From NCBI GenBank assembly GCA_930990125.1, contig CAKNOI010000004.1:1-64000 (forward strand): a stretch of 64,000 nucleotides of DNA, given 5' to 3'. Under the pieces are notes generated by a model. That model searched no databases and was not told where the DNA came from. It saw only the letters and a program-made list of their open reading frames with translations. Every line of letters begins with the position of its first letter. The stretch's first letter is position 1. Shown in pieces: positions 1-64,000 of this stretch. The stretch is from an uncultured Clostridiaceae bacterium (GTDB lineage Bacteria; Bacillota; Clostridia; TANB77; CAG-508). Made by a program: the position numbers and the translations under genes.

Positions 1-2
1 AT

Positions 3-1073
3 AAAATAGGAGTAGAACTTGCTAGAAAAATGTGGAGTGAATATCAAGTAATAGTTGCTACACACTTTAATACTGGCACATATCATAATCACTTTGTTGT
101 AAATTCAGTTAATTTGTTTACTGGAAAGAAATTTAATTGCAATAAAGGTGCATATTATCATTTTAGAGAATTATCAGATGAATTATGCAAAGAATATAAT
201 TTAACAGTAATTGAAAATCCGAAAGGTAAAACTCCGAGAAATATCTATTTTGCAGAAAAACGAGGAGAGCCAACGAAATATAATTTGATGAGACAGGCGA
301 TTAATGAGGCAATGGAAATGTGTATAAATTATGCTCAATTTAAAAAGATAATGATTAAAAAGGGATATATCATAAATGATGATTACAATAGAAAATATCC
401 TACAATTCGTTCAGTAAATGATAAAAAAGCAGTAAGAATGTATCATCTAGGAGAAGAATATTTGCCAAATAATATTGCAAGTAGAGTAAATCAAAATCCA
501 TATTATATGCAAAACAGATATTTAGAATTTGTAAAACCAAAAAGAGATAAGAAGAAATATAAAGTTTATAAATTTAAAGGAGATTTAAAGAATATAAGTA
601 AAATGAAAGGAATTGATATACTTTTTCTATTATTATTTCACTTATTAGGCTTAATACCAAAAAGAGAAAATTACAAGCCATTATCTCCTGAAATGAGACA
701 AGAAGTTAGAAAAATGGAAAGATATTCTAAAGAGATTAGACTTATTGTAACAGAAAAAATCAAAACAGTAGAAGATGTAAAAAGCTATATTTCACAAACT
801 GAAAAAAATATCAAAGATGTCGCTAATATAAGGCAAAAATATAGAAATAAATTGAGAAATTGTATAGACGATAATTTAATAAAGGAATACAAAGCAAAGA
901 GAGATGAATGTACCAATGTTTTAAATACTTACAGAAAAAATTTGAAAACAGCGAATTGTATTTTAGAAGATATACCAAAAGTTAAAGAGGTTGTAAAAAT
1001 TGAGAAACAAATGAAGTTGGAACAGATAGAAGTTACTAAAACAAAGAAAAAGAATAGAAATTTGAGTAGATAA
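3..1073 (+). CDS. Mobilization relaxase, N-terminus cut by window edge
   Basis: This is the DNA-nicking relaxase of a mobilizable or conjugative element; it would cleave oriT and attach to the transferred strand. The frame is open to the left edge, so the N-terminus with its catalytic Tyr is outside the window. The metal-binding three-His motif is visible: His codons at 63, 84 and 90 in the pattern H-x6-H-x-H, followed by FVVNSVN, as in MobA/VirD2-type (MOBP-like) relaxases of Firmicutes. A hydrophobic stretch near nt 615-660 ending in GLIPK, then LSPEMRQEVRKMERYS, is typical of the family's middle part. The C-terminal third is Lys/Glu-rich and probably coiled coil. It ends just before a terminator and marks the downstream DNA as element cargo. 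The family is confident; the subfamily is not. Confidence 0.85.
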   Translation, partial: KIGVELARKMWSEYQVIVATHFNTGTYHNHFVVNSVNLFTGKKFNCNKGAYYHFRELSDELCKEYNLTVIENPKGKTPRNIYFAEKRGEPTKYNLMRQAINEAMEMCINYAQFKKIMIKKGYIINDDYNRKYPTIRSVNDKKAVRMYHLGEEYLPNNIASRVNQNPYYMQNRYLEFVKPKRDKKKYKVYKFKGDLKNISKMKGIDILFLLLFHLLGLIPKRENYKPLSPEMRQEVRKMERYSKEIRLIVTEKIKTVEDVKSYISQTEKNIKDVANIRQKYRNKLRNCIDDNLIKEYKAKRDECTNVLNTYRKNLKTANCILEDIPKVKEVVKIEKQMKLEQIEVTKTKKKNRNLSR

Positions 1074-1080
1074 AATATAA

Positions 1081-1110
1081 AGGGTTGTTATTAAAAATAG
1101 CAACCTTTTA
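1081..1110 (+). terminator. Terminator after relaxase
   Basis: Arms GGTTGTTA (1083-1090) and TAGCAACC (1098-1105) pair with one G-U across a TTAAAAA loop, followed by TTTTA. It directly follows the relaxase stop codon. Confidence 0.7.
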
Positions 1111-1182
1111 TGTATTTTAAGAGCTAATATCTGGAAAATAATTGTATTTATAGTAATTTTATGATATAAATAAGAAAAATAT

Positions 1183-1211
1183 GAAATTTGCAACGCTCCG
1201 TTGCAAATTTC
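1183..1211. repeat. Perfect palindrome P1 before Nudix gene
   Basis: A perfect 13-bp inverted repeat, GAAATTTGCAACG and its complement, is separated by CTC. It ends 5 nt before the Shine-Dalgarno of the Nudix gene. It shares its outer AAATTTGC/GCAAATTT and its length with palindrome P3 (3021-3047), and its TTGCAAC core with P4 (7373-7391). There is no U-run after it, so an operator, mRNA hairpin or small repeat element fits better than a terminator. Confidence 0.75.
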
Positions 1212-1226
1212 AAAATGGAGAGAATT

Positions 1227-1979
1227 ATGATATATAAAATTGAAAATAAAAAAATACAAGTAATGTTAAAAAATGAAGTTATAGAATTACCAATTAAATT
1301 AAAAAATAAAATAAATGAAAATTTTGAAAATATGAAAAAAACAGGGGCAAATATATGGAATGGAGAAGTACTTTGTGTTTCAGAATGTAATATAAAAGAT
1401 GATAAAGTAGAAATAATTTGTAAAAAATCAGATTATGCTCACTATCTATATGGAGAAAGAATAGGGTGTCCAAAAGGATATGAATGCCAAAATTTAAGTG
1501 CTGGTTGCTTACTAGAAACAATAGATGAATATTATATAGTTGGAGAATTAGATAACAATACTTCATATCCAACAATGCTACAAGTAACAGGTGGAGGAAT
1601 AGATAAAACGGATATAGTTGGAGAAAAAATAGAAATAGAGCAAACAATAATAAGAGAAGCAAGAGAAGAATTAAATATAGATTTAAATGATAAAAAAAGT
1701 ATTTTATATAATAAAATAAGTTATATTTATGTTTCAGAAGATAACGAGCAACCAGGTGTTCAATTATTTTCAAAAGCTAAAACAAAAATGACAGCAGAAG
1801 AAGTGAGAAAATATTTTGAAAGTTATTATAAATATTTAAAAGAAAACAATTTAGAGGTAGAATTTGGAAAATTACATTTTTTAAAAAAAGAAAATGGGAT
1901 AGAAGAGTTAAAAGAATTAAAAAATCCAAAAAGAAATTATTTAATACCATTATTAAAAATTGATATGAAAGGAAAATAA
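1227..1979 (+). CDS. Divergent Nudix-type hydrolase
   Basis: A 250-residue protein with a C-terminal half resembling Nudix hydrolases, which remove nucleoside diphosphates or related pyrophosphates. GGG-I-D is followed by an acidic helix and REAREEL (about residues 143-149), matching the REUxEExGU part of the Nudix box. The spacing between the first G and this part is irregular and the box Gly is Asn, so this is a divergent member. The N-terminal half has no recognisable domain. The start is the ATG at 1227, because GGAGAG lies at 1217-1222; in-frame starts further up fall inside palindrome P1. It abuts the HAD gene with 1 nt between them, so the two are probably co-translated. Substrate unknown. 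Confidence 0.6.
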   Translation: MIYKIENKKIQVMLKNEVIELPIKLKNKINENFENMKKTGANIWNGEVLCVSECNIKDDKVEIICKKSDYAHYLYGERIGCPKGYECQNLSAGCLLETIDEYYIVGELDNNTSYPTMLQVTGGGIDKTDIVGEKIEIEQTIIREAREELNIDLNDKKSILYNKISYIYVSEDNEQPGVQLFSKAKTKMTAEEVRKYFESYYKYLKENNLEVEFGKLHFLKKENGIEELKELKNPKRNYLIPLLKIDMKGK

Positions 1980-1980
1980 A

Positions 1981-2598
1981 ATGATAAGAAATATAATTTT
2001 TGATTTAGGAAATGTGATTATAAATTATAATCAAGAACAAATTATTAATAACTTTACTAAAAAGGAAGAAGAAATAAAATACATATATGATGAAATTTTT
2101 CATGCTCCAGAATGGGAACTAATGGATTTAGGGAATATTACTAATGATGAAGCAACAGAAGTAATAAATAAAAGAAATGAATTTAAATATCAAAAATTAA
2201 CAGATAATTTTTTGCATGAATGGTATAAAAAGCAAGAGATTAATAGAGATATTGTAGAAATAGCAAAAAAATTAAAGAAAAATGGATACAAGTTATTTGT
2301 TTTATCTAATATGGCTAATTTAACATATGAATATTTTAAAAATGATGAATTCTTTTCATTATGTACAGGGATTATTATATCAGCACATGAACATTTGATA
2401 AAGCCAGATGAAAAAGTATTTAGATTACTTTTAGATAGATATAAATTGAATGCAGAAGAATGTTTATTTATAGATGATGATCCATCAGAACAAAATTATA
2501 AAACAGCGAATAAAATTGGAATAAAAGGTAGAAGAATTATACCAAACCAATCAGAAGATGTTAAGAAATTATTAGTAGAATTCGAAGTAGAAATATAG
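1981..2598 (+). CDS. HAD-IA family phosphatase (YihX-like)
   Basis: A 205-residue haloacid-dehalogenase-fold hydrolase, probably a cytoplasmic sugar- or nucleotide-phosphate phosphatase. Motif I is FDLGNVI with nucleophile D8. The usual second Asp is Gly, as in the YihX-type HAD-IA subgroup. Motif II is LSN (S109), motif III the Lys of KPDEK (K141), and motif IV the acidic IDDDP at 164-168. All four catalytic motifs are present and the length is normal. It starts 1 nt after the Nudix stop codon, so the pair probably forms an operon and may act on related phosphorylated metabolites (inference). It is extremely AT-rich like the surrounding cargo. Confidence 0.8.
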   Translation: MIRNIIFDLGNVIINYNQEQIINNFTKKEEEIKYIYDEIFHAPEWELMDLGNITNDEATEVINKRNEFKYQKLTDNFLHEWYKKQEINRDIVEIAKKLKKNGYKLFVLSNMANLTYEYFKNDEFFSLCTGIIISAHEHLIKPDEKVFRLLLDRYKLNAEECLFIDDDPSEQNYKTANKIGIKGRRIIPNQSEDVKKLLVEFEVEI

Positions 2599-2650
2599 AT
2601 TCGTAATTTGTAACAAAGTATAGTAAATAAAAACGAATAAGTCTATAAAT

Positions 2651-2685
2651 TATCAATTTTGCCAATACTATTGGCAAAATTGATA
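2651..2685. repeat. Perfect 17-bp-arm palindrome P2
   Basis: TATCAATTTTGCCAATA (2651-2667) is followed by one C and then its exact complement (2669-2685). The inner 27 bp match the palindrome inside the nuclease gene (3021-3047) at 22 of 27 positions. It lies about 65 nt upstream of the nuclease start. With a 1-nt centre it is a better candidate for a dimeric protein site or cruciform than for an efficient terminator. Confidence 0.8.
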
Positions 2686-2751
2686 AAAGTATTGATTAAA
2701 AAGCAAATTAAAAATTTTAATAATAAAAAAAGAAAGTGAGTGATATTATCT

Positions 2752-3789
2752 ATGCTAGAAAAAGATTTTAAGGATTTAATATTACAAGCTAAGCAAGATA
2801 TATTAGCAACACGATATAATGTAATGCAACATGCAAATAATGAACTTATAATGCTGTATTTTAGATTAGGAAAGATTATCAGTGAAAATGCTAGATATGG
2901 AAATCAATTCATCAAGATTTTTTCAACTTCGCTTAGGTTAGAATTTCCAAATACAGATGGCTTTTCAGAGAGAAACTTATCGAGAATGAAAAAATTTTAT
3001 GAAGAATATAAAGATTTATCAAATTTGCCAACAGCATTGGCAAATTTACCATGGTCTCATAATATGCTTTTATTAGAAAAAATAAAAGATTTTGAAATTA
3101 GAAAATGGTATGCCAATAAATGTTTAGAAAACGGATGGTCACATACAGTTTTGGAACACCAAATTGATTCTGGAGTTTATGAAAGACAAGTATTAGCAGA
3201 AAAATTAACAAATTTTAATGAAAAATTACCATTAACACAAAGTGAGCTTGCAAGAGATGTAATGAAAGACCCATATATTTTTGAATTAGAAGGAATAAAA
3301 GATGATTACATAGAAAAAGATATTGAAAATGCTATGTTAGAGAAGATAAAGAATGTCTTATTAGAATTAGGAAAAGGCTTTAGTTTTGTAGGTAGTCAAT
3401 ATAAAATATCAACTGAAAGTCAAGATTATTATATTGATTTATTGTTTTATCATTTGGAATTAAGATGCTATATTGTAGTTGAATTAAAAAATACAGAATT
3501 TAGGCCTGAATATACAGGACAACTTAGTTTTTATGTAACAGCTGTTGATGAAACAATAAAAAAGGAATATGATAATCAAACTATAGGATTATTACTTTGT
3601 AAAGGAAAAGATAAATTATCGGTAGAATGGTCTTTAAAGAGTACAAATGCTCCGATAGGTGTTTCATCATACAAAATTGCAAAAACATTACCAAAAGAAG
3701 TTTTGGAAAAATTACCTACTGAAGAAGAATTGAATATGTATATTATAACAGAAGAAGGAAATAAAATGGAAAAAAATGATAATAACTAG
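2752..3789 (+). CDS. DUF1016 / PDDEXK nuclease (YhcG-like)
   Basis: A 345-residue protein of the DUF1016 (YhcG) family: an N-terminal helical DUF1016_N domain (about residues 10-150) and a C-terminal PD-(D/E)xK nuclease domain. Catalytic-type residues are visible as D229 in YIDLLFYH and E244-x-K246 in VVELKN. The family is common on mobile elements and its cellular role is not settled. Length is normal. The ATG at 2752 is preferred; a GTG at 2740 in the same frame is possible. A palindrome (3021-3047) is embedded in frame and encodes the NLPTALANLP stretch before WSHN. The gene ends 8 nt before a large membrane-protein gene, so the nuclease leads a probable four-gene cassette running to 7315. 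Confidence 0.85.
   Translation: MLEKDFKDLILQAKQDILATRYNVMQHANNELIMLYFRLGKIISENARYGNQFIKIFSTSLRLEFPNTDGFSERNLSRMKKFYEEYKDLSNLPTALANLPWSHNMLLLEKIKDFEIRKWYANKCLENGWSHTVLEHQIDSGVYERQVLAEKLTNFNEKLPLTQSELARDVMKDPYIFELEGIKDDYIEKDIENAMLEKIKNVLLELGKGFSFVGSQYKISTESQDYYIDLLFYHLELRCYIVVELKNTEFRPEYTGQLSFYVTAVDETIKKEYDNQTIGLLLCKGKDKLSVEWSLKSTNAPIGVSSYKIAKTLPKEVLEKLPTEEELNMYIITEEGNKMEKNDNN
3021..3047. repeat. Palindrome P3 inside the nuclease gene
   Basis: AAATTTGCCAA, five nucleotides, then TTGGCAAATTT: a perfect 11-bp inverted repeat inside the coding frame. It is a near copy of P2 some 370 bp upstream. Confidence 0.75.
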
Positions 3790-3797
3790 AGGTAATT

Positions 3798-6068
3798 ATG
3801 GAATTTATTAAAAAAATAAGCAAATATATTGAGAATATAATTAATAAAATGAAAAAAATTTTAAGAAATATAAATAAACCAAGCTATACAAATCTTATTT
3901 ATATATCATATTTTTATCTTTTTGCTACAGTAATTTTAGTAATTATTTCTTTTATAATGAAAAGTTATAAAATAAAAATAAGTAATGACTTACCATTTAA
4001 CATATATTTGGCTTTATCAACTTTAATGATACCATTAGCTATATTTATTGCACAAAAAATTTCGGATAGCAAGGATTTTTTAACGGCAAATGTATATATG
4101 AATCAGTCTCATATATTTCCAATGACTATTTTTCAAATAGTTTCTTTTGTTTCATTATTTTATATACAAGATTATATTTACTATGGAATATTAATAATTA
4201 CATATGCAATATGCATTGCTTATTTGTATATAAATACATTAAGATTATTTTCTGATAGCATATACTTTACAAAAAAAATAAAAGAAGAAACTAAGAAGAT
4301 AATAAATCAAGCATTAAAAATTCATATTGACTCAAATGAAAACATTGCAAAAAATAAAAATCTTCCTAATTGTGGAATATATTTTGAAAACTATCATTAT
4401 GAAAATACAGATGATTATGAAAAAGTATATATATATCCACCATGTGATAATTTATTAATTAAAGAATTAAATAAAAAAGAGTTAAATAATTTAAAGAATA
4501 TAATGTCTCAAATAAATATAAAGATGGAAGATATAGGAGAAAATGAAGTAAATAATGAAATTCATATAAATAAAAAGAACATTATAATATTTTTACAAAG
4601 TGAAGGATATACCACAAGAACAAAAACACCTGTAATCAAAATTTTTTATAATAAAAATGATACAGATGTTATTGAAAAATTGATCTATATAAGAAATATA
4701 TTAGATAATTTATATAAATATGAAGATTATAATTTAGACATAGTTGTAAAAAAAGAGATTCAAGAAATTGAAAATAAATGTACAATATCAATATGTAATC
4801 ATTCAATAACTGAATTACAAAACAATCTAGAAGTATATGTGGATTTTTATAAAGCTATAGTTGACAATATAAATACTAGTATTGATAAGAATTATACTTT
4901 AGAAGAAGTATATAAATCAATTCATTCTTTTTATACCTTTAGAGGATTTAACTATTTTAAATACATTAGGGAAGAATTATATAATTTATGTTATCATCCA
5001 AATGCTTTAGAAAATAAAATTATATTTAATGAAATAACATCTTGTATATATCAAATGTTATTATACTCTTTTACACAGTATGAGTTAATTTCTTTTGAGT
5101 ATATGTCAGAAATGTATCAAAGTTTGTCATATATAGTAAATAAAAATGAAAAATTAGATATGAATAAAATACAACTAGAATTATTTGAGATTTTAAACTA
5201 TATATATTACGAATTGAAAAAAAGTAGTAATGAGAATTATAAAAATGCTAAAAACATGATGATATTACTAAATATTATTATTGTAAATATTATGTTTGAC
5301 TTAGCCTCTGAAGATGTTGAAAGATATGATATGTTTAGAAAAAAATTCACCAAATTTATTAGTAAGTTAGAACAAGATATAAAACAAATTAAAAGTCAGA
5401 AAAATATTTTAGATGCATTGCAAGAAATATTAATGCATTTCAGTAGTAATTTATATGCAATGGATTCATACCTCTTTGAGAAGAAGGAAAATAGGATAAA
5501 AGAAGAAATTATTCATTTTTATAACAATAAATCATTTAAATACATAATTTCTGCTTTTCTTAATGCACATAAATTAGATTTAGATAGTATTTATAATTGG
5601 GATAATTGGGAAGGATATGATATATTAAATGCTGAAGGGGCACATTTTGTTAAAACAAGTACATATATGAATGATTTATTTTGCAATATATGCCTTAAAC
5701 ATAATAATATAGAGTTACCAACAGATAGAGATTTAGTATCATTATATAATAGTAGCTTAAAAAATAAATTGTTTAGTTTAGGATGTAATGAAAATAGTAA
5801 TTTAATATTAAAATTTGAAGATATGCTACAAGAGTATGATGAGAATGGAAAAAAATATTTAAGAGAAACGAATATTAGTAAAGAAAAGGAAGCAGAGTTT
5901 AAGGAAAAATTTATACAATGTTATATTGATAATAATAATCTTTATAATCTAATGAAACAATATAATAATGTAAAAATCGTAAAACCAGCTAAACGGAGAA
6001 AAAAATTATTTAGGAATAAGCCAAATCTTAGAGAAAACATTCTTATTAGAAAAAATGCCAAACAATGA
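3798..6068 (+). CDS. Large orphan membrane protein, 4 TM
   Basis: A 756-residue protein that I do not recognise. The first 30 residues are basic. Four membrane segments follow, at roughly 32-54, 66-88, 106-125 and 127-145. About 600 residues of hydrophilic, Asn/Lys/Ile-rich, mostly helical-looking sequence then follow, probably cytoplasmic. No P-loop, nuclease or protease motif was seen. A GAGG Shine-Dalgarno-like sequence lies 9 nt before the ATG. The gene begins 8 nt after the DUF1016 nuclease and its 3' end overlaps the next gene by 14 nt, implying translational coupling. A nuclease coupled to a membrane protein with a big cytoplasmic sensor-like part resembles the logic of some defence islands, but that is only inference. 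Confidence 0.75.
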   Translation: MEFIKKISKYIENIINKMKKILRNINKPSYTNLIYISYFYLFATVILVIISFIMKSYKIKISNDLPFNIYLALSTLMIPLAIFIAQKISDSKDFLTANVYMNQSHIFPMTIFQIVSFVSLFYIQDYIYYGILIITYAICIAYLYINTLRLFSDSIYFTKKIKEETKKIINQALKIHIDSNENIAKNKNLPNCGIYFENYHYENTDDYEKVYIYPPCDNLLIKELNKKELNNLKNIMSQINIKMEDIGENEVNNEIHINKKNIIIFLQSEGYTTRTKTPVIKIFYNKNDTDVIEKLIYIRNILDNLYKYEDYNLDIVVKKEIQEIENKCTISICNHSITELQNNLEVYVDFYKAIVDNINTSIDKNYTLEEVYKSIHSFYTFRGFNYFKYIREELYNLCYHPNALENKIIFNEITSCIYQMLLYSFTQYELISFEYMSEMYQSLSYIVNKNEKLDMNKIQLELFEILNYIYYELKKSSNENYKNAKNMMILLNIIIVNIMFDLASEDVERYDMFRKKFTKFISKLEQDIKQIKSQKNILDALQEILMHFSSNLYAMDSYLFEKKENRIKEEIIHFYNNKSFKYIISAFLNAHKLDLDSIYNWDNWEGYDILNAEGAHFVKTSTYMNDLFCNICLKHNNIELPTDRDLVSLYNSSLKNKLFSLGCNENSNLILKFEDMLQEYDENGKKYLRETNISKEKEAEFKEKFIQCYIDNNNLYNLMKQYNNVKIVKPAKRRKKLFRNKPNLRENILIRKNAKQ

Positions 6069-6654
6069 AAATATTATTTTTTCAGGTTTTGAGTCAAATT
6101 TTGTACAGAGTTTTATAAATGGTGAAGAGAAGAGGTATGTAAAAGATATTTTAAAAAAATTACCTAATGCAAACAGTAAGATTATAGAATTTCTAAGCAA
6201 TATGAAAGATATTGAGCAAGTTATAATATTAGCTAATTATAGTTTTGAGTATAATTTATATGATACAATAAATTTAAAATATGAATATATGCAAGATTAT
6301 AAAAGTATTGATAAAAATAATAATTTGTATATTCTTCATAATGACGTATTAATACCAGTTTATCAAATAAGGGGACTAGATAATAGCTGTTTTTATATTT
6401 TGAATATAAATAAAATGGGAAAATTTTGCAGAGATAAGGATACGGATTTTTTTGATATCCAAGTGTTTGAATATTCTAGTGATACTCAACATCTACAAGA
6501 AGCAATGAATAAAAAAATTAATGGTTGCGAATTAGAAGGAGACGAAAAAAGAAAACATTTACTGGAGTCTGTTAATTTGGTAATTAGAGAATATGTTAAA
6601 TTTGAAGATAATGAAGTAAAAGGTTATAAATTATTTTATAATAATACAAAATAG
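6055..6654 (+). CDS. Orphan protein coupled to membrane protein
   Basis: A 199-residue soluble protein with no domain that I recognise and no signal peptide or membrane segment. Its ATG lies inside the last codons of the upstream membrane-protein gene (14-nt overlap) and has no clear ribosome site of its own, so translation probably depends on the upstream gene. The sequence is acidic-aromatic in the middle, with a Cys near residues 106, 123 and 157. Composition and strand match the cassette. It may be a partner of the membrane protein. Confidence that it is a real gene is good; function is unknown. Confidence 0.65.
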   Translation: MPNNENIIFSGFESNFVQSFINGEEKRYVKDILKKLPNANSKIIEFLSNMKDIEQVIILANYSFEYNLYDTINLKYEYMQDYKSIDKNNNLYILHNDVLIPVYQIRGLDNSCFYILNINKMGKFCRDKDTDFFDIQVFEYSSDTQHLQEAMNKKINGCELEGDEKRKHLLESVNLVIREYVKFEDNEVKGYKLFYNNTK

Positions 6655-6679
6655 AAAATAAAATAATAGGAGGAAATTT

Positions 6680-7315
6680 ATGGATTTAAAAGCTAATTTT
6701 ATAATGGAGCATTATAAAAAATTGATAGAAAATAGAGAATTTGATGAATTTGATATATTAGGTTTTTTAATATTTATAAGAAGTTTTATTAAGCCAAACA
6801 AACAATATCCATTGATTGAAGAATTTGCAGATTTAGTAGCTCACAGGGAGAGGGAGAAAGGAAAAGTAATGGAATGTATAAAGAATGCAATAGATAATAA
6901 TTATTCGTATATTTCTAATAGCAAAAGGATACAAGGATATTGTGGGATAAATGAAAATGATTGGAAGAATGAGTGGATTAAGTTCGGAAATGTATTTAAT
7001 ATATTAATTAATGATGATATATTAAAAGAAATAACACTATGCATATTCTCATTAGCACAAAAAACTATTTACAACGATAAGAAGGGACATAATGGAATGA
7101 TTGAATTTGATGCTGTTAGTAAAAGTGGAGAAATAGCCTTATTGACAACTGAAGGAAGGAAAGATAGCATATTTATTTGTTTTGCCAAATATGGAGAATA
7201 TATTATTGATACAAAATATGACGGTGTTCCAATTACAGAGATTGTATCTACATTTAGAGATAATGGAAAATTAAAATTAAAAGATAGGCTTAATAATATT
7301 ATTTTAGAGGTCTAA
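6680..7315 (+). CDS. Orphan protein, end of DUF1016 cassette
   Basis: A 211-residue soluble protein without a recognised domain. It has a strong AGGAGG site 8 nt before the ATG and lies 25 nt after the previous gene. The N-terminal part (about 1-60) reads as amphipathic helices with a charged HREREK patch. The C-terminal part reads as alternating strands (IALLTTEGRKDSIFICF). It appears to be the last gene of the nuclease-membrane-orphan cassette, since a palindrome and a gap of about 100 nt separate it from the cupin gene. Confidence 0.65.
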   Translation: MDLKANFIMEHYKKLIENREFDEFDILGFLIFIRSFIKPNKQYPLIEEFADLVAHREREKGKVMECIKNAIDNNYSYISNSKRIQGYCGINENDWKNEWIKFGNVFNILINDDILKEITLCIFSLAQKTIYNDKKGHNGMIEFDAVSKSGEIALLTTEGRKDSIFICFAKYGEYIIDTKYDGVPITEIVSTFRDNGKLKLKDRLNNIILEV

Positions 7316-7372
7316 AATATAAATTGGCAAACAAGAGATTATAATGAATTTAACTATAAACATATATAAAAA

Positions 7373-7391
7373 TTGCAACATTATGTTGCAA
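7373..7391. repeat. Palindrome P4 before cupin gene
   Basis: TTGCAACA, TTA, TGTTGCAA: an 8-bp perfect inverted repeat ending 24 nt before the cupin start codon. It shares the TTGCAAC core with P1. A leader hairpin or operator is possible. Confidence 0.55.
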
Positions 7392-7415
7392 AATTAGAAG
7401 AGGAGATAATAAAAA

Positions 7416-7760
7416 ATGGAAATTATTAAATATGATAATGCTTTAAAAGGAAAGAATAGTGCCAAGTGTAAAACGTTGGAGTATTCATTTAATGATAAAG
7501 AAATAGATTTAGGTATAGCAACAATTAATGGGAGATATCCTGATAAAGGATATGGAGTAAATCTTGTAAGTAAAGAATTAATATATGTTATAGAAGGTAA
7601 AGGCACATTAAATTTTGAAAATAAAAGGATTGAATTTTCAAAGGGAGATTCTATTTTAATAGAACCTAATGAAAAATATTACTATGATACTAATTACTGT
7701 ATAGTATCTATGACCTGTACACCAGCATGGTTACCTGAGCAACATAAGTTAGTAGATTAA
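7416..7760 (+). CDS. Small cupin-fold protein
   Basis: A 114-residue single-domain protein with the cupin beta-barrel pattern. The segment KELIYVIEGKGTLNFENK (about 50-67) corresponds to the first conserved cupin motif, and FSKGDSILIEPNEKYYY (about 71-87) to the second. The metal-binding His residues usual in motif 1 are missing or replaced, so metal binding and enzymatic activity are uncertain; a binding or isomerase role is possible. A GAGGAG site precedes the ATG. It heads a tight same-strand run with a flavodoxin, a metallo-hydrolase and a methyltransferase, suggesting one small-molecule pathway. Confidence 0.75.
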   Translation: MEIIKYDNALKGKNSAKCKTLEYSFNDKEIDLGIATINGRYPDKGYGVNLVSKELIYVIEGKGTLNFENKRIEFSKGDSILIEPNEKYYYDTNYCIVSMTCTPAWLPEQHKLVD

Positions 7761-7781
7761 AAATATGAAAGTGAGTTAAAA

Positions 7782-8354
7782 ATGAAAGTATTAATATTAA
7801 GTTTCAGTAGTAATCAAGTAAACGAAGATAGTTTTATACCAAATAAAATAGGATTAACTTTTTCTTGTGTGGAAGAAAGTGAGAAAGAATTAAAAAAATT
7901 AGGTAATGATGTAGAACATATTTGTATTAATAGAAAGAATATTCAGAAATGTTTAGCTTGTGGTAAAAGAGGATGGGGTATATGTTTGGATAAACATATA
8001 TGCATTCAAAAAGATGATTTTAATGAAATTTATAAACATATGGGAGATTTTGATGCTTATGTATTTATTACACCAGTTTATTTTCATGAAATGAGTGAGT
8101 CAGCAAAAACATTTTTTGATAGATTAAAAAGATGTGATGCATTCAATGATGAATCAAAAATAAAAGGAAAGAAAATAGTGTGTATCGCTTGTGCAGGAGG
8201 AAGTGGTAGTGGAACAGAAGAAACACTAAAAGCATTTGATACATTAAATTATTTTTTAGGAACGAAAATGTATGCAAGAATACCTGTAACAAAAGCAAAT
8301 TTTGAAAAACAAAGAAAAGTTATAGAGAATGCAATGAAATTGGAGGATAATTGA
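7782..8354 (+). CDS. Flavodoxin-fold reductase with Cys cluster
   Basis: A 190-residue NADPH-dependent FMN-reductase/flavodoxin-type protein. The N-terminal VLILSFSSN segment, which would bind FMN phosphate, is followed by C57-L-A-C60, C68 and C74, in the place where iron-sulfur flavoproteins and related reductases carry their Cys cluster. VFITPVYFHEMSESAKTFFDR (written here in parts: VFITPVYF, then SAKTFFDR) is the flavin-side loop and helix of the family. Whether the four Cys bind a cluster or form disulfides cannot be told. It ends 1 nt before the next gene and is probably co-translated with it. The role would be electron transfer to a partner or quinone/nitro-type reduction. Confidence 0.75.
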   Translation: MKVLILSFSSNQVNEDSFIPNKIGLTFSCVEESEKELKKLGNDVEHICINRKNIQKCLACGKRGWGICLDKHICIQKDDFNEIYKHMGDFDAYVFITPVYFHEMSESAKTFFDRLKRCDAFNDESKIKGKKIVCIACAGGSGSGTEETLKAFDTLNYFLGTKMYARIPVTKANFEKQRKVIENAMKLEDN

Positions 8355-8355
8355 T

Positions 8356-9162
8356 ATGGAAAAATTAAACATATTAGGAACAGGTCATGCAATGACATTA
8401 GATTGTTATAATACTTGCTTTACATTAGAGAATAATGAAGGAGAACATATATTAGTAGATACAGGTGGAGGACTACAAATAATAAAACAATTAAGGGATG
8501 CAAAGATAGATTTTAGAAAAATACATAATATTATTTTATCACATAAACATACAGATCATATATTAGGAATGTTTTGGATTATAAGATATGCACAAAAGTT
8601 TTTTGACAATAATAATTATGATGGAAATCTAAATGTTTATATGCATAAAGAATTAGAAAGTACAATTAGAAAAATAATGTTTGAAGTATTGCCAAAAAAA
8701 TTTACAAAACTTATAGATAACAGAATTATTTTTAATATAGTAGAGGATAAAGAAGAAATAAAAATACTAAATTATAATATTAAATTTTTAGATGTTCAAG
8801 CAAAAAAAGATAGACAATTTGGTTTTAAAACTACATTAGCAAATGGAAAAACATTTGTATTTTTAGGTGATGAAACATTTGATGAAAAATTAAGAGATGA
8901 AGTAGAAAATGCAGACTGGTTATTACATGAAGCAATGTGTATGGATTCAGAGGCAGATATATTTAAACCATACGAAAAAATGCATTCTACTGTAAAAACA
9001 GCATCAGAAATAGCAATGAGTTTAAATGTTAAAAATTTAGTATTATATCATGCAAGTGATAACGATTTAGAAAACAGAAAAAAGTTATACACAGAAGAGG
9101 CAAAACAATACTTTAAAGGAAATATATATGTACCAGATGATTTAGATGTTATTGAATTATAG
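8356..9162 (+). CDS. RNase Z-like metallo-beta-lactamase hydrolase
   Basis: A 268-residue metallo-beta-lactamase-fold hydrolase. The zinc motif is H63-K-H65-T-D67-H68. Further ligands are the Asp of FLGDETF and a late His in LVLYHAS. The HST of EKMHSTVKTA and the HEAMC stretch resemble the tRNase Z (ElaC) arrangement, but there is no clear flexible-arm exosite and the gene sits in a cargo cassette, so a tRNA substrate is not assured. A small-molecule esterase, lactonase or phosphodiesterase role is equally possible. It starts 1 nt after the flavodoxin gene with GGAGG just upstream, and is followed after 15 nt by a methyltransferase. Confidence 0.75.
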   Translation: MEKLNILGTGHAMTLDCYNTCFTLENNEGEHILVDTGGGLQIIKQLRDAKIDFRKIHNIILSHKHTDHILGMFWIIRYAQKFFDNNNYDGNLNVYMHKELESTIRKIMFEVLPKKFTKLIDNRIIFNIVEDKEEIKILNYNIKFLDVQAKKDRQFGFKTTLANGKTFVFLGDETFDEKLRDEVENADWLLHEAMCMDSEADIFKPYEKMHSTVKTASEIAMSLNVKNLVLYHASDNDLENRKKLYTEEAKQYFKGNIYVPDDLDVIEL

Positions 9163-9177
9163 AAAGAGGAAAAAATT

Positions 9178-10002
9178 ATGTTAGACAATTTTGAAAGCAT
9201 TAGTCCAACGGCAATTGTAACTGCATATCCTAGACAATTTACAGACATACCTTATGAAAAGCAAATATATGAATGGTTAAAGGCAAATTGTAAAAATAAT
9301 GATGTGAAATTGAATAAATTATTAGCACCAGAAATAGAAGCAAGGTATAAACTAACTAATAAAATACTAAATGATTTAAATATAAAGCAGATAGTTGAAA
9401 TTGCAGCTGGTTATTCTTCAAGAGGTATAATATATGCTCAAAAAGGATATGAGTATATTGAAATGGACTTAGAAGAAGTCACTAGAAATAAGATTAGATT
9501 ACTAAAAGATATTGCTAATATTCCTAACACTTTACATATAACAAGTGGTAATGCATTAAACTATGCAGATTTCGAAAAATGTAGTAAATTTCTTGATAAA
9601 AATAAAGAAGTAGCAATAATAAATGAAGGATTACTTAGATACCTAACTTTTGAAGAAAAAAAGATTGTTGCAAAAAATATTTATAATGTATTAAAGAAAT
9701 ATAACGGAGTATGGATTACTTGTGATGTCACACCTAAAAAGTTCATAGAAAAGCAAAATGAATGCTTACCAGATTTTAATAATAACTTAAATCAAGTTAC
9801 CTCAAGAAATGATTTACAAGATAGATTTGATGATATAGAACATATAAAATCATTTATGATGAAAATAGGATTTAAAAATATAGAGATTCATAGATTTATT
9901 GAAATGAAAGAACAGTTAAAATCGTTTGAAATATTGGGTGTTGCGAAAGAAGAATATGACGAATTATTAGAAAATGCTATAGTAGCGATTATTAAAATAT
10001 AA
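9178..10002 (+). CDS. SAM methyltransferase, LCM family
   Basis: A 274-residue class I SAM-dependent methyltransferase resembling the leucine-carboxyl-methyltransferase-type O-methyltransferases (LCM, PF04072). The early SPTAIVTAYPR stretch is typical of that family. The SAM loop is VEIAAGYSSRG with E74-x3-G78. YIEMDLEEV carries the acidic residue that would contact the ribose. AIINEGLLRYL is the motif IV/V region. A GAAAGAGG site precedes the ATG. It is the last gene of the cupin-flavodoxin-hydrolase-methyltransferase run and the last clear accessory gene. The acceptor is unknown: a carboxylate or hydroxyl of a small molecule or protein is expected from the family. Confidence 0.8.
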   Translation: MLDNFESISPTAIVTAYPRQFTDIPYEKQIYEWLKANCKNNDVKLNKLLAPEIEARYKLTNKILNDLNIKQIVEIAAGYSSRGIIYAQKGYEYIEMDLEEVTRNKIRLLKDIANIPNTLHITSGNALNYADFEKCSKFLDKNKEVAIINEGLLRYLTFEEKKIVAKNIYNVLKKYNGVWITCDVTPKKFIEKQNECLPDFNNNLNQVTSRNDLQDRFDDIEHIKSFMMKIGFKNIEIHRFIEMKEQLKSFEILGVAKEEYDELLENAIVAIIKI

Positions 10003-10321
10003 ACTTTTCAAAAACTATTGTAAATCTTAAAGATTTATGTTAAATTATAAACAACAGTTGTAGCAAAAAATTGCCAACTTGTACATATAATTCTTGCAAT
10101 ATATTGCTATAACTACATTTGAAACGGAAATAAGTAGCTTTTTTGCGATAGGCTTTTCGAAAACGTCTCTCGCAAAGGAGCCAGAAAAATAGCAGATAAG
10201 AAATTATCTGTTATTTTTTTATAAAATTTTTTTATAAATTTCTAAAAATAAATTAAACTTTTTTTAGTCGTAAATCATCTAATAAGTGTAACAAAAGATA
10301 ATACAAAAAATGAACAAATAA
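10003..10321. other. Gene-free junction with stacked hairpins
   Basis: No coding frame is convincing here. GCGA-T-AGGC (from 10145) pairs with GTCT-C-TCGC around a TTTTCGAAAA centre, giving an interrupted hairpin at about 10145-10172. It is followed by AAAGGAGCC and a true terminator at 10188-10220. The stretch is locally richer in G+C than its flanks, which suggests a structured RNA 3' end or a leader. It also lies where accessory cargo gives way to chromosomal-looking genes, so an element end could be here. No riboswitch family was recognised with confidence. A TGTAAC at 10287-10292 could be an ECF-type -35. Confidence 0.45.
10188..10220 (+). terminator. Rho-independent terminator
   Basis: AATAGCAGATAA and TTATCTGTTATT pair over 12 bp with one G-U and a GAAA tetraloop, followed by a long T-run. 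Confidence 0.85.
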
Positions 10322-11251
10322 ATGGTAAAGGATAGTGATAACTTGTACGAGGTTGCTAGAAAAAGAAATAATAAAAAAATTGCAGGATTAATAATCATCA
10401 TAATAATTATTGTTTTAGTAATTGCATTTAAAATAATAAAAAATGATAATAGTTCAAATAATAAAATAAATGAAGTAAATCAAATACAAGAAAGTAGTTT
10501 AGAAAAAAATAATAATGAAATAAGTAATGAACAAGAAAATGAAAACAATAATGAAAATACGAATAATGAAACCGGTAATGGAGTAATAAAAGTGCCTATA
10601 GAAGAAGAACCCGTTGATGAACCTGCAGAACCACCTGCAGAAGAACCTATAGAAGAGCCTATAAATAATACAAACACAGGTAACAAAAAAGAATTTGGAA
10701 GTAATGTTGCTTTTATAGGTGATTCCAGAACACAAGCTTTTTTAATGTATGCTGGTTTAAAAGATGTTAAAGATTATACAAATATAGGTCTTATGGTAGA
10801 TACTGCAATTACTAAAAAATTTATAACCAATAGTAGAGGAGAAAAAATAACAATACTGGATGACTTAGCATATAGCAATATTGATACAGTATATATCATG
10901 TTAGGTATAAACGAATTAGGATGGGTATATAGTAGCATATTTATCCAAAAATATGAAGAGTTAATAGACAAAATACATGAAATAAAGCCAAATTGTGAAG
11001 TTATTGTACAATCCATCATTCCTGTTACAAAAACGAAATCGGATAATGATGCTATTTATAATAACCCAAAAATTGTAGAATACAATAAATTGATAAAAGA
11101 AATGGCGGATAGAAAAAATATACAATATATTGATTTAGTCCCTGTACTTGCAGATGCATATGGCAACTTACCAGAAGATGCAAGCACAGATGGAATTCTC
11201 TTAAATAAAGAATACTGCTTAAAATGGTTAGATTGTTTACAAAATAATTAA
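10322..11251 (+). CDS. Membrane-anchored SGNH/GDSL hydrolase-like protein
   Basis: A 309-residue protein: short cytoplasmic N-terminus, one membrane segment (about 21-38), a low-complexity Asn/Glu/Pro linker (about 45-120), then an extracellular SGNH hydrolase domain. Block I is FIGDSRTQ with nucleophile S135. Block III is LGINELG with N197. In block V the usual D-x-x-H reads D290-G-I-L, so the catalytic His is replaced by Leu and activity is doubtful. The family includes wall-polymer O-acetyl transferases and esterases. No ribosome site precedes the ATG; an in-frame TTG at 10343 has AAGGA 10 nt upstream. A DUF4358 gene and an ECF sigma/RsiV pair follow, suggesting a cell-wall modification or lysozyme-response role. 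Confidence 0.75.
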   Translation: MVKDSDNLYEVARKRNNKKIAGLIIIIIIIVLVIAFKIIKNDNSSNNKINEVNQIQESSLEKNNNEISNEQENENNNENTNNETGNGVIKVPIEEEPVDEPAEPPAEEPIEEPINNTNTGNKKEFGSNVAFIGDSRTQAFLMYAGLKDVKDYTNIGLMVDTAITKKFITNSRGEKITILDDLAYSNIDTVYIMLGINELGWVYSSIFIQKYEELIDKIHEIKPNCEVIVQSIIPVTKTKSDNDAIYNNPKIVEYNKLIKEMADRKNIQYIDLVPVLADAYGNLPEDASTDGILLNKEYCLKWLDCLQNN

Positions 11252-11272
11252 TTAGAAATAGGAGTGTTAAAC

Positions 11273-11761
11273 ATGAATGTAAAGAAAATAATTGCAGTAA
11301 TATTAGTAGGTATACTTTTTATTATTACAATTGTATTTGCTATTATGAATAATAATAAAGATGAAAATAAAAAAATAGACATACAAAAACTAGCAGAAGA
11401 GTTAATAAGTGCACCAATATTTGAAGATAATTTAAGCGAAATAGATAAAGAAAGTGCCTTGAAAAGATATAACTTTAATGCGGAAACAATAAAAGATATT
11501 TGTTCTTATATAGGAACGGGAGCTACAGCAGAAGAAATTTTGATAATAGAATTAAATAATAAAACAGATAGGGAAACAACAAAAGAAATAATTACAACAG
11601 AAATAGAAGATAGAAAAGTAAATTATCAAAATTATTTACCAAAAGAAGTTTCTAAGTTAGAAAATTACAATTTAGAAATGGTAGGAAATTATATCATCTT
11701 ATGCATTTCGAATGATTATGATACAGCAAAAGAAATTATAGATAAAAACACAAATACGTAA
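11273..11761 (+). CDS. DUF4358-type secreted/anchored protein
   Basis: A 162-residue protein with an N-terminal membrane anchor or signal segment (about 5-25), then a domain resembling DUF4358: a YIGTGATAEEILIIEL stretch followed by a charged helix ending in EDRKVNYQNYLP. DUF4358 genes often lie beside SGNH hydrolase and MBOAT genes in Firmicutes wall-acylation loci; no MBOAT gene is present here. The ATG at 11273 is chosen because GGAG lies at 11261-11264; the in-frame GTG at 11264 overlaps that site. It lies 21 nt after the SGNH gene and 13 nt before the sigma factor, so all four genes are probably one transcript. Confidence 0.7.
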   Translation: MNVKKIIAVILVGILFIITIVFAIMNNNKDENKKIDIQKLAEELISAPIFEDNLSEIDKESALKRYNFNAETIKDICSYIGTGATAEEILIIELNNKTDRETTKEIITTEIEDRKVNYQNYLPKEVSKLENYNLEMVGNYIILCISNDYDTAKEIIDKNTNT

Positions 11762-11774
11762 AAGGAGTATAGCA

Positions 11775-12260
11775 GTGCAGGATGTAAAAGAAACATTGAT
11801 AAATTATATAAGAGACAATCAAGACAAACTATATAGAATGGCATTTAGTTATGCAAAAAACGAAGATGCAGCCTTAGATATCGTACAAGAAGCTATAACC
11901 AAAGCACTAAAAAATATAGATAAATTAAAAGAAGAAAAATATGTAAATACATGGTTCTATCGCATTGTCATCAATGAATGTTTACAGTATATCAAAAAAA
12001 ACAAAAAGATGATGTATTGTAGGTTGCAGGAAATAGAAAATAAGGTGGATTGGAAAGATTCTATCACTTATGAAGGAATCGACACGTATAAATATGTTCA
12101 AAAGCTAAGCCCAAAAATAAAAACAGTTATTTTACTAAGATTTTTTGAAGATAAAAAAATAGAAGAAATAGCAAAAATAACAAACACAAATGTAAACACA
12201 GTAAAATCTAGACTATATAAGGGGCTGAAAGAATTAAGAAAATGGCTAAAAAATGAATAG
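11775..12260 (+). CDS. sigV: ECF sigma factor, SigV-like
   Basis: A 161-residue extracytoplasmic-function sigma factor. Region 2 spans about residues 10-75 (YRMAFSYAKNEDAALDIVQEA then TWFYRIVINE). Region 4 spans about 100-158, with the helix-turn-helix KIEEIAKITNTNVNTVKSRL. The start is GTG at 11775 with AAAGGAG upstream. It is followed after 15 nt by an RsiV-like anti-sigma gene. In Bacillus and Enterococcus the SigV-RsiV pair answers lysozyme. The upstream SGNH and DUF4358 genes fit that setting, but the SigV identity rests on the neighbour's domain and is therefore inference. Confidence 0.8.
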   Translation: MQDVKETLINYIRDNQDKLYRMAFSYAKNEDAALDIVQEAITKALKNIDKLKEEKYVNTWFYRIVINECLQYIKKNKKMMYCRLQEIENKVDWKDSITYEGIDTYKYVQKLSPKIKTVILLRFFEDKKIEEIAKITNTNVNTVKSRLYKGLKELRKWLKNE

Positions 12261-12275
12261 AAAGGAAGTGAGAAA

Positions 12276-13148
12276 ATGAAAAACTTAAATAAAGCGAAAG
12301 AAGTTTATCAATCAATACACATACCAAAGCATCTAAGTTATGTAGTAAACAAAGCTATTGGAGAAAATGGCAAAAAAGAGCATCATCCATGGAATTTTTG
12401 GAAACCAATGGTATCTACAATAAGTTGCGTGTTTTTGGCTTTTGTTTTTATGCTAAATGTAAGCCCTAGCTTTGCTACAACAGTTTCAGAAATCCCAATT
12501 TTAGGAGAAGTAGCAAAAGTATTTACCATAGAAGAATATCATAAAGAAGATGAAGAAAAACTTATTAATGCCAAGATACCAGCGATAGAGAATACAGGAA
12601 ATACGGAATTAGAACAAAGAGTTAATTATGAAATTATGCTAAAAATAAATGAAATTTTAGAAGAAGCAGAGCAAAGAGCTTCTGAATATAAAAAGGCTGT
12701 GCTAGAAACAGGAGGAACAGAAGAGGATTATCAACCAATTAACATACAAATAGACTATAAGGTAGGCTATTCTAACAATCAAGTTGTTTCCTTTGTAATA
12801 TGGAAATCAGAAACACTAGCTAGTGCTTACACAGAAAGTTATTTTTATAATATTGATATAAAAACAGGAAAAAATCTAAATTTAAAAGATGTGTTGGGTA
12901 ATAACTACAAACAAATAGTAGATGAAACGATAGAGAAAGAAATAGAAGAAAGAAGCAAAAAACAAAATATGACATATTTTACAAAAGAAGAAGGTGGTTT
13001 TACAGGTATTGAAAATGAATATCAAGACTTTTATATTAACACAGATGGAAAAGTAGTTATTGTTTTTCCAAAATATCAAATTGCACCAGGCTCTATGGGA
13101 ACGCAAGAGTTTGTGATAGAAGAACCAATAGATTTTCTTTCTAAATAA
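12276..13148 (+). CDS. rsiV: RsiV-like anti-sigma factor (DUF3298)
   Basis: A 290-residue single-pass membrane protein. The cytoplasmic part (1-46) would hold the sigma factor. A membrane segment lies at about 47-67. The external part has DUF4163/DUF3298-like sequence: an early strand-rich region, then the conserved YFYNIDIKTGKNLNLKDVLG block and a C-terminal FYINTDGKVVIVFPKYQIAPG strand pair. This architecture is that of RsiV, whose external domain binds lysozyme and is then cleaved to release SigV. A GGAAG site precedes the ATG. It is the last gene of the cluster, followed by a terminator at 13163. Confidence 0.8.
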   Translation: MKNLNKAKEVYQSIHIPKHLSYVVNKAIGENGKKEHHPWNFWKPMVSTISCVFLAFVFMLNVSPSFATTVSEIPILGEVAKVFTIEEYHKEDEEKLINAKIPAIENTGNTELEQRVNYEIMLKINEILEEAEQRASEYKKAVLETGGTEEDYQPINIQIDYKVGYSNNQVVSFVIWKSETLASAYTESYFYNIDIKTGKNLNLKDVLGNNYKQIVDETIEKEIEERSKKQNMTYFTKEEGGFTGIENEYQDFYINTDGKVVIVFPKYQIAPGSMGTQEFVIEEPIDFLSK

Positions 13149-13162
13149 TAAAAATTTCAAAA

Positions 13163-13196
13163 AAACAGATTAAGATAATTTCTTATCTGTTTTTTT
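13163..13196 (+). terminator. Terminator after anti-sigma gene
   Basis: AAACAGATTAAGA and TCTTATCTGTTT pair with a one-base bulge, followed by TTTT. Confidence 0.75.
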
Positions 13197-13202
13197 CTGA
13201 TA

Positions 13203-13239
13203 GATAGCTATTGCTATCCATAATTTGTTATGATATGAT
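13203..13239 (+). promoter_or_regulatory. Promoter with palindrome over -35
   Basis: TTGCTA (13211-13216), a 17-bp spacer and TATGAT (13234-13239) form a sigma-A-like promoter for the gene at 13300. The palindrome GATAGC-tatt-GCTATC (13203-13218) covers the -35 and could be an operator. Confidence 0.5.
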
Positions 13240-13299
13240 TTAAAAAAACGGAAGAAAGTAACAAAAAACAACAGAAAAAAGGAAGAGAAGAGGAAAAAC

Positions 13300-14112
13300 A
13301 TGGGAAATAGAGAAGATTGGAAAGAAATAGAACAATCAATAGAACAGTCAGATAACGAAAAAGCAAAGAAGTATAGAGGTTTAAACATTATAGAAATGCT
13401 AGATAGAGTAATACAAAGAGCGACAACACAGACGATAGATGGTTGGAAGGCATTAAAAATAATTCTTAAAATAATGGTAGTTGCAGTAGTAATCTGGGTA
13501 GTGTTCCAATTTTACGTGTTTTTAAAAATTACAATATCTAACTTACAAAATTCACATGAAATTAATGTAGAATCTAACATTGAAACTTCTCAGTATGCAA
13601 AAGTAGCATTAACATCACAAGATACAGACGAAGAAGAAAATGGAAAATATTATTTTCAACTAGAAAAATTTCCGCAAATACAATTTACATCGATAAAGTT
13701 TTTTGGAAGTGAGTATAACGACCTAGAAGATAATCTACATCAATATTTATTTCAACAATGGGAAGATCCAGATAAAAATAAATTTCACATCATACAATCA
13801 AAAACAAAAGATGATTTACTAATTTATGAAACCTATTTAGAAATTGACACTTATGAAGAGTTATTAGAAGGAACGGAAGCAATTATCCGCTATTTACAAT
13901 ATGCAGAAGAGTGGAATAAAGAAAATGGAAAAATAATTGATATATGGCAACAAAAAGAAGGTCAATTTGTCATGCCATTGCAAGCCAAGATATATTTAAA
14001 AAAAGGGGAAAACAAACTACTATTATATCATGAAAGATTTCAAACAGCAGACGAAATAAGGCAAGAAGCAAAGCTGTTGTATCAACAATTCCAAAATGAA
14101 ACAGAAAAATAA
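13300..14112 (+). CDS. Orphan single-pass membrane protein
   Basis: A 270-residue protein that I do not recognise. The N-terminus (1-45) is highly charged, a membrane segment lies at about 52-77 (IILKIMVVAVVIWVVFQF), and about 190 residues follow that are probably extracytoplasmic and rich in aromatic and acidic residues. Several strand-helix alternations are visible but no catalytic motif. A GAAGAGAGGA-type site precedes the ATG. It appears monocistronic: a promoter lies at 13211-13239 and the next gene has its own strong site 72 nt later. Confidence 0.6.
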   Translation: MGNREDWKEIEQSIEQSDNEKAKKYRGLNIIEMLDRVIQRATTQTIDGWKALKIILKIMVVAVVIWVVFQFYVFLKITISNLQNSHEINVESNIETSQYAKVALTSQDTDEEENGKYYFQLEKFPQIQFTSIKFFGSEYNDLEDNLHQYLFQQWEDPDKNKFHIIQSKTKDDLLIYETYLEIDTYEELLEGTEAIIRYLQYAEEWNKENGKIIDIWQQKEGQFVMPLQAKIYLKKGENKLLLYHERFQTADEIRQEAKLLYQQFQNETEK

Positions 14113-14184
14113 GGATAAAAACGTAAATTTTTACACATATTAAAACTAGAATGGAAAAGGGTGTAAAGAAAGGAGGACTTAAGT

Positions 14185-15153
14185 TTGATATGGAAAATAG
14201 TCTGCCTTATTATAGGCTTTGTATTTTTAGTAAAAGGTGCAGATTTATTAGTAAAAGCAGCTAGTAGTCTTGCCAAAAAACTTGGGTTATCCGAAATGCT
14301 AATAGGTTTAACAATTGTAGCATTGGGAACTTCCCTTCCAGAGGTTTTTATTACAATTACTTCGGCGGTAGAAGGACATTCGGATTTAATTATAGGAAAT
14401 GCCATTGGAAGTTGTATTTGTAATTTTTTATTTGTTATTGGAATTTCTTGTTTAATAAGACCAGTAAAATTTGACAAAAGAATTGTCAAAAGGCATCTGC
14501 CAATAGGAATTGCTGCAATGTTATTATTGCTAGTATTGGGAAATACAGATAAACTAGGAGGAGCACAAACTATCACAAGATGGCAGGGGGTTATATTATT
14601 AATTTGTACTCTACTGTATATTCTATATACTATTTATGAAGAAAAAACAATCAAAAATAAAGCTATTGATGAGGAAATAATAAAAGACGTAAAGGCAAGA
14701 GAAACAGACTCGATTAAAAGAATTGTAATTTATTTTATATTAGGCATTGTAGGATTAAAAATTGGCGCAGATTGGGTGGTGGATAATTCGATAGAAATAG
14801 CAAAGTATTATGGACTTTCTGAAAAATTTATAGGAATAACGATAGTGGCAATAGGAACTGCCTTGCCAGAAATTATAACAGGCATTATAGCAGCTAAAAA
14901 AGGAGAAACAGACTTATTATTAGGAAATATATCTGGTTCTAATATCATAAATTTATGCTTGCTAATAGGGTTAGGAGCAGTTATTCATCCACTTACCTTT
15001 ACAACCGATTTTAATAGTAGTATTTTTATATTAATAGCCGTAACCATTTTACTACAATGGCTGGCTACAAGAAATCCAAAAAGTGAATTAAATAGAAGTA
15101 AGGGAGTACTTTTAATTTTCCTATATGGTTTATATATTGTAAGTATACTGTAG
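14185..15153 (+). CDS. Ca2+/Na+ antiporter, CaCA family (YrbG-like)
   Basis: A 322-residue membrane exchanger of the CaCA superfamily, made of two homologous halves of five membrane segments. The two alpha repeats are visible as GLTIVALGTSLPEVFITITSA (split here: GLTIVALGTSLPE, then VFITITSA) near residue 42 and GITIVAIGTALPEIITGI near residue 216. Each contains the conserved GT(S/A)LPE whose Glu binds cation. The two halves are joined by a charged loop at about 150-175. It would export Ca2+ in exchange for Na+ or H+. The start is TTG at 14185 with AAAGGAGG upstream. It ends at a convergent terminator facing rpsI. Confidence 0.85.
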   Translation: MIWKIVCLIIGFVFLVKGADLLVKAASSLAKKLGLSEMLIGLTIVALGTSLPEVFITITSAVEGHSDLIIGNAIGSCICNFLFVIGISCLIRPVKFDKRIVKRHLPIGIAAMLLLLVLGNTDKLGGAQTITRWQGVILLICTLLYILYTIYEEKTIKNKAIDEEIIKDVKARETDSIKRIVIYFILGIVGLKIGADWVVDNSIEIAKYYGLSEKFIGITIVAIGTALPEIITGIIAAKKGETDLLLGNISGSNIINLCLLIGLGAVIHPLTFTTDFNSSIFILIAVTILLQWLATRNPKSELNRSKGVLLIFLYGLYIVSIL

Positions 15154-15172
15154 CTATACTGTAGCTATACTG
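15144..15172. repeat. Triplicated 11-bp repeat at gene end
   Basis: TATACTGTAGC occurs twice in tandem and is followed by TATACTG. The first copy carries the stop codon of the exchanger gene. It is probably a replication-slippage product. Confidence 0.7.
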
Positions 15173-15187
15173 GGGATTTATCCTACA

Positions 15188-15226
15188 AAAAAAACCTAGA
15201 AGTATTACTACTACTAAGGTTTTTAA
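15188..15226. terminator. Bidirectional terminator
   Basis: AAAACCTAGAAGTA and TACTACTAAGGTTTT form an imperfect hairpin flanked by A-runs and T-runs, serving the exchanger (+) and rpsI (-). Confidence 0.65.
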
Positions 15227-15230
15227 ATTT

Positions 15231-15638
15231 TTATCTTTTACTAAATTGTGGTGCACGTCTTGCTTTTTTAAGACCGTATTTTTTTCTTTCTTTCATTCTT
15301 GGATCTCTTGTTAAGAATCCGTTTGCTTTTAAGATAGGTCTATGTTCACCATTTGCTTCTAATAATGCTCTTGCAATACCATGGCGGATAGCTCCAGCTT
15401 GACCTGTAAATCCACCACCAACAACTTTACAAATAACATCATATTTAGTAGCGTTATTGGTAACTGTTAAAGGTTGTCTTACAATAACCTTTAATGTTTC
15501 TGTTCCAAAATAGTCATCCATATCTTTTCCATTAATGGTAACTTTTCCAGATCCTTCTACTAATCTTACTCTAGCAATTGCTTGTTTTCTTCTACCAGTT
15601 CCATAAAACATAATTTTTTCTGTTTTAGATTTAGCCAT
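15231..15638 (-). CDS. rpsI: 30S ribosomal protein S9
   Basis: A 135-residue ribosomal protein uS9. Recognisable stretches are [15 protein letters not shown] near the N-terminus, [19 protein letters not shown] in the middle, and the basic C-terminal tail ending in PQFSKR that reaches the ribosomal P site. A GGAAGGAG-like site lies just upstream. It lies 17 nt after rplM, the usual order, and is transcribed with it from the promoter at 16198-16226. Confidence 0.97.
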
Positions 15639-15655
15639 TTTTTCTTATCTCCTTC

Positions 15656-16090
15656 CTAAAAATTCCATACTTCTGGTTTTTGAGCGATGTTTTCATGTTC
15701 GCTACCAGCATATACTCTTAATTTTTTTGCTTGTGCTCTTCCTAAAGAATTATGTGGTAACATTCCTGTAATAGCAAGTGTCATCATTTTAGTAGGATTG
15801 TTTGCTAGCATATCTTTAGCAGAAGTTTCTTTCATTCCTCCAATGTATCCAGAATGATGTCTGTATACTTTTTGGTTTAATTTGTTGCCTGTTAAAACAA
15901 CATCTTTACAATTTAAAATAATAACATGGTCACCAACATCAATATTTGGTGTAAAGGTTGGTTTATGTTTTCCTCTTAATAATTTTGCAGCTTCGGCAGC
16001 AACTCTACCAAGTGGTTTTCCACTGGCATCGATGATATACCATTTGCTTTCTACTTCATTTTTCTTAGCACTATACGTTGTATTATTCAT
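15656..16090 (-). CDS. rplM: 50S ribosomal protein L13
   Basis: A 144-residue ribosomal protein uL13, normal in length. Typical stretches are [16 protein letters not shown] near the N-terminus, [19 protein letters not shown], and [20 protein letters not shown] in parts ([20 protein letters not shown]). It is the first gene of the rplM-rpsI operon. About 107 nt of untranslated leader precede it, where Firmicutes commonly have an autoregulatory L13 leader. Confidence 0.97.
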
Positions 16091-16190
16091 GGTATTTAAT
16101 ACCCTCCATTCATGATAATAATTTTATATGTAAACTAAACAAAAAACCACCGGGGAGAAGCTTTTTATTTAAAGTTTATTCATATTAATG
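16091..16190 (-). promoter_or_regulatory. Candidate L13 leader RNA
   Basis: The untranslated leader between the rplM promoter and its start contains a short G+C-rich block (CTTCTCCCCGGTGG on the minus strand) in otherwise AT-rich sequence. Its position matches the L13 leader known in Firmicutes. I did not establish the fold in detail. Confidence 0.4.
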
Positions 16191-16197
16191 CCATATT

Positions 16198-16226
16198 ATT
16201 TTAATACAAAAAAACAAAAAAGTCAA
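16198..16226 (-). promoter_or_regulatory. rplM promoter
   Basis: On the minus strand: TTGACT (16226-16221), a 17-bp spacer, and TAAAAT (16203-16198). Confidence 0.8.
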
Positions 16227-16244
16227 GAAAATTTTGGAAAATAC

Positions 16245-16273
16245 TTGACTTTCTCAAAAAAATAGAGTAAAAT
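16245..16273 (+). promoter_or_regulatory. infC operon promoter
   Basis: TTGACT (16245-16250), a 17-bp spacer and TAAAAT (16268-16273). It is back to back with the rplM promoter; the two -35 boxes are 18 bp apart and form an AAAGTCAAG/CTTGACTTT inverted repeat. Confidence 0.85.
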
Positions 16274-16279
16274 TATTTC

Positions 16280-16445
16280 TGTCATAAAGAAGAAGCAATC
16301 CACTTCTCACCTTATCTTGTTTGGAAAAAGGTTACAATAAAAACAAACTAAAATAAGTAAGTATAGGAAAAGTGGGTTGATTTACAAAAAAGTAAATCAA
16401 TTTTTTTGTTTTGTTAATCCGTTAAAGTACGGATGGCAAATCAAA
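16280..16445 (+). promoter_or_regulatory. L20-type leader with attenuator
   Basis: The infC leader contains a terminator: TTGATTTAC (16377-16385), a six-A loop, GTAAATCAA (16392-16400) and seven T. An upstream AATCCAC (16297-16303) can pair with GTGGGTT (16373-16379), which overlaps the left arm of the terminator, giving an alternative antiterminator. In Bacillus the infC-rpmI-rplT operon is controlled in this way by ribosomal protein L20, and the gene order here is the same. Confidence 0.8.
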
Positions 16446-16466
16446 ATGATTATGGGGGTGTTTTTA

Positions 16467-16982
16467 ATAAAACAAGAATTACTAGTAAATGAACAAATTC
16501 GTGTAGGAAAAGTGCAAGTAATAGGAGAAAGCGGAGAAAAACTAGGTATTATGAATACAAGAGATGCTCTTCAAATTGCAGAAGAAAAGAAATTAGACCT
16601 TGTATTGGTTTCTCCAAATGCAGAAACTCCAGTTTGTAAAATCATGAATTATGGAAAATACAAATTTGAGCAAGCGAAAAAAGAAAAAGAAGCAAAAAAG
16701 AAACAAAAAAGTTTTGAAGTAAAAGAAATTCGTATTACGCCAAATATTGATGTACACGATTTTGAATTCAAATGTAAAAATGCAAGAAGATTTATTGAAG
16801 ATGGAGACAAAGTAAAAATTACAGTGAAATTTAGAGGAAGAGAACTAAATTATGCAAAACTAGGAGAAAAAGTATTAAATGATTTTGCACAAAAATTAGA
16901 AGATATTGCATTACCAGAAAAAAAACCAATTTTAGATGGAAAAAATATGTTTATTATTTTAGCTAAAAAAGCTGAAAGTTAA
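16467..16982 (+). CDS. infC: Translation initiation factor IF-3, AUA start
   Basis: A 171-residue IF-3: an N-terminal domain (VNEQIRVGKVQVIGESGEKLG and following), a Lys-rich linker (KKEKEAKKKQKSFEVKEIR, near 73-90) and a C-terminal domain with VKFRGRELNYAKLG. IF-3 binds the 30S subunit and rejects non-standard start codons. The start chosen is ATA at 16467, because GGGGGTG at 16454-16460 gives a strong ribosome site 6 nt upstream and the sequence then aligns with known IF-3 N-termini. In-frame ATGs at 16446 and 16452 have no ribosome site and would put the GGGGGTG inside the coding region. Rare AUU-type starts on infC are the known basis of IF-3 autoregulation. Confidence 0.92.
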   Translation: MKQELLVNEQIRVGKVQVIGESGEKLGIMNTRDALQIAEEKKLDLVLVSPNAETPVCKIMNYGKYKFEQAKKEKEAKKKQKSFEVKEIRITPNIDVHDFEFKCKNARRFIEDGDKVKITVKFRGRELNYAKLGEKVLNDFAQKLEDIALPEKKPILDGKNMFIILAKKAES

Positions 16983-17012
16983 TAGATAACAATTTGAAAG
17001 GAGAAAAAGAAT

Positions 17013-17213
17013 ATGCCAAAATTAAAAACAAATAAAGCTGCTAAGAAAAGATATTCTTATACAGCAACAGGTAAAGTAAAAAGAACAACATCTAATGGTA
17101 GACACTTATTAGCTAATAAAACCAAAAGACAAAAAATGTCAAGAAAAGTAAATAGTTATGCAGATAAGACATGTGAAGCAGGAATTAAAAAACTTCTTCC
17201 ATACGGAAATTAA
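17013..17213 (+). CDS. rpmI: 50S ribosomal protein L35
   Basis: A 66-residue bL35 with the typical start PKLKTNKAAKKRYSYTATGK and the HLLANKTKRQK block. It lies between infC and rplT in the conserved order. An AAAGGAG site lies 9 nt before the ATG. Confidence 0.97.
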   Translation: MPKLKTNKAAKKRYSYTATGKVKRTTSNGRHLLANKTKRQKMSRKVNSYADKTCEAGIKKLLPYGN

Positions 17214-17247
17214 GAAAAAGTTTGAAATAAAGGAAGGTGAATAGAAA

Positions 17248-17598
17248 ATGGCAAGAGTAAAAACAGGTAGAATTACTCGTAAAAAACATAAAAAAATATT
17301 AAAACAAGCAAAAGGATATTATGGAGCAAAAGGATATCGCTTTAGAATGGCAAAACAAGCCGTTATGAAATCTGGCGTATATTCTTATGTAGGAAGAAAA
17401 GATAAGAAAAGCAATTTTAGAAAATTATGGATTGCAAGAATTAATGCAGGAGCAAGACTAAATGGATTAACATATAGCAAAATGATTGCAGGACTAAAAA
17501 AAGCAAATATTGTTATCAATAGAAAAATGCTTGCAGAGCTTGCTGTAAATGATCCAGCTGCATTTGCTAAATTAGCAGAAACTGCAAAACAAGCCTAA
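17248..17598 (+). CDS. rplT: 50S ribosomal protein L20
   Basis: A 116-residue bL20. Signature stretches are [20 protein letters not shown] and the repeated [12 protein letters not shown], followed by [20 protein letters not shown] in parts ([20 protein letters not shown]). It assembles early on 23S rRNA and in Firmicutes represses its own operon through the leader described at 16280-16445. An AAGGAAGGTG site precedes the ATG. It is followed by a terminator at 17621. Confidence 0.97.
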
Positions 17599-17620
17599 GT
17601 AAAAATAAAGATGATAGAAA

Positions 17621-17660
17621 AATAGGAGAATTCTAAAAAATAGAATTCTTCTATTTTTTT
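17621..17660 (+). terminator. Terminator of infC-rpmI-rplT
   Basis: AATAGGAGAATTCTA and TAGAATTCTTCTATT pair over nearly 15 bp, followed by TTTTT. Confidence 0.9.
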
Positions 17661-17717
17661 GTATAAATTAGTTAAATTCGGAAACTATATAAGTAAGAAA
17701 TATAGGAGGTTGATAAC

Positions 17718-17930
17718 ATGGCAATGGAAAAACATTTAAGTATTACAGGAGCATCTACCGTATCTTGGAAAGATGCCATTGTACAAGCGGTTGCAGAAGC
17801 ATCCAAAACAATTGATTATTTATCTACAGTAAGAGTAATAGAACAAAGGGCAAAAGTAAATGGCAAAAAAATTACAGAATATTACGTAGATTTGGACTTA
17901 TCTTTTATTATTGATAGAGATAGAGACTAA
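17718..17930 (+). CDS. Dodecin-family flavin-binding protein
   Basis: A 70-residue dodecin: the STVSWKDAIVQAVAEASKTI segment (about 14-33) and KITEYYVDLDLSFII are diagnostic. Dodecins form 12-subunit shells that store flavins. An AGGAGG site lies 7 nt before the ATG. The stop codon lies 16 nt before the spoVAC start, so it appears to be the first gene of the spoVA operon. A GTATA...CTATATA pair at 17661-17691 resembles sigma-G-type boxes, but the spacing of 19 is long and the call is weak. Placement in a forespore operon would be unusual for a dodecin. Confidence 0.85.
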   Translation: MAMEKHLSITGASTVSWKDAIVQAVAEASKTIDYLSTVRVIEQRAKVNGKKITEYYVDLDLSFIIDRDRD

Positions 17931-17946
17931 AGAAAGGAGAGAAAAT

Positions 17947-18390
17947 ATGGAACCAATTGAAACACCAAAAGAATATCAAAAATATGTGGACAAAAAATCG
18001 CCTAATTCACCAATATTAAAAAATTGTTTTAATGCATTTTGGGTAGGGGGACTTATTTGCTCTATTGGGCAACTGATAACATACTATTGCAAATTTAGAG
18101 GTGCAGACCAACAAACAGCAGGCACAATTGTATCTATTGTGTTAATAGGAGTTAGCGCATTTTTAACAGGACTTAATATCTTTAACAAAATAGGAAAGTT
18201 TGCAGGAGCTGGTTCTTTGGTACCTATTACAGGATTTGCAAACTCGATTGTATCTCCAGCAATGGAGTATAAATCAGAAGGATATGTAATGGGTGTAGGA
18301 GGAAAAATGTTTACTGTAGCAGGACCTGTTTTGGTATTTGGAATTTCTACATCTATTATTGTAGGGCTAATAGCTTTAATTTTTATTTAA
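17947..18390 (+). CDS. spoVAC: Stage V sporulation protein AC
   Basis: A 147-residue inner-spore-membrane protein of the SpoVA channel that moves dipicolinic acid into the forespore and out at germination. It begins with a soluble PKEYQKYVDKKSPNSP stretch and has about four membrane segments. The conserved FWVGGLICSIGQLITYY and GAGSLVPITGFANS stretches are present. The ATG at 17947 is chosen because AAAGGAGAG precedes it; in-frame upstream starts run into the dodecin gene. It is followed by spoVAD and spoVAEb in the standard order. Confidence 0.95.
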   Translation: MEPIETPKEYQKYVDKKSPNSPILKNCFNAFWVGGLICSIGQLITYYCKFRGADQQTAGTIVSIVLIGVSAFLTGLNIFNKIGKFAGAGSLVPITGFANSIVSPAMEYKSEGYVMGVGGKMFTVAGPVLVFGISTSIIVGLIALIFI

Positions 18391-18426
18391 AAGATATAGG
18401 ATAAATAGAAAAGGAAAGGAGAAAAC

Positions 18427-19431
18427 ATGAAAAGAATTGGAAAACAAACCATTTGTTTTGATAATCCACCTACGATTTTAGAAACAGCATCTATTGTGGG
18501 ACCAAAGGAAGCAGATGGACCAATGGCAGAGTATTTTGACCAAACATTAAGTGATGAGTTTTGGGGAGAAAAAACATGGGAAAAGGCAGAAAGTAAAATA
18601 ATAAAAGAAACAGTAAATAGAGTTATTACGAAATCTGGAATTCCTGCTAATAAAATAGATTATTGTTTTGCAGGAGATTTATTAAATCAATGTATTTCTT
18701 CTAGTTTTGGATTAAGAGAACTTAATATTCCACTATTTGGTATATTTGGAGCATGTTCTACTTTTGTAGAGGGAATGTGCCTTGGAAGTGTATTCGTAGA
18801 AGGCGGAGGAGCAAATTATGTATTATGTGCTACATCTAGCCACTTCTGTAGTGCAGAAAAGCAATTTCGTTTTCCACTAGAACTGGGGAATCAAAGACCA
18901 CCTACTTCACAATGGACGGTAACTGGTTCTGGTGCAGTTATATTAGCAAAAAGTGGAGAAGGACCATATATTACCAATATTACACCAGGTGCCATTGTGG
19001 ATTTAGGTATTAAAGATGGAAATAATATGGGGGCAGCTATGGCACCGGCAGCATTTAACACCTTAATGGCACATTTTCAAGATACAGGAAGAAAACCAAG
19101 CTATTATGATGCTATTATTACAGGAGATTTAGGGCATATCGGAAAAGATATCTTAATAGATATGGCAGAGTCCAAAGGATATAATATTAGAGCAAATTAT
19201 AACGATTGTGGTGTATTAATTTTTGATAAAAATAAGCAAGATACCCATGCAGGGGGAAGTGGATGTGCATGTATTGGAACTGTTTTTTCTGGATATTTCT
19301 TTAAAATGTTAAAAGAAAAGAGATATAGAAGAATTTTATTAATGGCAACTGGTGCTTTAATGAATTCTACTAGTAGCCAACAAGGTGAAACAATTCCTGG
19401 AATTGCACATGCGATTTCCATAGAAATATAA
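18427..19431 (+). CDS. spoVAD: Stage V sporulation protein AD
   Basis: A 334-residue thiolase-fold protein on the spore inner membrane that binds dipicolinic acid. Typical stretches are RIGKQTICFDNPPTI at the start, the ACSTFVEGMCLGSVF segment around the thiolase-like Cys, TGDLGHIGKDIL, and HAGGSGCACI near the end. The length matches the family. It lies 36 nt after spoVAC with AAAGGAG upstream and 11 nt before spoVAEb. Confidence 0.96.
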   Translation: MKRIGKQTICFDNPPTILETASIVGPKEADGPMAEYFDQTLSDEFWGEKTWEKAESKIIKETVNRVITKSGIPANKIDYCFAGDLLNQCISSSFGLRELNIPLFGIFGACSTFVEGMCLGSVFVEGGGANYVLCATSSHFCSAEKQFRFPLELGNQRPPTSQWTVTGSGAVILAKSGEGPYITNITPGAIVDLGIKDGNNMGAAMAPAAFNTLMAHFQDTGRKPSYYDAIITGDLGHIGKDILIDMAESKGYNIRANYNDCGVLIFDKNKQDTHAGGSGCACIGTVFSGYFFKMLKEKRYRRILLMATGALMNSTSSQQGETIPGIAHAISIEI

Positions 19432-19442
19432 GGAGGAGAAAG

Positions 19443-19829
19443 ATGGAGTTTTGGCAAAGTATTGATTGGATGGGAGTATTAAAATGCTTTCTTGTAGGTG
19501 GACTTATCTGCGTTATTGGTCAAATTTTAATAGATAAAACAAAACTTACTTCTGCAAGAATTTTAGTTATTTTTGTAACAGCAGGTGTTATCTTGGGAGC
19601 ATTAGGACTATATGAGCCACTAGTAAAATTTGCAGGAGCAGGTGCAACCGTTCCTCTTACTGGTTTTGGCTATAATTTGGCAAAAGGAGCCATAGAAGCG
19701 GTAAAAGAAATAGGGCTTTTAGGTGCTTTTACCGGTGGGGTAAAAGCGGCAGCAGGAGGAATTGCGGCAGCAGTATTCTTTGGTTATTTAGCATCTTTGG
19801 TGTCTAAACCTAAAATAAAAAAACAATAA
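19443..19829 (+). CDS. spoVAEb: Stage V sporulation protein AE(b)
   Basis: A 128-residue membrane protein with about four segments, the third core part of the SpoVA channel. FLVGGLICVIGQILID and GAGATVPLTGFGYNLAKG parallel the corresponding stretches of SpoVAC, with which it is paralogous. An AGGAGGAG site precedes the ATG. It is the last gene of the operon; no spoVAA, AB, AEa or AF is present nearby. Confidence 0.94.
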   Translation: MEFWQSIDWMGVLKCFLVGGLICVIGQILIDKTKLTSARILVIFVTAGVILGALGLYEPLVKFAGAGATVPLTGFGYNLAKGAIEAVKEIGLLGAFTGGVKAAAGGIAAAVFFGYLASLVSKPKIKKQ

Positions 19830-19832
19830 GAA

Positions 19833-19864
19833 AAAAGCATGTTAGAAAAATCTAGCATGCTTTT
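19833..19864. terminator. Bidirectional terminator after spoVAEb
   Basis: AAAAGCATGTTAGA and TCTAGCATGCTTTT pair over 14 bp with one G-U, between A- and T-runs. It serves spoVA (+) and the minus-strand membrane gene. Confidence 0.85.
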
Positions 19865-19872
19865 AAAAAAGA

Positions 19873-19985
19873 TTATCTTGCAATAGCATTTGGGTATACT
19901 TTTTTCATAAACTCAGAATTATAATGTGTATCTAAAAATTGTTCTAACCTAGTATCTGCTGGAAGTCCGATGACGTCTTTCTTGT
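19873..19985 (-). pseudogene. Out-of-frame C-terminal tail of PF06541 protein
   Basis: Downstream of the stop of the 19949-20575 gene, another frame on the same strand reads LPADTRLEQFLDTHYNS followed by EFMKKVYPNAIAR and a stop at 19873-19875. This is the kind of C-terminal tail seen in this family, displaced by a one-nucleotide frameshift near 19985. Confidence 0.65.
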
Positions 19986-20575
19986 TCTCGAATGGCAGCC
20001 ATAGAGGAAATGGTTAAATTAAAAATCATAAAAACAAGCAAAATCGTTGTTATTGGAATAGCAATTCGCTTAGGTATTTTTTCTAGAAAAGAGCCAAAAA
20101 TGGGAAAACCTATTTTCATCCAAAACAATCCTAAAAAACCCCATGCAATGGCATAAAATAAATTGGTTCTACCAGCAAAGTTAAGAAAGGTGTCGGAATA
20201 TTCCCAAGAAACTGTACCAAAAGCTTTTTCTTGAAAAAGACTACATAAATATTCAAATATGGCACCAATTAACATACTATAAGCAAAAATAGTAAGTGGT
20301 TTTTTGTGTTGTAGCTGATACAAGAGTAAGGTAAGAGCGACTGCTCCAAAACCATATACAGGATTAAAAGGTCCATAGATAACGCCTGCTCTACTTTCAA
20401 TGCGGTGTAAGATAATGTAGCAATAAATAGTTTCTAATACAACACCAAGAATACAGCCAATAAAGAATATCCAAAATAAGGTATAAAAAGTAAGTTTTGG
20501 CTTAGGTAAACTATTTTTTTCTTGTTTAGTTATTGAATTGATAAATATATTATTTTTTGCAACTCTTAGTTCCAT
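19949..20575 (-). CDS. PF06541-type membrane protein, frameshifted tail
   Basis: A 208-residue protein with about five membrane segments, resembling the putative ABC-transporter permease (CmpB-like, PF06541) family. Typical stretches are FFIGCILGVVLETIY, GVIYGPFNPVYGFGAV and WEYSDTFLNFAGRTNLFYAI in parts (WEYSDTFLNFAG, RTNLFYAIAWG). The reading frame ends in RRHRTSSRY, unlike the family. The expected tail lies in a different frame at 19873-19985, so a single-base indel has probably occurred in the region reading EQERR. The membrane core is intact. Function is unknown despite the family name. Confidence 0.75.
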   Translation of the reverse strand: MELRVAKNNIFINSITKQEKNSLPKPKLTFYTLFWIFFIGCILGVVLETIYCYIILHRIESRAGVIYGPFNPVYGFGAVALTLLLYQLQHKKPLTIFAYSMLIGAIFEYLCSLFQEKAFGTVSWEYSDTFLNFAGRTNLFYAIAWGFLGLFWMKIGFPIFGSFLEKIPKRIAIPITTILLVFMIFNLTISSMAAIREQERRHRTSSRY

Positions 20576-20665
20576 TTTTCCCCTTCTTTCTACAAATTAT
20601 TATACAAGAGAGAAAAGGGGAAAGTCAACGATATAAAGAAATTCTTAAAGTTTGCTAAGAATTCT

Positions 20666-22126
20666 TTAAGAAATATCTTTACTTTTAATCCAAACAGACA
20701 CACTACCACCATTCACATAAAAAATGCCGTTTCCATCTTGATCTACATATACTGGTTCTTTCACATTTCCGGTACAATCATATAAAATAGAACCTGCCAA
20801 TCGCTTCCCAACATTCATAATTTTATTACCACCAGGACCATCGGAGATAAGGACAGCCAGTCCAGAGTCTGCGTGATTGGTATCTCCCTCACGAGTAAAA
20901 CCTACTACGTTAGGATGGTCAAAATAATCATTTTGATTTCCATAGGCTAAGTATTTTCTTACTTTAATAAGAATATCTAATAAATCTTTTTTAGGAGAAA
21001 TGGCATCATGTGGAATACCATAGTAATCTCCATAAAAGACACAAGGATAACCATCTTTACGGAGCAAAATCAAACTATAGGCAATAGGTTTAAACCAATC
21101 TTGTACCCAAGAAAATAAGGATTGTCCTGGTTGGGTATCATGGTTATCTACAAAGGTAACAGCAGAATCTGGATAAGATTGTACTAAAGTATTGTCAAAA
21201 ATATGTCGCATATCATAATTTCCACCACTATTGGAAGCATTAAAAAAGTTATAATGTAATGGAACATCAAATAAAGAAATGGTTTCTTTGGTTTGCCTTA
21301 AATATGTTACCAAAGAGTGAATATCATTACTCCAATATTCGGCAAAAGAGTATAGTTGTTTTCCGGAAAGTTCTTTCATTTCTTTTATCCAGTCTTTATA
21401 AAAGCTAAAACGAATGTGTTTAACAGCATCTAAACGAAAACCATCTACATTAGTGGTTTCTAAATACCATTTTCCCCAATTGGTAAGCTCTGTTACTACA
21501 TCGACATTATTTAAGTCAATATCTTCTCCCATTAGATAATCAAAATTGCCGTTTTCCTTATCTACTTCATTGTCCCAATGTTTTCCATAAAATTTATAAA
21601 CACCTGCTTTTTTTTGTCTTTCATCCCAACCGGCTCCATGAAAATGTGTCCAATTCCAATGAAAAGAAGAATACTTGTCGTTTCTTCCAGGAAAGGTATA
21701 TTTGGTCCATGCTAAAATAGGAGTAGGGGGAGTTATATCATTATTTCGGTTGTATGGGTTATCTTCTATTGCCAGAACTTCTTCGGTTCCATCTGCTCCC
21801 ATTTTATGGTTTAAAACAATATCTGCAAATACTTGAATATTATTTCCTTTTAATGTTTTAATTGCATTCAAATACTCTTCTTTGGTACCATACTTAGTAG
21901 GAATAGAACCTTTTTGGTCAAATTCTCCCAAATCGTATAAATCATATACACCATAGCCAGTGTCATGAATACCACCTTGTCCTTTATAAGCTGGTGGAAG
22001 CCAAACAGAAGTAATCCCAATACTATCTAAATATTGAGCATTGTTGGTAACTTTTTTCCATAAAGTAGCATCATCTGGTAAATACCATTCAAAGTATTGC
22101 ATCATAGTTTTATTGGTTTTTATCAT
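20666..22126 (-). CDS. Alpha-amylase, GH13, cytoplasmic type
   Basis: A 486-residue GH13 alpha-amylase without signal peptide, so it probably acts on cytoplasmic glucans such as glycogen. Catalytic residues are visible: nucleophile D233 in DGFRLDAVKH, acid/base E263 in FAEYW, and D330 in FVDNHDT. The QYFEWYLPDD start and the VWLPPAYKG segment are typical of liquefying-type (AmyS-like) enzymes. A Ca-site-like DYLMGEDIDL stretch is present. It begins 12 nt after tcdA on the same strand with AAGGAGG upstream, forming an asd-tcdA-amylase run. It could pair metabolically with the GH15 enzyme at 61225. Confidence 0.93.
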   Translation of the reverse strand: MIKTNKTMMQYFEWYLPDDATLWKKVTNNAQYLDSIGITSVWLPPAYKGQGGIHDTGYGVYDLYDLGEFDQKGSIPTKYGTKEEYLNAIKTLKGNNIQVFADIVLNHKMGADGTEEVLAIEDNPYNRNNDITPPTPILAWTKYTFPGRNDKYSSFHWNWTHFHGAGWDERQKKAGVYKFYGKHWDNEVDKENGNFDYLMGEDIDLNNVDVVTELTNWGKWYLETTNVDGFRLDAVKHIRFSFYKDWIKEMKELSGKQLYSFAEYWSNDIHSLVTYLRQTKETISLFDVPLHYNFFNASNSGGNYDMRHIFDNTLVQSYPDSAVTFVDNHDTQPGQSLFSWVQDWFKPIAYSLILLRKDGYPCVFYGDYYGIPHDAISPKKDLLDILIKVRKYLAYGNQNDYFDHPNVVGFTREGDTNHADSGLAVLISDGPGGNKIMNVGKRLAGSILYDCTGNVKEPVYVDQDGNGIFYVNGGSVSVWIKSKDIS

Positions 22127-22138
22127 TTGTTTTCCTCC

Positions 22139-22831
22139 TTAAGAAATAAGATTTCGAATAACTTCTCCTGCAAGCATTAGCCCAGCTACAGAAGGTACAA
22201 AACTAATACTTGCAGGAACTTTTTTACAAGATTCTTCTGCAAAGGTAGAAACAGGTTCTTCGCGAGAATATAAGACAGTAACAGGAGATAAATTCCTACG
22301 TTTACATTCTTTACGAATTACCTTAGCTAAAGGGCATACCGAAGTTTTAGAAATATCTGTAATTTCAAATTTACTAGGATCTAATTTATTTCCAGTTCCC
22401 ATACAAGAAATAAGCGGAATATGTTTCTTTTGTGCTTCTTCTATAATAGATAACTTAGAAGAAACAGTATCAATAGCATCTACAATATAAGAAAAATCGG
22501 AAGAGATAAGCTCAGATTTACTCTCATCATAAAATTCTTGGTAGGTACGAATTTGTAAATTAGGATTAATATGTAATAAACGTTCTTTGCATACTTCTAC
22601 TTTTGGTCTACCAATGGTAGTAAAGTCAGCAAGTAGTTGGCGGTTGATATTAGTAAGACTAATTACATCACTATCTACTACCACTAAAGAACCAATTCCA
22701 CTTCTGGCTAAGGCTTCTACTACATAAGAACCAACTCCTCCTAAGCCAAAAACGCACACAGTTGCTTGTTGCAATTTTTGTATAGCTTCCTTTCCAATTA
22801 AAGCTTCTGTTCTTGAAAGAAAATATTCCAT
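22139..22831 (-). CDS. tcdA: tRNA threonylcarbamoyladenosine dehydratase
   Basis: A 230-residue E1-like (ThiF/MoeB/HesA superfamily) enzyme that cyclises t6A in tRNA using ATP. The nucleotide loop GLGGVGSYVVEALARSG starts at residue 29, NINRQLLAD is at about 61-69, and VDAIDTVSSK is also typical. The late VYSREEP and SFVPSVAGLMLAG stretches match TcdA rather than MoeB. It lies 26 nt after asd with GGAG upstream and 12 nt before the amylase. Confidence 0.9.
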   Translation of the reverse strand: MEYFLSRTEALIGKEAIQKLQQATVCVFGLGGVGSYVVEALARSGIGSLVVVDSDVISLTNINRQLLADFTTIGRPKVEVCKERLLHINPNLQIRTYQEFYDESKSELISSDFSYIVDAIDTVSSKLSIIEEAQKKHIPLISCMGTGNKLDPSKFEITDISKTSVCPLAKVIRKECKRRNLSPVTVLYSREEPVSTFAEESCKKVPASISFVPSVAGLMLAGEVIRNLIS

Positions 22832-22857
22832 GATTATTTCTCCTTTTATTGTTTGTT

Positions 22858-23853
22858 CTATTGCTCTGCAATTAATAATTCTACAATTTGTATTGCATTG
22901 GTAGCAGCACCTTTTCTAATATTATCGGCTACTACCCAAAGGTTTACACCATTTTCTACGCTAAAATCTCTACGAATTCTTCCTACATAAACTTCATCAT
23001 GCCCAGAAGAATGGGTAGCCAAAGGATATTCGTTTTCCAATGTGTTATCTTCTACAATAATCCCTGGAAAATTTGCTAATGTTTCTTTTAAAGTATCAAG
23101 TTTAAAGTCTTTTTCCAGTTCTACATTAATAGACTCACTATGGCAATTTAGTACAGGAACACGAACCGTAGTTGCGGTAACTTTTAAATCTGGATTACCT
23201 AAAATTTTTCGTGTTTCGTTTACCATTTTCATTTCTTCTTTGGTGTAACCGTTTTCTAAAAAGTCATCAATATGAGGCAAGCAGTTGTTGTAAATAGGGT
23301 GAGGAAATTTGTTAGGAGATAAACCTTGTTTTGTATTTTCAAAATCTAAGACTCCCTTTTGTCCTGCACCAGAAACAGCTTGGTAAGTAGAGTACACAAC
23401 TCTTTTTATATGGTAAGTAGTATCTAACGCTTTTAAAGGTAAGACTGCCTGAATCGTAGAACAGTTAGGGTTGGCAATAATACCATGGTTCCAAGAAACA
23501 TCCTGTGGATTTACCTCTGGAACAACAAGGGGAACATCTGGTTCCATACGAAAAGCACTACTGTTATCTACTACAATACAACCTTTGCTGGATGCTATTG
23601 GGGCAAATTTTTTAGAAGTACTGCCACCAGCAGAAAAAATAGCAAAATCAAAGCCTTCATCAAAAGAATCTTCTTTTAATTCTCTTACCACATACTCCTT
23701 TCCCATAAATTGAATTTTTGTTCCGGCAGAACGACTAGAAGAAAAGAAAACATATTCCGAAATAGGTAAGTTTTTTTCCTCTAAAACGGTACGGGCGGTC
23801 CTGCCAACAAGCCCGGTAGCACCAACAAGTGCTAATTTGTAAGTTTTTTGCAT
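22858..23853 (-). CDS. asd: Aspartate-semialdehyde dehydrogenase
   Basis: A 331-residue enzyme converting aspartyl phosphate to aspartate semialdehyde with NADPH, for lysine/diaminopimelate, threonine and methionine. The NADP loop is LALVGATGLVGRTA. The catalytic Cys is C131 in IANPNCSTIQ. The SGHDEVYVGRIRRD block carries the substrate-binding Arg and the proton-acceptor His. An AGGAGC site lies just before the ATG. The promoter was not resolved. GTAACA-tatt-TGTTAC at 23877-23892 is a palindrome in the leader. Confidence 0.96.
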   Translation of the reverse strand: MQKTYKLALVGATGLVGRTARTVLEEKNLPISEYVFFSSSRSAGTKIQFMGKEYVVRELKEDSFDEGFDFAIFSAGGSTSKKFAPIASSKGCIVVDNSSAFRMEPDVPLVVPEVNPQDVSWNHGIIANPNCSTIQAVLPLKALDTTYHIKRVVYSTYQAVSGAGQKGVLDFENTKQGLSPNKFPHPIYNNCLPHIDDFLENGYTKEEMKMVNETRKILGNPDLKVTATTVRVPVLNCHSESINVELEKDFKLDTLKETLANFPGIIVEDNTLENEYPLATHSSGHDEVYVGRIRRDFSVENGVNLWVVADNIRKGAATNAIQIVELLIAEQ

Positions 23854-24127
23854 AAATAGCTCCTAAAAAAATATATGTAACATATTTGTTACAATAGAAA
23901 GTAAAATATAGTTATATTTTTACTATGGTATATTATATGCTATTTTTGCAAGAAAAGAAATAGAAAATAAGAAAAGTTTTGAAAACAATAAAGATATTCT
24001 ATTAATAAAGTGATTGACAAAAGGAAATAGTAACGGTAGAATGGAAGGTAGAAAATAAAGAAAGGAAAAAAGTTAGAAAATATGATATTTTTCTAAAAAA
24101 GAAAACATAAGAAAGGAAAGGGGAAAC
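23854..24127. other. Divergent intergenic region asd / pilin-like gene
   Basis: It contains the asd leader palindrome (23877-23892), a second inverted repeat built on AGTAAAATATA/TATATTTTTACT near 23900-23926, and the plus-strand promoter at 24014-24042. No gene was seen. Confidence 0.5.
24014..24042 (+). promoter_or_regulatory. Promoter of first pilin-like gene
   Basis: TTGACA (24014-24019), a 17-bp spacer and TAGAAT (24037-24042). The leader of about 80 nt ends in GAAAGGAAAGGGG before the ATG at 24128. Confidence 0.85.
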
Positions 24128-25483
24128 ATGAAAACAATAAGAAGATGTAATAAAGGAATTACACTAGTGGCATTGGTAATAACTGTAATTGTACTTATTA
24201 TTTTAGCAGGAATAACATTAAGTATGGTTGTTGGAGATGGTGGACTTATAGAAGAAACAGACAAAACAGCACAAAACATGGCAAATTCTATAGGACTAGA
24301 AAATGCCATTGCACAGAATTTAATTAATGAATTAGGAGAATTATCTCAAGTAAAAGATGATGATATTACTGTTTTACCAGAAATTCCAGATGGAGCTCTT
24401 GAATTTGGAGAAACAGTGTGGGAAAATGGAAAAGCAAAAGTAAGTATTAGTACAGAATTAGAGGGAGCAATAATCGAATATCAAATTAATACTACTGAAG
24501 GCGAATGGTACCGTTTAGGGAATGGACAAGAGGTAACAGATTTGCTTTATCAAAATATATTGTATGCAAGATTAGTAAAAGGAAACGCTACAGGAAAAGT
24601 AGAACAAAAGGTAATTGAAGATACAAATTTACCAACAGTAACAATAACGGCAGGAACAACGACGATTAATAGTATACCAGTAACAGTAACAGCTGTAGAT
24701 GGAGAAAGTGGTATTGCAGAAGATGCAGAATATCAGTTTTATATAGGCGATACATTACAAGGCACTTCAACAACCAATAGTTATAATTATACCGGATTGA
24801 GTGGAAATACAGACTACACCTTAAAAGTAAAAGTAAGGGATAAGGCTGGAAATTTAGGAGAAGGAACAACCGTTGCAAGAACACAAATAGCACCACCAAC
24901 AGGTTGGAATCAATCCAATGTTTATACTTCTTCTGGAACATTTGTAGCCCCAAAAACAGGATATTACAAATTTGCAGCTTATGCAGCTAGTGGTAGTGGT
25001 GGCTCCGGAACGCAATTTAAATATAAATCTAAAGGACCTGATGGGCAGTATGATGGATATGACAAAGCGTATGGAGGAGGCAGCGGTGGTTGCGGTGGTT
25101 ACGCTGAGTCACAGTTTTTACTAACAGAAGGACAAGCAATATCTTTTACATTTAGTGGAGGAAATATTAGTTGTAATGGAATTAATGTTACAGCAGGAAC
25201 GAGTGGAGGTTCTCCAAGTACTTCAAGTAGAGGTTCAGCAGGACGTGCCGGTTCTGCCTCAGGAGGAAATTTGATGAACGTACAGGGAAAGAATGGTTCT
25301 AGTGGAGGACATTGGTCTGGTTCTAATAATGCTTATTGTAAATTTAATGCACCAAAAGGTGGAACAAATGGATATTGTACTGGTGGAAATGGACCATCAT
25401 GCGATGGTTGGAAATCAACAGGTACTAGTGCAACCTCAGGAAATAGTGCTAAGTTAGTAGTTTATAGTGGAAATACCAATTAA
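24128..25483 (+). CDS. Pilin-like Gly-rich surface protein, copy 1
   Basis: A 451-residue protein with three parts. A type IV prepilin-like N-terminus has a basic leader ending in KG10, then a hydrophobic helix ITLVALVITVIVLIILAG; the usual Glu at mature position 5 is Ala. The middle (about 85-260) holds two beta-rich Ig/FN3-like modules (including DGESGIAEDAEYQF and DYTLKVKVRDKAGN). The C-terminus (about 280-451) is a Gly-rich domain with GGGSGGCGGYAESQF, similar to Gly-rich domains of phage tail and adhesin proteins. Such proteins would be anchored by the helix or built into a filament, with the Gly-rich head exposed. No pilus-assembly genes are nearby. It is closely paralogous to the next gene. 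Confidence 0.75.
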   Translation: MKTIRRCNKGITLVALVITVIVLIILAGITLSMVVGDGGLIEETDKTAQNMANSIGLENAIAQNLINELGELSQVKDDDITVLPEIPDGALEFGETVWENGKAKVSISTELEGAIIEYQINTTEGEWYRLGNGQEVTDLLYQNILYARLVKGNATGKVEQKVIEDTNLPTVTITAGTTTINSIPVTVTAVDGESGIAEDAEYQFYIGDTLQGTSTTNSYNYTGLSGNTDYTLKVKVRDKAGNLGEGTTVARTQIAPPTGWNQSNVYTSSGTFVAPKTGYYKFAAYAASGSGGSGTQFKYKSKGPDGQYDGYDKAYGGGSGGCGGYAESQFLLTEGQAISFTFSGGNISCNGINVTAGTSGGSPSTSSRGSAGRAGSASGGNLMNVQGKNGSSGGHWSGSNNAYCKFNAPKGGTNGYCTGGNGPSCDGWKSTGTSATSGNSAKLVVYSGNTN

Positions 25484-25487
25484 AAAG

Positions 25488-25516
25488 ATGCTTTCGTGAA
25501 AACGAAAGCATTTTTA
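25488..25516 (+). terminator. Terminator after pilin-like copy 1
   Basis: ATGCTTTCGT-gaaa-ACGAAAGCAT followed by TTTTT. Confidence 0.9.
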
Positions 25517-25557
25517 ATGCAAGGATATCAAGAAAAAACTTGTTTGGAATTAAAAAA

Positions 25558-25632
25558 AACTCTTGCAAAAATATAGTTTTGTGGTAGAATATACTAGAAA
25601 ATTTGTTTGAACACAGGAGGAAATATGTTTGC
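25558..25632 (+). repeat. Duplicate of the ruvA promoter and start
   Basis: These 75 nt align without gaps to 27253-27327, differing at 8 positions by my count. They include a TTGCAA/TAGAAT promoter (25563-25590), the GGAGGAAA ribosome site and the ATGTTTGC start of ruvA. Similarity ends right after the start codon region. It is best read as the scar of a tandem duplication that spanned a pilin-like gene and the 5' end of ruvA. Confidence 0.85.
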
Positions 25633-25717
25633 TAGGACGTTTTTTATGGAAAAGTGTAATATTGAAGAAGATAAAATACAAAAAAATACAAAAAGAAAGA
25701 GCTTGACAAAAAAATAA
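25625..25717 (+). pseudogene. 30-codon ORF on orphaned ruvA start
   Basis: The duplicated ruvA ribosome site and ATG lead into a 30-codon frame beginning MFARTFF. After the first codons it has no resemblance to RuvA. It is probably a remnant with no function, though it has all signals to be translated. The promoter of the next gene lies inside its end. Confidence 0.55.
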
Positions 25718-25731
25718 GTAAAGGTTACAAT
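25703..25731 (+). promoter_or_regulatory. Promoter of second pilin-like gene
   Basis: TTGACA (25703-25708), a 17-bp spacer and TACAAT (25726-25731). Confidence 0.88.
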
Positions 25732-25821
25732 AGGTATTCTAAGAAGGAATAAAAAAGATAAAATTAGGAAAAATAAATAAAAATATATATTTTCTAATAA
25801 AGAACAAAGGAAGGATGAAAA

Positions 25822-27162
25822 ATGAGACAAAAACAAGGAAATAAAGGAATTACATTGGTAGCGTTGGTAATAACTATTATTGTTCTTATTATTTTAGCAG
25901 GAGTAACATTAAGTACTATTATTGGTACAAATGGAATTATTTCAAAAGCTCAACAAGCTAAGCAGAATATGGTAAATGCTTCTAAAGAAGAAAATGTTAT
26001 GCTACAAAATTTATTTAATGAAATGCAAGAATTAGAAGAAGGAAAAATACCAATTCCAGAGGGTTCCCTTCATTTTGGAGAAATAATATGGGAAAATGGA
26101 ACTGCTAAAATAAGTATTAGTACAGAATTAGAAGGATTTATAATAGAATATCAAATCAATTCCAAAGAGGGAGAATGGAAAGAGCTGGAAAACGGAGGAG
26201 AAATAACAGGCTTAGTATCAAATGATATTGTATTTGCAAGATTGGTAAAAGGAAGTTCTAAAGGAGAAGCAGAGAAAAAGTTAATTGAAGACAAGATACC
26301 TCCAACAGTAACTGTAACTGCAGGAACCACTACTATAAATGAGATACCAGTAACAGTAAGTGTAGAAGATGGGGAAAGCGGAATTGCAGAGGATGTAGAA
26401 TATGAATATTTAGTAGGAGATACCTCACAAGGAACGTCAACAGAAAGTACTTATACGTACAGTAATTTAGCAGGAAATACAGAATATACATTAAAAGTAC
26501 GTGTAAAAGATAAAGCGGGAAATGTTGGAGAAGGAATGGCAGTAGCAAGAACACAAATAGCACCACCGACAGGCTGGAGCCAAATTAATCAATATACATC
26601 ATCTGGATCATTTACTGCACCAGAAACAGGATATTTTAAATTTGCTGCTTATGCAGCTAGTGGCAGTGGTGGTTCTGGCACTGTATTTGCTTATAAAAAT
26701 GAAAGTACATCAGGATATGATGGATATGATGAAGCTGCAGGTGGAGGAAGCGGTGGCTGTGGTGGATACGCTGAGTCACAGTTTTTATTAAATGAAGGAC
26801 AAACAATATCCTTTACATTTAGTAGTGGAAATATTAGTTGTAATGGAATTAATGTTACAGCCGGAGGCAATGGAAGTTCTGCATATAAATCAGGAGGTAG
26901 TGCAAGAGCCGGTTCTGGTGGGCGTGCGGGTTCAGCATCTGGAGGTAATATCACAAATGTAGCAGGAAAAGCAGGGTCTAGTGGTGGAAGATGGCATGGT
27001 GAAAATAATTCAAGGTGCAAATTCAATGCTGCAAAAGGTGCAACAAATGGATATTGTACAGGTGGTGACGGACCATCTTGTGATGGTTGGCAATCAACAG
27101 GTACGAGCGCAACATCAGGAAACGGTGCAAGATTAGTGGTATATCGAGGAAATACCAATTAA
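25822..27162 (+). CDS. Pilin-like Gly-rich surface protein, copy 2
   Basis: A 446-residue paralog of the 24128 gene with the same order of parts. The prepilin-like leader ends in KG9 and is followed by ITLVALVITIIVLIILAG (Ala in place of the mature Glu5). Ig/FN3-like modules follow, then the Gly-rich domain with GGGSGGCGGYAESQF and a C-terminal SCDGWQSTGTSATSGNGARL. Long stretches are identical in protein to copy 1, while the Gly-rich inserts differ in sequence and length, as expected of a surface head under diversifying change. AAGGAAGG precedes the ATG. It has its own promoter and terminator. Confidence 0.75.
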   Translation: MRQKQGNKGITLVALVITIIVLIILAGVTLSTIIGTNGIISKAQQAKQNMVNASKEENVMLQNLFNEMQELEEGKIPIPEGSLHFGEIIWENGTAKISISTELEGFIIEYQINSKEGEWKELENGGEITGLVSNDIVFARLVKGSSKGEAEKKLIEDKIPPTVTVTAGTTTINEIPVTVSVEDGESGIAEDVEYEYLVGDTSQGTSTESTYTYSNLAGNTEYTLKVRVKDKAGNVGEGMAVARTQIAPPTGWSQINQYTSSGSFTAPETGYFKFAAYAASGSGGSGTVFAYKNESTSGYDGYDEAAGGGSGGCGGYAESQFLLNEGQTISFTFSSGNISCNGINVTAGGNGSSAYKSGGSARAGSGGRAGSASGGNITNVAGKAGSSGGRWHGENNSRCKFNAAKGATNGYCTGGDGPSCDGWQSTGTSATSGNGARLVVYRGNTN

Positions 27163-27168
27163 CTAAAA

Positions 27169-27200
27169 GACACTTTCGTTTTTGACGGAAGTGTCTTTTT
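27169..27200 (+). terminator. Terminator after pilin-like copy 2
   Basis: GACACTTTCGT and ACGGAAGTGTC pair (one wobble), followed by TTTTT. Confidence 0.85.
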
Positions 27201-27252
27201 AAAAGTATTATAATAGATAAAGAAAGTTTTTTTCTTTTTTAAAGCCAACAAA

Positions 27253-27327
27253 AACTCTTGCAAAAAAAAAGTTTTATGATACAATATACTAGAAAATTTG
27301 TTTGAATACGGGAGGAAACATGTTTGC
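27253..27327 (+). repeat. Original ruvA promoter block
   Basis: The promoter is TTGCAA (27258-27263), a 16-bp spacer and TACAAT (27280-27285), followed by GGGAGGAAAC and the ruvA ATG at 27320. It is the intact counterpart of the duplicate at 25558-25632. Confidence 0.85.
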
Positions 27328-27928
27328 ATATATCAAAGGAAAACTGGAAATGAAATTTCAAGATTACATTGTAGTAGAAGCAGGTGGTGGCATTGGATAT
27401 AAAATTTTTATGTCTGCCAATGCTATGCAAAAAATAGGAGAAGTGGGAAACGAAGTAAAAATATATACTTATCTGCGAGTAAGGGAAGACGATGTTAGTA
27501 TATATGGTTTTTCTAGTAATGAAGAACTAAGAATGTTTGAACTTTTATTATCTGTAAGTGGAATTGGAGCAAAATCTGCTTTAACTATTTTATCTAATAT
27601 AGCACCATCAAAACTAGCTTTAGCAGTAATAAGTAATGATGTAACTACATTAAAAGCGTTACCAGGTATAGGTGCTAAATCTGCAGCTAGAATGGTATTA
27701 GAATTAAAAGATAAACTAAAAACAGAAAGCAGTGTTAGTACAGAAACACCAGTAGAAGTAGAAGAAGCTATTTTAGAGGATAATAAACAATCAGAAGCTA
27801 TTTCTGCTTTAATGGTACTAGGTTATACAAGAAAAGAAGTAGAGCAGGTATTTGTGAAAATAAAAGAAAAAGATACCTTATCGGTAGAAGAATTAATTCG
27901 CAAAGCATTGATGCTTTTAGCAAGATAA
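27320..27928 (+). CDS. ruvA: Holliday junction protein RuvA
   Basis: A 202-residue RuvA: an N-terminal OB domain (MFAYIKGKLEMKFQDYIVVE), two helix-hairpin-helix motifs (LSVSGIGAKSALTIL and ALPGIGAKSAARMVLELK) that bind the junction, and a C-terminal domain III (about 150-202) that contacts RuvB. The start at 27320 fits GGGAGG and the family; an upstream in-frame ATG lies within the promoter transcript leader. RuvB is not adjacent; instead rarA follows after 15 nt. Confidence 0.96.
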   Translation: MFAYIKGKLEMKFQDYIVVEAGGGIGYKIFMSANAMQKIGEVGNEVKIYTYLRVREDDVSIYGFSSNEELRMFELLLSVSGIGAKSALTILSNIAPSKLALAVISNDVTTLKALPGIGAKSAARMVLELKDKLKTESSVSTETPVEVEEAILEDNKQSEAISALMVLGYTRKEVEQVFVKIKEKDTLSVEELIRKALMLLAR

Positions 27929-27943
27929 AAAGAGGGAAGAAGT

Positions 27944-29191
27944 ATGAATTCAAGTGAACCATTAGCATTTCGTATGAGACCAAAAACATTAGAAGATTAT
28001 GTAGGTCAAGAACATATTTTAGGAAAAGATAAGTTACTATATCGTACCATAAAAGCAGATAGGCTTTCTAGTCTTATTTTATGGGGGCCACCAGGCTGTG
28101 GCAAAACATCACTTGCTAAAGTGATTAGTAATACCACCAAATATAGTTTTACCAGAATTAATGCAGTAACGGCGGGGATAGCAGATATAAAAAGAGCCGT
28201 AGAGGAAGCAAAAAATCCAATTTTAAATCCATCTGGTAAATGCATTTTGTTTATTGATGAAATTCACCGCTTTAATAAATTACAACAAGATGCACTTTTG
28301 CCTTATGTAGAAAATGGTACAGTGATTTTAATTGGAGCAACAACGGAGAATCCGTACTTTGAGGTAAACAAAGCACTTATTTCACGCTCTATGGTAGTAA
28401 AACTAAATCCGTTAACCAAGGAAGATATTTTTCATATTCTAAAAAATGCATTGGTAAAAAAGGAAGGACTAGGAGACTATCAAATAAAAGTAGACGATAG
28501 CACTTTGCTAAAAATCGCAGATACGGCAAATGGAGATGTAAGAACAGCACTAAATGGATTAGAAGTAGCAGTTTTAACAACTCCTATGGAAGCCGATGGC
28601 TATATTCATATTACAGATGAAGTGGCAAAAGAAAGTGTACAAAACAGAAAAGCATTATTTGATAAAAATGGAGATAGCCATTACGATAATATTAGTGCAT
28701 TTATTAAGTCAATGCGTGGAAGTGACCCAGATGCAGCTGTTTTTTACTTAGCAAGAGCATTAAATGGAGGAGAAGATCCTGTATTCTTAGCAAGAAGAAT
28801 TGTAATTGCTTCTTCAGAAGACGTGGGAATGGCAGACCCAAACGCATTAGTTATTGCTACCAATGCCATGCAAGCAGTAACCATGGTAGGAATGCCAGAA
28901 GCAAGAATTATTTTGGCAGAAGCGGCAATTTATGTAGCAACAGCAAAAAAATCTAATTGTTCCTATATGGCAATTAATAAAGCATTAGAAGATGTAAGTA
29001 CAAAAGATACAGGAGAAATTCCAATGCACATACGTAATGCACCAGCAGAAGGAATGGAAGAACTAGGATATGGAGAAGGATATAAGTATCCACACAATTA
29101 TCCAGGACATGTAGTAGAACAACAGTATTTACCAGATAAAATGCTAGGAACAAAATATTATGTGAAAGACGATACAGTGGAATCAGGATAA
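27944..29191 (+). CDS. rarA: Replication-associated recombination protein RarA
   Basis: A 415-residue AAA+ ATPase of the RarA/MgsA/WRNIP1 family acting at stalled replication forks. Walker A is GPPGCGKT at 48-55, Walker B is FIDEIHRFN, sensor-type IGATTENP and SRSMV follow, and the C-terminal tetramerisation part has PAEGMEELGYGEGYKYPHN in parts (EGMEELGYGE, YKYPHNYPGH). AGAGGGAAG precedes the ATG. It is probably co-transcribed with ruvA. Confidence 0.94.
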   Translation: MNSSEPLAFRMRPKTLEDYVGQEHILGKDKLLYRTIKADRLSSLILWGPPGCGKTSLAKVISNTTKYSFTRINAVTAGIADIKRAVEEAKNPILNPSGKCILFIDEIHRFNKLQQDALLPYVENGTVILIGATTENPYFEVNKALISRSMVVKLNPLTKEDIFHILKNALVKKEGLGDYQIKVDDSTLLKIADTANGDVRTALNGLEVAVLTTPMEADGYIHITDEVAKESVQNRKALFDKNGDSHYDNISAFIKSMRGSDPDAAVFYLARALNGGEDPVFLARRIVIASSEDVGMADPNALVIATNAMQAVTMVGMPEARIILAEAAIYVATAKKSNCSYMAINKALEDVSTKDTGEIPMHIRNAPAEGMEELGYGEGYKYPHNYPGHVVEQQYLPDKMLGTKYYVKDDTVESG

Positions 29192-29225
29192 AGACATGAA
29201 AAAATTTTTCTAATGTCTATATCCA

Positions 29226-29399
29226 TTGAGTTACTTAGATTTAGAGATGGTTGATGTAGTATGGAACTTCGTGCGTATCGGTGGTTATGACCCAGTAGAA
29301 GAATTCGCAAAAGAGGGGAAGGTAAATCTAGAAAAAATAACAGAAAAAATAAAAATGAATTTTGTAACACAATTATTATTTCACGCAAATTGGGAATAA
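29226..29399 (+). pseudogene. Possible remnant of a lost gene
   Basis: A 57-codon frame reads DLEMVDVVWNFVRIGGYD then VEEFAKEGKVNLEKITEKIK and ends in LLFHANWE. The composition is that of a real protein, but no start codon with a ribosome site is present and a stop precedes it. It looks like the C-terminal remnant of a decayed gene. Family not recognised. Confidence 0.4.
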
Positions 29400-29407
29400 C
29401 AAAAACG

Positions 29408-29437
29408 AGGAGTCGATGGTAACAAACATCGACTCCT
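29408..29437. terminator. Strong hairpin terminator
   Basis: AGGAGTCGATG and CATCGACTCCT pair perfectly over 11 bp. The T-run on the minus strand suits the SPFH gene. Confidence 0.8.
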
Positions 29438-29442
29438 AAAAT

Positions 29443-30357
29443 TTAAGCTTTTTTGTTTTTCTTTTCATCTTTAAACATTTCAGCGGCAGCACCTAAACTA
29501 GATAAGGCACTAGTGGCTTCAAAAGGAATAAATACTTTATTAGCATCTCCTTTTGCTACTTCTTGTAATGCCTCTAAAGATTTTAATTGTACTAAAATTT
29601 CATCTGGTGCAGCTTTTTTCATTGCATCATATACCATATGAATTTCTTCTGCTTTTGCTTCTGCTACTTTTTTGATAGCATCGGCTTCACCGGCTGCACG
29701 TCTAATTCTTGCCTCACGGTCTGCTTCTGCTTCTAGAATAGCAGCTTCTTTTTTACCTTCAGCAAGTGTGATAGCAGATTGTCTTTCACCTTCTGCTTGA
29801 AGGATTAATGCTCTTTTATTTCTTTCTGCATTCATTTGTTTTTCCATGGCGTCTCTAATGTCTGCAGGAGGGGTAATATCTTTTATTTCTACACGGTCAA
29901 TTTTACAACCCCATTGGTCTGTGGCTTCATCTAGAATAACACGTAATTGGTCATTAATAGCATCTCTAGAACTAAAGGTAGCATCTAAATCCATTTTACC
30001 AACAATATCACGAATAGTAGTAATGGCTAGATATTCAATACCTTTCTTTAAACTTTGAATTTCGTATACTGCTTTTGCTGGATCTGTAATTTTGTAGAAT
30101 ACTACAGTGTCAATAGTAATAGTAACATTATCTTTGGTAATAACACCTTGTGGTGGAATGTCCATTGTTTGTTGCTTTAAGCTAACAACACTTCTTACAT
30201 GATCAAAAAATGGAATAATAATGGTAAGACCAGCATCTGCAATTTTATGGAACTTACCAAGTCTTTCAATGATGTATACTTCAGATTGTTTTACAACTTT
30301 AATTGTTTTAAAGGCTATGATGAGAATAATAACTAATAATACAAGTAAAACCCACAT
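29443..30357 (-). CDS. SPFH/Band 7 stomatin-like protein
   Basis: A 304-residue membrane scaffold protein: an N-terminal membrane hairpin (about 1-20), the Band 7/SPFH domain (about 20-180, with VYIIERLGKFHKIADAGL and PPQGVITKDNVTI), then a long Ala/Glu/Lys-rich coiled coil (about 185-265), and a Lys-rich end. It resembles QmcA/stomatin-type proteins that oligomerise at the membrane and modulate proteases or membrane domains. It lies 22 nt after an NfeD-type gene, its standard partner. Confidence 0.9.
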   Translation of the reverse strand: MWVLLVLLVIILIIAFKTIKVVKQSEVYIIERLGKFHKIADAGLTIIIPFFDHVRSVVSLKQQTMDIPPQGVITKDNVTITIDTVVFYKITDPAKAVYEIQSLKKGIEYLAITTIRDIVGKMDLDATFSSRDAINDQLRVILDEATDQWGCKIDRVEIKDITPPADIRDAMEKQMNAERNKRALILQAEGERQSAITLAEGKKEAAILEAEADREARIRRAAGEADAIKKVAEAKAEEIHMVYDAMKKAAPDEILVQLKSLEALQEVAKGDANKVFIPFEATSALSSLGAAAEMFKDEKKNKKA

Positions 30358-30379
30358 TTTTTTTTCCTCCTAAAAATAT

Positions 30380-30826
30380 TTAATTTGTACTAGTTGATGG
30401 AACTGTTACAGGCTTAACAACAGCCTTTACACCATCAATACTTAAAATAGTTACTTCCGTTCCCTTTGGAATAACGGTTTCATCCTCTGTTTTGGCAGAC
30501 CAAACTTCGCCACCTATTTTAATTTGGCCATTACCAAGGGTAGTATTAATTTCTTTTGTTACAATAGCATTTTTTCCAATAATAGAATAGCTATTGGTTA
30601 CTACCGTCTTTTTATCAACAAAACGTTTTACTAATGGCTTCGTAAAAATAATAAGTAACACAGAACTTATTACAAATACAGTCATCTGAACAATAATATT
30701 GCTCGTAAAAAAACTAACACACATTGTAATAAGCGAAGCTACTCCAAGCCAAAAGATGAGAAAGCCAACGGTAATTGCTTCACCTATGAAGAATACACCA
30801 GCAGCGATTAACCAAAATTGCCACAT
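30380..30826 (-). CDS. NfeD family membrane protein
   Basis: A 148-residue short NfeD protein: about four membrane segments in the first 75 residues and a C-terminal OB-fold domain (NSYSIIGKNAIVTKEI, GGEVWSAKTEDETVIPKGTE in parts). NfeD partners SPFH/stomatin proteins, and the SPFH gene follows directly. The ATG at 30826 is chosen because GGAGGTG lies just upstream; a start 9 codons earlier lacks a site. A TATAAT (minus strand, 30870-30865) upstream is a likely -10. Confidence 0.88.
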   Translation of the reverse strand: MWQFWLIAAGVFFIGEAITVGFLIFWLGVASLITMCVSFFTSNIIVQMTVFVISSVLLIIFTKPLVKRFVDKKTVVTNSYSIIGKNAIVTKEINTTLGNGQIKIGGEVWSAKTEDETVIPKGTEVTILSIDGVKAVVKPVTVPSTSTN

Positions 30827-30921
30827 ACTTACACCTCCATAACTCTCTTTCATACTACATCTCTATTATACAATAATTTTATGGAAAAAGGAAGTAGGTT
30901 AGAAGGGTTTTTCTATATTTA

Positions 30922-30950
30922 TTGAAAAAAGCTGGCTTATATAGTACAAT
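30922..30950 (+). promoter_or_regulatory. truA promoter
   Basis: TTGAAA (30922-30927), a 17-bp spacer and TACAAT (30945-30950), about 17 nt upstream of the truA start; transcription would begin very close to the start codon. Confidence 0.75.
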
Positions 30951-30967
30951 ATAGCAAAAAGGAAAGA

Positions 30968-31753
30968 ATGATTAAAATGAGAAATATTAAATTAACAATA
31001 GAATATGATGGAAAAGATTTTAATGGATGGCAAAAACAGCCCAATAGGTTAAATATTCAAGGCGAAATAGAAAGAGCAATTTTGGAGGTTACAGGTAAGG
31101 AGGTAAACCTAATTGCTTCTGGAAGAACCGATGCCGGTGTACATGCTTTAGGACAAGTAGCTAATTTTAAAATAGATTCTAACTTCCCAATAGAAAAAAT
31201 GGCAATTGCTTTAAATTCGAAATTAAAACATTCCATTCGTATACAAAAAGCAGAAGAAGTAGAAGAAGACTTTCATGCTAGATACCATTGCAAAAGAAAA
31301 ACATATCGTTATGTAATAGATAATTCAGAACAGGGGAGTGCTATTTATCGAGGACTAGAGTATCATGTAGCACAAAAGCTAGACGTTAAAGGAATGCAAG
31401 AAGCAATAGATTATTTTGTAGGGGAACATAATTTTAGTGCTTTTAAATCTAGTGGAACTAGTAGTAAAAGCAGTGTTCGTACCATTTATGAAGCTAGAAT
31501 ATTAGAAAAAGAAGGAGAAAGAATCTGGATAGAACTTACCGGGAATGGATTTTTATATAACATGGTAAGAATTATTGCAGGAACCATACTAGAAGTAGGC
31601 TTAGGAAAAAGAAAACCACAAGAGATACCAGAAATAATACAGAGTAAAAAAAGAGAAAATGCAGGAAAAACACTTCCTGCGCAAGGATTGTTTTTGGTAA
31701 AAGTAGAATACGAAAAATGCGAAAAAAGTTTCGCAAAAACACTTGCAAAATAA
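30968..31753 (+). CDS. truA: tRNA pseudouridine(38-40) synthase TruA
   Basis: A 261-residue pseudouridine synthase for positions 38-40 of tRNA anticodon arms. The catalytic Asp is D55 in SGRTDAGVHALGQ. LTIEYDGKDFNGWQ near the start and GNGFLYNMVRIIAGTILEVG in parts (GNGFLYNMVR, IIAGTILEVG) are typical. AGGAAAG lies close before the first ATG; the second ATG (30977) has better spacing and may be the real start. The next promoter (dinB) lies in its last codons. Confidence 0.95.
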   Translation: MIKMRNIKLTIEYDGKDFNGWQKQPNRLNIQGEIERAILEVTGKEVNLIASGRTDAGVHALGQVANFKIDSNFPIEKMAIALNSKLKHSIRIQKAEEVEEDFHARYHCKRKTYRYVIDNSEQGSAIYRGLEYHVAQKLDVKGMQEAIDYFVGEHNFSAFKSSGTSSKSSVRTIYEARILEKEGERIWIELTGNGFLYNMVRIIAGTILEVGLGKRKPQEIPEIIQSKKRENAGKTLPAQGLFLVKVEYEKCEKSFAKTLAK

Positions 31754-31771
31754 AAAAGGATATGGTACAAT
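31743..31771 (+). promoter_or_regulatory. dinB promoter
   Basis: TTGCAA (31743-31748), a 17-bp spacer and TACAAT (31766-31771), overlapping the end of truA. No clear LexA box (GAAC-n4-GTTC type) was seen. Confidence 0.75.
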
Positions 31772-31829
31772 ACTAGTGGAGTTAATTTTATTATTTGTAT
31801 GCACTAGATAATTAAAGGAGTGGTTCTTT

Positions 31830-33029
31830 GTGGAAAGACAAATTTTACATGTAGATGTAAATAATGCTTTCTTATCTTGGACAGCTATCTCTATGTTAAA
31901 AAAGGGAAGTAACCTAGACATCCGAACAATTCCTGCAATTATTGGTGGAGACGAATCAAAGAGAAGAGGCATCGTGCTGGCGAAAAGTCCCATTGCCAAA
32001 GAGCTAGGGATTAAGACAGCCGAGCCTATTTATTTTGCCAAACAAAAATGTCCTGATTTGCAAATTTTTCCAAGTGATTTTACTATTTATCGTCATTATT
32101 CCAATTTGTTATACCAGTTATTATTAGAATATACCGAAAAAGTAGAAAGATTTTCTATTGATGAATGTTTTTTAGATATGACAGATTATTTAGGAAATAG
32201 AACCATATTCGATGTTGCAAAAGAAATTAGTCAAAGGGTAAAGAAAGAATTTGGCTTTACAGTAAATATAGGAATAGCAACCAATAAGTTGCTAGCAAAA
32301 ATGGCATCTGACTTTCAAAAGCCAGATAAAATCCATACATTATTTCCACAAGAAATTCCGACTAAAATGTGGGTGCTTCCAGTATCAGAACTTTTTATGG
32401 TAGGGAAAAAGACGATACCAAAGTTAGAGAGAATGGGAATAAGAACAATTGGGGATTTAGCAAAACAAGACAAAACAATACTAATACATAAATTTGGTAA
32501 ATTTGGAAAAGTAATGTGGGAATATGCCAATGGTATTGATGCTTCAGAAGTCATAAGTCAAGAAGAAGAACCAAAAGGAATAGGAAATTCGATTACTCTT
32601 CCTAAGGACATTCAAAATATAGAAGAACTATCGGAAGTGCTACTAGCACTTGCAGAACAGGTGGCATTCCGATTACGAAAACAGAATAAAAGAGCTTATG
32701 TAGTAAATGTACAATTAAAAACAAAAGACTTTATTAGTTATTCTCATCAAAAAAAGTTAGAGGTACCAACAGATAGTACCAAAACCATAGGAAATGTAGC
32801 AAAAGCATTATTACAAGAAAGTTACAAAGGAGAACCAATCCGTCTAATAGGAGTAAGAGTAGATAATTTATGTTCTAAAAAAGAAATACAATTATCCTTA
32901 TTTGATACCAACAAAGAAAAGCAGGAAAAATTAGATCAAACTATTGATAAATTGAAGGAAAAATACGGTTACAATACTATTACCATTGCAGGAAAAATGA
33001 ATCTAAATGACAGAATTCGTTTTAAATAA
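31830..33029 (+). CDS. dinB: Y-family DNA polymerase IV
   Basis: A 399-residue translesion polymerase. The first metal-binding motif is HVDVNNAF (D9), an Asn variant of the usual DMDAFF. The second is FSIDECFLDMT (D111, E112). An HhH region with TIGDLAKQDK and a little-finger domain (about 240-345) follow. The C-terminus ends without an obvious beta-clamp box beyond QLSLFDT, which is itself a plausible clamp-binding motif. The start is GTG at 31830 with AAAGGAGTG upstream. It is monocistronic with its own promoter. Confidence 0.93.
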   Translation: MERQILHVDVNNAFLSWTAISMLKKGSNLDIRTIPAIIGGDESKRRGIVLAKSPIAKELGIKTAEPIYFAKQKCPDLQIFPSDFTIYRHYSNLLYQLLLEYTEKVERFSIDECFLDMTDYLGNRTIFDVAKEISQRVKKEFGFTVNIGIATNKLLAKMASDFQKPDKIHTLFPQEIPTKMWVLPVSELFMVGKKTIPKLERMGIRTIGDLAKQDKTILIHKFGKFGKVMWEYANGIDASEVISQEEEPKGIGNSITLPKDIQNIEELSEVLLALAEQVAFRLRKQNKRAYVVNVQLKTKDFISYSHQKKLEVPTDSTKTIGNVAKALLQESYKGEPIRLIGVRVDNLCSKKEIQLSLFDTNKEKQEKLDQTIDKLKEKYGYNTITIAGKMNLNDRIRFK

Positions 33030-33119
33030 AAAGAAACAAAAAATGGTGTCCATTCTTCTTATTTGTTCATATGATATAGTAATAGTAGAAGGAGCTACTA
33101 TTAGTTAGGAGGAAAAAGG

Positions 33120-33386
33120 ATGGAACCACAAGTAACTATCTATACACCTTGTTGCAGGAGGGAAAGAAGATGTTGTGTTGATATTGTTATTTTTATCTTG
33201 TCTGTTTTATTAGCATTAACCATTGGTCTTATTATTGGAGCGCTTCCGTTTATTGGAACGATATTATTACTCGCAGTACCGGCACTAATTGTACTTAGTA
33301 TTATTTTACTATTAGGAATTATTATTCGAGCTATTGAATTAAGATGTAATAACAGATGCAACACAAGAAGAAGAGAATGTTGCTAA
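33120..33386 (+). CDS. Small Cys-flanked membrane hairpin protein
   Basis: An 88-residue protein: a Cys/Arg-rich N-terminus (CCRRERRCC at 12-20), two membrane segments (about 22-44 and 48-70) joined by a short turn, and a Cys/Arg-rich C-terminus (CNNRCNTRRRECC). Both Cys clusters would face the same side, probably cytosol. I do not recognise the family. AGGAGG lies 7 nt upstream of the ATG. The leader contains AATAGTAG-aaggag-CTACTATT (33081-33102), which could fold into a hairpin. A metal- or redox-linked or sporulation role is possible, but inference only. Confidence 0.7.
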   Translation: MEPQVTIYTPCCRRERRCCVDIVIFILSVLLALTIGLIIGALPFIGTILLLAVPALIVLSIILLLGIIIRAIELRCNNRCNTRRRECC

Positions 33387-33430
33387 AGTCAATTTAGGTG
33401 GAAGAAATTCCACCATACATAGAATAAAGA

Positions 33431-33459
33431 TTGCAAAACCTAAAAAGATACGATACAAT
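33431..33459 (+). promoter_or_regulatory. folD promoter
   Basis: TTGCAA (33431-33436), a 17-bp spacer and TACAAT (33454-33459). A GGTGGAA/TTCCACC hairpin lies just upstream at 33397-33414. Confidence 0.78.
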
Positions 33460-33487
33460 AAAGAAAAAAGAAAGAAGGAACCAAAAG

Positions 33488-34339
33488 ATGGCACAAATTA
33501 TGGATGGAAAACTATTAGCAAGTAAAATAAGGGAAGAATTAAAGCAAGAAGTAGAACAATTAAAACAAGAAAATATATACCCAAGACTTGCTGTTATCAT
33601 GGTTGGAGGAAATCCAGCTTCTAAAATTTATGTAAGAAACAAAAGCAAAGCTTGTGATGAAATTGGAATAGAATATGAAGAATATTTGTTAGAAGATACT
33701 ATTACGAATGATAAATTACTAGGACTAATAGATAAATTAAATGAAAAAAAAGAAGTACATGGTATTTTATTGCAGAGTCCTATTCCAAAACACCTAGATA
33801 TTATAAAAGCATTTGAAAGAATTCATCCGGATAAAGACGTGGATGGATTTAATCCTATCAATGTAGGGAAATTAAACATAGGACAAGACTGCTTTATATC
33901 TTGTACACCACATGGTATTATCCGCATGTTAGAAGAATATAACATTCCAATAGAAGGCAAAGAAGCGGTTATTATAGGAAGAAGTAATTTAGTAGGAAAA
34001 CCACTAATACAGTGTTTGCTTACAAAAAATGCAACTGTTACTGTATGCCATTCTAAGACACAACATTTAGAACAAATTACCAGAAGAGCAGATATTGTAA
34101 TAGCCGCTCTAGGCAAGGCAAAGTTTATTACAGCAGATATGATAAAAGAAGGAGCAACTGTTGTGGATGTAGGAATTAATCGTACAGAAGAAGGAAAATT
34201 GGTAGGAGACGTTGACTTTGATGCTATTGAGCAGAAAGCATCTTATATTACACCGGTTCCAGGAGGGGTGGGACCAATGACAATAGCGATGCTAATGGAA
34301 AATGTAGTAAAAGCAGCTAAGAAACAAAGTATGAAATAA
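33488..34339 (+). CDS. folD: Methylene-THF dehydrogenase / cyclohydrolase
   Basis: A 283-residue bifunctional FolD interconverting 5,10-methylene-, methenyl- and 10-formyl-tetrahydrofolate. Typical parts are the PRLAVIMVGGNPASKIYVRNK stretch (in parts: LAVIMVGGNPAS, KIYVRNK, with the catalytic Lys), HGILLQSPIPKHLD, DVDGFNPINVGKL, and GRSNLVGKPLIQCLL for NADP binding. The start is ATG at 33488 behind AGAAGGA; an in-frame ATG earlier falls in the promoter. It is followed by a terminator at 34347. Confidence 0.95.
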   Translation: MAQIMDGKLLASKIREELKQEVEQLKQENIYPRLAVIMVGGNPASKIYVRNKSKACDEIGIEYEEYLLEDTITNDKLLGLIDKLNEKKEVHGILLQSPIPKHLDIIKAFERIHPDKDVDGFNPINVGKLNIGQDCFISCTPHGIIRMLEEYNIPIEGKEAVIIGRSNLVGKPLIQCLLTKNATVTVCHSKTQHLEQITRRADIVIAALGKAKFITADMIKEGATVVDVGINRTEEGKLVGDVDFDAIEQKASYITPVPGGVGPMTIAMLMENVVKAAKKQSMK

Positions 34340-34346
34340 AAAATAA

Positions 34347-34375
34347 GGGAGCCATTTATATTGTGGCTCTTTTTG
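34347..34375 (+). terminator. Terminator between folD and dprA
   Basis: GAGCCA (34349-34354) and TGGCTC (34364-34369) pair, followed by TTTTT. It sits immediately before dprA, so dprA may rely on read-through or on an unseen promoter. Confidence 0.7.
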
Positions 34376-34394
34376 TATGTTAGGAGAAAAGAAA

Positions 34395-35060
34395 ATGAAT
34401 ATGATAACTATTTCCATAGAAGAGGAAACATATCCAGAAAAACTAAAAAAGATATATAATCCTCCCAAAGTGTTATACGCCATGGGAAATATTAATTTAT
34501 TATCTAGTTTTTCTATTGCTATGATAGGCTGTAGAGAGTATACAGAATATGGGAAAAGCATGGCAATGTATTTTTCGTATCAATTAGCAAAAAGAAATAT
34601 TACCATTGTTAGTGGCTTAGCAAAAGGAATCGATGGATTTTCTCACATAGGGGCATTACGAGCAGGAGGAAATACTATTGCTGTAGTGGGAAACGGATTA
34701 GATATTATATATCCCAAAGAACATAAAAAGTTAGAACAAGAAATTATACAAAAAGGAGGAGTAATTGTATCCGAATATCCATTAGGAACAAAACCAGATA
34801 AGTACACATTCCCAGCTAGAAATCGTATTATTAGTGCATTAAGTGATGGTGTGTTTGTAATAGAGGCAAAAGAAAAAAGTGGAACATTAATTACAGTAGA
34901 TTTTGCTTTAGAACAAGGAAAAGACATATTTGCACTTCCTGGTAATATTACATCACGAAACAGTGTAGGAACTAACCAATTAATTGGAGATGGGGCAAAA
35001 TGTGTTACACAAGTAAAAGATATTTTAGAAGAATATGGAAATTTCTTTTCAAAAAATTAA
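34395..35060 (+). CDS. dprA: Short DNA-processing protein DprA
   Basis: A 221-residue protein with only the Rossmann-like DprA core, which loads RecA on single-stranded DNA. Signature stretches are IAMIGCREYTEYG, VSGLAKGIDGFSHIGAL (DNA-binding loop), FPARNRIISALSDGVFVIEA in parts and GTNQLIGDGA. The N-terminal SAM-like and C-terminal winged-helix domains of full DprA are absent, so it is a minimal form. The ATG at 34395 is chosen because AGGAG lies 10-14 nt upstream; the ATG at 34377 overlaps the terminator. Confidence 0.88.
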   Translation: MNMITISIEEETYPEKLKKIYNPPKVLYAMGNINLLSSFSIAMIGCREYTEYGKSMAMYFSYQLAKRNITIVSGLAKGIDGFSHIGALRAGGNTIAVVGNGLDIIYPKEHKKLEQEIIQKGGVIVSEYPLGTKPDKYTFPARNRIISALSDGVFVIEAKEKSGTLITVDFALEQGKDIFALPGNITSRNSVGTNQLIGDGAKCVTQVKDILEEYGNFFSKN

Positions 35061-35139
35061 AATTTTATGAAAATACTTTAATTTTTCTGGAATATATAAT
35101 ATAATAGGTACGTAACTTTACTTACAAGGAGGAAAGTAA

Positions 35140-37938
35140 ATGAGCGAACAAGACAAGAAAAAAGAAGACTTAGAAAAAACAAAAAGATATGAAGTAGTAA
35201 ATACAAAAACAAAGAAAGGGAAAAAAGAAGATAAAAAAACCAATAAAAAAGGTAAAAAGAAGAGTAAAGCTAAAAAAGTGATTTTAATTATTTTATTAGT
35301 TCTATTTTTACTATTCCTTATTGCAGCAGGAATTTTAGCAGGTATTATATGGGGAAAAATAGGTGGAGATATTAATATTTCTAGAGAGCAGTTATTAGTA
35401 AGGACACAAAATACCACTATATTAGATAAAGACGGAAATGTTATTGCAACTGTATCTGGAGATGAAAATCGAGAATGGATTGATTTAGACCAAATGTCCA
35501 AATATATACCACAAGCTTTTATTGCTATCGAAGACGAACGATTTGAATCCCATCATGGTGTAGATATTAAAAGAACATTGGGAGCTACTGTTACCTTTAT
35601 TCTAAATGGAGGAGAATCCGATTATGGTGGTAGTACCATTACACAACAGCTTGTAAAATATATTACAACTGACAATGAAGATTCTGGAGTAAGTGGTGTT
35701 ATTCGTAAAATAAAAGAGATGGCAAAAGCATATCAAATAGAAAATATGATATCTAAACAACAAATTATAGAGCTATACCTAAATGCTATTCCAATGGGTG
35801 GATTTGGAAAAGAAATTTCTGGTGTACAAATGGCTGCTAAATACTATTTTGATAAAAACGCATCGGATTTAAGTTTAGCAGAAAGTGCTTACCTTGCAGG
35901 TATTAACCATGCGCCAAATTTATATAATCCATTCGAAGACGAAACCGAAGAAGAGAAAGCAGAAAAAACAGAAAAGATTCAAGTAAGAACAAAAACAGTT
36001 TTAAATAAAATGAAAGAATTAGGCAAAATTACTACAGAAGAATATGATGCCGCTATACAAGAATTAGAAAATGGTCTTGCATTTAAAGAAGGTGTAGTAA
36101 GAACATTAGAAACAGAGTTATCTTATCATACTGTTGCTGCTATAGACCAAATTGCAGAACAACTTGCAGAAGAAAACGGATGGGATAAAAAATGGGCGAA
36201 AAAGCAGTTATATGGTGGAGGATATACCATATATACCACCCAACAAACTTGGGTACAAAGGATTATGGAAGAAGAATATAAAGATGATTACTATCTAGAA
36301 TATGCAAGAGAAGAAGCTAACGAAGGTGGTCATACACAATCTGCCATGGTAATTATTGATAATTCCGATGGAACTGTTTCAGCAGTTGTAGGTGGATTGG
36401 GAAATGATGCAAGTTCTGTTGGAGTAAACAGAGCTTTAAATCCAAGACAGCCAGGTTCTGCAATTAAACCAATTGCAGTAATTCTACCAGGATTAATAAA
36501 TGGAGTTATTACTTCTTCTACGGTATACAATGATAATCCAACTACTTTTGAAAAAGGAACCTATCCTATTAAAAATTCTACAGGATATTTAGGCATAGAT
36601 ACTATTACCCATGGAATTGAACGTTCTTCTAATGTTATGGCTGCAAAAGTAATGGTAGAATTAGGACCACTAGAATCTATTAAATTTATGAGAAAACTAG
36701 GAGTAAGTACATTAGTTACTGCTGATGAATCAGATGACGGGTATAACGACGAAGGAATTGCTACTGCATTAGGAGGTTTAACACAAGGTATTAGCCCACT
36801 AGAAATGGCAGCAGCGTATGCAACCATTGCAAATAACGGAGTATACCGTACACCAACGTTCTATACAAAAGTAGTAGATGGAAATGGAAATACCGTATTA
36901 GAACCAGAAAGAGAAGAAACAAGAGTATTTTCAGAACAAATTGCTTATGTAGTACAAGAAATCTTAATGAATGTTGTATATGGTTCTAGAGGAACAGCTA
37001 CCTATTGTAGTATTTCTGGAATGGATACAGCAGCAAAAACAGGTACTACCAGTGATGACTTTGATAGATGGGTATGTGGATTTACCCCATATTATTCTGC
37101 AGCTACTTGGTACGGATATGATTATAACGAAGAAGTAAGATGGAGTGGAACAAACCCAGCAGGTCTTCTTTGGAGAAATGTAATGAGACCAGTACATAAA
37201 GACTTAGAATCTAAACGTTTTACTAGACCAGATGGCGTTGTAACAGCTACTATTTGTAGAGATTCTGGAAAAACAGCAACCGATAGCTGTACGAGAAAAG
37301 AAACAGCTTACTTTGTAAGAGGAACTGTTCCAGAAGCTTGTGATGGACATACCAAAGTAACTATTTGTAAAGAAACAGGAAAAATTGCAACAGAATTTTG
37401 CAAGGATACAGAGGAAAAAATATACTTAGAAAAACCAGAAAAAGAAAGAACAAACTTATGGCAAACAAGTGCTGGAAATATTTACGATAAAATAGAAGAG
37501 GTATGTGATGTTCATACTAAAGCAATGCCTGTTGTTGTAAAAGTAATAGGTTTAAAAGAGGCTGATGCGAAAAAGAAATTAACCGATTTAGGATTAAAAG
37601 TAATAGTAAAACATGATGAGGATGAAGATGAAAAAGATGGTGTAGTACTAAGACAAAGTATTGCAGCTGGAAAGGAAGTAGAAGAAGGAACCAGTATTAC
37701 TATTACAGTAAACAAACTATCTTCTAACAGTGGAAATAGCGGAAGCGGAAGTGGCGGAAGCGGTGGAACTGGAAATAGTCAAAAACCAAATAACAATACG
37801 GTAGGTGGAAATACGGAAAAACCAAATACCAATACGATAGGAGGAAACTCACAAAAGCCATCTTCTAATACAATAGATGATGAAACTACAGAAAAACCAA
37901 ATGGAAATAATGCAAGAGGAACTAATGTGACAGAATAA
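35140..37938 (+). CDS. Class A penicillin-binding protein, PASTA tail
   Basis: A 932-residue bifunctional peptidoglycan synthase. The cytoplasmic N-terminus (1-45) is Lys-rich, and a membrane segment lies at about 46-72. The GT51 glycosyltransferase follows with E131 in EDERFESHHG. The transpeptidase has S440-x-x-K443, SSN near 503, and KTG at 633-635. Two Cys-containing TICRDSGKTATDSC / TICKETGKIATEFC repeats lie at about 707-765, a single PASTA domain at about 792-858, and a Gly/Ser/Asn-rich tail at the end. AGGAGGAAAG precedes the ATG. The double Cys repeat could form disulfides on the cell surface. It is followed after 17 nt by cysS. Confidence 0.93.
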   Translation: MSEQDKKKEDLEKTKRYEVVNTKTKKGKKEDKKTNKKGKKKSKAKKVILIILLVLFLLFLIAAGILAGIIWGKIGGDINISREQLLVRTQNTTILDKDGNVIATVSGDENREWIDLDQMSKYIPQAFIAIEDERFESHHGVDIKRTLGATVTFILNGGESDYGGSTITQQLVKYITTDNEDSGVSGVIRKIKEMAKAYQIENMISKQQIIELYLNAIPMGGFGKEISGVQMAAKYYFDKNASDLSLAESAYLAGINHAPNLYNPFEDETEEEKAEKTEKIQVRTKTVLNKMKELGKITTEEYDAAIQELENGLAFKEGVVRTLETELSYHTVAAIDQIAEQLAEENGWDKKWAKKQLYGGGYTIYTTQQTWVQRIMEEEYKDDYYLEYAREEANEGGHTQSAMVIIDNSDGTVSAVVGGLGNDASSVGVNRALNPRQPGSAIKPIAVILPGLINGVITSSTVYNDNPTTFEKGTYPIKNSTGYLGIDTITHGIERSSNVMAAKVMVELGPLESIKFMRKLGVSTLVTADESDDGYNDEGIATALGGLTQGISPLEMAAAYATIANNGVYRTPTFYTKVVDGNGNTVLEPEREETRVFSEQIAYVVQEILMNVVYGSRGTATYCSISGMDTAAKTGTTSDDFDRWVCGFTPYYSAATWYGYDYNEEVRWSGTNPAGLLWRNVMRPVHKDLESKRFTRPDGVVTATICRDSGKTATDSCTRKETAYFVRGTVPEACDGHTKVTICKETGKIATEFCKDTEEKIYLEKPEKERTNLWQTSAGNIYDKIEEVCDVHTKAMPVVVKVIGLKEADAKKKLTDLGLKVIVKHDEDEDEKDGVVLRQSIAAGKEVEEGTSITITVNKLSSNSGNSGSGSGGSGGTGNSQKPNNNTVGGNTEKPNTNTIGGNSQKPSSNTIDDETTEKPNGNNARGTNVTE

Positions 37939-37955
37939 AAGAAAGAAGGGAAAAC

Positions 37956-39350
37956 ATGATTCGTTTTTATAATACATTAACCAAACAAAAGGAAGAATTT
38001 ACGCCATTAGAAGGAAATACCGTACGTATGTATTCTTGTGGACCAACAGTTTATAAAGATGCTACTATTGGAAATATGAGAACTAATATCTTTATGGATA
38101 CCTTAAGAAGAGTATTAAAATATAATGGCTATAATTTAAAGCACGTAATGAATATTACCGATGTAGGACACCTTGTTTCTGATGGAGACGAAGGGGAAGA
38201 TAAAATGATAAAATCAGCACGTGAAGAAAAGAAAACACCATTAGAAATAGCAGAACATTATACAAAATTATTCTTCCGTGACTTAGAAAGATTAAACATT
38301 GATTTACCAGAAATCATTGCAAAAGCTACTGATAATATACCAGACATGATAGAGTTTGTAAAAAAACTAATACAAAATGGTTATGCATATGAAACTTCTA
38401 CCGCTATCTATTTTGACGTGTCTAAATTAGATGCTTATGGTATTTTATCTGGGATTGATGTAAGAAATCAAAAAGCAGGAGCAAGAGTAGAGGTAGACAA
38501 AGAAAAAAGAAATCCATATGATTTTGCAGTATGGATTAAAGCGCCAGAAAATCACCTGATGAAGTGGGATAGTCCATGGGGATTATCCTACCCTGGATGG
38601 CATATAGAATGTTCTACCATGAGTCAAAAGTTTTTAGGAGAAGTATTTGACATTCATACTGGTGGAATAGATTTAATTCCTACCCATCACGAAAATGAAA
38701 TAGCACAAAGCAAAGGTGCTTGTGGAAAAATACCAGCTAAGTTCTGGATGCACGGAGAATTTTTATTAATTAATGGTGGAAAAATGTCCAAAAGCTTGGG
38801 AAATGTTTATTTAATGGAGGATATAATCCAAAGAGGATATAATCCTTTGGTATATAAAATCTTTTGCTTTACGGCTCATTACCGCAACAAATTAAACTTT
38901 ACTTGGGAGGGAATGGATGCAGCAGCTACCAGTTTAGCAAGATTACAAGAAGGCTATTACAAACATTTAGAAGGAAATAAAACCATATCCCAAGAAGTAA
39001 TACAAGAATACAAGCAGAAATTTTTAGAAGCAATTAATGACGACTTAAACATGCCACTTGCGATGAGTGTTGTATGGGATGTCGTAAAACAGCCTGAAAA
39101 ATCCAAACAATATGCAGATTTATTGTTAGATTTTGATAAAGTACTAGGCTTACGTTTGCAAGAAACACAAAGACAAGAAACAACATCTTTAGAATTGCCA
39201 CCAGAAATAGAAGAACTTTTGCAAAAAAGAAAAGAAGCAAGAGAAAGAAAAGACTGGGCAATGTCTGATAGTATACGTGATGCCTTAAAAGAAAAAGGTT
39301 ATCAAGTAATAGACAGCAAAGAGGGAATGAAAGTAGAAAAAATAAAATAA
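37956..39350 (+). CDS. cysS: Cysteinyl-tRNA synthetase
   Basis: A 464-residue class I synthetase. Zinc Cys C28 is in SCGPTVY. The HIGH signature reads T37-I-G-N, so the first His is Thr. KMSKS is exact at 276-280. WHIECSTMSQKFLG and THHENEIAQSKGACG carry the remaining zinc ligands and are typical. The length is normal and the C-terminal anticodon-binding part ends in KEGMKVEKIK. GAAAGAAGGG precedes the ATG. It lies directly after the PBP gene, and no serine acetyltransferase or rlmB is attached as in many Firmicutes. Confidence 0.95.
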   Translation: MIRFYNTLTKQKEEFTPLEGNTVRMYSCGPTVYKDATIGNMRTNIFMDTLRRVLKYNGYNLKHVMNITDVGHLVSDGDEGEDKMIKSAREEKKTPLEIAEHYTKLFFRDLERLNIDLPEIIAKATDNIPDMIEFVKKLIQNGYAYETSTAIYFDVSKLDAYGILSGIDVRNQKAGARVEVDKEKRNPYDFAVWIKAPENHLMKWDSPWGLSYPGWHIECSTMSQKFLGEVFDIHTGGIDLIPTHHENEIAQSKGACGKIPAKFWMHGEFLLINGGKMSKSLGNVYLMEDIIQRGYNPLVYKIFCFTAHYRNKLNFTWEGMDAAATSLARLQEGYYKHLEGNKTISQEVIQEYKQKFLEAINDDLNMPLAMSVVWDVVKQPEKSKQYADLLLDFDKVLGLRLQETQRQETTSLELPPEIEELLQKRKEARERKDWAMSDSIRDALKEKGYQVIDSKEGMKVEKIK

Positions 39351-39418
39351 TAGAGTTAGTGTAAAATAGGGAAATGAAGGATATAATATAAATAAGAAAA
39401 AAAGACGAAGGTGGAAAA

Positions 39419-40468
39419 ATGAGATTTGTAGAAGATGAAAAGAGTAAACAAGAGTATAAGAAGTTTTTAGAAAATCATGAAAGATGTAACTTTCAACAAT
39501 CCTTAGAATGGGCTAAGGTAAAGGATAGTTGGAAAAACGAAGTTATTTTAGCAGAAGACGAACAAGGCAATATTATTGGTTCCTTAAGTGTACTTATTCG
39601 CAAAATCCCGATTTTTGGAAATTTAATGTACTCTTCTAGAGGACCTGTTTGTGATATTCATGATGAAAAGGTATTAGAGCAATTAACAGAAGGTGCAAAA
39701 CAGCTGGCTAAAAAATATCATGCGTTTGTTTTAAAAATTGAACCAGATATTAAAAGTGATGACCAAGAATTTCGTGAGATAGTTACAAAATTAGGGTATC
39801 GTATTAAAGATGATGCCAAGGACTTTAGTGAAGAAATTCAGCCAAGATATGTATTTAGATTAGATATAAAAGGAAAAACAGAAGACGAAATTTTTGCTGG
39901 TTTTCACCAAAAAACTAGATATAATATTCGTTTGGCAATAAAAAAAGGAGTAACGGTTAAAGAAGGAACTAAAGAAGACTTAAAAGATTTTCATAAAATT
40001 ATGGTAGAAACAGGAGCAAGAGATGGTTTTATCATTCGTCCATTAGAATATTTTGAAAAAATGTATGATGCTTTAGCACCAGAACATATGAAAGTATTAA
40101 TGGCATATTATGAAGGAAAGCCTATTTCTGGTGTTATCCCAATTATGTATGGAAACAAAACATGGTACCTTTATGGAGCAAGTAGCAATGAATATCGTAA
40201 TGTTATGCCAAACTATTTGTTACAATGGGAAATGATAAAACTAGCTATTGCAAGGAAAAACGACATTTATGACTTAAGAGGTGTTTCTGGAGTAGTAGAT
40301 GAATCCCACCCTCAATATGGTTTGTATCGTTTTAAAAAAGGATTTGGAGCAGAGTTTACAGAATTTTTGGGCGAAATCTACATTCCATTTAAACCAGTAT
40401 GGTACAAGCTATACAAAGTAGCGGAAAAAACATTCCGAAAATTAAGAGCACTAAAAAGAGGAGTATAA
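39419..40468 (+). CDS. FemAB-type peptidoglycan bridge aminoacyltransferase
   Basis: A 349-residue protein of the FemX/FemA/FemB family, which adds amino acids from aminoacyl-tRNA to lipid II precursors. It has two GNAT-like halves. [14 protein letters not shown] at the start, [28 protein letters not shown] and YDLRGVSG (about 289-296) are typical. The coiled-coil insert of FemA is not evident, so it is closer to the short FemX form. AAGGTGG precedes the ATG. Its stop codon overlaps the start of the racemase-like gene by one base (TAATG), and both concern peptidoglycan precursors. Confidence 0.9.
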
Positions 40469-41595
40469 TGAAAAGTTTAATCGTTCAAAAAAAAGATTTA
40501 AAACATAATATTAGTGTAATAAAAAAGATAGCAAAAGAAAGTAATTTGCCAGATGATGCGGGAAAACGTACCAAAATTATTGGCGTGGTAAAAGGAAATG
40601 GATATGGCTTAGGATTAGTAGAGTATTCCAATTTTTTACTAGATAATGGTATTGATTTTTTGGCAGTTTCTACAGTAGAGGAAGCAGTAGCACTACGTAA
40701 AGCAGAAATAAAATGTGATATTTTAATGTTAAGTTCTACCGGAATACCAAAGGAAATAGAAACTTTACTAGACAATCAGATTATACTATCCATTGGTTCT
40801 AAGGAAACAGGAAAAAAAGTAAATGAAATTGCAAAAAAGAAAAATATAACAGCAAGAGCACACCTAAAAATAGACACTGGAATGGGAAGATATGGTTTTA
40901 TTTCCGAAGAGATTGTTCCTATTGTGGAAATAGTAAAAAAATTTACAAATGTAAAGATAGAAGGAACGTTTACCCATTTTTCTCTTGCTTTTTATGAAAA
41001 AGATGAATGGACATTACAGCAATTTGAACGCTTTTTGCATGTAATTGAAAATTTAAAAGAAAATGGTATTAACCCAGGAATGTTGCATGTATGTAATTCT
41101 TCGGCTTTTCTTAAGTTCAAAAATATGCATCTGAATGCTGTTCGTATTGGATCTGCTTTTTTAGGAAGAATTTGTATTCCGAATCGATATGGATTAAAGA
41201 AAATAGGAATATTAAAAAGCAATGTAGCAGAAATAAAAAAATTACCAAAAGGTTGGAACATTGGATATTCCAATATTTTTCAAACAACAAAACCGGATAC
41301 AACAATTGCTATTGTACCACTAGGACATTATGATGGATTTAATGTGGAAGTAGCAAATGATATGTTCCGATTCGTAGATAGATTAAGAGAGCTAAAGCGT
41401 GCCATGCTATCGGTAGGAAAGAAAAAATGCTTAATGGCAACCATTCAAGAAAAAAAGTATCCTATTTTAGGACGTGTAGGAATGTATCATATGTGTTTAG
41501 ATATTACAGGAAGTGATGTAAAAATAGGAGATGAAGTCTTGGTGGATGTAGATACGATGCAAGTAGACAGTAGTATTAGAAGGGAGTATCGATAA
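40468..41595 (+). CDS. Alanine racemase-like PLP enzyme
   Basis: A 375-residue fold-type III PLP enzyme: an alpha/beta barrel with PLP Lys K42 in [10 protein letters not shown] (usual VVKANAYGHG), [12 protein letters not shown], and a beta domain with catalytic-type Tyr Y267 in NIGYSN. The usual GRISMDQ near the end reads GRVGMYHMC, so a conserved Asp is replaced. These differences make it a divergent alanine racemase or a racemase for another amino acid. The ATG at 40468 is set by the GAGGAG upstream and by the TAATG overlap with the FemAB gene. Association with FemAB and PBP favours D-amino-acid supply for the wall. Confidence 0.83.
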
Positions 41596-41598
41596 ACT

Positions 41599-42672
41599 GT
41601 GAATCAAGAAAAGAACAATCAGATAGATATTAGTGGAATAGACCCTAATATCCCAAATAAAGATAAAAAACTTTCTTTTTGGAAAAGAATATGGATTAGT
41701 ATAAAGGATTTTGATAAATATCAAATTTTTGCCTTAGAAGGATTAGGGAAAAGTATAAAATATTTATTACAGCTTATGCTAATTTTTACTATTCTTATCA
41801 CAGCGGGATTTACGTATCAATTTTCTATTATGTTACAAAATGGAATTCAGTATTTTCAAAATGAAATACCAGATTTACACTTTGAAAATAACCTACTAAC
41901 AATAGACCAACAAGAACCAATTATTCTAAACGAGTTACAAGATATTTCTGGAGTTGTAATCATAGATACTATTTCAGATACAGAAGAAATAGATAAGGAA
42001 ATAGAGACCCTAAAAACCTATGATAATGGTATTTTGATTTTAAAAGACAAAATCATGATAAAAAATGCAATGACCAACCTATTAGGTACTTACCAATATA
42101 CCGATTTAGTACAACAATATTCCATTAGCGAAAGTTTTACCAAACAAGATGTATTAAATTATTTAACAAGTATAAATTATATGAATATCTATGCGGTATT
42201 TTTTGCTGTAACATGGGTATATATGTTTATTTTATACTTTACTTCTACGTTTGTAGATAGTATTATGCTAGCAGCTTTAGGATATATTACTTCCTATATT
42301 AGTCGTGTACGATTTAAGTTTAAACCAATTTTAAATATGGCAATACATGCTTTAACACTACCAATTTTATTAAACATGTTATACATTATTGTGAATATAA
42401 CAACAGGATTTGAAATAAGATACTTCCAAGTTATGTACACAACTATTTCCTATATTTATATGGTTACAGCTATTTTAATGATTAAATCCGATATTATCAA
42501 ACAACAAATGGAGTTAAATGCATTAAAAGCAGAGCAACAAAGAATTCGTGAAGAACTAAAGGCAGAAGAAGAAAGAAAACGCCTAGAGCAAGAGGAACAA
42601 GAGAGAAGAAAAAGAAGAGAAGAAAAACCAAACGATAAACCAAATTTAAATCCAAGTGGAAATGAAACTTAA
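41599..42672 (+). CDS. DUF1189 family membrane protein
   Basis: A 357-residue membrane protein resembling DUF1189. The soluble N-terminus is about 40 residues, followed by a first membrane segment at about 55-80 (LLQLMLIFTILITAGFTYQF), an extracytoplasmic domain (about 85-190), then three to four more segments (about 195-300), and a cytoplasmic Glu/Arg-rich coiled tail (about 300-345). The YAVFFAVTWVYMFILYF and ILNMAIHALTLPILLNMLY stretches are typical. The start is GTG at 41599, 3 nt after the racemase stop; GGGAG lies rather far upstream. Function unknown. It precedes the FtsH-type protease, perhaps as a regulator (inference). Confidence 0.75.
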   Translation: MNQEKNNQIDISGIDPNIPNKDKKLSFWKRIWISIKDFDKYQIFALEGLGKSIKYLLQLMLIFTILITAGFTYQFSIMLQNGIQYFQNEIPDLHFENNLLTIDQQEPIILNELQDISGVVIIDTISDTEEIDKEIETLKTYDNGILILKDKIMIKNAMTNLLGTYQYTDLVQQYSISESFTKQDVLNYLTSINYMNIYAVFFAVTWVYMFILYFTSTFVDSIMLAALGYITSYISRVRFKFKPILNMAIHALTLPILLNMLYIIVNITTGFEIRYFQVMYTTISYIYMVTAILMIKSDIIKQQMELNALKAEQQRIREELKAEEERKRLEQEEQERRKRREEKPNDKPNLNPSGNET

Positions 42673-42692
42673 AAAGAGAGGAGAAAAAGGCA

Positions 42693-44510
42693 TTGAGCAA
42701 ACAGAATGAAAAGCCAAAAAAACCAAACAAGAAAAAACAAGATGTTATATTTTATACTATTATTATTTCTCTTATTTTAGTGCTACTAGTTGGTATTACT
42801 ATTGCTTATTTTATTATGCAAAATAAGCAGAAGGAAGATACCAAAACTCTTGGCTACACAGAATTGATTGAAAAAATAGAAGCAAATCAGGTAGAAAAAA
42901 TAGAAATGACAGTAGGTAGTACTTCTATTAAGGTAAAATTAGTAGGAGAAGAGGAAGAAAAGAAAACCATTATACCAAATACACAAGCTTTTATTGAATG
43001 GATTCATGAAAAAAGAGACCAGGGAATCCAAATTGAGTTAATTGAAAAGCCGGAAAGTATGTTAGTTACTATCCCAAGAGGACTATTTTCTATTTTACCA
43101 ACTTTAATACTTGTTATTTTAATTATTTTAATCATTAAAATGCAAGGCTTGGGAGATAACGGAAAAGTATATGAACCAGAAGAAGGAAAGGTAAAAGTTA
43201 CTTTCAAAGATGTAGCAGGACTAGAAGAGGAAAAAAATGAATTAGTAGAAATTGTAGACTTTTTAAAAAGACCAGAAAAATTTCATGAAATGGGAGCAAA
43301 AACACCAAGAGGCATCTTACTTTGTGGAAAACCAGGTACAGGAAAAACATTAATTGCAAAAGCAATAGCAGGAGAAGCTAATGTACCATTTATTTCTATG
43401 AGTGGTTCCGAATTTATAGAGATGTTTGCAGGACTAGGAGCATCCCGTGTTCGTAAACTATTTGATAAAGCAAGAAAAGTATCTCCATGTATTATTTTTA
43501 TTGATGAAATTGACGCAATAGGAGCAAGAAGAACAGCAGCAAGTGGAGCAGAAACAGAAAATAACCAAACACTAAACCAATTATTAGTTGAAATGGATGG
43601 ATTTGATACAGACGATACCATTATTGTACTTGCAGCAACCAACAGACCAGAAATGCTAGATAAAGCACTACTAAGACCAGGACGTTTTGATAGACAAATT
43701 ATTATTGCACCACCAGACTTAAAAGGCAGAGAGGAAATTTTAAAAATACATGCCAAAGACAAAAAACTAGCCAAAGACCTTACTTTCCATTCTATTGCAG
43801 AAGATACAGCAGGATTTACAGGAGCAGAACTTGCCAATATTTTAAACGAAGCAGCTATTTTAGCAACCATTAATAAGCATGAAGCCATCGAAAAAGAAGA
43901 CTTAGAAGAAGCAGTAAGAAAAGTAACAGTAGGACTAGAAAAGAAATCAAGAGTAATATCTGATAAAGATAAAAAATTAACTGCTTACCACGAAGCAGGA
44001 CATGCTATTGTAAGTTATTTCTTAGAAACACAAACAAGTGTGAAAGAAATTTCTATTATTCCTAGAGGCGTTGCCGGTGGCTATACGATGTACAAAAACG
44101 ATGAAGACAAATATTATGTTTCTAAAACAGAAATGGAAGAAAGATTGGTTGCTTTATTAGGGGGAAGAGCGGCAGAAAAATTAGCGTTAAATGATATTTC
44201 AACAGGAGCAAGCAATGATATTCAAGTAGCAACTAAAATTGCAAAAGAAATGATTACGGTTTATGGAATGAGCGATACCTTAGGACCTATTTGGGTAGGA
44301 GTAGAAGACAATCCATATGAATTAGAATTATATGGAGAACATATAGGGGACCAAATTGGTGCAGAAGTTAAAAAACTAATTGATACCGCTTACTTAAAAG
44401 CACAAACAATTCTGGCGGAAAACAGAGATAAGCTAGAAGAAATTGCAAATGTCTTAATACAAAAAGAAAAGATAACAGCGGAGGAATTTGAAAAATTCTT
44501 TAAAATGTAG
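42693..44510 (+). CDS. ftsH: FtsH-type AAA+ zinc metalloprotease
   Basis: A 605-residue membrane protease: segments at about 17-40 and 130-150 enclose a small external domain. The AAA+ domain has Walker A G212-K-P-G-T-G-K-T (the common form is GPPGTGKT), Walker B IIFIDEIDAIG, pore loop FIEMFAG (common FVEMFVG) and the SRH ATNRPEMLDKALLRPGRFD. The protease has zinc motif H433-E-A-G-H and the downstream Asp in DISTGASNDI. The start is TTG at 42693 behind GAGAGGAG. It degrades membrane and short-lived cytosolic proteins. The Walker and pore variants suggest a divergent FtsH paralog; a second, canonical copy may exist elsewhere. A strong promoter in its last codons drives the unit downstream. Confidence 0.93.
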   Translation: MSKQNEKPKKPNKKKQDVIFYTIIISLILVLLVGITIAYFIMQNKQKEDTKTLGYTELIEKIEANQVEKIEMTVGSTSIKVKLVGEEEEKKTIIPNTQAFIEWIHEKRDQGIQIELIEKPESMLVTIPRGLFSILPTLILVILIILIIKMQGLGDNGKVYEPEEGKVKVTFKDVAGLEEEKNELVEIVDFLKRPEKFHEMGAKTPRGILLCGKPGTGKTLIAKAIAGEANVPFISMSGSEFIEMFAGLGASRVRKLFDKARKVSPCIIFIDEIDAIGARRTAASGAETENNQTLNQLLVEMDGFDTDDTIIVLAATNRPEMLDKALLRPGRFDRQIIIAPPDLKGREEILKIHAKDKKLAKDLTFHSIAEDTAGFTGAELANILNEAAILATINKHEAIEKEDLEEAVRKVTVGLEKKSRVISDKDKKLTAYHEAGHAIVSYFLETQTSVKEISIIPRGVAGGYTMYKNDEDKYYVSKTEMEERLVALLGGRAAEKLALNDISTGASNDIQVATKIAKEMITVYGMSDTLGPIWVGVEDNPYELELYGEHIGDQIGAEVKKLIDTAYLKAQTILAENRDKLEEIANVLIQKEKITAEEFEKFFKM

Positions 44511-44516
44511 TATAAT
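44488..44516 (+). promoter_or_regulatory. Promoter of 44.5-kb RNA unit
   Basis: TTGAAA (44488-44493), a 17-bp spacer and perfect TATAAT (44511-44516), inside the end of the ftsH gene. Confidence 0.82.
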
Positions 44517-44550
44517 ATAAGTATTCTACAAAAGAAAGGTGGAAGTCCAC

Positions 44551-44718
44551 ATGACAGAAAAAAATTTAAAGGTAAGCACACGGGAACCAGAAGAGCAGAG
44601 AACAGTAAGCAGTCTAAAAAGAGAAGTAAGTATTCATTATCGCAAGTATGCGATGGGTACACAACTGAATAGGTATAGCAAAAACTGTACCAGTAGCTTA
44701 CCTGGTAATGACCGCTAA
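44551..44718 (+). CDS. Possible 55-residue peptide in structured RNA
   Basis: The ATG at 44551 has AAAGGTGG 8-15 nt upstream, but the GTGG is paired in a small hairpin that ends exactly at the start codon, so translation could be gated. The peptide is basic and polar (REPEEQRTVSSLKREV, then HYRKYAMGTQLNRYSK), with no membrane segment. It lacks the AT-driven Lys/Ile/Asn bias of neighbouring genes, which may simply reflect RNA structure constraints. No family recognised. Treat as uncertain. Confidence 0.35.
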   Translation: MTEKNLKVSTREPEEQRTVSSLKREVSIHYRKYAMGTQLNRYSKNCTSSLPGNDR

Positions 44719-44731
44719 GAGATGTGGAAAA

Positions 44732-44759
44732 GGCGATGCTAAATGGCATCGTCTTTTTT
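44732..44759. terminator. Terminator shared with RluA gene end
   Basis: GGCGATGC and GCATCGTC pair around TAAATG, followed by TTTTTT. It overlaps the stop codon of the convergent RluA-family gene. Confidence 0.85.
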
Positions 44760-45623
44760 AATGGTAAATTTTTTTTCATTAAGATATTGCAATAAAGGTT
44801 TCTTTTCTTTAAAGTGAAATTGTAACGAATAGCTTACTAATTGTTGATAGGGATAGGAAAACTGCTTATTCCATTTGGCATTACCGTATTTTCCATCTCC
44901 TACAATAGGATGACCAATATGGGCAAGGTGTGCTCTAATTTGATGGGTTCTTCCAGTTTCTAACGTAACATCTAAAAGGCTAGTTTGATTATTAGCGTTC
45001 TCTTGTAACACTTGATAGGAAGTAATAATTTTTTGATAACCTTTTTTAGGAACATCAGATATAAATACCATTGCTTTTTTACTATCTTTAAAAAGATAAG
45101 AGGTAAGAGTTCTTTTTTTATATTTAGGTATTCCAAACACCAAAGCATGATAATGTTTTTCTATTTCATGGTTTTTAAAACAATCTAGCAGAATTGTAAG
45201 CGACTCTTGATTTTTCGCATAAAGCAAGATACCAGAGGTATTTCTATCTAAACGGTGACAAGGCTCTGGTAGAAAGAAAGTGGAAGGATAGTTACTTTGT
45301 ATCCACGTAGTAAAAGAATTTTCTCCCTGTACTTCTATTCCAGCGGGTTTATATAGTAAAAGAATATTAGCATCCTCATAAATAACGAGGTCTGCAAAGA
45401 CATAGGGAAACTTTTTTTCAAAACAACTATCTGGCAAATAAATACATACTTCATCTCCTGCTTGTAACACGCAATTTTCATGTACACGCTTTTGATTGAT
45501 ACGGACATCTTTTTTACGTAATGCCTTTTGAAAAGCACCAAAAGAAAGCTCTGGAAAACGAGCTTGTACGACAGTATTTAATTTTTTTCCTTGTTCTTTG
45601 GAATGTATTACAAATTTTTTCAT
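44739..45623 (-). CDS. RluA family RNA pseudouridine synthase
   Basis: A 294-residue pseudouridine synthase with an N-terminal S4-like RNA-binding domain (about 12-62, with FQKALRKKDVRINQKRV) and the RluA catalytic domain. The active Asp is D126 in PCHRLDRNTSGILL. LDVTLETGRTHQIRAHLA and HPIVGDGKYG complete the signature. Whether it modifies 23S rRNA (RluD/RluC-like) or another target cannot be decided. It is convergent with the 44.5-kb transcript. Confidence 0.92.
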   Translation of the reverse strand: MKKFVIHSKEQGKKLNTVVQARFPELSFGAFQKALRKKDVRINQKRVHENCVLQAGDEVCIYLPDSCFEKKFPYVFADLVIYEDANILLLYKPAGIEVQGENSFTTWIQSNYPSTFFLPEPCHRLDRNTSGILLYAKNQESLTILLDCFKNHEIEKHYHALVFGIPKYKKRTLTSYLFKDSKKAMVFISDVPKKGYQKIITSYQVLQENANNQTSLLDVTLETGRTHQIRAHLAHIGHPIVGDGKYGNAKWNKQFSYPYQQLVSYSLQFHFKEKKPLLQYLNEKKFTIKKDDAI

Positions 45624-45663
45624 AACTATATTGTAACATACTTTTATAAGCTTGAAAAGAATT

Positions 45664-45692
45664 TTGACAAAAGAAAAAAATTGCGATACAAT
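45664..45692 (+). promoter_or_regulatory. Promoter of hexapeptide-repeat gene
   Basis: TTGACA (45664-45669), a 17-bp spacer and TACAAT (45687-45692). Confidence 0.88.
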
Positions 45693-45725
45693 CGTGAAAG
45701 AACAAAATTGTTAGGAGGAAATACA

Positions 45726-46391
45726 ATGGAAAGTATAACAATTAAGCAATTATATTCTTTAGAACAAACAATTGCCAAAGAATTATTAGAAAAATTTACT
45801 TATCCTTGGGAAGTATTACCACATATAGGAGAATATATTTTAGAGCTAGGACAAAAACTACCACAAGAAGAATATGAAAAAATAGGGGAAGATGTATGGA
45901 TTGCAAAAACAGCAAAAGTTGCACCAACAGCCTATATTCATGGACCAGCTATTATTGGTAAAGAAGCGGATGTTAGACATTGTGCTTTTATTAGAGGAAA
46001 AGTAATTGTAGGAGAAGGAACTGTAGTAGGCAATTCTACAGAACTAAAAAATGTAATTTTATTTAATAAGGTACAAGTACCGCATTATAACTATGTAGGA
46101 GATTCCATTTTAGGTTACCGTTCACATATGGGAGCAGGAAGTATTACTTCTAATGTCAAATCCGATAAAACCTTAGTCACCATAAAGATAGAGGGAAAGA
46201 AAATAGAAACAGGATTAAAAAAGATGGGAGCAATGTTAGGGGACGAAGTAGAAGTAGGATGTAATACGGTTATGAATCCGGGAACCATAATAGGCAAACA
46301 TTCTAATATTTATCCATTATCAATGGTAAGAGGCTATGTACCAGAAAATAGTATTTACAAAAAACAAGGAGAAGTAGTAACAAAAAATTAA
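45726..46391 (+). CDS. Left-handed beta-helix (hexapeptide) protein, GlmU-like
   Basis: A 221-residue protein whose N-terminus is helical (about 1-55), followed by a left-handed beta-helix of hexapeptide repeats (from AKTAKVAPTAYIHGPAIIG on, about 62-200). It resembles the acyltransferase half of GlmU, without the nucleotidyltransferase domain. NSTELKNVILF and NYVGDSILGYRSHMGAG match the GlmU acetyl-CoA region. It is often annotated as UDP-GlcNAc pyrophosphorylase, but no pyrophosphorylase domain is present. The ATG at 45726 is set by TAGGAGGA; longer frames start in the RluA gene region. It may acetylate or bind a nucleotide sugar. Confidence 0.8.
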   Translation: MESITIKQLYSLEQTIAKELLEKFTYPWEVLPHIGEYILELGQKLPQEEYEKIGEDVWIAKTAKVAPTAYIHGPAIIGKEADVRHCAFIRGKVIVGEGTVVGNSTELKNVILFNKVQVPHYNYVGDSILGYRSHMGAGSITSNVKSDKTLVTIKIEGKKIETGLKKMGAMLGDEVEVGCNTVMNPGTIIGKHSNIYPLSMVRGYVPENSIYKKQGEVVTKN

Positions 46392-46398
46392 GAAAAAG

Positions 46399-46423
46399 GG
46401 AGGTAAATAGTTACCTCCTTTTT
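46399..46423. terminator. Terminator after hexapeptide gene
   Basis: GGAGGTAA-atag-TTACCTCC followed by TTTTTG. Confidence 0.88.
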
Positions 46424-46424
46424 G

Positions 46425-46559
46425 TTAACAGCAAGATCTGCCACATCCGCCAAATCCATTACCACAGCAGCAAATTAAAATAATGAAAAGGATAATCCAG
46501 ATACAGCAATTGTCTCCACCAAATCCGCATCCACAGTTACAACATCTATTTTCTGACAT
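46425..46559 (-). CDS. 44-residue Cys-rich membrane peptide
   Basis: A tiny protein: Cys/Gly-rich head (CCNCGCGFGG), one membrane segment (CIWIILFIILICC, about 19-31) and Cys/Gly-rich tail ending CGRSCC. It has 14 Cys. The minus-strand ribosome site is GGGGGG, 11 nt before the ATG. It resembles the small YjcZ-type sporulation peptides in size and layout. A CATATTTTA at 46594-46586 (minus strand) fits the sigma-K -10 pattern CATAnnnTA, but no matching -35 was found. It is paired with a second such gene 54 nt upstream on the same strand. Confidence 0.7.
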   Translation of the reverse strand: MSENRCCNCGCGFGGDNCCIWIILFIILICCCGNGFGGCGRSCC

Positions 46560-46613
46560 TCCAATTTTCCCCCCTTTCTATTGTTTAAAATATGTTTTTG
46601 CTATTAAGGAAGA

Positions 46614-46742
46614 TTAACAACCGCATCCACAGCCATTGTTGTTGTCACATCCACAAGCATTTCTGCCACATCCACAGCAGAAAAGAAGTAAAAATAGGAT
46701 GATGAACCAAAGAATCTCACCATTACCACAACAATTTCCCAT
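46614..46742 (-). CDS. 42-residue Cys-rich membrane peptide
   Basis: The second tiny protein: MGNCCGNG head, one membrane segment (ILWFIILFLLLFC, about 10-22), and a Cys/Gly tail with CCGCGRNACGCD and GCGCGC. A strong AAAGGAGG lies upstream of the ATG. Upstream, AAAGAAC/GTTCTTT form a hairpin (46759-46786), and CATACAAA beside it resembles a sigma-E -10 (CATACAnT). Such peptides are often spore-coat or forespore-membrane components; here that is inference from layout and from the spore-forming host. Confidence 0.72.
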   Translation of the reverse strand: MGNCCGNGEILWFIILFLLLFCCGCGRNACGCDNNNGCGCGC

Positions 46743-46924
46743 AATAAATACCTCCTTTAAAGAACGAAATTAATTTGTTGTTCTTTTGTATGGTATATCT
46801 TATTCTAAAATAAAAAAAGTGTTACAAAATCCAAAAAAGGTCTATGCAAAGTAGGAAATTTAATGATATAATTTGCGTAAAAGAGAAAATGCAGGGAGAA
46901 AAAACGAGGAGGAAGAAATAAAAA

Positions 46925-49072
46925 ATGGGAAATGTAGTCCTTTTGGATGACTTAACAATTAATAAAATAGCAGCAGGAGAGGTAATAGAAAGGCCAGCCT
47001 CTGTGATTAAAGAAATGGTCGAAAACTCTATTGATGCAGGAGCTACTAATATTTCGGTAGAAATAAAAAATGGAGGAATTTCCTATCTTCGTGTTAGTGA
47101 TAATGGAAAAGGTATTATGCAAGAAGATATGGAACTATGTTTTGAAAGACATGCAACAAGCAAAATAAGAACCGCAGACGATTTAGCAACAGTTCGTTCT
47201 ATGGGGTTTAGAGGAGAGGCATTGGCAAGTATTGCTGCTATTGCGCACGTGGAAATGGTTTCTAAAACGCAAGATGCAGAAACTGGTTTTCGTATTGTAA
47301 TAGAAGCTGGAAAAGTCCTAGAAAAAGAAGAAATAGGATGTCCAGTTGGGACAAGTATTACTGTTACTAATTTATTTTTTAATACGCCAGTACGTTATAA
47401 ATTTTTGAAAAAAGACTTTACAGAAGCGGGATATATAGAAGATGCAATTACAAGACTAGCACTAGTTAATCCTAATATTGCTATGAAATTAATAAGCACT
47501 GGTAAAACCGTAATTGCAACAAATGGAAATGGGAAAATAAAAGATGTTATTTACTCTATTTACGGAAAAGAAATTGCAGAAAAAGTATTAGATATTGATT
47601 ATACCTATGAAGATATTCATGTAAAAGGGGTAGTAGGAAAGCCAGAAATTTCACGTTCTAACCGTTCTAACCAACTATTTTTTGTGAATAAGAGATATAT
47701 AAAAGATAAAGGATTAACTGCAGCGGCAGAACAAGCATTTAAAGGGTTAATTACCATTGGTAAATATGGATTTTTAATTTTAAATATAGAAATGGATCCT
47801 TCTAAAGTGGACGTAAATGTGCATCCAGCAAAATTAGAGGTAAGATTTGAAGAAGAAGGAAAAGTATTTAAAGCCATTTATCATGCTATTCATGATGCTT
47901 TATTAAGAGGAGATTTAGTAGCAACACCAGAGAAAGAATATACCGAAGAAAAAAAAGAAAAGTCAGAAAATATACCACAAACTTCTACACTTTTTGCAAA
48001 AACAGACGTAGTAAAAGAAAAAACGAGTCCTTTTTCGTTCTTAAAAAAGAAAGAAGATACTACCATAACACCAGAAGAAATACAAAATAATCCTATTGCA
48101 GATATTTATCAAAAAAAATATACAGAAGAAACTCCAAAGGAAACATCTACAGTAATTTCTAACATGAATACCCATGAAGATATTATTCAGCATATTGCAC
48201 AGTTACAACAAGAAATTAAGAAAAATCAGGTAGCAGGAGAATCTATTGAAAAACAACCAGAAAAAGAAGAGATGGCAAAAGTACAACAACAGCCAAACAC
48301 TATCGAGTTACGACCAGAACAAGCACCAAAAGATACTCCAGCAAACTTTGACGAGATGTATTTGAAAACTTTTGGCAAATTACCTCCAAAAGAGGAAGAA
48401 AAAAAAGAAGAACAACCAAGTTTAGCAGATTCTTTCCAAACAGACGATGGAAAAAACTTAAGTTTATTTGAAGAGAAGGAAACCTATCAGTTACCAACTT
48501 ATAAATTTATTGGAATAGCTTTTTCAACTTATATTATTTTAGAGATGGACAGAGAACTATATATATTAGACCAACATGCTGCTCATGAAAGAATTTTATA
48601 CGAAAAAATAAAAAAGAACTATTATAGTGATAACGGAGAAAAGGATTCGCAATTGATGCTACTTCCGGATATTATTAACTTAAGTCACAAAGAAATGGAT
48701 ATTGCAAAAGATAACATGGAAATGTTTGAAAAAGCAGGATTTATGTTAGAAGAATTTGGAGAAAACACTATCAAATTAACAGGTGTGCCAAATATATGTA
48801 TTCAATTAGATACTAAGGAGCTATTCTTAGAAACGCTAGATGAAATTAATACTGTGGCAAGAACAGCAAAACAAGAAATAGAAGAAAGATTTATTGCAAC
48901 AGTAGCTTGTAAAGCTGCCGTAAAAGCAAATATGGCACTTAGCAAAGAAGAAGTAGATAGCTTGATGACAGAACTTTTAAAACTTCCAAATCCATTTACC
49001 TGTCCACATGGAAGACCAACTGTTATTAAAATGTCTAAATATGATATCGAAAGAAAATTTTCAAGAAAGTAG
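46925..49072 (+). CDS. mutL: DNA mismatch repair protein MutL
   Basis: A 715-residue MutL. The N-terminal GHKL ATPase (about 1-330) has ENSIDAGAT, the DNGKGI lid and GFRGEALASI. A long, charged, poorly conserved linker spans about 340-520. The C-terminal dimerisation/endonuclease domain has DQHAAHERILYEK (matching the DQHAx2E-type endonuclease motif), ACKAAVKANMAL and a C-terminal CPHGRP. A latent nicking endonuclease is thus expected, as in bacteria without MutH. GAGGAGG lies upstream of the ATG, and a TATAAT at 46867-46872 is the likely -10. mutS is not adjacent. Confidence 0.95.
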   Translation: MGNVVLLDDLTINKIAAGEVIERPASVIKEMVENSIDAGATNISVEIKNGGISYLRVSDNGKGIMQEDMELCFERHATSKIRTADDLATVRSMGFRGEALASIAAIAHVEMVSKTQDAETGFRIVIEAGKVLEKEEIGCPVGTSITVTNLFFNTPVRYKFLKKDFTEAGYIEDAITRLALVNPNIAMKLISTGKTVIATNGNGKIKDVIYSIYGKEIAEKVLDIDYTYEDIHVKGVVGKPEISRSNRSNQLFFVNKRYIKDKGLTAAAEQAFKGLITIGKYGFLILNIEMDPSKVDVNVHPAKLEVRFEEEGKVFKAIYHAIHDALLRGDLVATPEKEYTEEKKEKSENIPQTSTLFAKTDVVKEKTSPFSFLKKKEDTTITPEEIQNNPIADIYQKKYTEETPKETSTVISNMNTHEDIIQHIAQLQQEIKKNQVAGESIEKQPEKEEMAKVQQQPNTIELRPEQAPKDTPANFDEMYLKTFGKLPPKEEEKKEEQPSLADSFQTDDGKNLSLFEEKETYQLPTYKFIGIAFSTYIILEMDRELYILDQHAAHERILYEKIKKNYYSDNGEKDSQLMLLPDIINLSHKEMDIAKDNMEMFEKAGFMLEEFGENTIKLTGVPNICIQLDTKELFLETLDEINTVARTAKQEIEERFIATVACKAAVKANMALSKEEVDSLMTELLKLPNPFTCPHGRPTVIKMSKYDIERKFSRK

Positions 49073-49080
49073 GAGAAAAA

Positions 49081-49524
49081 ATGATATTTTTTATAATATT
49101 TATTGTAATAATTCATGTTGTATTACTATTAGCAACCTATTATAATTTAAATACATTATCTAAAAAAGAGCGTTGGTTATTTATTTTAATAGGAATTGGT
49201 ATTATGTACTTTTTGTCTACCATTGTATTTTCTATTACCGATATAGGAATTGACTATGGAAATGAAGAAGCAAAAGAAATGATAACAAATTTACTTACAT
49301 TTACATTTGTACCAATTAATGGTATTATCACTTTACCATTTCTTGCAAGTTCTTATAACAAATATAAAGCAGATATGTTAAGCAAAGATGCCTTCAAAAA
49401 AAGAATTATTATTTTAGCTATTATTTTTATTATCTGTTATATTTTTGAATTCTTTTATATGAAAAGTATTAAAGTTAACATGTTGGAAATGGTAGAACAG
49501 TTAAATCAAAATATAGGAAGTTAA
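49081..49524 (+). CDS. Small four-segment membrane protein
   Basis: A 147-residue protein with four membrane segments (about 2-22, 34-56, 78-98, 108-128) and short loops. No family recognised. It lies 8 nt after mutL, with AGGAG just before the ATG, and 6 nt before miaA, so it is part of the mutL-miaA transcript. A role there is not obvious. Confidence 0.7.
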   Translation: MIFFIIFIVIIHVVLLLATYYNLNTLSKKERWLFILIGIGIMYFLSTIVFSITDIGIDYGNEEAKEMITNLLTFTFVPINGIITLPFLASSYNKYKADMLSKDAFKKRIIILAIIFIICYIFEFFYMKSIKVNMLEMVEQLNQNIGS

Positions 49525-49530
49525 AGTAAT

Positions 49531-50478
49531 ATGGAAAAAGTAATTGTAATAGGAGGTCCAACAGCGTCAGGCAAAACAGGACTAGGAGTAGAACTTGCTA
49601 AGCAAATACAAGGGGAAATTGTTTCAGCAGATTCGATGCAAATTTATAAAAAAATGAATATAGGAACAGCAAAGCCTACTGTAGAAGAAATGCAAGGTAT
49701 TCCACACCATGGAATAGATTTTGTAGAACCAGATACCAGATATAGTGTAGCGGATTTTAAAAAAGACGCCATGAAAGACATAAAAGATATTTTAGAAAGA
49801 GGAAAAGTACCGATTGTAGTAGGTGGAACAGGGCTGTACATTAATTCATTAATTGATGGTATTGACTATAAGGAAATACCATTTGATGAAACCTATAGAG
49901 CATATCTAGAAACATGTGTAGAACAGCAAGGATTGGATGCATTATACCAAGAAGCAAAACAAATTGACCCAGAAGCAATGAAACATATTAGTAAAAACGA
50001 TAAAAAAAGAATTTTAAGAGTACTTGAAATTTATAAGCAAACAGGAAAAACCAAAACAATATTAGAAAAAGAATCGAGAGCAGGGGGAATTCCATATGAC
50101 TACCATGTATTTTGTATTCAGATGGATAGAGAAATTCTATATCAAAGAATTAATACTAGAGTAGATAATATGATTCAGCAAGGATTAATTCAAGAAGTAA
50201 AAAACTTATTACAAGAATATCAAAAATTTCCTACAGCAATGCAAGGACTTGGATATAAGGAAGTTGTAGAATACTTACAAGGACGTACTACCAAAGAAGA
50301 AATGATAGAAACTATAAAAAGAGAAACAAGAAGATATGCTAAAAGACAGCTTACTTGGTTTCGAAAAAACAAACAAACAATTTGGCTAGATGGATTAAGA
50401 CCAAAACAAGAAAATATCGCTATTATTTTGGAGGAATACAGTGAAAAAAAAGCAAAAGAAGATGTTGCAAGAGGATAA
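49531..50478 (+). CDS. miaA: tRNA dimethylallyltransferase MiaA
   Basis: A 315-residue enzyme adding dimethylallyl to A37 of tRNAs reading U-starting codons. The P-loop is VIGGPTASGKTGLGVELA in parts (GGPTASGKT), followed by VSADSMQIYKKMNIGTAKPT and VVGGTGLYINSLIDG. GLGYKEVVEYLQG and KRQLTWFRK are typical of the C-terminal half. Located after mutL as in many Firmicutes. No hfq follows. Its last 38 nt overlap the next gene. Confidence 0.95.
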   Translation: MEKVIVIGGPTASGKTGLGVELAKQIQGEIVSADSMQIYKKMNIGTAKPTVEEMQGIPHHGIDFVEPDTRYSVADFKKDAMKDIKDILERGKVPIVVGGTGLYINSLIDGIDYKEIPFDETYRAYLETCVEQQGLDALYQEAKQIDPEAMKHISKNDKKRILRVLEIYKQTGKTKTILEKESRAGGIPYDYHVFCIQMDREILYQRINTRVDNMIQQGLIQEVKNLLQEYQKFPTAMQGLGYKEVVEYLQGRTTKEEMIETIKRETRRYAKRQLTWFRKNKQTIWLDGLRPKQENIAIILEEYSEKKAKEDVARG

Positions 50479-51757
50479 TAAAGTAGCAAAACCAAAGCTA
50501 CCAGAAGAAACAGAAAAGAGAAAAATAAAGCCAAAAAAAGTAGTTCTTTTGGTTTTATTTGCCATTCTTGCACTTGCTATTTTGATTGCAATTGGAATTG
50601 CTATTATTGGATTAATTCAAAACCCTACCAATACATTTATTGTAGAAAATGGAACTCTTTCTTTAGAAGAAAATGCAGTAGGATATGTACTAAGAGATGA
50701 AACAGTAGTACAAGGACAAAACTATAAAAATGGGATGGAAAAGCTTAAAACAGAAGGAGAAAAAGTAGCAAAAGGAGAGCCTATTTTTCGTTATTATACT
50801 TCTGGAGAAGAAGAATTAAAAAAGAAAATTGCAGAATTAGATTCTAAGTTGCAAGAGGCATTGTCAAATCAAAAGGATTTACTACCAAATGATACAAAAT
50901 CAATAGAAAGAGAAATTGATGCTAAATTAGACGAACTTTACCAAGTAAATGACATACAAAAAATAAGAGAATATAAAAAAGATATTAACAGCTATATTAC
51001 CAAACGTGCTAAAATGGTAGGAGAATTAAGTCCATCCGGTTCCTATATACGTAGTTTAATAGATAAAAGAAATGAATATGCAACAGAGTTAAATTCAGGT
51101 TCAGAATATATTAGCGCACCACAAAGTGGTATTGTTTCTTACCGTATTGATGGATTAGAAGAAGTATTGTCTGCCAAAACGCAGGATTTTAGTTATCTAA
51201 GTATAGAAACATTAGAAAACTTGAATTTGAAAACGGGTCAAATTATTGCAACCAGTGAAGAAGCAGGAAAAATCATCAATAATTTTAAATGTTATATAGC
51301 AATTCCGTTATCTTCTGAAAATGCGAAAGAAGCGACAGTAGGAGATAACGTAATGCTTCGTTTAGCTTCTTCTAAAGAAGTAGAAGCAACAATAGAATAT
51401 ATTGCGAAAGAAGGAGAAAGTCAATTAATTGTATTTTCGGTGGAAGAACAAGTAGAAGAACTAATCAATTATCGAAAAATATCTGTAGATGTCGTTTGGT
51501 GGAGTTATTCAGGACTAAAAATACCAAATTCCGCCATTGTTTACGAAAATGACCTAGCGTATGTAGTACGTAACCGATTAGGTTATTTAGACAAACTATT
51601 GGTAAAAATAAAAAAGCAAAATGAAAAATATGCATTAGTAACTAGCTATGAACCACAAGAGTTAAAAGAATTAGGAATTAGCTATAGTAGCACCAAAAAG
51701 ATTTCTTTGTATGATGAAATTTTAATTCATCCGGATACTAGTAAAATATTTGAATAA
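50441..51757 (+). CDS. HlyD-like membrane-fusion protein
   Basis: A 438-residue protein: Lys-rich cytoplasmic N-terminus, membrane segment at about 32-57 (VVLLVLFAILALAILIAIGIAI in parts), a biotinyl-lipoyl-like barrel sandwich interrupted by a coiled-coil hairpin (about 117-200), and strand-rich domains to the end. It resembles the HlyD family of adaptor proteins of efflux systems, but no ABC or RND transporter is adjacent; it lies ahead of sepF and divIVA, suggesting a link with the division apparatus. The start is GTG at 50441 behind GGAGGAA, inside miaA. Confidence 0.75.
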   Translation: MKKKQKKMLQEDNKVAKPKLPEETEKRKIKPKKVVLLVLFAILALAILIAIGIAIIGLIQNPTNTFIVENGTLSLEENAVGYVLRDETVVQGQNYKNGMEKLKTEGEKVAKGEPIFRYYTSGEEELKKKIAELDSKLQEALSNQKDLLPNDTKSIEREIDAKLDELYQVNDIQKIREYKKDINSYITKRAKMVGELSPSGSYIRSLIDKRNEYATELNSGSEYISAPQSGIVSYRIDGLEEVLSAKTQDFSYLSIETLENLNLKTGQIIATSEEAGKIINNFKCYIAIPLSSENAKEATVGDNVMLRLASSKEVEATIEYIAKEGESQLIVFSVEEQVEELINYRKISVDVVWWSYSGLKIPNSAIVYENDLAYVVRNRLGYLDKLLVKIKKQNEKYALVTSYEPQELKELGISYSSTKKISLYDEILIHPDTSKIFE

Positions 51758-51811
51758 ATATTACAAAAATATTACAGTACGTTTAAGTTTGTGTTACAAC
51801 ATGAAAAACTA

Positions 51812-51840
51812 TTGACAAATTCCCTAAAAAGTTAGATACT
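51812..51840 (+). promoter_or_regulatory. sepF promoter
   Basis: TTGACA (51812-51817), a 17-bp spacer and GATACT (51835-51840), a weak -10. Confidence 0.6.
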
Positions 51841-51886
51841 ATACAAAGAAAATACCAAGGAGAAGAAAATTAGGAGGTTTTTTAGA

Positions 51887-52354
51887 ATGTCAGGAGCAAT
51901 TATGAACAAAGTTTGGGATTTATTTGGAATGGATCCAGCAGAAGAAAAAGACGAAGAGAACGAGTTAGATTATGATATAGATACAGAAGAGGAAGAAGCT
52001 GGCGAGGAAAGAAAATTCTTTGGCAGAAAAAATAAAGTGGTTGCTATGCCACAAGTACAACAAATAAAAATGGTAATATCACAACCAACTACATTTGAAC
52101 AAGCAGAAAATATTTGTGATTTATTAAAAGAGAAAAAAGCAGTTATTGTTAACTTAGAATACGTTAACAAAGATGTTGCAAGAAGAATTGTAGATGTTGT
52201 TAGTGGAGCTGTTCATGCATTAGATGGTCATATTCAAAAAGTATCCAATTCTATTTTCTTAATTGCACCTTCTACATATGATATAACCAATGAAATGGCA
52301 AGAGAAGAAATAAAAAATAAGCTTTCCGTATCATGGCTTAGAAACAATAATTAA
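51887..52354 (+). CDS. sepF: Cell division protein SepF
   Basis: A 155-residue SepF. The N-terminal amphipathic helix (MNKVWDLFGM) would bind the membrane, an acidic linker follows, and the globular SepF domain (about 65-150) has KAVIVNLEYVNKDVARRIVD and GAVHALDGHIQKVSNSIFLIAP in parts. SepF bundles FtsZ and anchors it to the membrane. TAGGAGG precedes the ATG. It is followed after 29 nt by divIVA, as usual; ylmG/yggT and the YlmH-type genes between them in Bacillus are missing. Confidence 0.94.
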   Translation: MSGAIMNKVWDLFGMDPAEEKDEENELDYDIDTEEEEAGEERKFFGRKNKVVAMPQVQQIKMVISQPTTFEQAENICDLLKEKKAVIVNLEYVNKDVARRIVDVVSGAVHALDGHIQKVSNSIFLIAPSTYDITNEMAREEIKNKLSVSWLRNNN

Positions 52355-52383
52355 TAAAAAACACAAAAATAGGGAGGAAAAGC

Positions 52384-52839
52384 ATGCTTACACCATTAGA
52401 CATAGAAAATAAAAAATTTTCAAAGCAAATGATGAATGGATATAACGTAGACGAAGTAGATGATTTTTTAGATGAATTAACAGTAGATTACGAAAAAATG
52501 TATAAAGAATCTACAGAGAATAAAACAAAAATTGATGCTTTAGAAAAAGACCTTCTACATTATAAGACAATAGAAAATACACTTCAAAATACACTTGTAA
52601 TGGCACAATCTACAGCAGAAGAAGTAAAAGAAGTAGCAAGACAACAAGCAGAACAAATTGTAAAAGAAGCAGAAGGAAATGCTAGAAAATCCGTAGATGA
52701 CTTAGGACAAGAAATTTTAATGAAGAAAAAAGAATTAGAAGATATCCAAAAACAATTTGATATTTACAAAGCAAAAATGGAATCTTTGCTTATTTCTCAA
52801 TTAGAATTATTAAAAGATATTAATAAAGAAACAAAATAA
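52384..52839 (+). CDS. divIVA: DivIVA domain protein
   Basis: A 151-residue coiled-coil protein of the DivIVA/GpsB family. The N-terminal membrane-curvature domain is visible as LTPLDIENKKFSKQMMNGYN then VDEVDDFLDELTVDYEK, followed by heptad-rich coiled coil to the end. It marks poles and division sites and recruits partners. GGGAGGAAA lies upstream. It ends at a strong terminator. Confidence 0.93.
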   Translation: MLTPLDIENKKFSKQMMNGYNVDEVDDFLDELTVDYEKMYKESTENKTKIDALEKDLLHYKTIENTLQNTLVMAQSTAEEVKEVARQQAEQIVKEAEGNARKSVDDLGQEILMKKKELEDIQKQFDIYKAKMESLLISQLELLKDINKETK

Positions 52840-52843
52840 AAAG

Positions 52844-52888
52844 AAAAAGCACTTTAAAAAGAATGAAACTTTTTAAAGTGTTTTTTTC
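52844..52888 (+). terminator. Terminator after divIVA
   Basis: AAAAGCACTTTAAAAAG pairs with CTTTTTAAAGTG and the T-run after it. Confidence 0.88.
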
Positions 52889-52962
52889 TATAAAAAATAT
52901 TAAAAAATGTAACGAAAAAGGGAAAAAAGACACATATAAACAAGAAAGAGGGGGATAAGGTC

Positions 52963-53448
52963 ATGCAAAACATGGATGAAATATATAAGAACTATTCAAG
53001 TATAGTCTATAAATACTTAGTATGTTTAACGCATGATATGAACATAGCAGAAGAAATAACACAAGAGACGTTTTATGTGGCTGTAAGAGATATAGGAAAA
53101 TTTAGAGGAGAGTGTAAAATAGAAACTTGGCTATGTCAAATTGCAAAATATTTATGGTACAAAGAGCAAAAAGTAAGAAAAAAGATTAAAAATGTAAATA
53201 TAGAAGAGTGTTTCGAAATAGAAAGTGACGAAGCTACCAATATAGTAAGCAAAGAAGAAAAAAGTGCTTTATATAGAGCTTTAGAGAAACTAAATAACAT
53301 AACAAAACAAGTTATTTTACTAAGAGTTTCTGCAGACTTAAGTTTTAGGCAAATAGGAAATATTTATAATAAAACTGAAATATGGGCCCGTGTTACCTTT
53401 TATAGAGGAAAAGAAAAATTAAAGGAGGTATTAAAAAATGAAAAATGA
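52963..53448 (+). CDS. ECF sigma factor
   Basis: A 161-residue ECF sigma factor with region 2 (about 8-75: YKYLVCLTHDMNIAEEITQETF in parts, then IETWLCQIAKYLWY) and region 4 (about 105-158: VILLRVSADLSFRQIGNIYN then WARVTFYRGKEKL). The WARVTFYR signature is common in ECF factors paired with zinc-finger anti-sigma proteins. An AGAGGGGG site precedes the ATG. TGTAAC at 52908-52913 may be the -35 of an autoregulated promoter. The next gene overlaps it by 11 nt and is its likely anti-sigma partner. Confidence 0.9.
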   Translation: MQNMDEIYKNYSSIVYKYLVCLTHDMNIAEEITQETFYVAVRDIGKFRGECKIETWLCQIAKYLWYKEQKVRKKIKNVNIEECFEIESDEATNIVSKEEKSALYRALEKLNNITKQVILLRVSADLSFRQIGNIYNKTEIWARVTFYRGKEKLKEVLKNEK

Positions 53449-54094
53449 GAAAGAGTGTAAAAAAATTCAAGAGCTTTTACCAATGTATATAGACAATTTG
53501 ACTTCTAAAGAAGTTACAGAATACATAGAAGACCATTTGGCACAATGTAATTGTTGTAAAGAAAAACTAAAAAATATGAATTCTACTATTTCTTTAGAAA
53601 AAATAGAACAAAAAGAAATTGATTATTTAAAAAAGATAAAAAGAAAAAATTTTTATAAGATTTTAATGGTGATAATCTTTTTCCTAATACTGATAAGTGT
53701 AAGTTTTTGGTTCTTTATGAATTATAGAATTACTAAAAACCCAGAAGGAAAATATATGTTGGAAAAAGCAACAATAAATCAAGACGATATAATAAACTAT
53801 GACATTATGATACTAACAGGTCAAAAGGAAAATATTACTGCTACATGGTATGTTATTTTAACAGCAAAAGAACAAACTTGCGTAAATATTATTCAAGAAT
53901 TGGATGGATATGATCAGACTTATTTAGAAGAACAATATAACATGCTAAAAGAAAATTGGCAACTATTAAGGAATCCTAAATTACAAAATAATAAGCTCTA
54001 TATGAATGCAAATGAATGGAATGGACGAACAAAAGAAGATATAGAAAATTTATTTAAAGAGAGGTATCAATTAATAAATAAACAGATGATATAA
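53438..54094 (+). CDS. Zinc-finger anti-sigma factor
   Basis: A 218-residue single-pass membrane protein. The cytoplasmic anti-sigma domain has C7, then H33-x3-C37-x2-C40, the zf-HC2 zinc-binding motif that grips the sigma factor. A membrane segment lies at about 70-92 (KILMVIIFFLILISVSFWFF), and about 125 external residues without a recognised sensor domain follow. An AAAGGAGG lies 9 nt before the ATG, within the sigma gene; the overlap implies coupled translation. The signal it senses is unknown. Confidence 0.88.
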   Translation: MKNEKECKKIQELLPMYIDNLTSKEVTEYIEDHLAQCNCCKEKLKNMNSTISLEKIEQKEIDYLKKIKRKNFYKILMVIIFFLILISVSFWFFMNYRITKNPEGKYMLEKATINQDDIINYDIMILTGQKENITATWYVILTAKEQTCVNIIQELDGYDQTYLEEQYNMLKENWQLLRNPKLQNNKLYMNANEWNGRTKEDIENLFKERYQLINKQMI

Positions 54095-54389
54095 TTTAAG
54101 GAACATCCATTTACGGATGTTCTTTTTTAAAAAACGTAAGTAGTAAGATATAATGTATGAAAATAAAATAGGAGGTATATGTAAAAAAATAAGATTTTGA
54201 AAAAAATACATACAAGTATCTTAAAAAATGAAAAATACCTTGAAAAAGAAAAGCAAATACGATATAATGTGTTATGTCATATAAGTGAAATGATGTTACA
54301 TAAGTGTTAAATGTTTATTACAATTCCGTAAATAATCTTGACATATGCCAAAAAAATAATAAAATAGAAATATCTAAAAGAGGTGAACC
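54095..54389 (+). other. Terminator and promoters before rsmD
   Basis: A terminator, GAACATCC (54101-54108) with GGATGTTC (54115-54122) and a T-run, ends the sigma operon. Next comes TATAAT (54149-54154) followed by GGAGG and an ATG directly followed by TAA (54179-54184). A promoter TTGAAA/TATAAT (54240-54245, 54263-54268; spacer 17) and a second TTGACA/TAAAAT (54338-54343, 54360-54365; spacer 16) both point at rsmD. Confidence 0.7.
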
Positions 54390-54953
54390 ATGCGAGTAAT
54401 TAGTGGAATAGCAAGAGGAACACATCTAGCATGTGTGGACGAAGATTTTGTAAGACCAACCTTGGATAGAGTGAAGGAATCATTATTTAATATGATACAA
54501 ACCAGAATTTTGGATGCTACTGTTTTAGATTTATTTGCAGGAAGTGGAGCATTAGGGATTGAGTGCCTAAGTAGAGGTGCAAAGCAAGCCGTGTTTTGTG
54601 ATAAATCCCCTAAATGTATTAACATCATTAAGCAAAATTTAAAAAAGACCAAATTCGAAGAAAAAGCATGTATCCTAAATAAGGATTTCAAAAAATGTTT
54701 GGAAATATTAGCAAAAGACAAAAAAGTATTTGACATCCTATTTGTAGATCCTCCATATAAGTTAGATTTAGCAGGACAAGCAGTAGAAAGCATTATAGCC
54801 TTAGGATTACTATCAGAAGATGGAATCATTATTTTAGAAACAGATGAAAAGCAAAGAGATTTGAAACACATGGAAAACTTAAAGGTACAAGTATTACAAG
54901 AGCGAAAATATGGAAGAGTGAGCTTAATATTTTTGAATTCGAAAGGGGCTTAA
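54390..54953 (+). CDS. rsmD: 16S rRNA (guanine966-N2)-methyltransferase
   Basis: A 187-residue RsmD. MRVISGIARGTHL at the start, LDLFAGSGALGIECLSRGA for SAM binding, and the catalytic D120-P-P-Y motif are diagnostic. It methylates G966 of 16S rRNA. AAGAGGTG lies upstream of the ATG. In most Firmicutes coaD follows rsmD directly; here the next gene is a coiled-coil protein and coaD is not in the window. Confidence 0.94.
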   Translation: MRVISGIARGTHLACVDEDFVRPTLDRVKESLFNMIQTRILDATVLDLFAGSGALGIECLSRGAKQAVFCDKSPKCINIIKQNLKKTKFEEKACILNKDFKKCLEILAKDKKVFDILFVDPPYKLDLAGQAVESIIALGLLSEDGIIILETDEKQRDLKHMENLKVQVLQERKYGRVSLIFLNSKGA

Positions 54954-54958
54954 ACCAA

Positions 54959-55396
54959 ATGGAAATATTTACACTACTAGAAACGCTAGAAGATATTTTA
55001 GAAAACAGCAAAAACTTACCGTTTTCTAATAAAGGAATTGTAGATAAAGAAGAAATACTAGAAATTATAAAGGAAATACGACTAAAATTACCAGATGAAT
55101 TAAAACAAGCAAAATGGGTAAAAGAAGAAAGACAACGTATTCTAGTAGAAGCACAAAAAGAAGCTGACGATATTGTAAAAGAAGCAGAAAACAGAATTAT
55201 TTCTATGATAGATGAACATGAAATTACCAGAAAAGCATATGAGCAAAAAGCAGAAATAATCGAAACAGCAAACGAAATGTCAAGGGAAATTTCAAAAGGA
55301 ACCAAAGATTATGCAGATAATATCTTAGAAGGAATTGAAGTTGCTCTTCAAGATGCTTTAACCGTGATTCAAAATAATAGAAAAGAACTAAAATAA
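54959..55396 (+). CDS. Coiled-coil protein, ATP-synthase-stalk-like
   Basis: A 145-residue, strongly helical protein: EIFTLLETLEDILENSKNLP at the start, then a long charged coiled coil with Ala-Glu-Lys heptads (ILVEAQKEADDIVKEAENRI). Such proteins are often labelled ATPase or V-ATPase subunit H-like because of the coil, but there is no ATP-binding motif. It lies 5 nt after rsmD. The position equals that of the conserved coiled-coil gene found near rsmD-coaD in clostridia. DivIVA-like or membrane-associated function is possible. Confidence 0.7.
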   Translation: MEIFTLLETLEDILENSKNLPFSNKGIVDKEEILEIIKEIRLKLPDELKQAKWVKEERQRILVEAQKEADDIVKEAENRIISMIDEHEITRKAYEQKAEIIETANEMSREISKGTKDYADNILEGIEVALQDALTVIQNNRKELK

Positions 55397-55398
55397 AG

Positions 55399-55458
55399 AA
55401 AAAATCGGAAGTTGGAAGTCTAGAACATAGAAAAGATTTCCGAACTTGCGATTTTTTT
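55399..55458 (+). terminator. Long-loop terminator
   Basis: AAAATCGGAAGTT and AACTTGCGATTTTTTT pair with one mismatch around a loop of about 30 nt. Confidence 0.65.
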
Positions 55459-55488
55459 AGGTTACATAGCAAGAAAGGGATGTAGAAA

Positions 55489-57918
55489 TTGGCAAAAGGA
55501 AGAAGAAGTAAAAAAAAGCAAGAAAAAAGAAAAATAGATTTAGCAGTAGTAGGAATGTTGATTACTAGTATTCTACTTGCTATTTTAATATACACAAATT
55601 CTGGTTACATAGGAGAACACTTAAGTCCTATGCTGGGAGGCATTATGGGATTTATGAAATACGTGTTACCAATAGGAACCTTTGCAATAGGAATTTATTT
55701 AGCATTAGATGATAAAGAATATTTATATACCAAACTGGTGCAATATGCAGTTTTTTTAGTTGCAATTTCAGCAGTGTTTAGTATTTATCAAATCTCCATA
55801 GGAACCATAGATGTAAGTCAGGATTTTTCTACAGTGGTAAGACAGGCTTATGAGTTAGGAGAAAGCAATGTAGGAGGAGGCGTTATTGGAATATGTGTTG
55901 CCTATCCGTTAGTACAATTGCTAGGAACATTAGGAACTGTTATTCTTTGTATAGGAATTGCTATTATTTTACTTATATTTATGTTTGGTATTCGACCTTC
56001 TGAATATTTAGTGGCACTTTTGGATATGCTAGAAGAAAGAAAAGAAGAAAAAAGAGAAGCAAAAGAACTTGCAAAACAAGAAAAAGAAGAAGGAACTGTT
56101 AAAATTTCCAAAAGAGAAGAAAGAAAAAGACTTCGTGAGGAAAAAGCAAAACTATTGCGTGAAGAAGCAGAAAAACAAGCAGAACCAATGGAAAACCAAA
56201 TACGTATTACCGGATTATTAGAAGAAGATGTAGAAAAAGGAAAACGTAAAAAATATGATCACGGAAAAGACGATATTGTACCGCTAGCAATGGAAGAAAA
56301 GAAATCAGCTACTAGTTCGCCAGATTATATAGAAGCAGATTTATTTAAAAAGCAAGAAGAAACCAAGGAAGAAAAAACAAAAGAAGTCTTATTATTAGAG
56401 CATACCATGACGGTAGAGGACGAATATTATGAATTTCCGCCAGTAGCTTTACTAAGCGAAGGGGAGAAAAAGGCAAGCAAAGGTGGAAAAAAAGCAGTAA
56501 CTGATACCGCAACCAAATTACAAAAAACATTATACAGTTTTGGCGTTTCTGCTAAGGTGGAAAATGTATCGGTAGGACCTGCTATTACTCGTTATGAATT
56601 AAAACCAGCAGAAGGAGTAAGAGTAAGCAAAATAGCAAATTTGGCAGATGATATTGCACTTAACTTAGCTGCAGAAACGATTCGTATTGAGGCTCCTATT
56701 CCAGGAAAACAAGCAGTAGGAATAGAAGTACCAAACAAAGAAAATGAAGTAGTACATTTGCGAGAAATTATCGAGTCCGATGCCTTCCAAAACCATAAGT
56801 CTAAACTTGCTTTTGCACTAGGAAAAGACGTCGCAGGAGAAGGCGTGGTAACCGATATTGCAAAAATGCCACACGTACTTATTGCTGGAGCTACTGGTTC
56901 TGGTAAAAGTGTTTGTATTAATACCATGATAGCAAGTATTATTTATAAAGCAAAACCAAGTGAAGTAAAATTATTAATGATTGACCCAAAAGTAGTAGAA
57001 TTATCTGTGTATAATGGAATACCACATCTACTTATTCCTGTTGTAACAGATCCTAAAAAAGCAGCAGGGGCTTTAGCTTGGGCAGTGCAAGAAATGGTAA
57101 ACAGATATAGCTTGTTTGCTGCCAAAGGAGTACGTGATATTAAAGGATATAACGAATCTTTGGATAAAGAAGAAGGAGAAGAGGCAAAAGCAAAATTACC
57201 ACAAATCGTGATTATTATTGATGAGCTTGCAGATTTAATGATGGTAGCTGCAAAAGACGTAGAAGATGCTATTTGCCGTTTAGCACAAATGGCAAGAGCA
57301 GCCGGAATGCATTTGGTAATAGCAACCCAAAGACCATCTGTAGATGTTATTACAGGTATTATTAAAGCCAACATCCCATCAAGAATAGCATTTTCGGTAT
57401 CATCCCAAGTAGATTCTAGAACCATTTTAGATATGGCAGGTGCAGAAAAATTATTAGGAAAAGGAGATATGCTATTTTATCCATCAGGAGCACCAAAACC
57501 TACAAGAGTACAGGGAGCTTTTGTATCTGACAAAGAAGTGGAAAAAATAGTAGACTTCTTAAAAGCAAATGGCGAAGTTACCTATAATGAAGATATTATA
57601 GAACAAGTAGAAAAAGCCAATAGTACCGATAAAGAAATAAAAGAAACAGAAGAAGACGATGACGATACGGATCCATTTTTAATGGAAGCCATTGACACTG
57701 TTGTAGAAACAGGACAGGCCTCTACTTCTTTTATACAAAGGAGATTTAAAGTAGGGTATGCAAGAGCAGGAAGAATTATTGACCAAATGGAAGAAAGAGG
57801 TATTATTTCCGGATATCAAGGAAGCAAACCAAGAGAAGTACTAATGACCAAAGAAAGATGGGCAGAATTAAAAATGGCTGGAGTAGCAGAACCAGAAAAT
57901 AGTATTCCGGAAGAATAA
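55489..57918 (+). CDS. ftsK: DNA translocase FtsK/SpoIIIE
   Basis: An 809-residue chromosome pump. Four membrane segments lie in the first 165 residues (about 19-36, 46-70, 80-105, 130-165). A charged linker spans about 175-340, then the motor with Walker A GATGSGKS at 467-474, Walker B IVIIIDELADLMMV and ATQRPSVDVITG. The C-terminal gamma domain (about 722-790, with TSFIQRRFKVGYARAGRIID in parts) reads KOPS/SRS polarity signals. The start is TTG at 55489, with AAGGGATG somewhat far upstream. It moves DNA through the division septum, including into the forespore. Confidence 0.96.
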   Translation: MAKGRRSKKKQEKRKIDLAVVGMLITSILLAILIYTNSGYIGEHLSPMLGGIMGFMKYVLPIGTFAIGIYLALDDKEYLYTKLVQYAVFLVAISAVFSIYQISIGTIDVSQDFSTVVRQAYELGESNVGGGVIGICVAYPLVQLLGTLGTVILCIGIAIILLIFMFGIRPSEYLVALLDMLEERKEEKREAKELAKQEKEEGTVKISKREERKRLREEKAKLLREEAEKQAEPMENQIRITGLLEEDVEKGKRKKYDHGKDDIVPLAMEEKKSATSSPDYIEADLFKKQEETKEEKTKEVLLLEHTMTVEDEYYEFPPVALLSEGEKKASKGGKKAVTDTATKLQKTLYSFGVSAKVENVSVGPAITRYELKPAEGVRVSKIANLADDIALNLAAETIRIEAPIPGKQAVGIEVPNKENEVVHLREIIESDAFQNHKSKLAFALGKDVAGEGVVTDIAKMPHVLIAGATGSGKSVCINTMIASIIYKAKPSEVKLLMIDPKVVELSVYNGIPHLLIPVVTDPKKAAGALAWAVQEMVNRYSLFAAKGVRDIKGYNESLDKEEGEEAKAKLPQIVIIIDELADLMMVAAKDVEDAICRLAQMARAAGMHLVIATQRPSVDVITGIIKANIPSRIAFSVSSQVDSRTILDMAGAEKLLGKGDMLFYPSGAPKPTRVQGAFVSDKEVEKIVDFLKANGEVTYNEDIIEQVEKANSTDKEIKETEEDDDDTDPFLMEAIDTVVETGQASTSFIQRRFKVGYARAGRIIDQMEERGIISGYQGSKPREVLMTKERWAELKMAGVAEPENSIPEE

Positions 57919-57956
57919 ATCACAAAAGAAAGAATAGAGTGGAGCAAGGAGTTTGC

Positions 57957-59522
57957 ATGGAAAAAGAAGAAATTTTTACAAAGTTAAAAAGAAAAGATTA
58001 TAACAACCAACTAGAACAGGTCTTAGAAACTAAGGCCTTTTCAGAGTCTACGAAAAACTTACTTCTTAGCATGTTTTATAAAATAGAAAACGCCTATGCT
58101 GATTATCAAAAGGTAAAACAAGAAGTTCCTACCAAAGGTGAATTTTTAGAAAATATAATAGAAATTATTGAAGAAGACTGTGAAGAAATTATCTTAGTAG
58201 AACCACAGTCGGAAGAGGCAAAAGTATTAGAAAAACAAAATGGTACGTATCTAGTAAATAGCAAAGAAAAGAAAATTATGACATATCCAAACGAAAAGAA
58301 ATTACTAAATGCTATCTTGCAATTAGGGAAAAATAGAAACTGTTTTTCTAGTAAAAACACTATTTTGTCAGATGCAATTTGTGAATTTACGAAAATAGGA
58401 AACTGCATGAGTAAAACAGAAGTAATTCGTGATTTTAATGGTTGGTCATGGGATATTAGTACATCAGAAATAGAACATATTCCCTATAATTTGATATATC
58501 AAAATTTGCTATTTTTAAGTGGAGAACAGTTTTTAGCCCAATGGCTAAAAAACACTTTTAGTGAAGTAGAACCCACCAAGCTTTTAGAAACAAAATTAAC
58601 ACAAGAATATCAAAAAGATGCAGATTCTTTCCTGTTTGTATTTTATAAAGTTATTATAGCACTCTATGCCAATCAAAATGTACAAGAAAAAGATAGAATA
58701 CTAGAACAATTAAACCTAAAAAAAAGACAATTAGAGTTGTTAGAAAATAAAAAACAATTATTAGAAGAAATTACAAAAAGTAAGCGTGAAATTAATAAAA
58801 AAATAGGGGAAATAGATAAAATTTTAAATGATAATACACTAATTAGGGAAGAATATCAAAAACGAAATGCTAAATTACCCAATAAAGAAAAAATATTTAG
58901 TATTAGCCATTTAGCAGATAGGCTAGAAGCAGAAAGAAAACACCATTTAGAAGCAATAGAAGAGTACAACCGAATGTTAGATCCAAAAGAATATGTAGCC
59001 AGAAAAAATAAAGTAAAAGAAGAAATAGAATTTTTACAAGCAGTACCATTAGAAGAAAGTGACTTACTATTAGCCGGTATAGAATTACAAAGAGAATTTT
59101 TAAAATGTATTGCAAGAAAAATACAAACATGTACCACCAAAAAAGAAATGGTAGGCTTGCTTTATCTATTTCGTTATTATAACCAAATTCCCTTTTCAAA
59201 AGAACAAACTATTGGTGATGTAACACAAATGGCAAACTTTTTAGAAGTGATACAAAAGGAGCTTTTGCAAAAGGCAAAAGAACTAAAAGTATATGTGGAT
59301 TTAGAAATAGATGAACAATTGGATTATGCTATTTTTAAACAAATATTGCACACAAAAATTATTAATTTAGAAAACATAGCTATTTCTATACAGAAAAAAG
59401 CAGAAAATGTTTTAATAGACTGTTATGATGATAATATTTTAGAAGAACAATGGGATTTGACAATAACAACTCGAAATGATACAGTAAAAAAGAAGAAAAA
59501 AGTAAAGGTATTGTTAGCATAA
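57957..59522 (+). CDS. Coiled-coil protein of unknown function
   Basis: A 521-residue soluble protein, which I do not recognise. The N-terminal half (1-230) is helical and acidic, with an FNGWSWDISTSEI segment near residue 159 that looks conserved. A central coiled coil spans about 240-360 (KKRQLELLENKKQLLEEI). A C-terminal helical part ends in a Lys-rich tail. The ATG at 57957 is set by AAGGAG at 57946-57951. It lies 38 nt after ftsK and 29 nt before a beta-CASP nuclease, all on one strand. Confidence 0.7.
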   Translation: MEKEEIFTKLKRKDYNNQLEQVLETKAFSESTKNLLLSMFYKIENAYADYQKVKQEVPTKGEFLENIIEIIEEDCEEIILVEPQSEEAKVLEKQNGTYLVNSKEKKIMTYPNEKKLLNAILQLGKNRNCFSSKNTILSDAICEFTKIGNCMSKTEVIRDFNGWSWDISTSEIEHIPYNLIYQNLLFLSGEQFLAQWLKNTFSEVEPTKLLETKLTQEYQKDADSFLFVFYKVIIALYANQNVQEKDRILEQLNLKKRQLELLENKKQLLEEITKSKREINKKIGEIDKILNDNTLIREEYQKRNAKLPNKEKIFSISHLADRLEAERKHHLEAIEEYNRMLDPKEYVARKNKVKEEIEFLQAVPLEESDLLLAGIELQREFLKCIARKIQTCTTKKEMVGLLYLFRYYNQIPFSKEQTIGDVTQMANFLEVIQKELLQKAKELKVYVDLEIDEQLDYAIFKQILHTKIINLENIAISIQKKAENVLIDCYDDNILEEQWDLTITTRNDTVKKKKKVKVLLA

Positions 59523-59551
59523 TATACAAAAGTAAAGAGAGGAGAGAAAAA

Positions 59552-61201
59552 ATGAATATTACCTTTTTAGGAGCGGCAAAGACTGTAACAGGTTCCAATT
59601 TTTTAGTAGAAGGAGCTGGAAAAAAATTTATTGTGGATTGTGGTATGTACCAAGGGCAGGCAAGTTTAGAGGCAGAAAATGATGAGCCATTTGCTTTTGC
59701 TGTAGACCAAATAGATTTTATGCTATTAACCCACGCACACATTGACCATTCTGGAAGAATTCCAAAACTATATAAAGAAGGATATCGTAACTCGATTTAT
59801 GCTACAAAAGCCACCTGTGACCTATGTAGTATTATGCTTCCAGATAGTGGTCATATTCAAGAAATGGAAATTGAATGGAAAAACAGAAAACGTAAAAGAG
59901 AAGGAAAAGAACCACTTCCACCACTCTATACTGCAGAAGAAGCAGCACGTTCACTAGAAATATTTACTCCTGTTCGTTATGACGAAATTATAGAAATAGA
60001 CTCTAATATTCATGTACGTTTTAATGATGCAGGACATATGCTAGGTTCTAGCATTATAGAAGTATGGATAAAAGAAGGAGAAGAGGAAAAGAAAATCGTA
60101 TTTACAGGAGACCTAGGTAATAATGATATTCCATTATTAGCGTCTCCAACCATGATAGAAAGTGCAGATTATTTAGTGATGGAATCTACCTATGGTAGTA
60201 GGCTACATATGCGAAATGATGAAAAAGCAGAACTATTTCTAGATATTGTATCTGAAACCTTAGATAATGGAGGAACCGTTGTTATTCCTTCCTTTGCAGT
60301 AGGAAGAACACAAGAAATATTATACGAAATTAATAAATTAAAAGAAAAACGTGATGATGAAGAATTTAGAAGAAAATACAAAACTTTAATGCGCGCACCA
60401 GTGTATGTAGATAGTCCGCTTGCCATTTCTGCTACAGAGGTATTTAGAGAGAATATGGACTTGTTTGACGAAGATGTAAAACATGCTATTGCGAGTGGTG
60501 ACAATCCACTAGAATTTCCAGGATTACAATTTACTGTTACTGCAGAAGAATCTAAAGCACTAAATGAAAGAGAAGAACCATGTATTATTATTTCAGCAAG
60601 TGGTATGTGTGAGGTGGGACGTATTAAGCACCACTTGAAACATAATTTATGGAATCCAAAAAGCACTATTCTTTTTGTGGGATATCAAGCTCCAGGAACT
60701 CTAGGTAGTAGAATTGTAAATGGAGAAAAGAAAGTAAAAATTTTTGGAGATGAAATTGCTGTTAATGCTAGAATTGAATACATAGAAGGATATTCTGGAC
60801 ACGCAGACCAAGAATGGTTACTAAACTTTGTATATTCCTTTATTAGTAAACCAAAACACATTTTCTTAGTACATGGAGAACCAGAATCCCAAGAAGTATT
60901 AAAAGAAAAACTAGAGGAACAATTACCAATTCCTGTTCATATTCCAGAATGGGGAGAAACGTATGAACTAGAGAATCTACAAGTAGAAAAAGTAGGACAA
61001 TTAGAGGTACATAACAAAGAACAAGAAGAAAGAAAAATAGCGTTAGACAAAATACGTAAAATTAAAGATGAAGTTGCTGACATGGAAGATATTATCAAAG
61101 AAGAAATTTTAACCAAAGATGCAAAAGATGAAGACATCAAAGTTTTAAACTTAAGATTAAAAGAATTAGAAAATCAAATTGTTAGAATTATTCAAAACTA
61201 A
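59552..61201 (+). CDS. MBL/beta-CASP RNA-processing nuclease
   Basis: A 549-residue metallo-beta-lactamase nuclease of the beta-CASP group (YSH1/CPSF73-like, related to RNase J). Zinc motif H61-A-H63-I-D65-H66, followed by FNDAGHMLGSS and VFTGDLGNNDIPLL. The beta-CASP insert contains VVIPSFAVGRTQEILY and IISASGMCEVGRIKHHL in parts. The RMM-like GYSGHADQEWLLNF and LVHGEPESQEVLKEKL complete it. A C-terminal coiled tail (about 480-549) is added. It is likely an RNA endo- or exonuclease in the cytoplasm. GAGAGGAGAG precedes the ATG. Confidence 0.9.
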   Translation: MNITFLGAAKTVTGSNFLVEGAGKKFIVDCGMYQGQASLEAENDEPFAFAVDQIDFMLLTHAHIDHSGRIPKLYKEGYRNSIYATKATCDLCSIMLPDSGHIQEMEIEWKNRKRKREGKEPLPPLYTAEEAARSLEIFTPVRYDEIIEIDSNIHVRFNDAGHMLGSSIIEVWIKEGEEEKKIVFTGDLGNNDIPLLASPTMIESADYLVMESTYGSRLHMRNDEKAELFLDIVSETLDNGGTVVIPSFAVGRTQEILYEINKLKEKRDDEEFRRKYKTLMRAPVYVDSPLAISATEVFRENMDLFDEDVKHAIASGDNPLEFPGLQFTVTAEESKALNEREEPCIIISASGMCEVGRIKHHLKHNLWNPKSTILFVGYQAPGTLGSRIVNGEKKVKIFGDEIAVNARIEYIEGYSGHADQEWLLNFVYSFISKPKHIFLVHGEPESQEVLKEKLEEQLPIPVHIPEWGETYELENLQVEKVGQLEVHNKEQEERKIALDKIRKIKDEVADMEDIIKEEILTKDAKDEDIKVLNLRLKELENQIVRIIQN

Positions 61202-61224
61202 CAGAAAGAATAGAGGGAAAACAA

Positions 61225-63141
61225 ATGAATTCAGAAAATAAAAAATTTATGAATGATGCTGTAATAGGAAACAAAAACTTAGTAGCAAGTTATAGTAAAG
61301 AAGGAGAATTACTAAGACTGTTTTATCCTAATTCTGATTACAAACAATTTATAGACTTTTTTCATACTGGAGTAAAAATAAACGATTCCAATATTATTTA
61401 TTTACATGATGATATCAATAATATATATGAACAATACTATACCGAAAACACTAATATTTTAAACACCAATATTTACAATACTTACTTTAACTTAAAAATG
61501 CTACAAACGGACTTTGTAAGTATAGATAAAAACATCTTGGTAAAACGATACAGTTTTGTAAACGAAAATACTATTGACTTAGATGTACATTTTTTGATTC
61601 ATTCTGGACTTGTTAGTAATAGTAATAATATGGTAAGCTGTGTAGTAATGGATAATGTTATGATACAATATACACACGAAAATACTTTTTGTATATTTTC
61701 TAAACAAGATATAGAATCGCATCGTATTAATGATAGTAAAAATCAGATTTATACTGGAAAAATCCAAGATAAAGATTATATCGGAATGGCAGCAGATAGT
61801 AGCATTTCTTATGCCATAGGAACCATTCATCCAGGAGAAAAGAAAAGCATTGATATCTTTATTAAAGTAGACCATAATAAAGAAAAAGCAAGTTTGAGCG
61901 AACTAGAACTAGAATTGAGCAGATTAAGAAAGTTAGACACAGAAAAAGAATATGTTAGTACAAGAAAATTTTGGCAAAAATATGTCAATGACCATAATAC
62001 CATATTGGTACAACCATTAGAAAATAGCATAGATAAAAAAATAGAAGAAATCTATAAACGAACCATTTTATTATTCCCACTTCTTACCAACCATGAATTT
62101 GGAGGAATCTCCGCAGGAATAGAAGTAGACGAAAACCGTACTCACTCTGGACGTTATTCTTACTGTTGGCCAAGAGATGCTGTGTTTATCGCAAAAGCTT
62201 TTGATATATTAGGAATGAAAAAAGAAACCGATAAATTTTACAGTCATTTTTGTAAAACAACACAACATCGTAACGGAATATGGGAACAACGCTATTATAC
62301 CGATGGACGTTTAGCTCCATGCTGGGGATACCAAATAGATGAAACAGCAAGTGTTATTTATGGAGTATATGAGCATTACTTATACACCAAAGATAAGCAA
62401 TTTTTAAAAGACTGCTTAAAAATGTGCGAAAATGCAATGAAATTTTTAAAACGTTATGTAGATAACCTATTCACTCCAGACCCAGCTATGCCAAAAAGCT
62501 ACGACTTATGGGAAATGCACGAAGGAATTCATACCTATTCCTTAGCAAGTATATTTGCAAGCTTTGATCACATGATAAAAATATATGCAGAAGTAAAAGA
62601 ACTCTATGCAGGAAATCGACTAAAAGAACAATTTATACTAGAAGAAACAGAAACCCTACGTAAATACATGGTATCTGTTAAAAACTATCTATTAGAGCAT
62701 TGCTATGACGAAGAACAAAAATGCTTTGTAAGAGGAACAGAAGATAAATCTGTAGATATTAGTGTACTAGGAATGGTAACACCTTTTGGAGTATGTAGTC
62801 CAAAAGAAAAGAAAGTACTAAATACCATAGAAAAAATAAACCTAACCCTAAGAACCTATACAGGAGGCTATCTACGTTTTGAAAAAGATAGCTATATGGG
62901 AGGTCATAACCCATGGGTAATAGCAACCCTATGGATGGCACTATATTATACACAAAAAGAAGAATGGAAAAAAGCGAGAGAAAGTTTTCAATTTGTAATA
63001 GAAACCATGGCAGAACATGGATTTTTAGGAGAACAAGTAGATAATAGCACCAAAACAGCAAGTTGGGTAATAGGACTTGGCTGGTCCCATGCAATGTTTA
63101 TCATTGTACTAGAAGCACTAGCAAAACATGGAAAGAACTAG
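61225..63141 (+). CDS. GH15 glucoamylase-like enzyme
   Basis: A 638-residue glycoside hydrolase with an N-terminal beta-sandwich (about 1-260) and an (alpha/alpha)6 barrel (about 270-635), the layout of bacterial GH15 glucoamylases/trehalases. RYSYCWPRDAVFIAKAFD (about 309-326) and the WEQRYYTDG and YDLWEMHEG blocks carry the acidic catalytic residues expected for the family. There is no signal peptide, so the enzyme should act on cytoplasmic alpha-glucans, as the GH13 enzyme at 20666 would. An AGAGGGAAA site precedes the ATG. It lies 23 nt after the nuclease gene. Confidence 0.88.
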   Translation: MNSENKKFMNDAVIGNKNLVASYSKEGELLRLFYPNSDYKQFIDFFHTGVKINDSNIIYLHDDINNIYEQYYTENTNILNTNIYNTYFNLKMLQTDFVSIDKNILVKRYSFVNENTIDLDVHFLIHSGLVSNSNNMVSCVVMDNVMIQYTHENTFCIFSKQDIESHRINDSKNQIYTGKIQDKDYIGMAADSSISYAIGTIHPGEKKSIDIFIKVDHNKEKASLSELELELSRLRKLDTEKEYVSTRKFWQKYVNDHNTILVQPLENSIDKKIEEIYKRTILLFPLLTNHEFGGISAGIEVDENRTHSGRYSYCWPRDAVFIAKAFDILGMKKETDKFYSHFCKTTQHRNGIWEQRYYTDGRLAPCWGYQIDETASVIYGVYEHYLYTKDKQFLKDCLKMCENAMKFLKRYVDNLFTPDPAMPKSYDLWEMHEGIHTYSLASIFASFDHMIKIYAEVKELYAGNRLKEQFILEETETLRKYMVSVKNYLLEHCYDEEQKCFVRGTEDKSVDISVLGMVTPFGVCSPKEKKVLNTIEKINLTLRTYTGGYLRFEKDSYMGGHNPWVIATLWMALYYTQKEEWKKARESFQFVIETMAEHGFLGEQVDNSTKTASWVIGLGWSHAMFIIVLEALAKHGKN

Positions 63142-63160
63142 AAAATTTTTCTAAAAACCC

Positions 63161-63189
63161 TTGATTTTCTTCTAAAAAAAGGGTATAAT
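63161..63189 (+). promoter_or_regulatory. rimP-nusA promoter
   Basis: TTGATT (63161-63166), a 17-bp spacer and TATAAT (63184-63189). The leader contains a perfect 10-bp hairpin, AAGAGTGGGA with its complement (63214-63238), before the rimP ribosome site. Confidence 0.82.
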
Positions 63190-63262
63190 ACTACTAGCAT
63201 ATAAGTTCGGCAGAAGAGTGGGAGCAAATCCCACTCTTTGGTCTTGTATAGGGGGAAATTTT

Positions 63263-63721
63263 TTGAAAATCGAGGAAAAAGTAGAAAAGATTATTCAGAA
63301 TCCAGTCGAAAATTTAGGATATTCTTTGTATGATGTCTATTATGTAAAAGAAGGAAAAGATTATTTTTTACGTGTTATCATAGATAAACCGACAGGAATT
63401 AGTCTAGAAGATTGCGAAAAAGTTAGCAATGAGATTAATCCTATCTTAGATGAAGAGAATATCATAAAAGAACAGTACTTTTTAGAAGTGTCTTCTCCTG
63501 GAATTGAAAGAGTATTAAGAAAAGAGAAACAATTACAAGAGGCGATAGGGGAAAATGTAGAAGTTAGCCTATTTCAAAACCTAGAAGGAGAAAAAATTTT
63601 TTCTGGAATGTTGCAAGAGGTTACTACAGAATATGTAGTATTGCAAATAGAAGGGAAAGATAAAAAAATAGATAGAAAAAATATAGCACAAATCAAAACA
63701 ACATTTGATTGGGATGAATAA
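63263..63721 (+). CDS. rimP: Ribosome maturation factor RimP
   Basis: A 152-residue RimP needed for 30S assembly. Typical stretches are VENLGYSLYDVYYVKEGKDY in parts, LRVIIDKPTGISLEDCEKVS in parts and LEVSSPGIERVLRKEK. The start is TTG at 63263 with AGGGGGAAA upstream; earlier in-frame starts lie in the leader hairpin. nusA follows after 25 nt, the standard order. Confidence 0.95.
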   Translation: MKIEEKVEKIIQNPVENLGYSLYDVYYVKEGKDYFLRVIIDKPTGISLEDCEKVSNEINPILDEENIIKEQYFLEVSSPGIERVLRKEKQLQEAIGENVEVSLFQNLEGEKIFSGMLQEVTTEYVVLQIEGKDKKIDRKNIAQIKTTFDWDE

Positions 63722-63746
63722 AAATATAAAGGAGGAATTGGGAAAA

Positions 63747-64000
63747 ATGAAGAAAGCAAAGCCTGTAGAAGTAAAAGCAATTGATAACAAAGAATTGATT
63801 TTAGCATTAGAGGAACTAGAAAAAGAAAAAGGGATTAAAAAGGAGTATTTATTAGAGTCTATCGAAACAGCTCTTGTAACAGCTTATAAAAGAAATTTTG
63901 ATTCCAAAGAAAATGTACGTGTAACAATGGATAAACAAACCGGAGAAGTACATTTATATAGTGTAAAAGAAGTGTCCGAAGTAGTAGAAGATGGAAATTT
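63747..64000 (+). CDS. nusA: Transcription factor NusA, N-terminus only
   Basis: The frame opens at ATG 63747 behind GGAGGAATTGGG and runs off the window after 84 codons. NKELILALEELEKEKGIKKE, then YLLESIETALVTAYKRNF, is the N-terminal RNA-polymerase-binding domain of NusA, and the VRVTMDKQTGEVHLY stretch follows as usual. It would modulate pausing, termination and antitermination. Position after rimP confirms the call. It starts MKKAKPVEVKAIDNK, a slightly longer N-terminus than most NusA. Confidence 0.93.
   Translation, partial: MKKAKPVEVKAIDNKELILALEELEKEKGIKKEYLLESIETALVTAYKRNFDSKENVRVTMDKQTGEVHLYSVKEVSEVVEDGN

Follow-up and report, generated by a model that had tools for sequence, protein, structure and literature searches.

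Defence slots, or hotspots, in which a constant backbone carries swapped anti-phage modules occur in P2/P4-like phages, SXT-type ICEs and PICIs. The element described here appears to share that arrangement, differing in that it is probably a TnpV/serine-recombinase mobilizable element, where swapping would take place at the 3′ terminus of a nuclease gene and at palindrome-bearing junctions. The nuclease belongs to the DUF1016/YhcG family (COG4804, PF17761 + PF06250; PDC-S02), members of which are common in defence loci and in type I R-M operons; it shares with them the full-length domain match and the PD-(D/E)XK motif, and is distinguished by its apparent place at the head of a mobilizable element's exchangeable defence slot. 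Thoeris, Gabija, CBASS, Pycsar, Tmn and DUF4297-HerA are found directly after DUF1016 genes in relatives, mostly in the same slot (Pycsar outside the element), and the three orphan proteins of the present locus match none of them. Homing endonuclease genes occur at boundaries of genetic exchange (PMC10448857), and the DUF1016 gene likewise lies at the edge of exchanged DNA; it differs in its PD-(D/E)XK fold and in the target-like palindrome carried inside its own frame and intact beside the gene, whereas insertion of a homing gene destroys its target site. With REP palindromes and their RAYT transposases (PMC2817692) it shares palindromes that flank the gene and vary in type with the gene subfamily, but the protein is a PD-(D/E)XK nuclease and not a Y1/HUH transposase, a palindrome also lies within the ORF, and the pattern is known at loci, not as genome-wide dispersal.

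The window, that is, the whole 64,000-nucleotide stretch that was analysed, forms the left part of a contig of 71.9 kb, in a genome of 1.38 Mb. Genes were called as the longest ORF, and neighbourhoods were taken from draft genomes. The window begins at the contig end inside a MobA/VirD2-type relaxase gene, of which the C-terminal part is present (30-1073, + strand; PF03432, 1.8e-16; frame open to the contig start). The relaxase was 79-93% identical in amino acid sequence to those of complete sister elements, in which the order is serine recombinase, TnpV, NikA-like protein, relaxase and cargo (the large serine recombinase, TnpV and NikA-like protein being present in sisters L127 and L081). An older cargo module of NUDIX-like and HAD genes follows (1230-2598, + strand; NUDIX weak, E 0.03; HAD_2, 2.8e-12), and this pair recurs in sister L188 at 80-81% amino acid identity. 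Behind the four genes of interest lies shared cargo comprising cupin, FMN reductase, metallo-beta-lactamase-fold and methyltransferase genes (7416-10002, + strand; 89-97% amino acid identity in L127, L111, L124, L113 and L125), followed at the element's right end by a conserved non-coding segment (10005-10225, with a hairpin at 10185-10218), which recurs in about 25 sister loci at 70-94% nucleotide identity, the longest matches stopping at 10219-10225. Because the relaxase matches complete elements and the conserved right end is shared, the cassette lies inside a mobilizable element, and its four genes are read as cargo of an integrative mobilizable element. The right end was also considered as a known structured RNA, for which Rfam gave zero matches. 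The metallo-beta-lactamase-fold gene (8356-9162) shows 92-97% identity between elements from different genera and stands close behind the defence module in several of them, with a weak, sub-cut-off similarity to Apyc1 (E 0.011). A second element type (L172-L187) has a different backbone, and its relaxase, related at about 70%, precedes a 274-aa gene.

The four genes lie on the + strand at 2740/2752-3789, 3798-6068, 6055-6654 and 6680-7315, with intergenic spacings of 8 nt, −14 nt and 25 nt. The leading gene (2740-3789; alternative start ATG 2752) encodes the DUF1016/YhcG nuclease and is the constant leader of the slot described below. Its product matched the Pfam profiles DUF1016_N (9.4e-40) and YhcG_C (4.9e-60) with bit scores of 136 and 202 against cut-offs of about 33, and PADLOC PDC-S02 at 5.1e-125. 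The active-site D...E-x-K is present as D233 and E248-x-K250 counted from GTG 2740. No solved structure of a relative was found. The closest nuclease, at 94% amino acid identity, was that of locus L013 in genome G168; a close sibling (L073, 76%) lies outside the element and is followed 10 nt later by a Pycsar cyclase gene (5.3e-42).

The second gene (3798-6068) encodes a 756-aa protein with hydrophobic, predicted transmembrane segments at residues 36, 67, 105 and 127, all within the first 150 residues, followed by a soluble part of about 600 residues; its GC content is 20%, whereas core genes to the right have about 33%. The third (6055-6654) overlaps it by 14 nt and encodes a soluble protein of 199 aa, and the fourth (6680-7315), preceded by a strong Shine-Dalgarno sequence (aggagg), encodes a soluble protein of 211 aa. 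The three proteins gave zero significant matches in Pfam, NCBIfam, PADLOC, PHROGs and PDB sequences, and none to the PADLOC models (PADLOC-DB, 2023 version) even at E ≤ 1. No intact relative of the 756-aa protein was found in about 640 whole genomes (56 relatives, 191 of the order and 398 of the phylum), no intact relative of the 199-aa protein beyond chance in the 191 genomes of the order, and none of the 211-aa protein beyond chance in the 398 genomes of the phylum. Searches with tblastn in plasmids (all three proteins) and phages (756 and 211 aa), and scans of genomes (756 aa) and viral contigs (all three), gave none, or chance matches only. Candidate homologues of the 211-aa protein in L008 and L010 were rejected, being GNAT-like acetyltransferases by inspection. 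Modelled with AlphaFold2 from their single sequences, the 756- and 211-aa proteins reached a pLDDT of 39-40, too poor for comparison.

At the level of gene content the original prediction stood up well: four same-strand genes with the spacing given above, D229 and E244-x-K246 in the nuclease (reproduced with ATG 2752 as start), a 756-residue protein with four membrane segments and some 600 residues after them, three orphans without a family, and an accessory location, here specified as cargo of a mobilizable element. The array had been said to follow a relaxase, which is real, but the NUDIX-like and HAD genes intervene before the nuclease; and the start given for it, position 2651, falls in a perfect palindrome (2650-2686) outside the nuclease ORF.

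For the survey of the position behind DUF1016, DUF1016 neighbourhoods were mapped across the taxonomic order, and as a reverse test elements were located by their relaxase alone. Directly behind DUF1016 were found Tmn (L127, 7.9e-96, with a homologue in L124), Gabija GajA/GajB (L114 and L171), both genes of Thoeris, ThsA/ThsB (L163), a CBASS cyclase with a 2TM effector (L113), DUF4297-HerA (L166), PDC-S06 (L170), PDC-M49A (L196) and TPR-CSD with RnlA/RnlB (L081); L115 and L125 had no recognised defence gene tightly behind DUF1016. PADLOC recognised a known or candidate defence gene immediately behind DUF1016 at 10 of the 17 element loci, compared with 4 of 72 loci outside the element (Fisher p 2.7e-6; the sequences are related and not independent, so that this p-value overstates the evidence). 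In the relaxase-anchored survey the next gene was PADLOC-positive in seven of nine elements with DUF1016 and in three of ten without (p 0.07, a small sample). The window orphans occupy this same location, and their putative defence role is supported by position, since they fill the slot that holds known anti-phage systems in sisters; metabolic genes lie in the same cargo region, and position is therefore no proof of defence. Our main reading, to which we assign a probability of roughly 0.6, is that the four genes are cargo of the mobilizable element with a DUF1016-led exchangeable slot, in which the orphans form a three-gene anti-phage module. On this evidence the orphans are a good candidate for an anti-phage module that has not been described.

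Comparison of sister elements located the borders of the exchanged DNA. Sisters were 86-95% similar from the relaxase side through DUF1016, and where the modules differ the similarity broke off 0-17 nt short of the gene's end; L111 was an exception, at 83% similarity extending up to 30 nt past it. Near-identical DUF1016 genes preceded different modules in L163/L194/L196 (93-95% nucleotide identity), L124/L171 (91.8%) and L113/L166/L116 (90-94%). At the relaxase-cargo junction of the window (1180-1214) lies a palindrome of GCAAC type, TATGAAATTTGCAACGCTCCGTTGCAAATTTCAAA, identical to L113:2217-2251 directly before the L113 DUF1016 gene. The right border of the module (7363-7410) contains another palindrome of GCAAC type (7373-7391), flanked by sequence similar to the relaxase junction; this border segment was 74% identical to window 1179-1225, and 7363-7430 was 100% identical to L111:573-506, which precedes the cupin gene of L111 behind a different module. 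The relaxase-junction segment with its palindrome is repeated behind the module in L127, L177, L190, L116, L111 and the window. In L127 the copy is a 210-bp direct repeat around the cargo, consisting of the relaxase 3′ end and palindrome on the other side of the DUF1016-Tmn module (9159-8940 and 4185-3976). Within the window TTGCAACN5GTTGCAA with up to two mismatches occurred five times against 0.22 expected. The DUF1016 gene would act as a constant leader behind which whole anti-phage modules are swapped, the breakpoints falling at its stop codon or just ahead of it and at the palindrome-bearing junctions. The 756-199-211 set would be the current occupant of the slot and, most likely, a three-gene anti-phage system not described before.

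Palindromes were also found in and beside the nuclease gene itself. A perfect palindrome of GCCAA type, TTATCAATTTTGCCAATACTATTGGCAAAATTGATAA, lies upstream (2650-2686), and its type matches that of an in-frame palindrome within the gene, AAATTTGCCAACAGCATTGGCAAATTT (3021-3047; GCCAA...TTGGC type), the centre of which lies 12 nt before PW codons. Pairing was scored at positions fixed relative to the centre, hexamers touching the loop having proved uninformative. Among 75 DUF1016 genes scored (L013-L171), 59 had in-gene palindromes at p ≤ 0.02 against synonymous-codon shuffles; the mean score at the fixed place was 8.9 against 3.6 elsewhere in the same genes, and the centre lay exactly 12 nt before P/S-W codons in 59 of 63. 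The in-gene sequence varied by subfamily, some subfamilies having none, and in-gene palindromes were likewise present in DUF1016 genes from several phyla (L198-L209), with plasmid genes from several phyla included. A palindrome of the same type lay within 500 nt of the gene at 17 of 63 loci, against 11 of 680 (1.6%) for other types (p 7e-13, again overstated by the relatedness of the sequences). Codon use was rejected as the source of the palindromes on the basis of the synonymous shuffles and of an identical 27-mer in non-coding E. coli DNA. No earlier description of palindromes in DUF1016 genes was found in the open-access full text that was covered, so earlier reports may have been missed.

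The E. coli yhcG gene has strong in-gene palindromes of its own sequence. In the one yhcG-less strain examined, the unoccupied allele has, between gltD and nanQ, a palindrome that matches the gene in type, AATTCGCCAGACAGTGTCTGGCGAATT; in a yhcG-bearing strain the gene is inserted beside that spot and contains the identical 27-mer. The E. coli palindromes lie at L214:2957-2983, L211:1031-1057, L198:4130-4237 and L198:4971-4995. In K-12, yhcG contains three palindromes and is followed by one more past its stop codon, and alleles differ in their palindromes. In L170 (12101-12842) the DUF1016 gene is without its N-terminal third, upstream sequence being joined directly at the in-gene palindrome, and the DNA between the junction and in-gene palindromes is gone, as if deleted.

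This pattern suggests a homing- or REP-like nuclease, and one rival explanation, a tentative one, holds that the nuclease is a selfish enzyme of homing-like or REP/RAYT-like kind which would recognise palindromes and drive insertion and exchange, its place before defence genes reflecting the cut site and no role in defence. The fixed codon position of the in-gene palindromes, the same-type copies nearby, the occupied and empty gltD-nanQ sites, the loss in L170 of the DNA between its two palindromes and the coincidence of breakpoints with palindromes and the gene's end all speak for it. On the other side, the palindromes are intact in the very element that encodes the nuclease, the junction palindrome of L124, L127 and L171 differs in type from the in-gene one, the pairing of palindromes would also follow from autoregulation by binding or an RNA hairpin, and homologous recombination alone could produce the breakpoints. 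Recognition of the palindromes by DUF1016 proteins may accordingly be entertained at odds well short of even. The broader proposal, that DUF1016/YhcG proteins are widespread palindrome-specific nucleases, each with its own in-frame site, often a border copy and insertion beside palindromes, which would serve as a swap point for anti-phage modules and would have delivered 756-199-211 in this way, is doubtful. On the main reading, the nuclease is likely to act on DNA on its own, serving as a restriction-like defence in its own right or driving exchange at its palindromes.

A second rival concerns the orphans, which could serve another accessory function (maintenance, toxin-antitoxin, or surface- or transfer-related) and not be anti-phage. 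They resemble no defence protein, the adjacent cargo is metabolic (cupin, FMN reductase, HAD, methyltransferase), and sister L185, which is without DUF1016, has apparent ABC transporters after the relaxase (by inspection); the recognisable gene after DUF1016 in these elements is nevertheless nearly always one of defence, and we consider this alternative unlikely.

The array has a counterpart in L013/G168, a different genus of the same family, which carries a decayed, mostly deleted version. Nucleotide similarity extends from the nuclease over the opening ~160 bases of the 756-aa gene and resumes at the 3′ end of the 199-aa gene and again downstream of the 211-aa gene; everything else is deleted and the orphan reading frames are broken. 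Because similarity resumes past the nuclease across orphan remnants, the array, judged from these alignments, was once present in this second genome, and the nuclease and orphans stood together there before decay. Between the window and L013 the nuclease had a dN/dS of 0.11, indicating purifying selection; its start-codon region in L013 has a small deletion, so the nuclease there may have begun to decay recently. That all four genes form one dedicated system, with the nuclease as effector licensed by the membrane and two soluble proteins once these sense infection, is quite improbable: the spacing, the adjacency of nuclease and orphans in the L013 ancestor and the embedding of DUF1016 genes elsewhere in type I R-M operons agree with it, but the same nuclease subfamilies precede complete Gabija, Thoeris, CBASS and Tmn, which need no extra nuclease, the L013 nuclease was kept under selection while the orphans eroded, and at most DUF1016 loci outside the element no gene follows in tight linkage. 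The original prediction of an anti-phage or element-stabilising module is thus upheld for the likely role of the orphans, through their slot position, and is not supported for the nuclease-orphan unit: DUF1016 genes more than 90% identical precede unrelated modules elsewhere, and the nuclease, as the slot's constant gene, is related to the orphans as to cargo and not as a dedicated partner.

Under the main reading, an exchangeable slot filled by a three-gene anti-phage module, we infer that the orphans are defensive and act together through a membrane effector. The 756-aa component would be anchored in the membrane by its four helices, with its large part in the cytoplasm; the other two proteins would be its partners in the cytoplasm, and one of them probably senses infection. 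The 756-aa protein would then damage or depolarise the membrane, or nucleate a complex there. The membrane-based mechanism is weakly suggested by this architecture.

If the orphans are defensive, three protein families without a known relative join the anti-phage repertoire, found by position and not by similarity. The in-gene palindromes, for their part, suggest a recognition target for a large, poorly understood nuclease family and a route by which defence modules are shuffled. The slot further offers a search rule, namely to inspect any gene after DUF1016 in these elements, and if the rule holds, the occupants of five annotated slots that PADLOC did not recognise are also candidates. These are DUF4062 with a phosphoesterase (L111:902-2947), a HATPase with DUF4325 and an unknown protein (L116:6019-7957), three small uncharacterised proteins (L194:3168-4243), and single unknown genes of 365 and 351 aa behind DUF1016 (L079:9090-10297 and L077:4620-5687, respectively), the last two being candidate defence genes with GCCAC-type palindromes on both borders.
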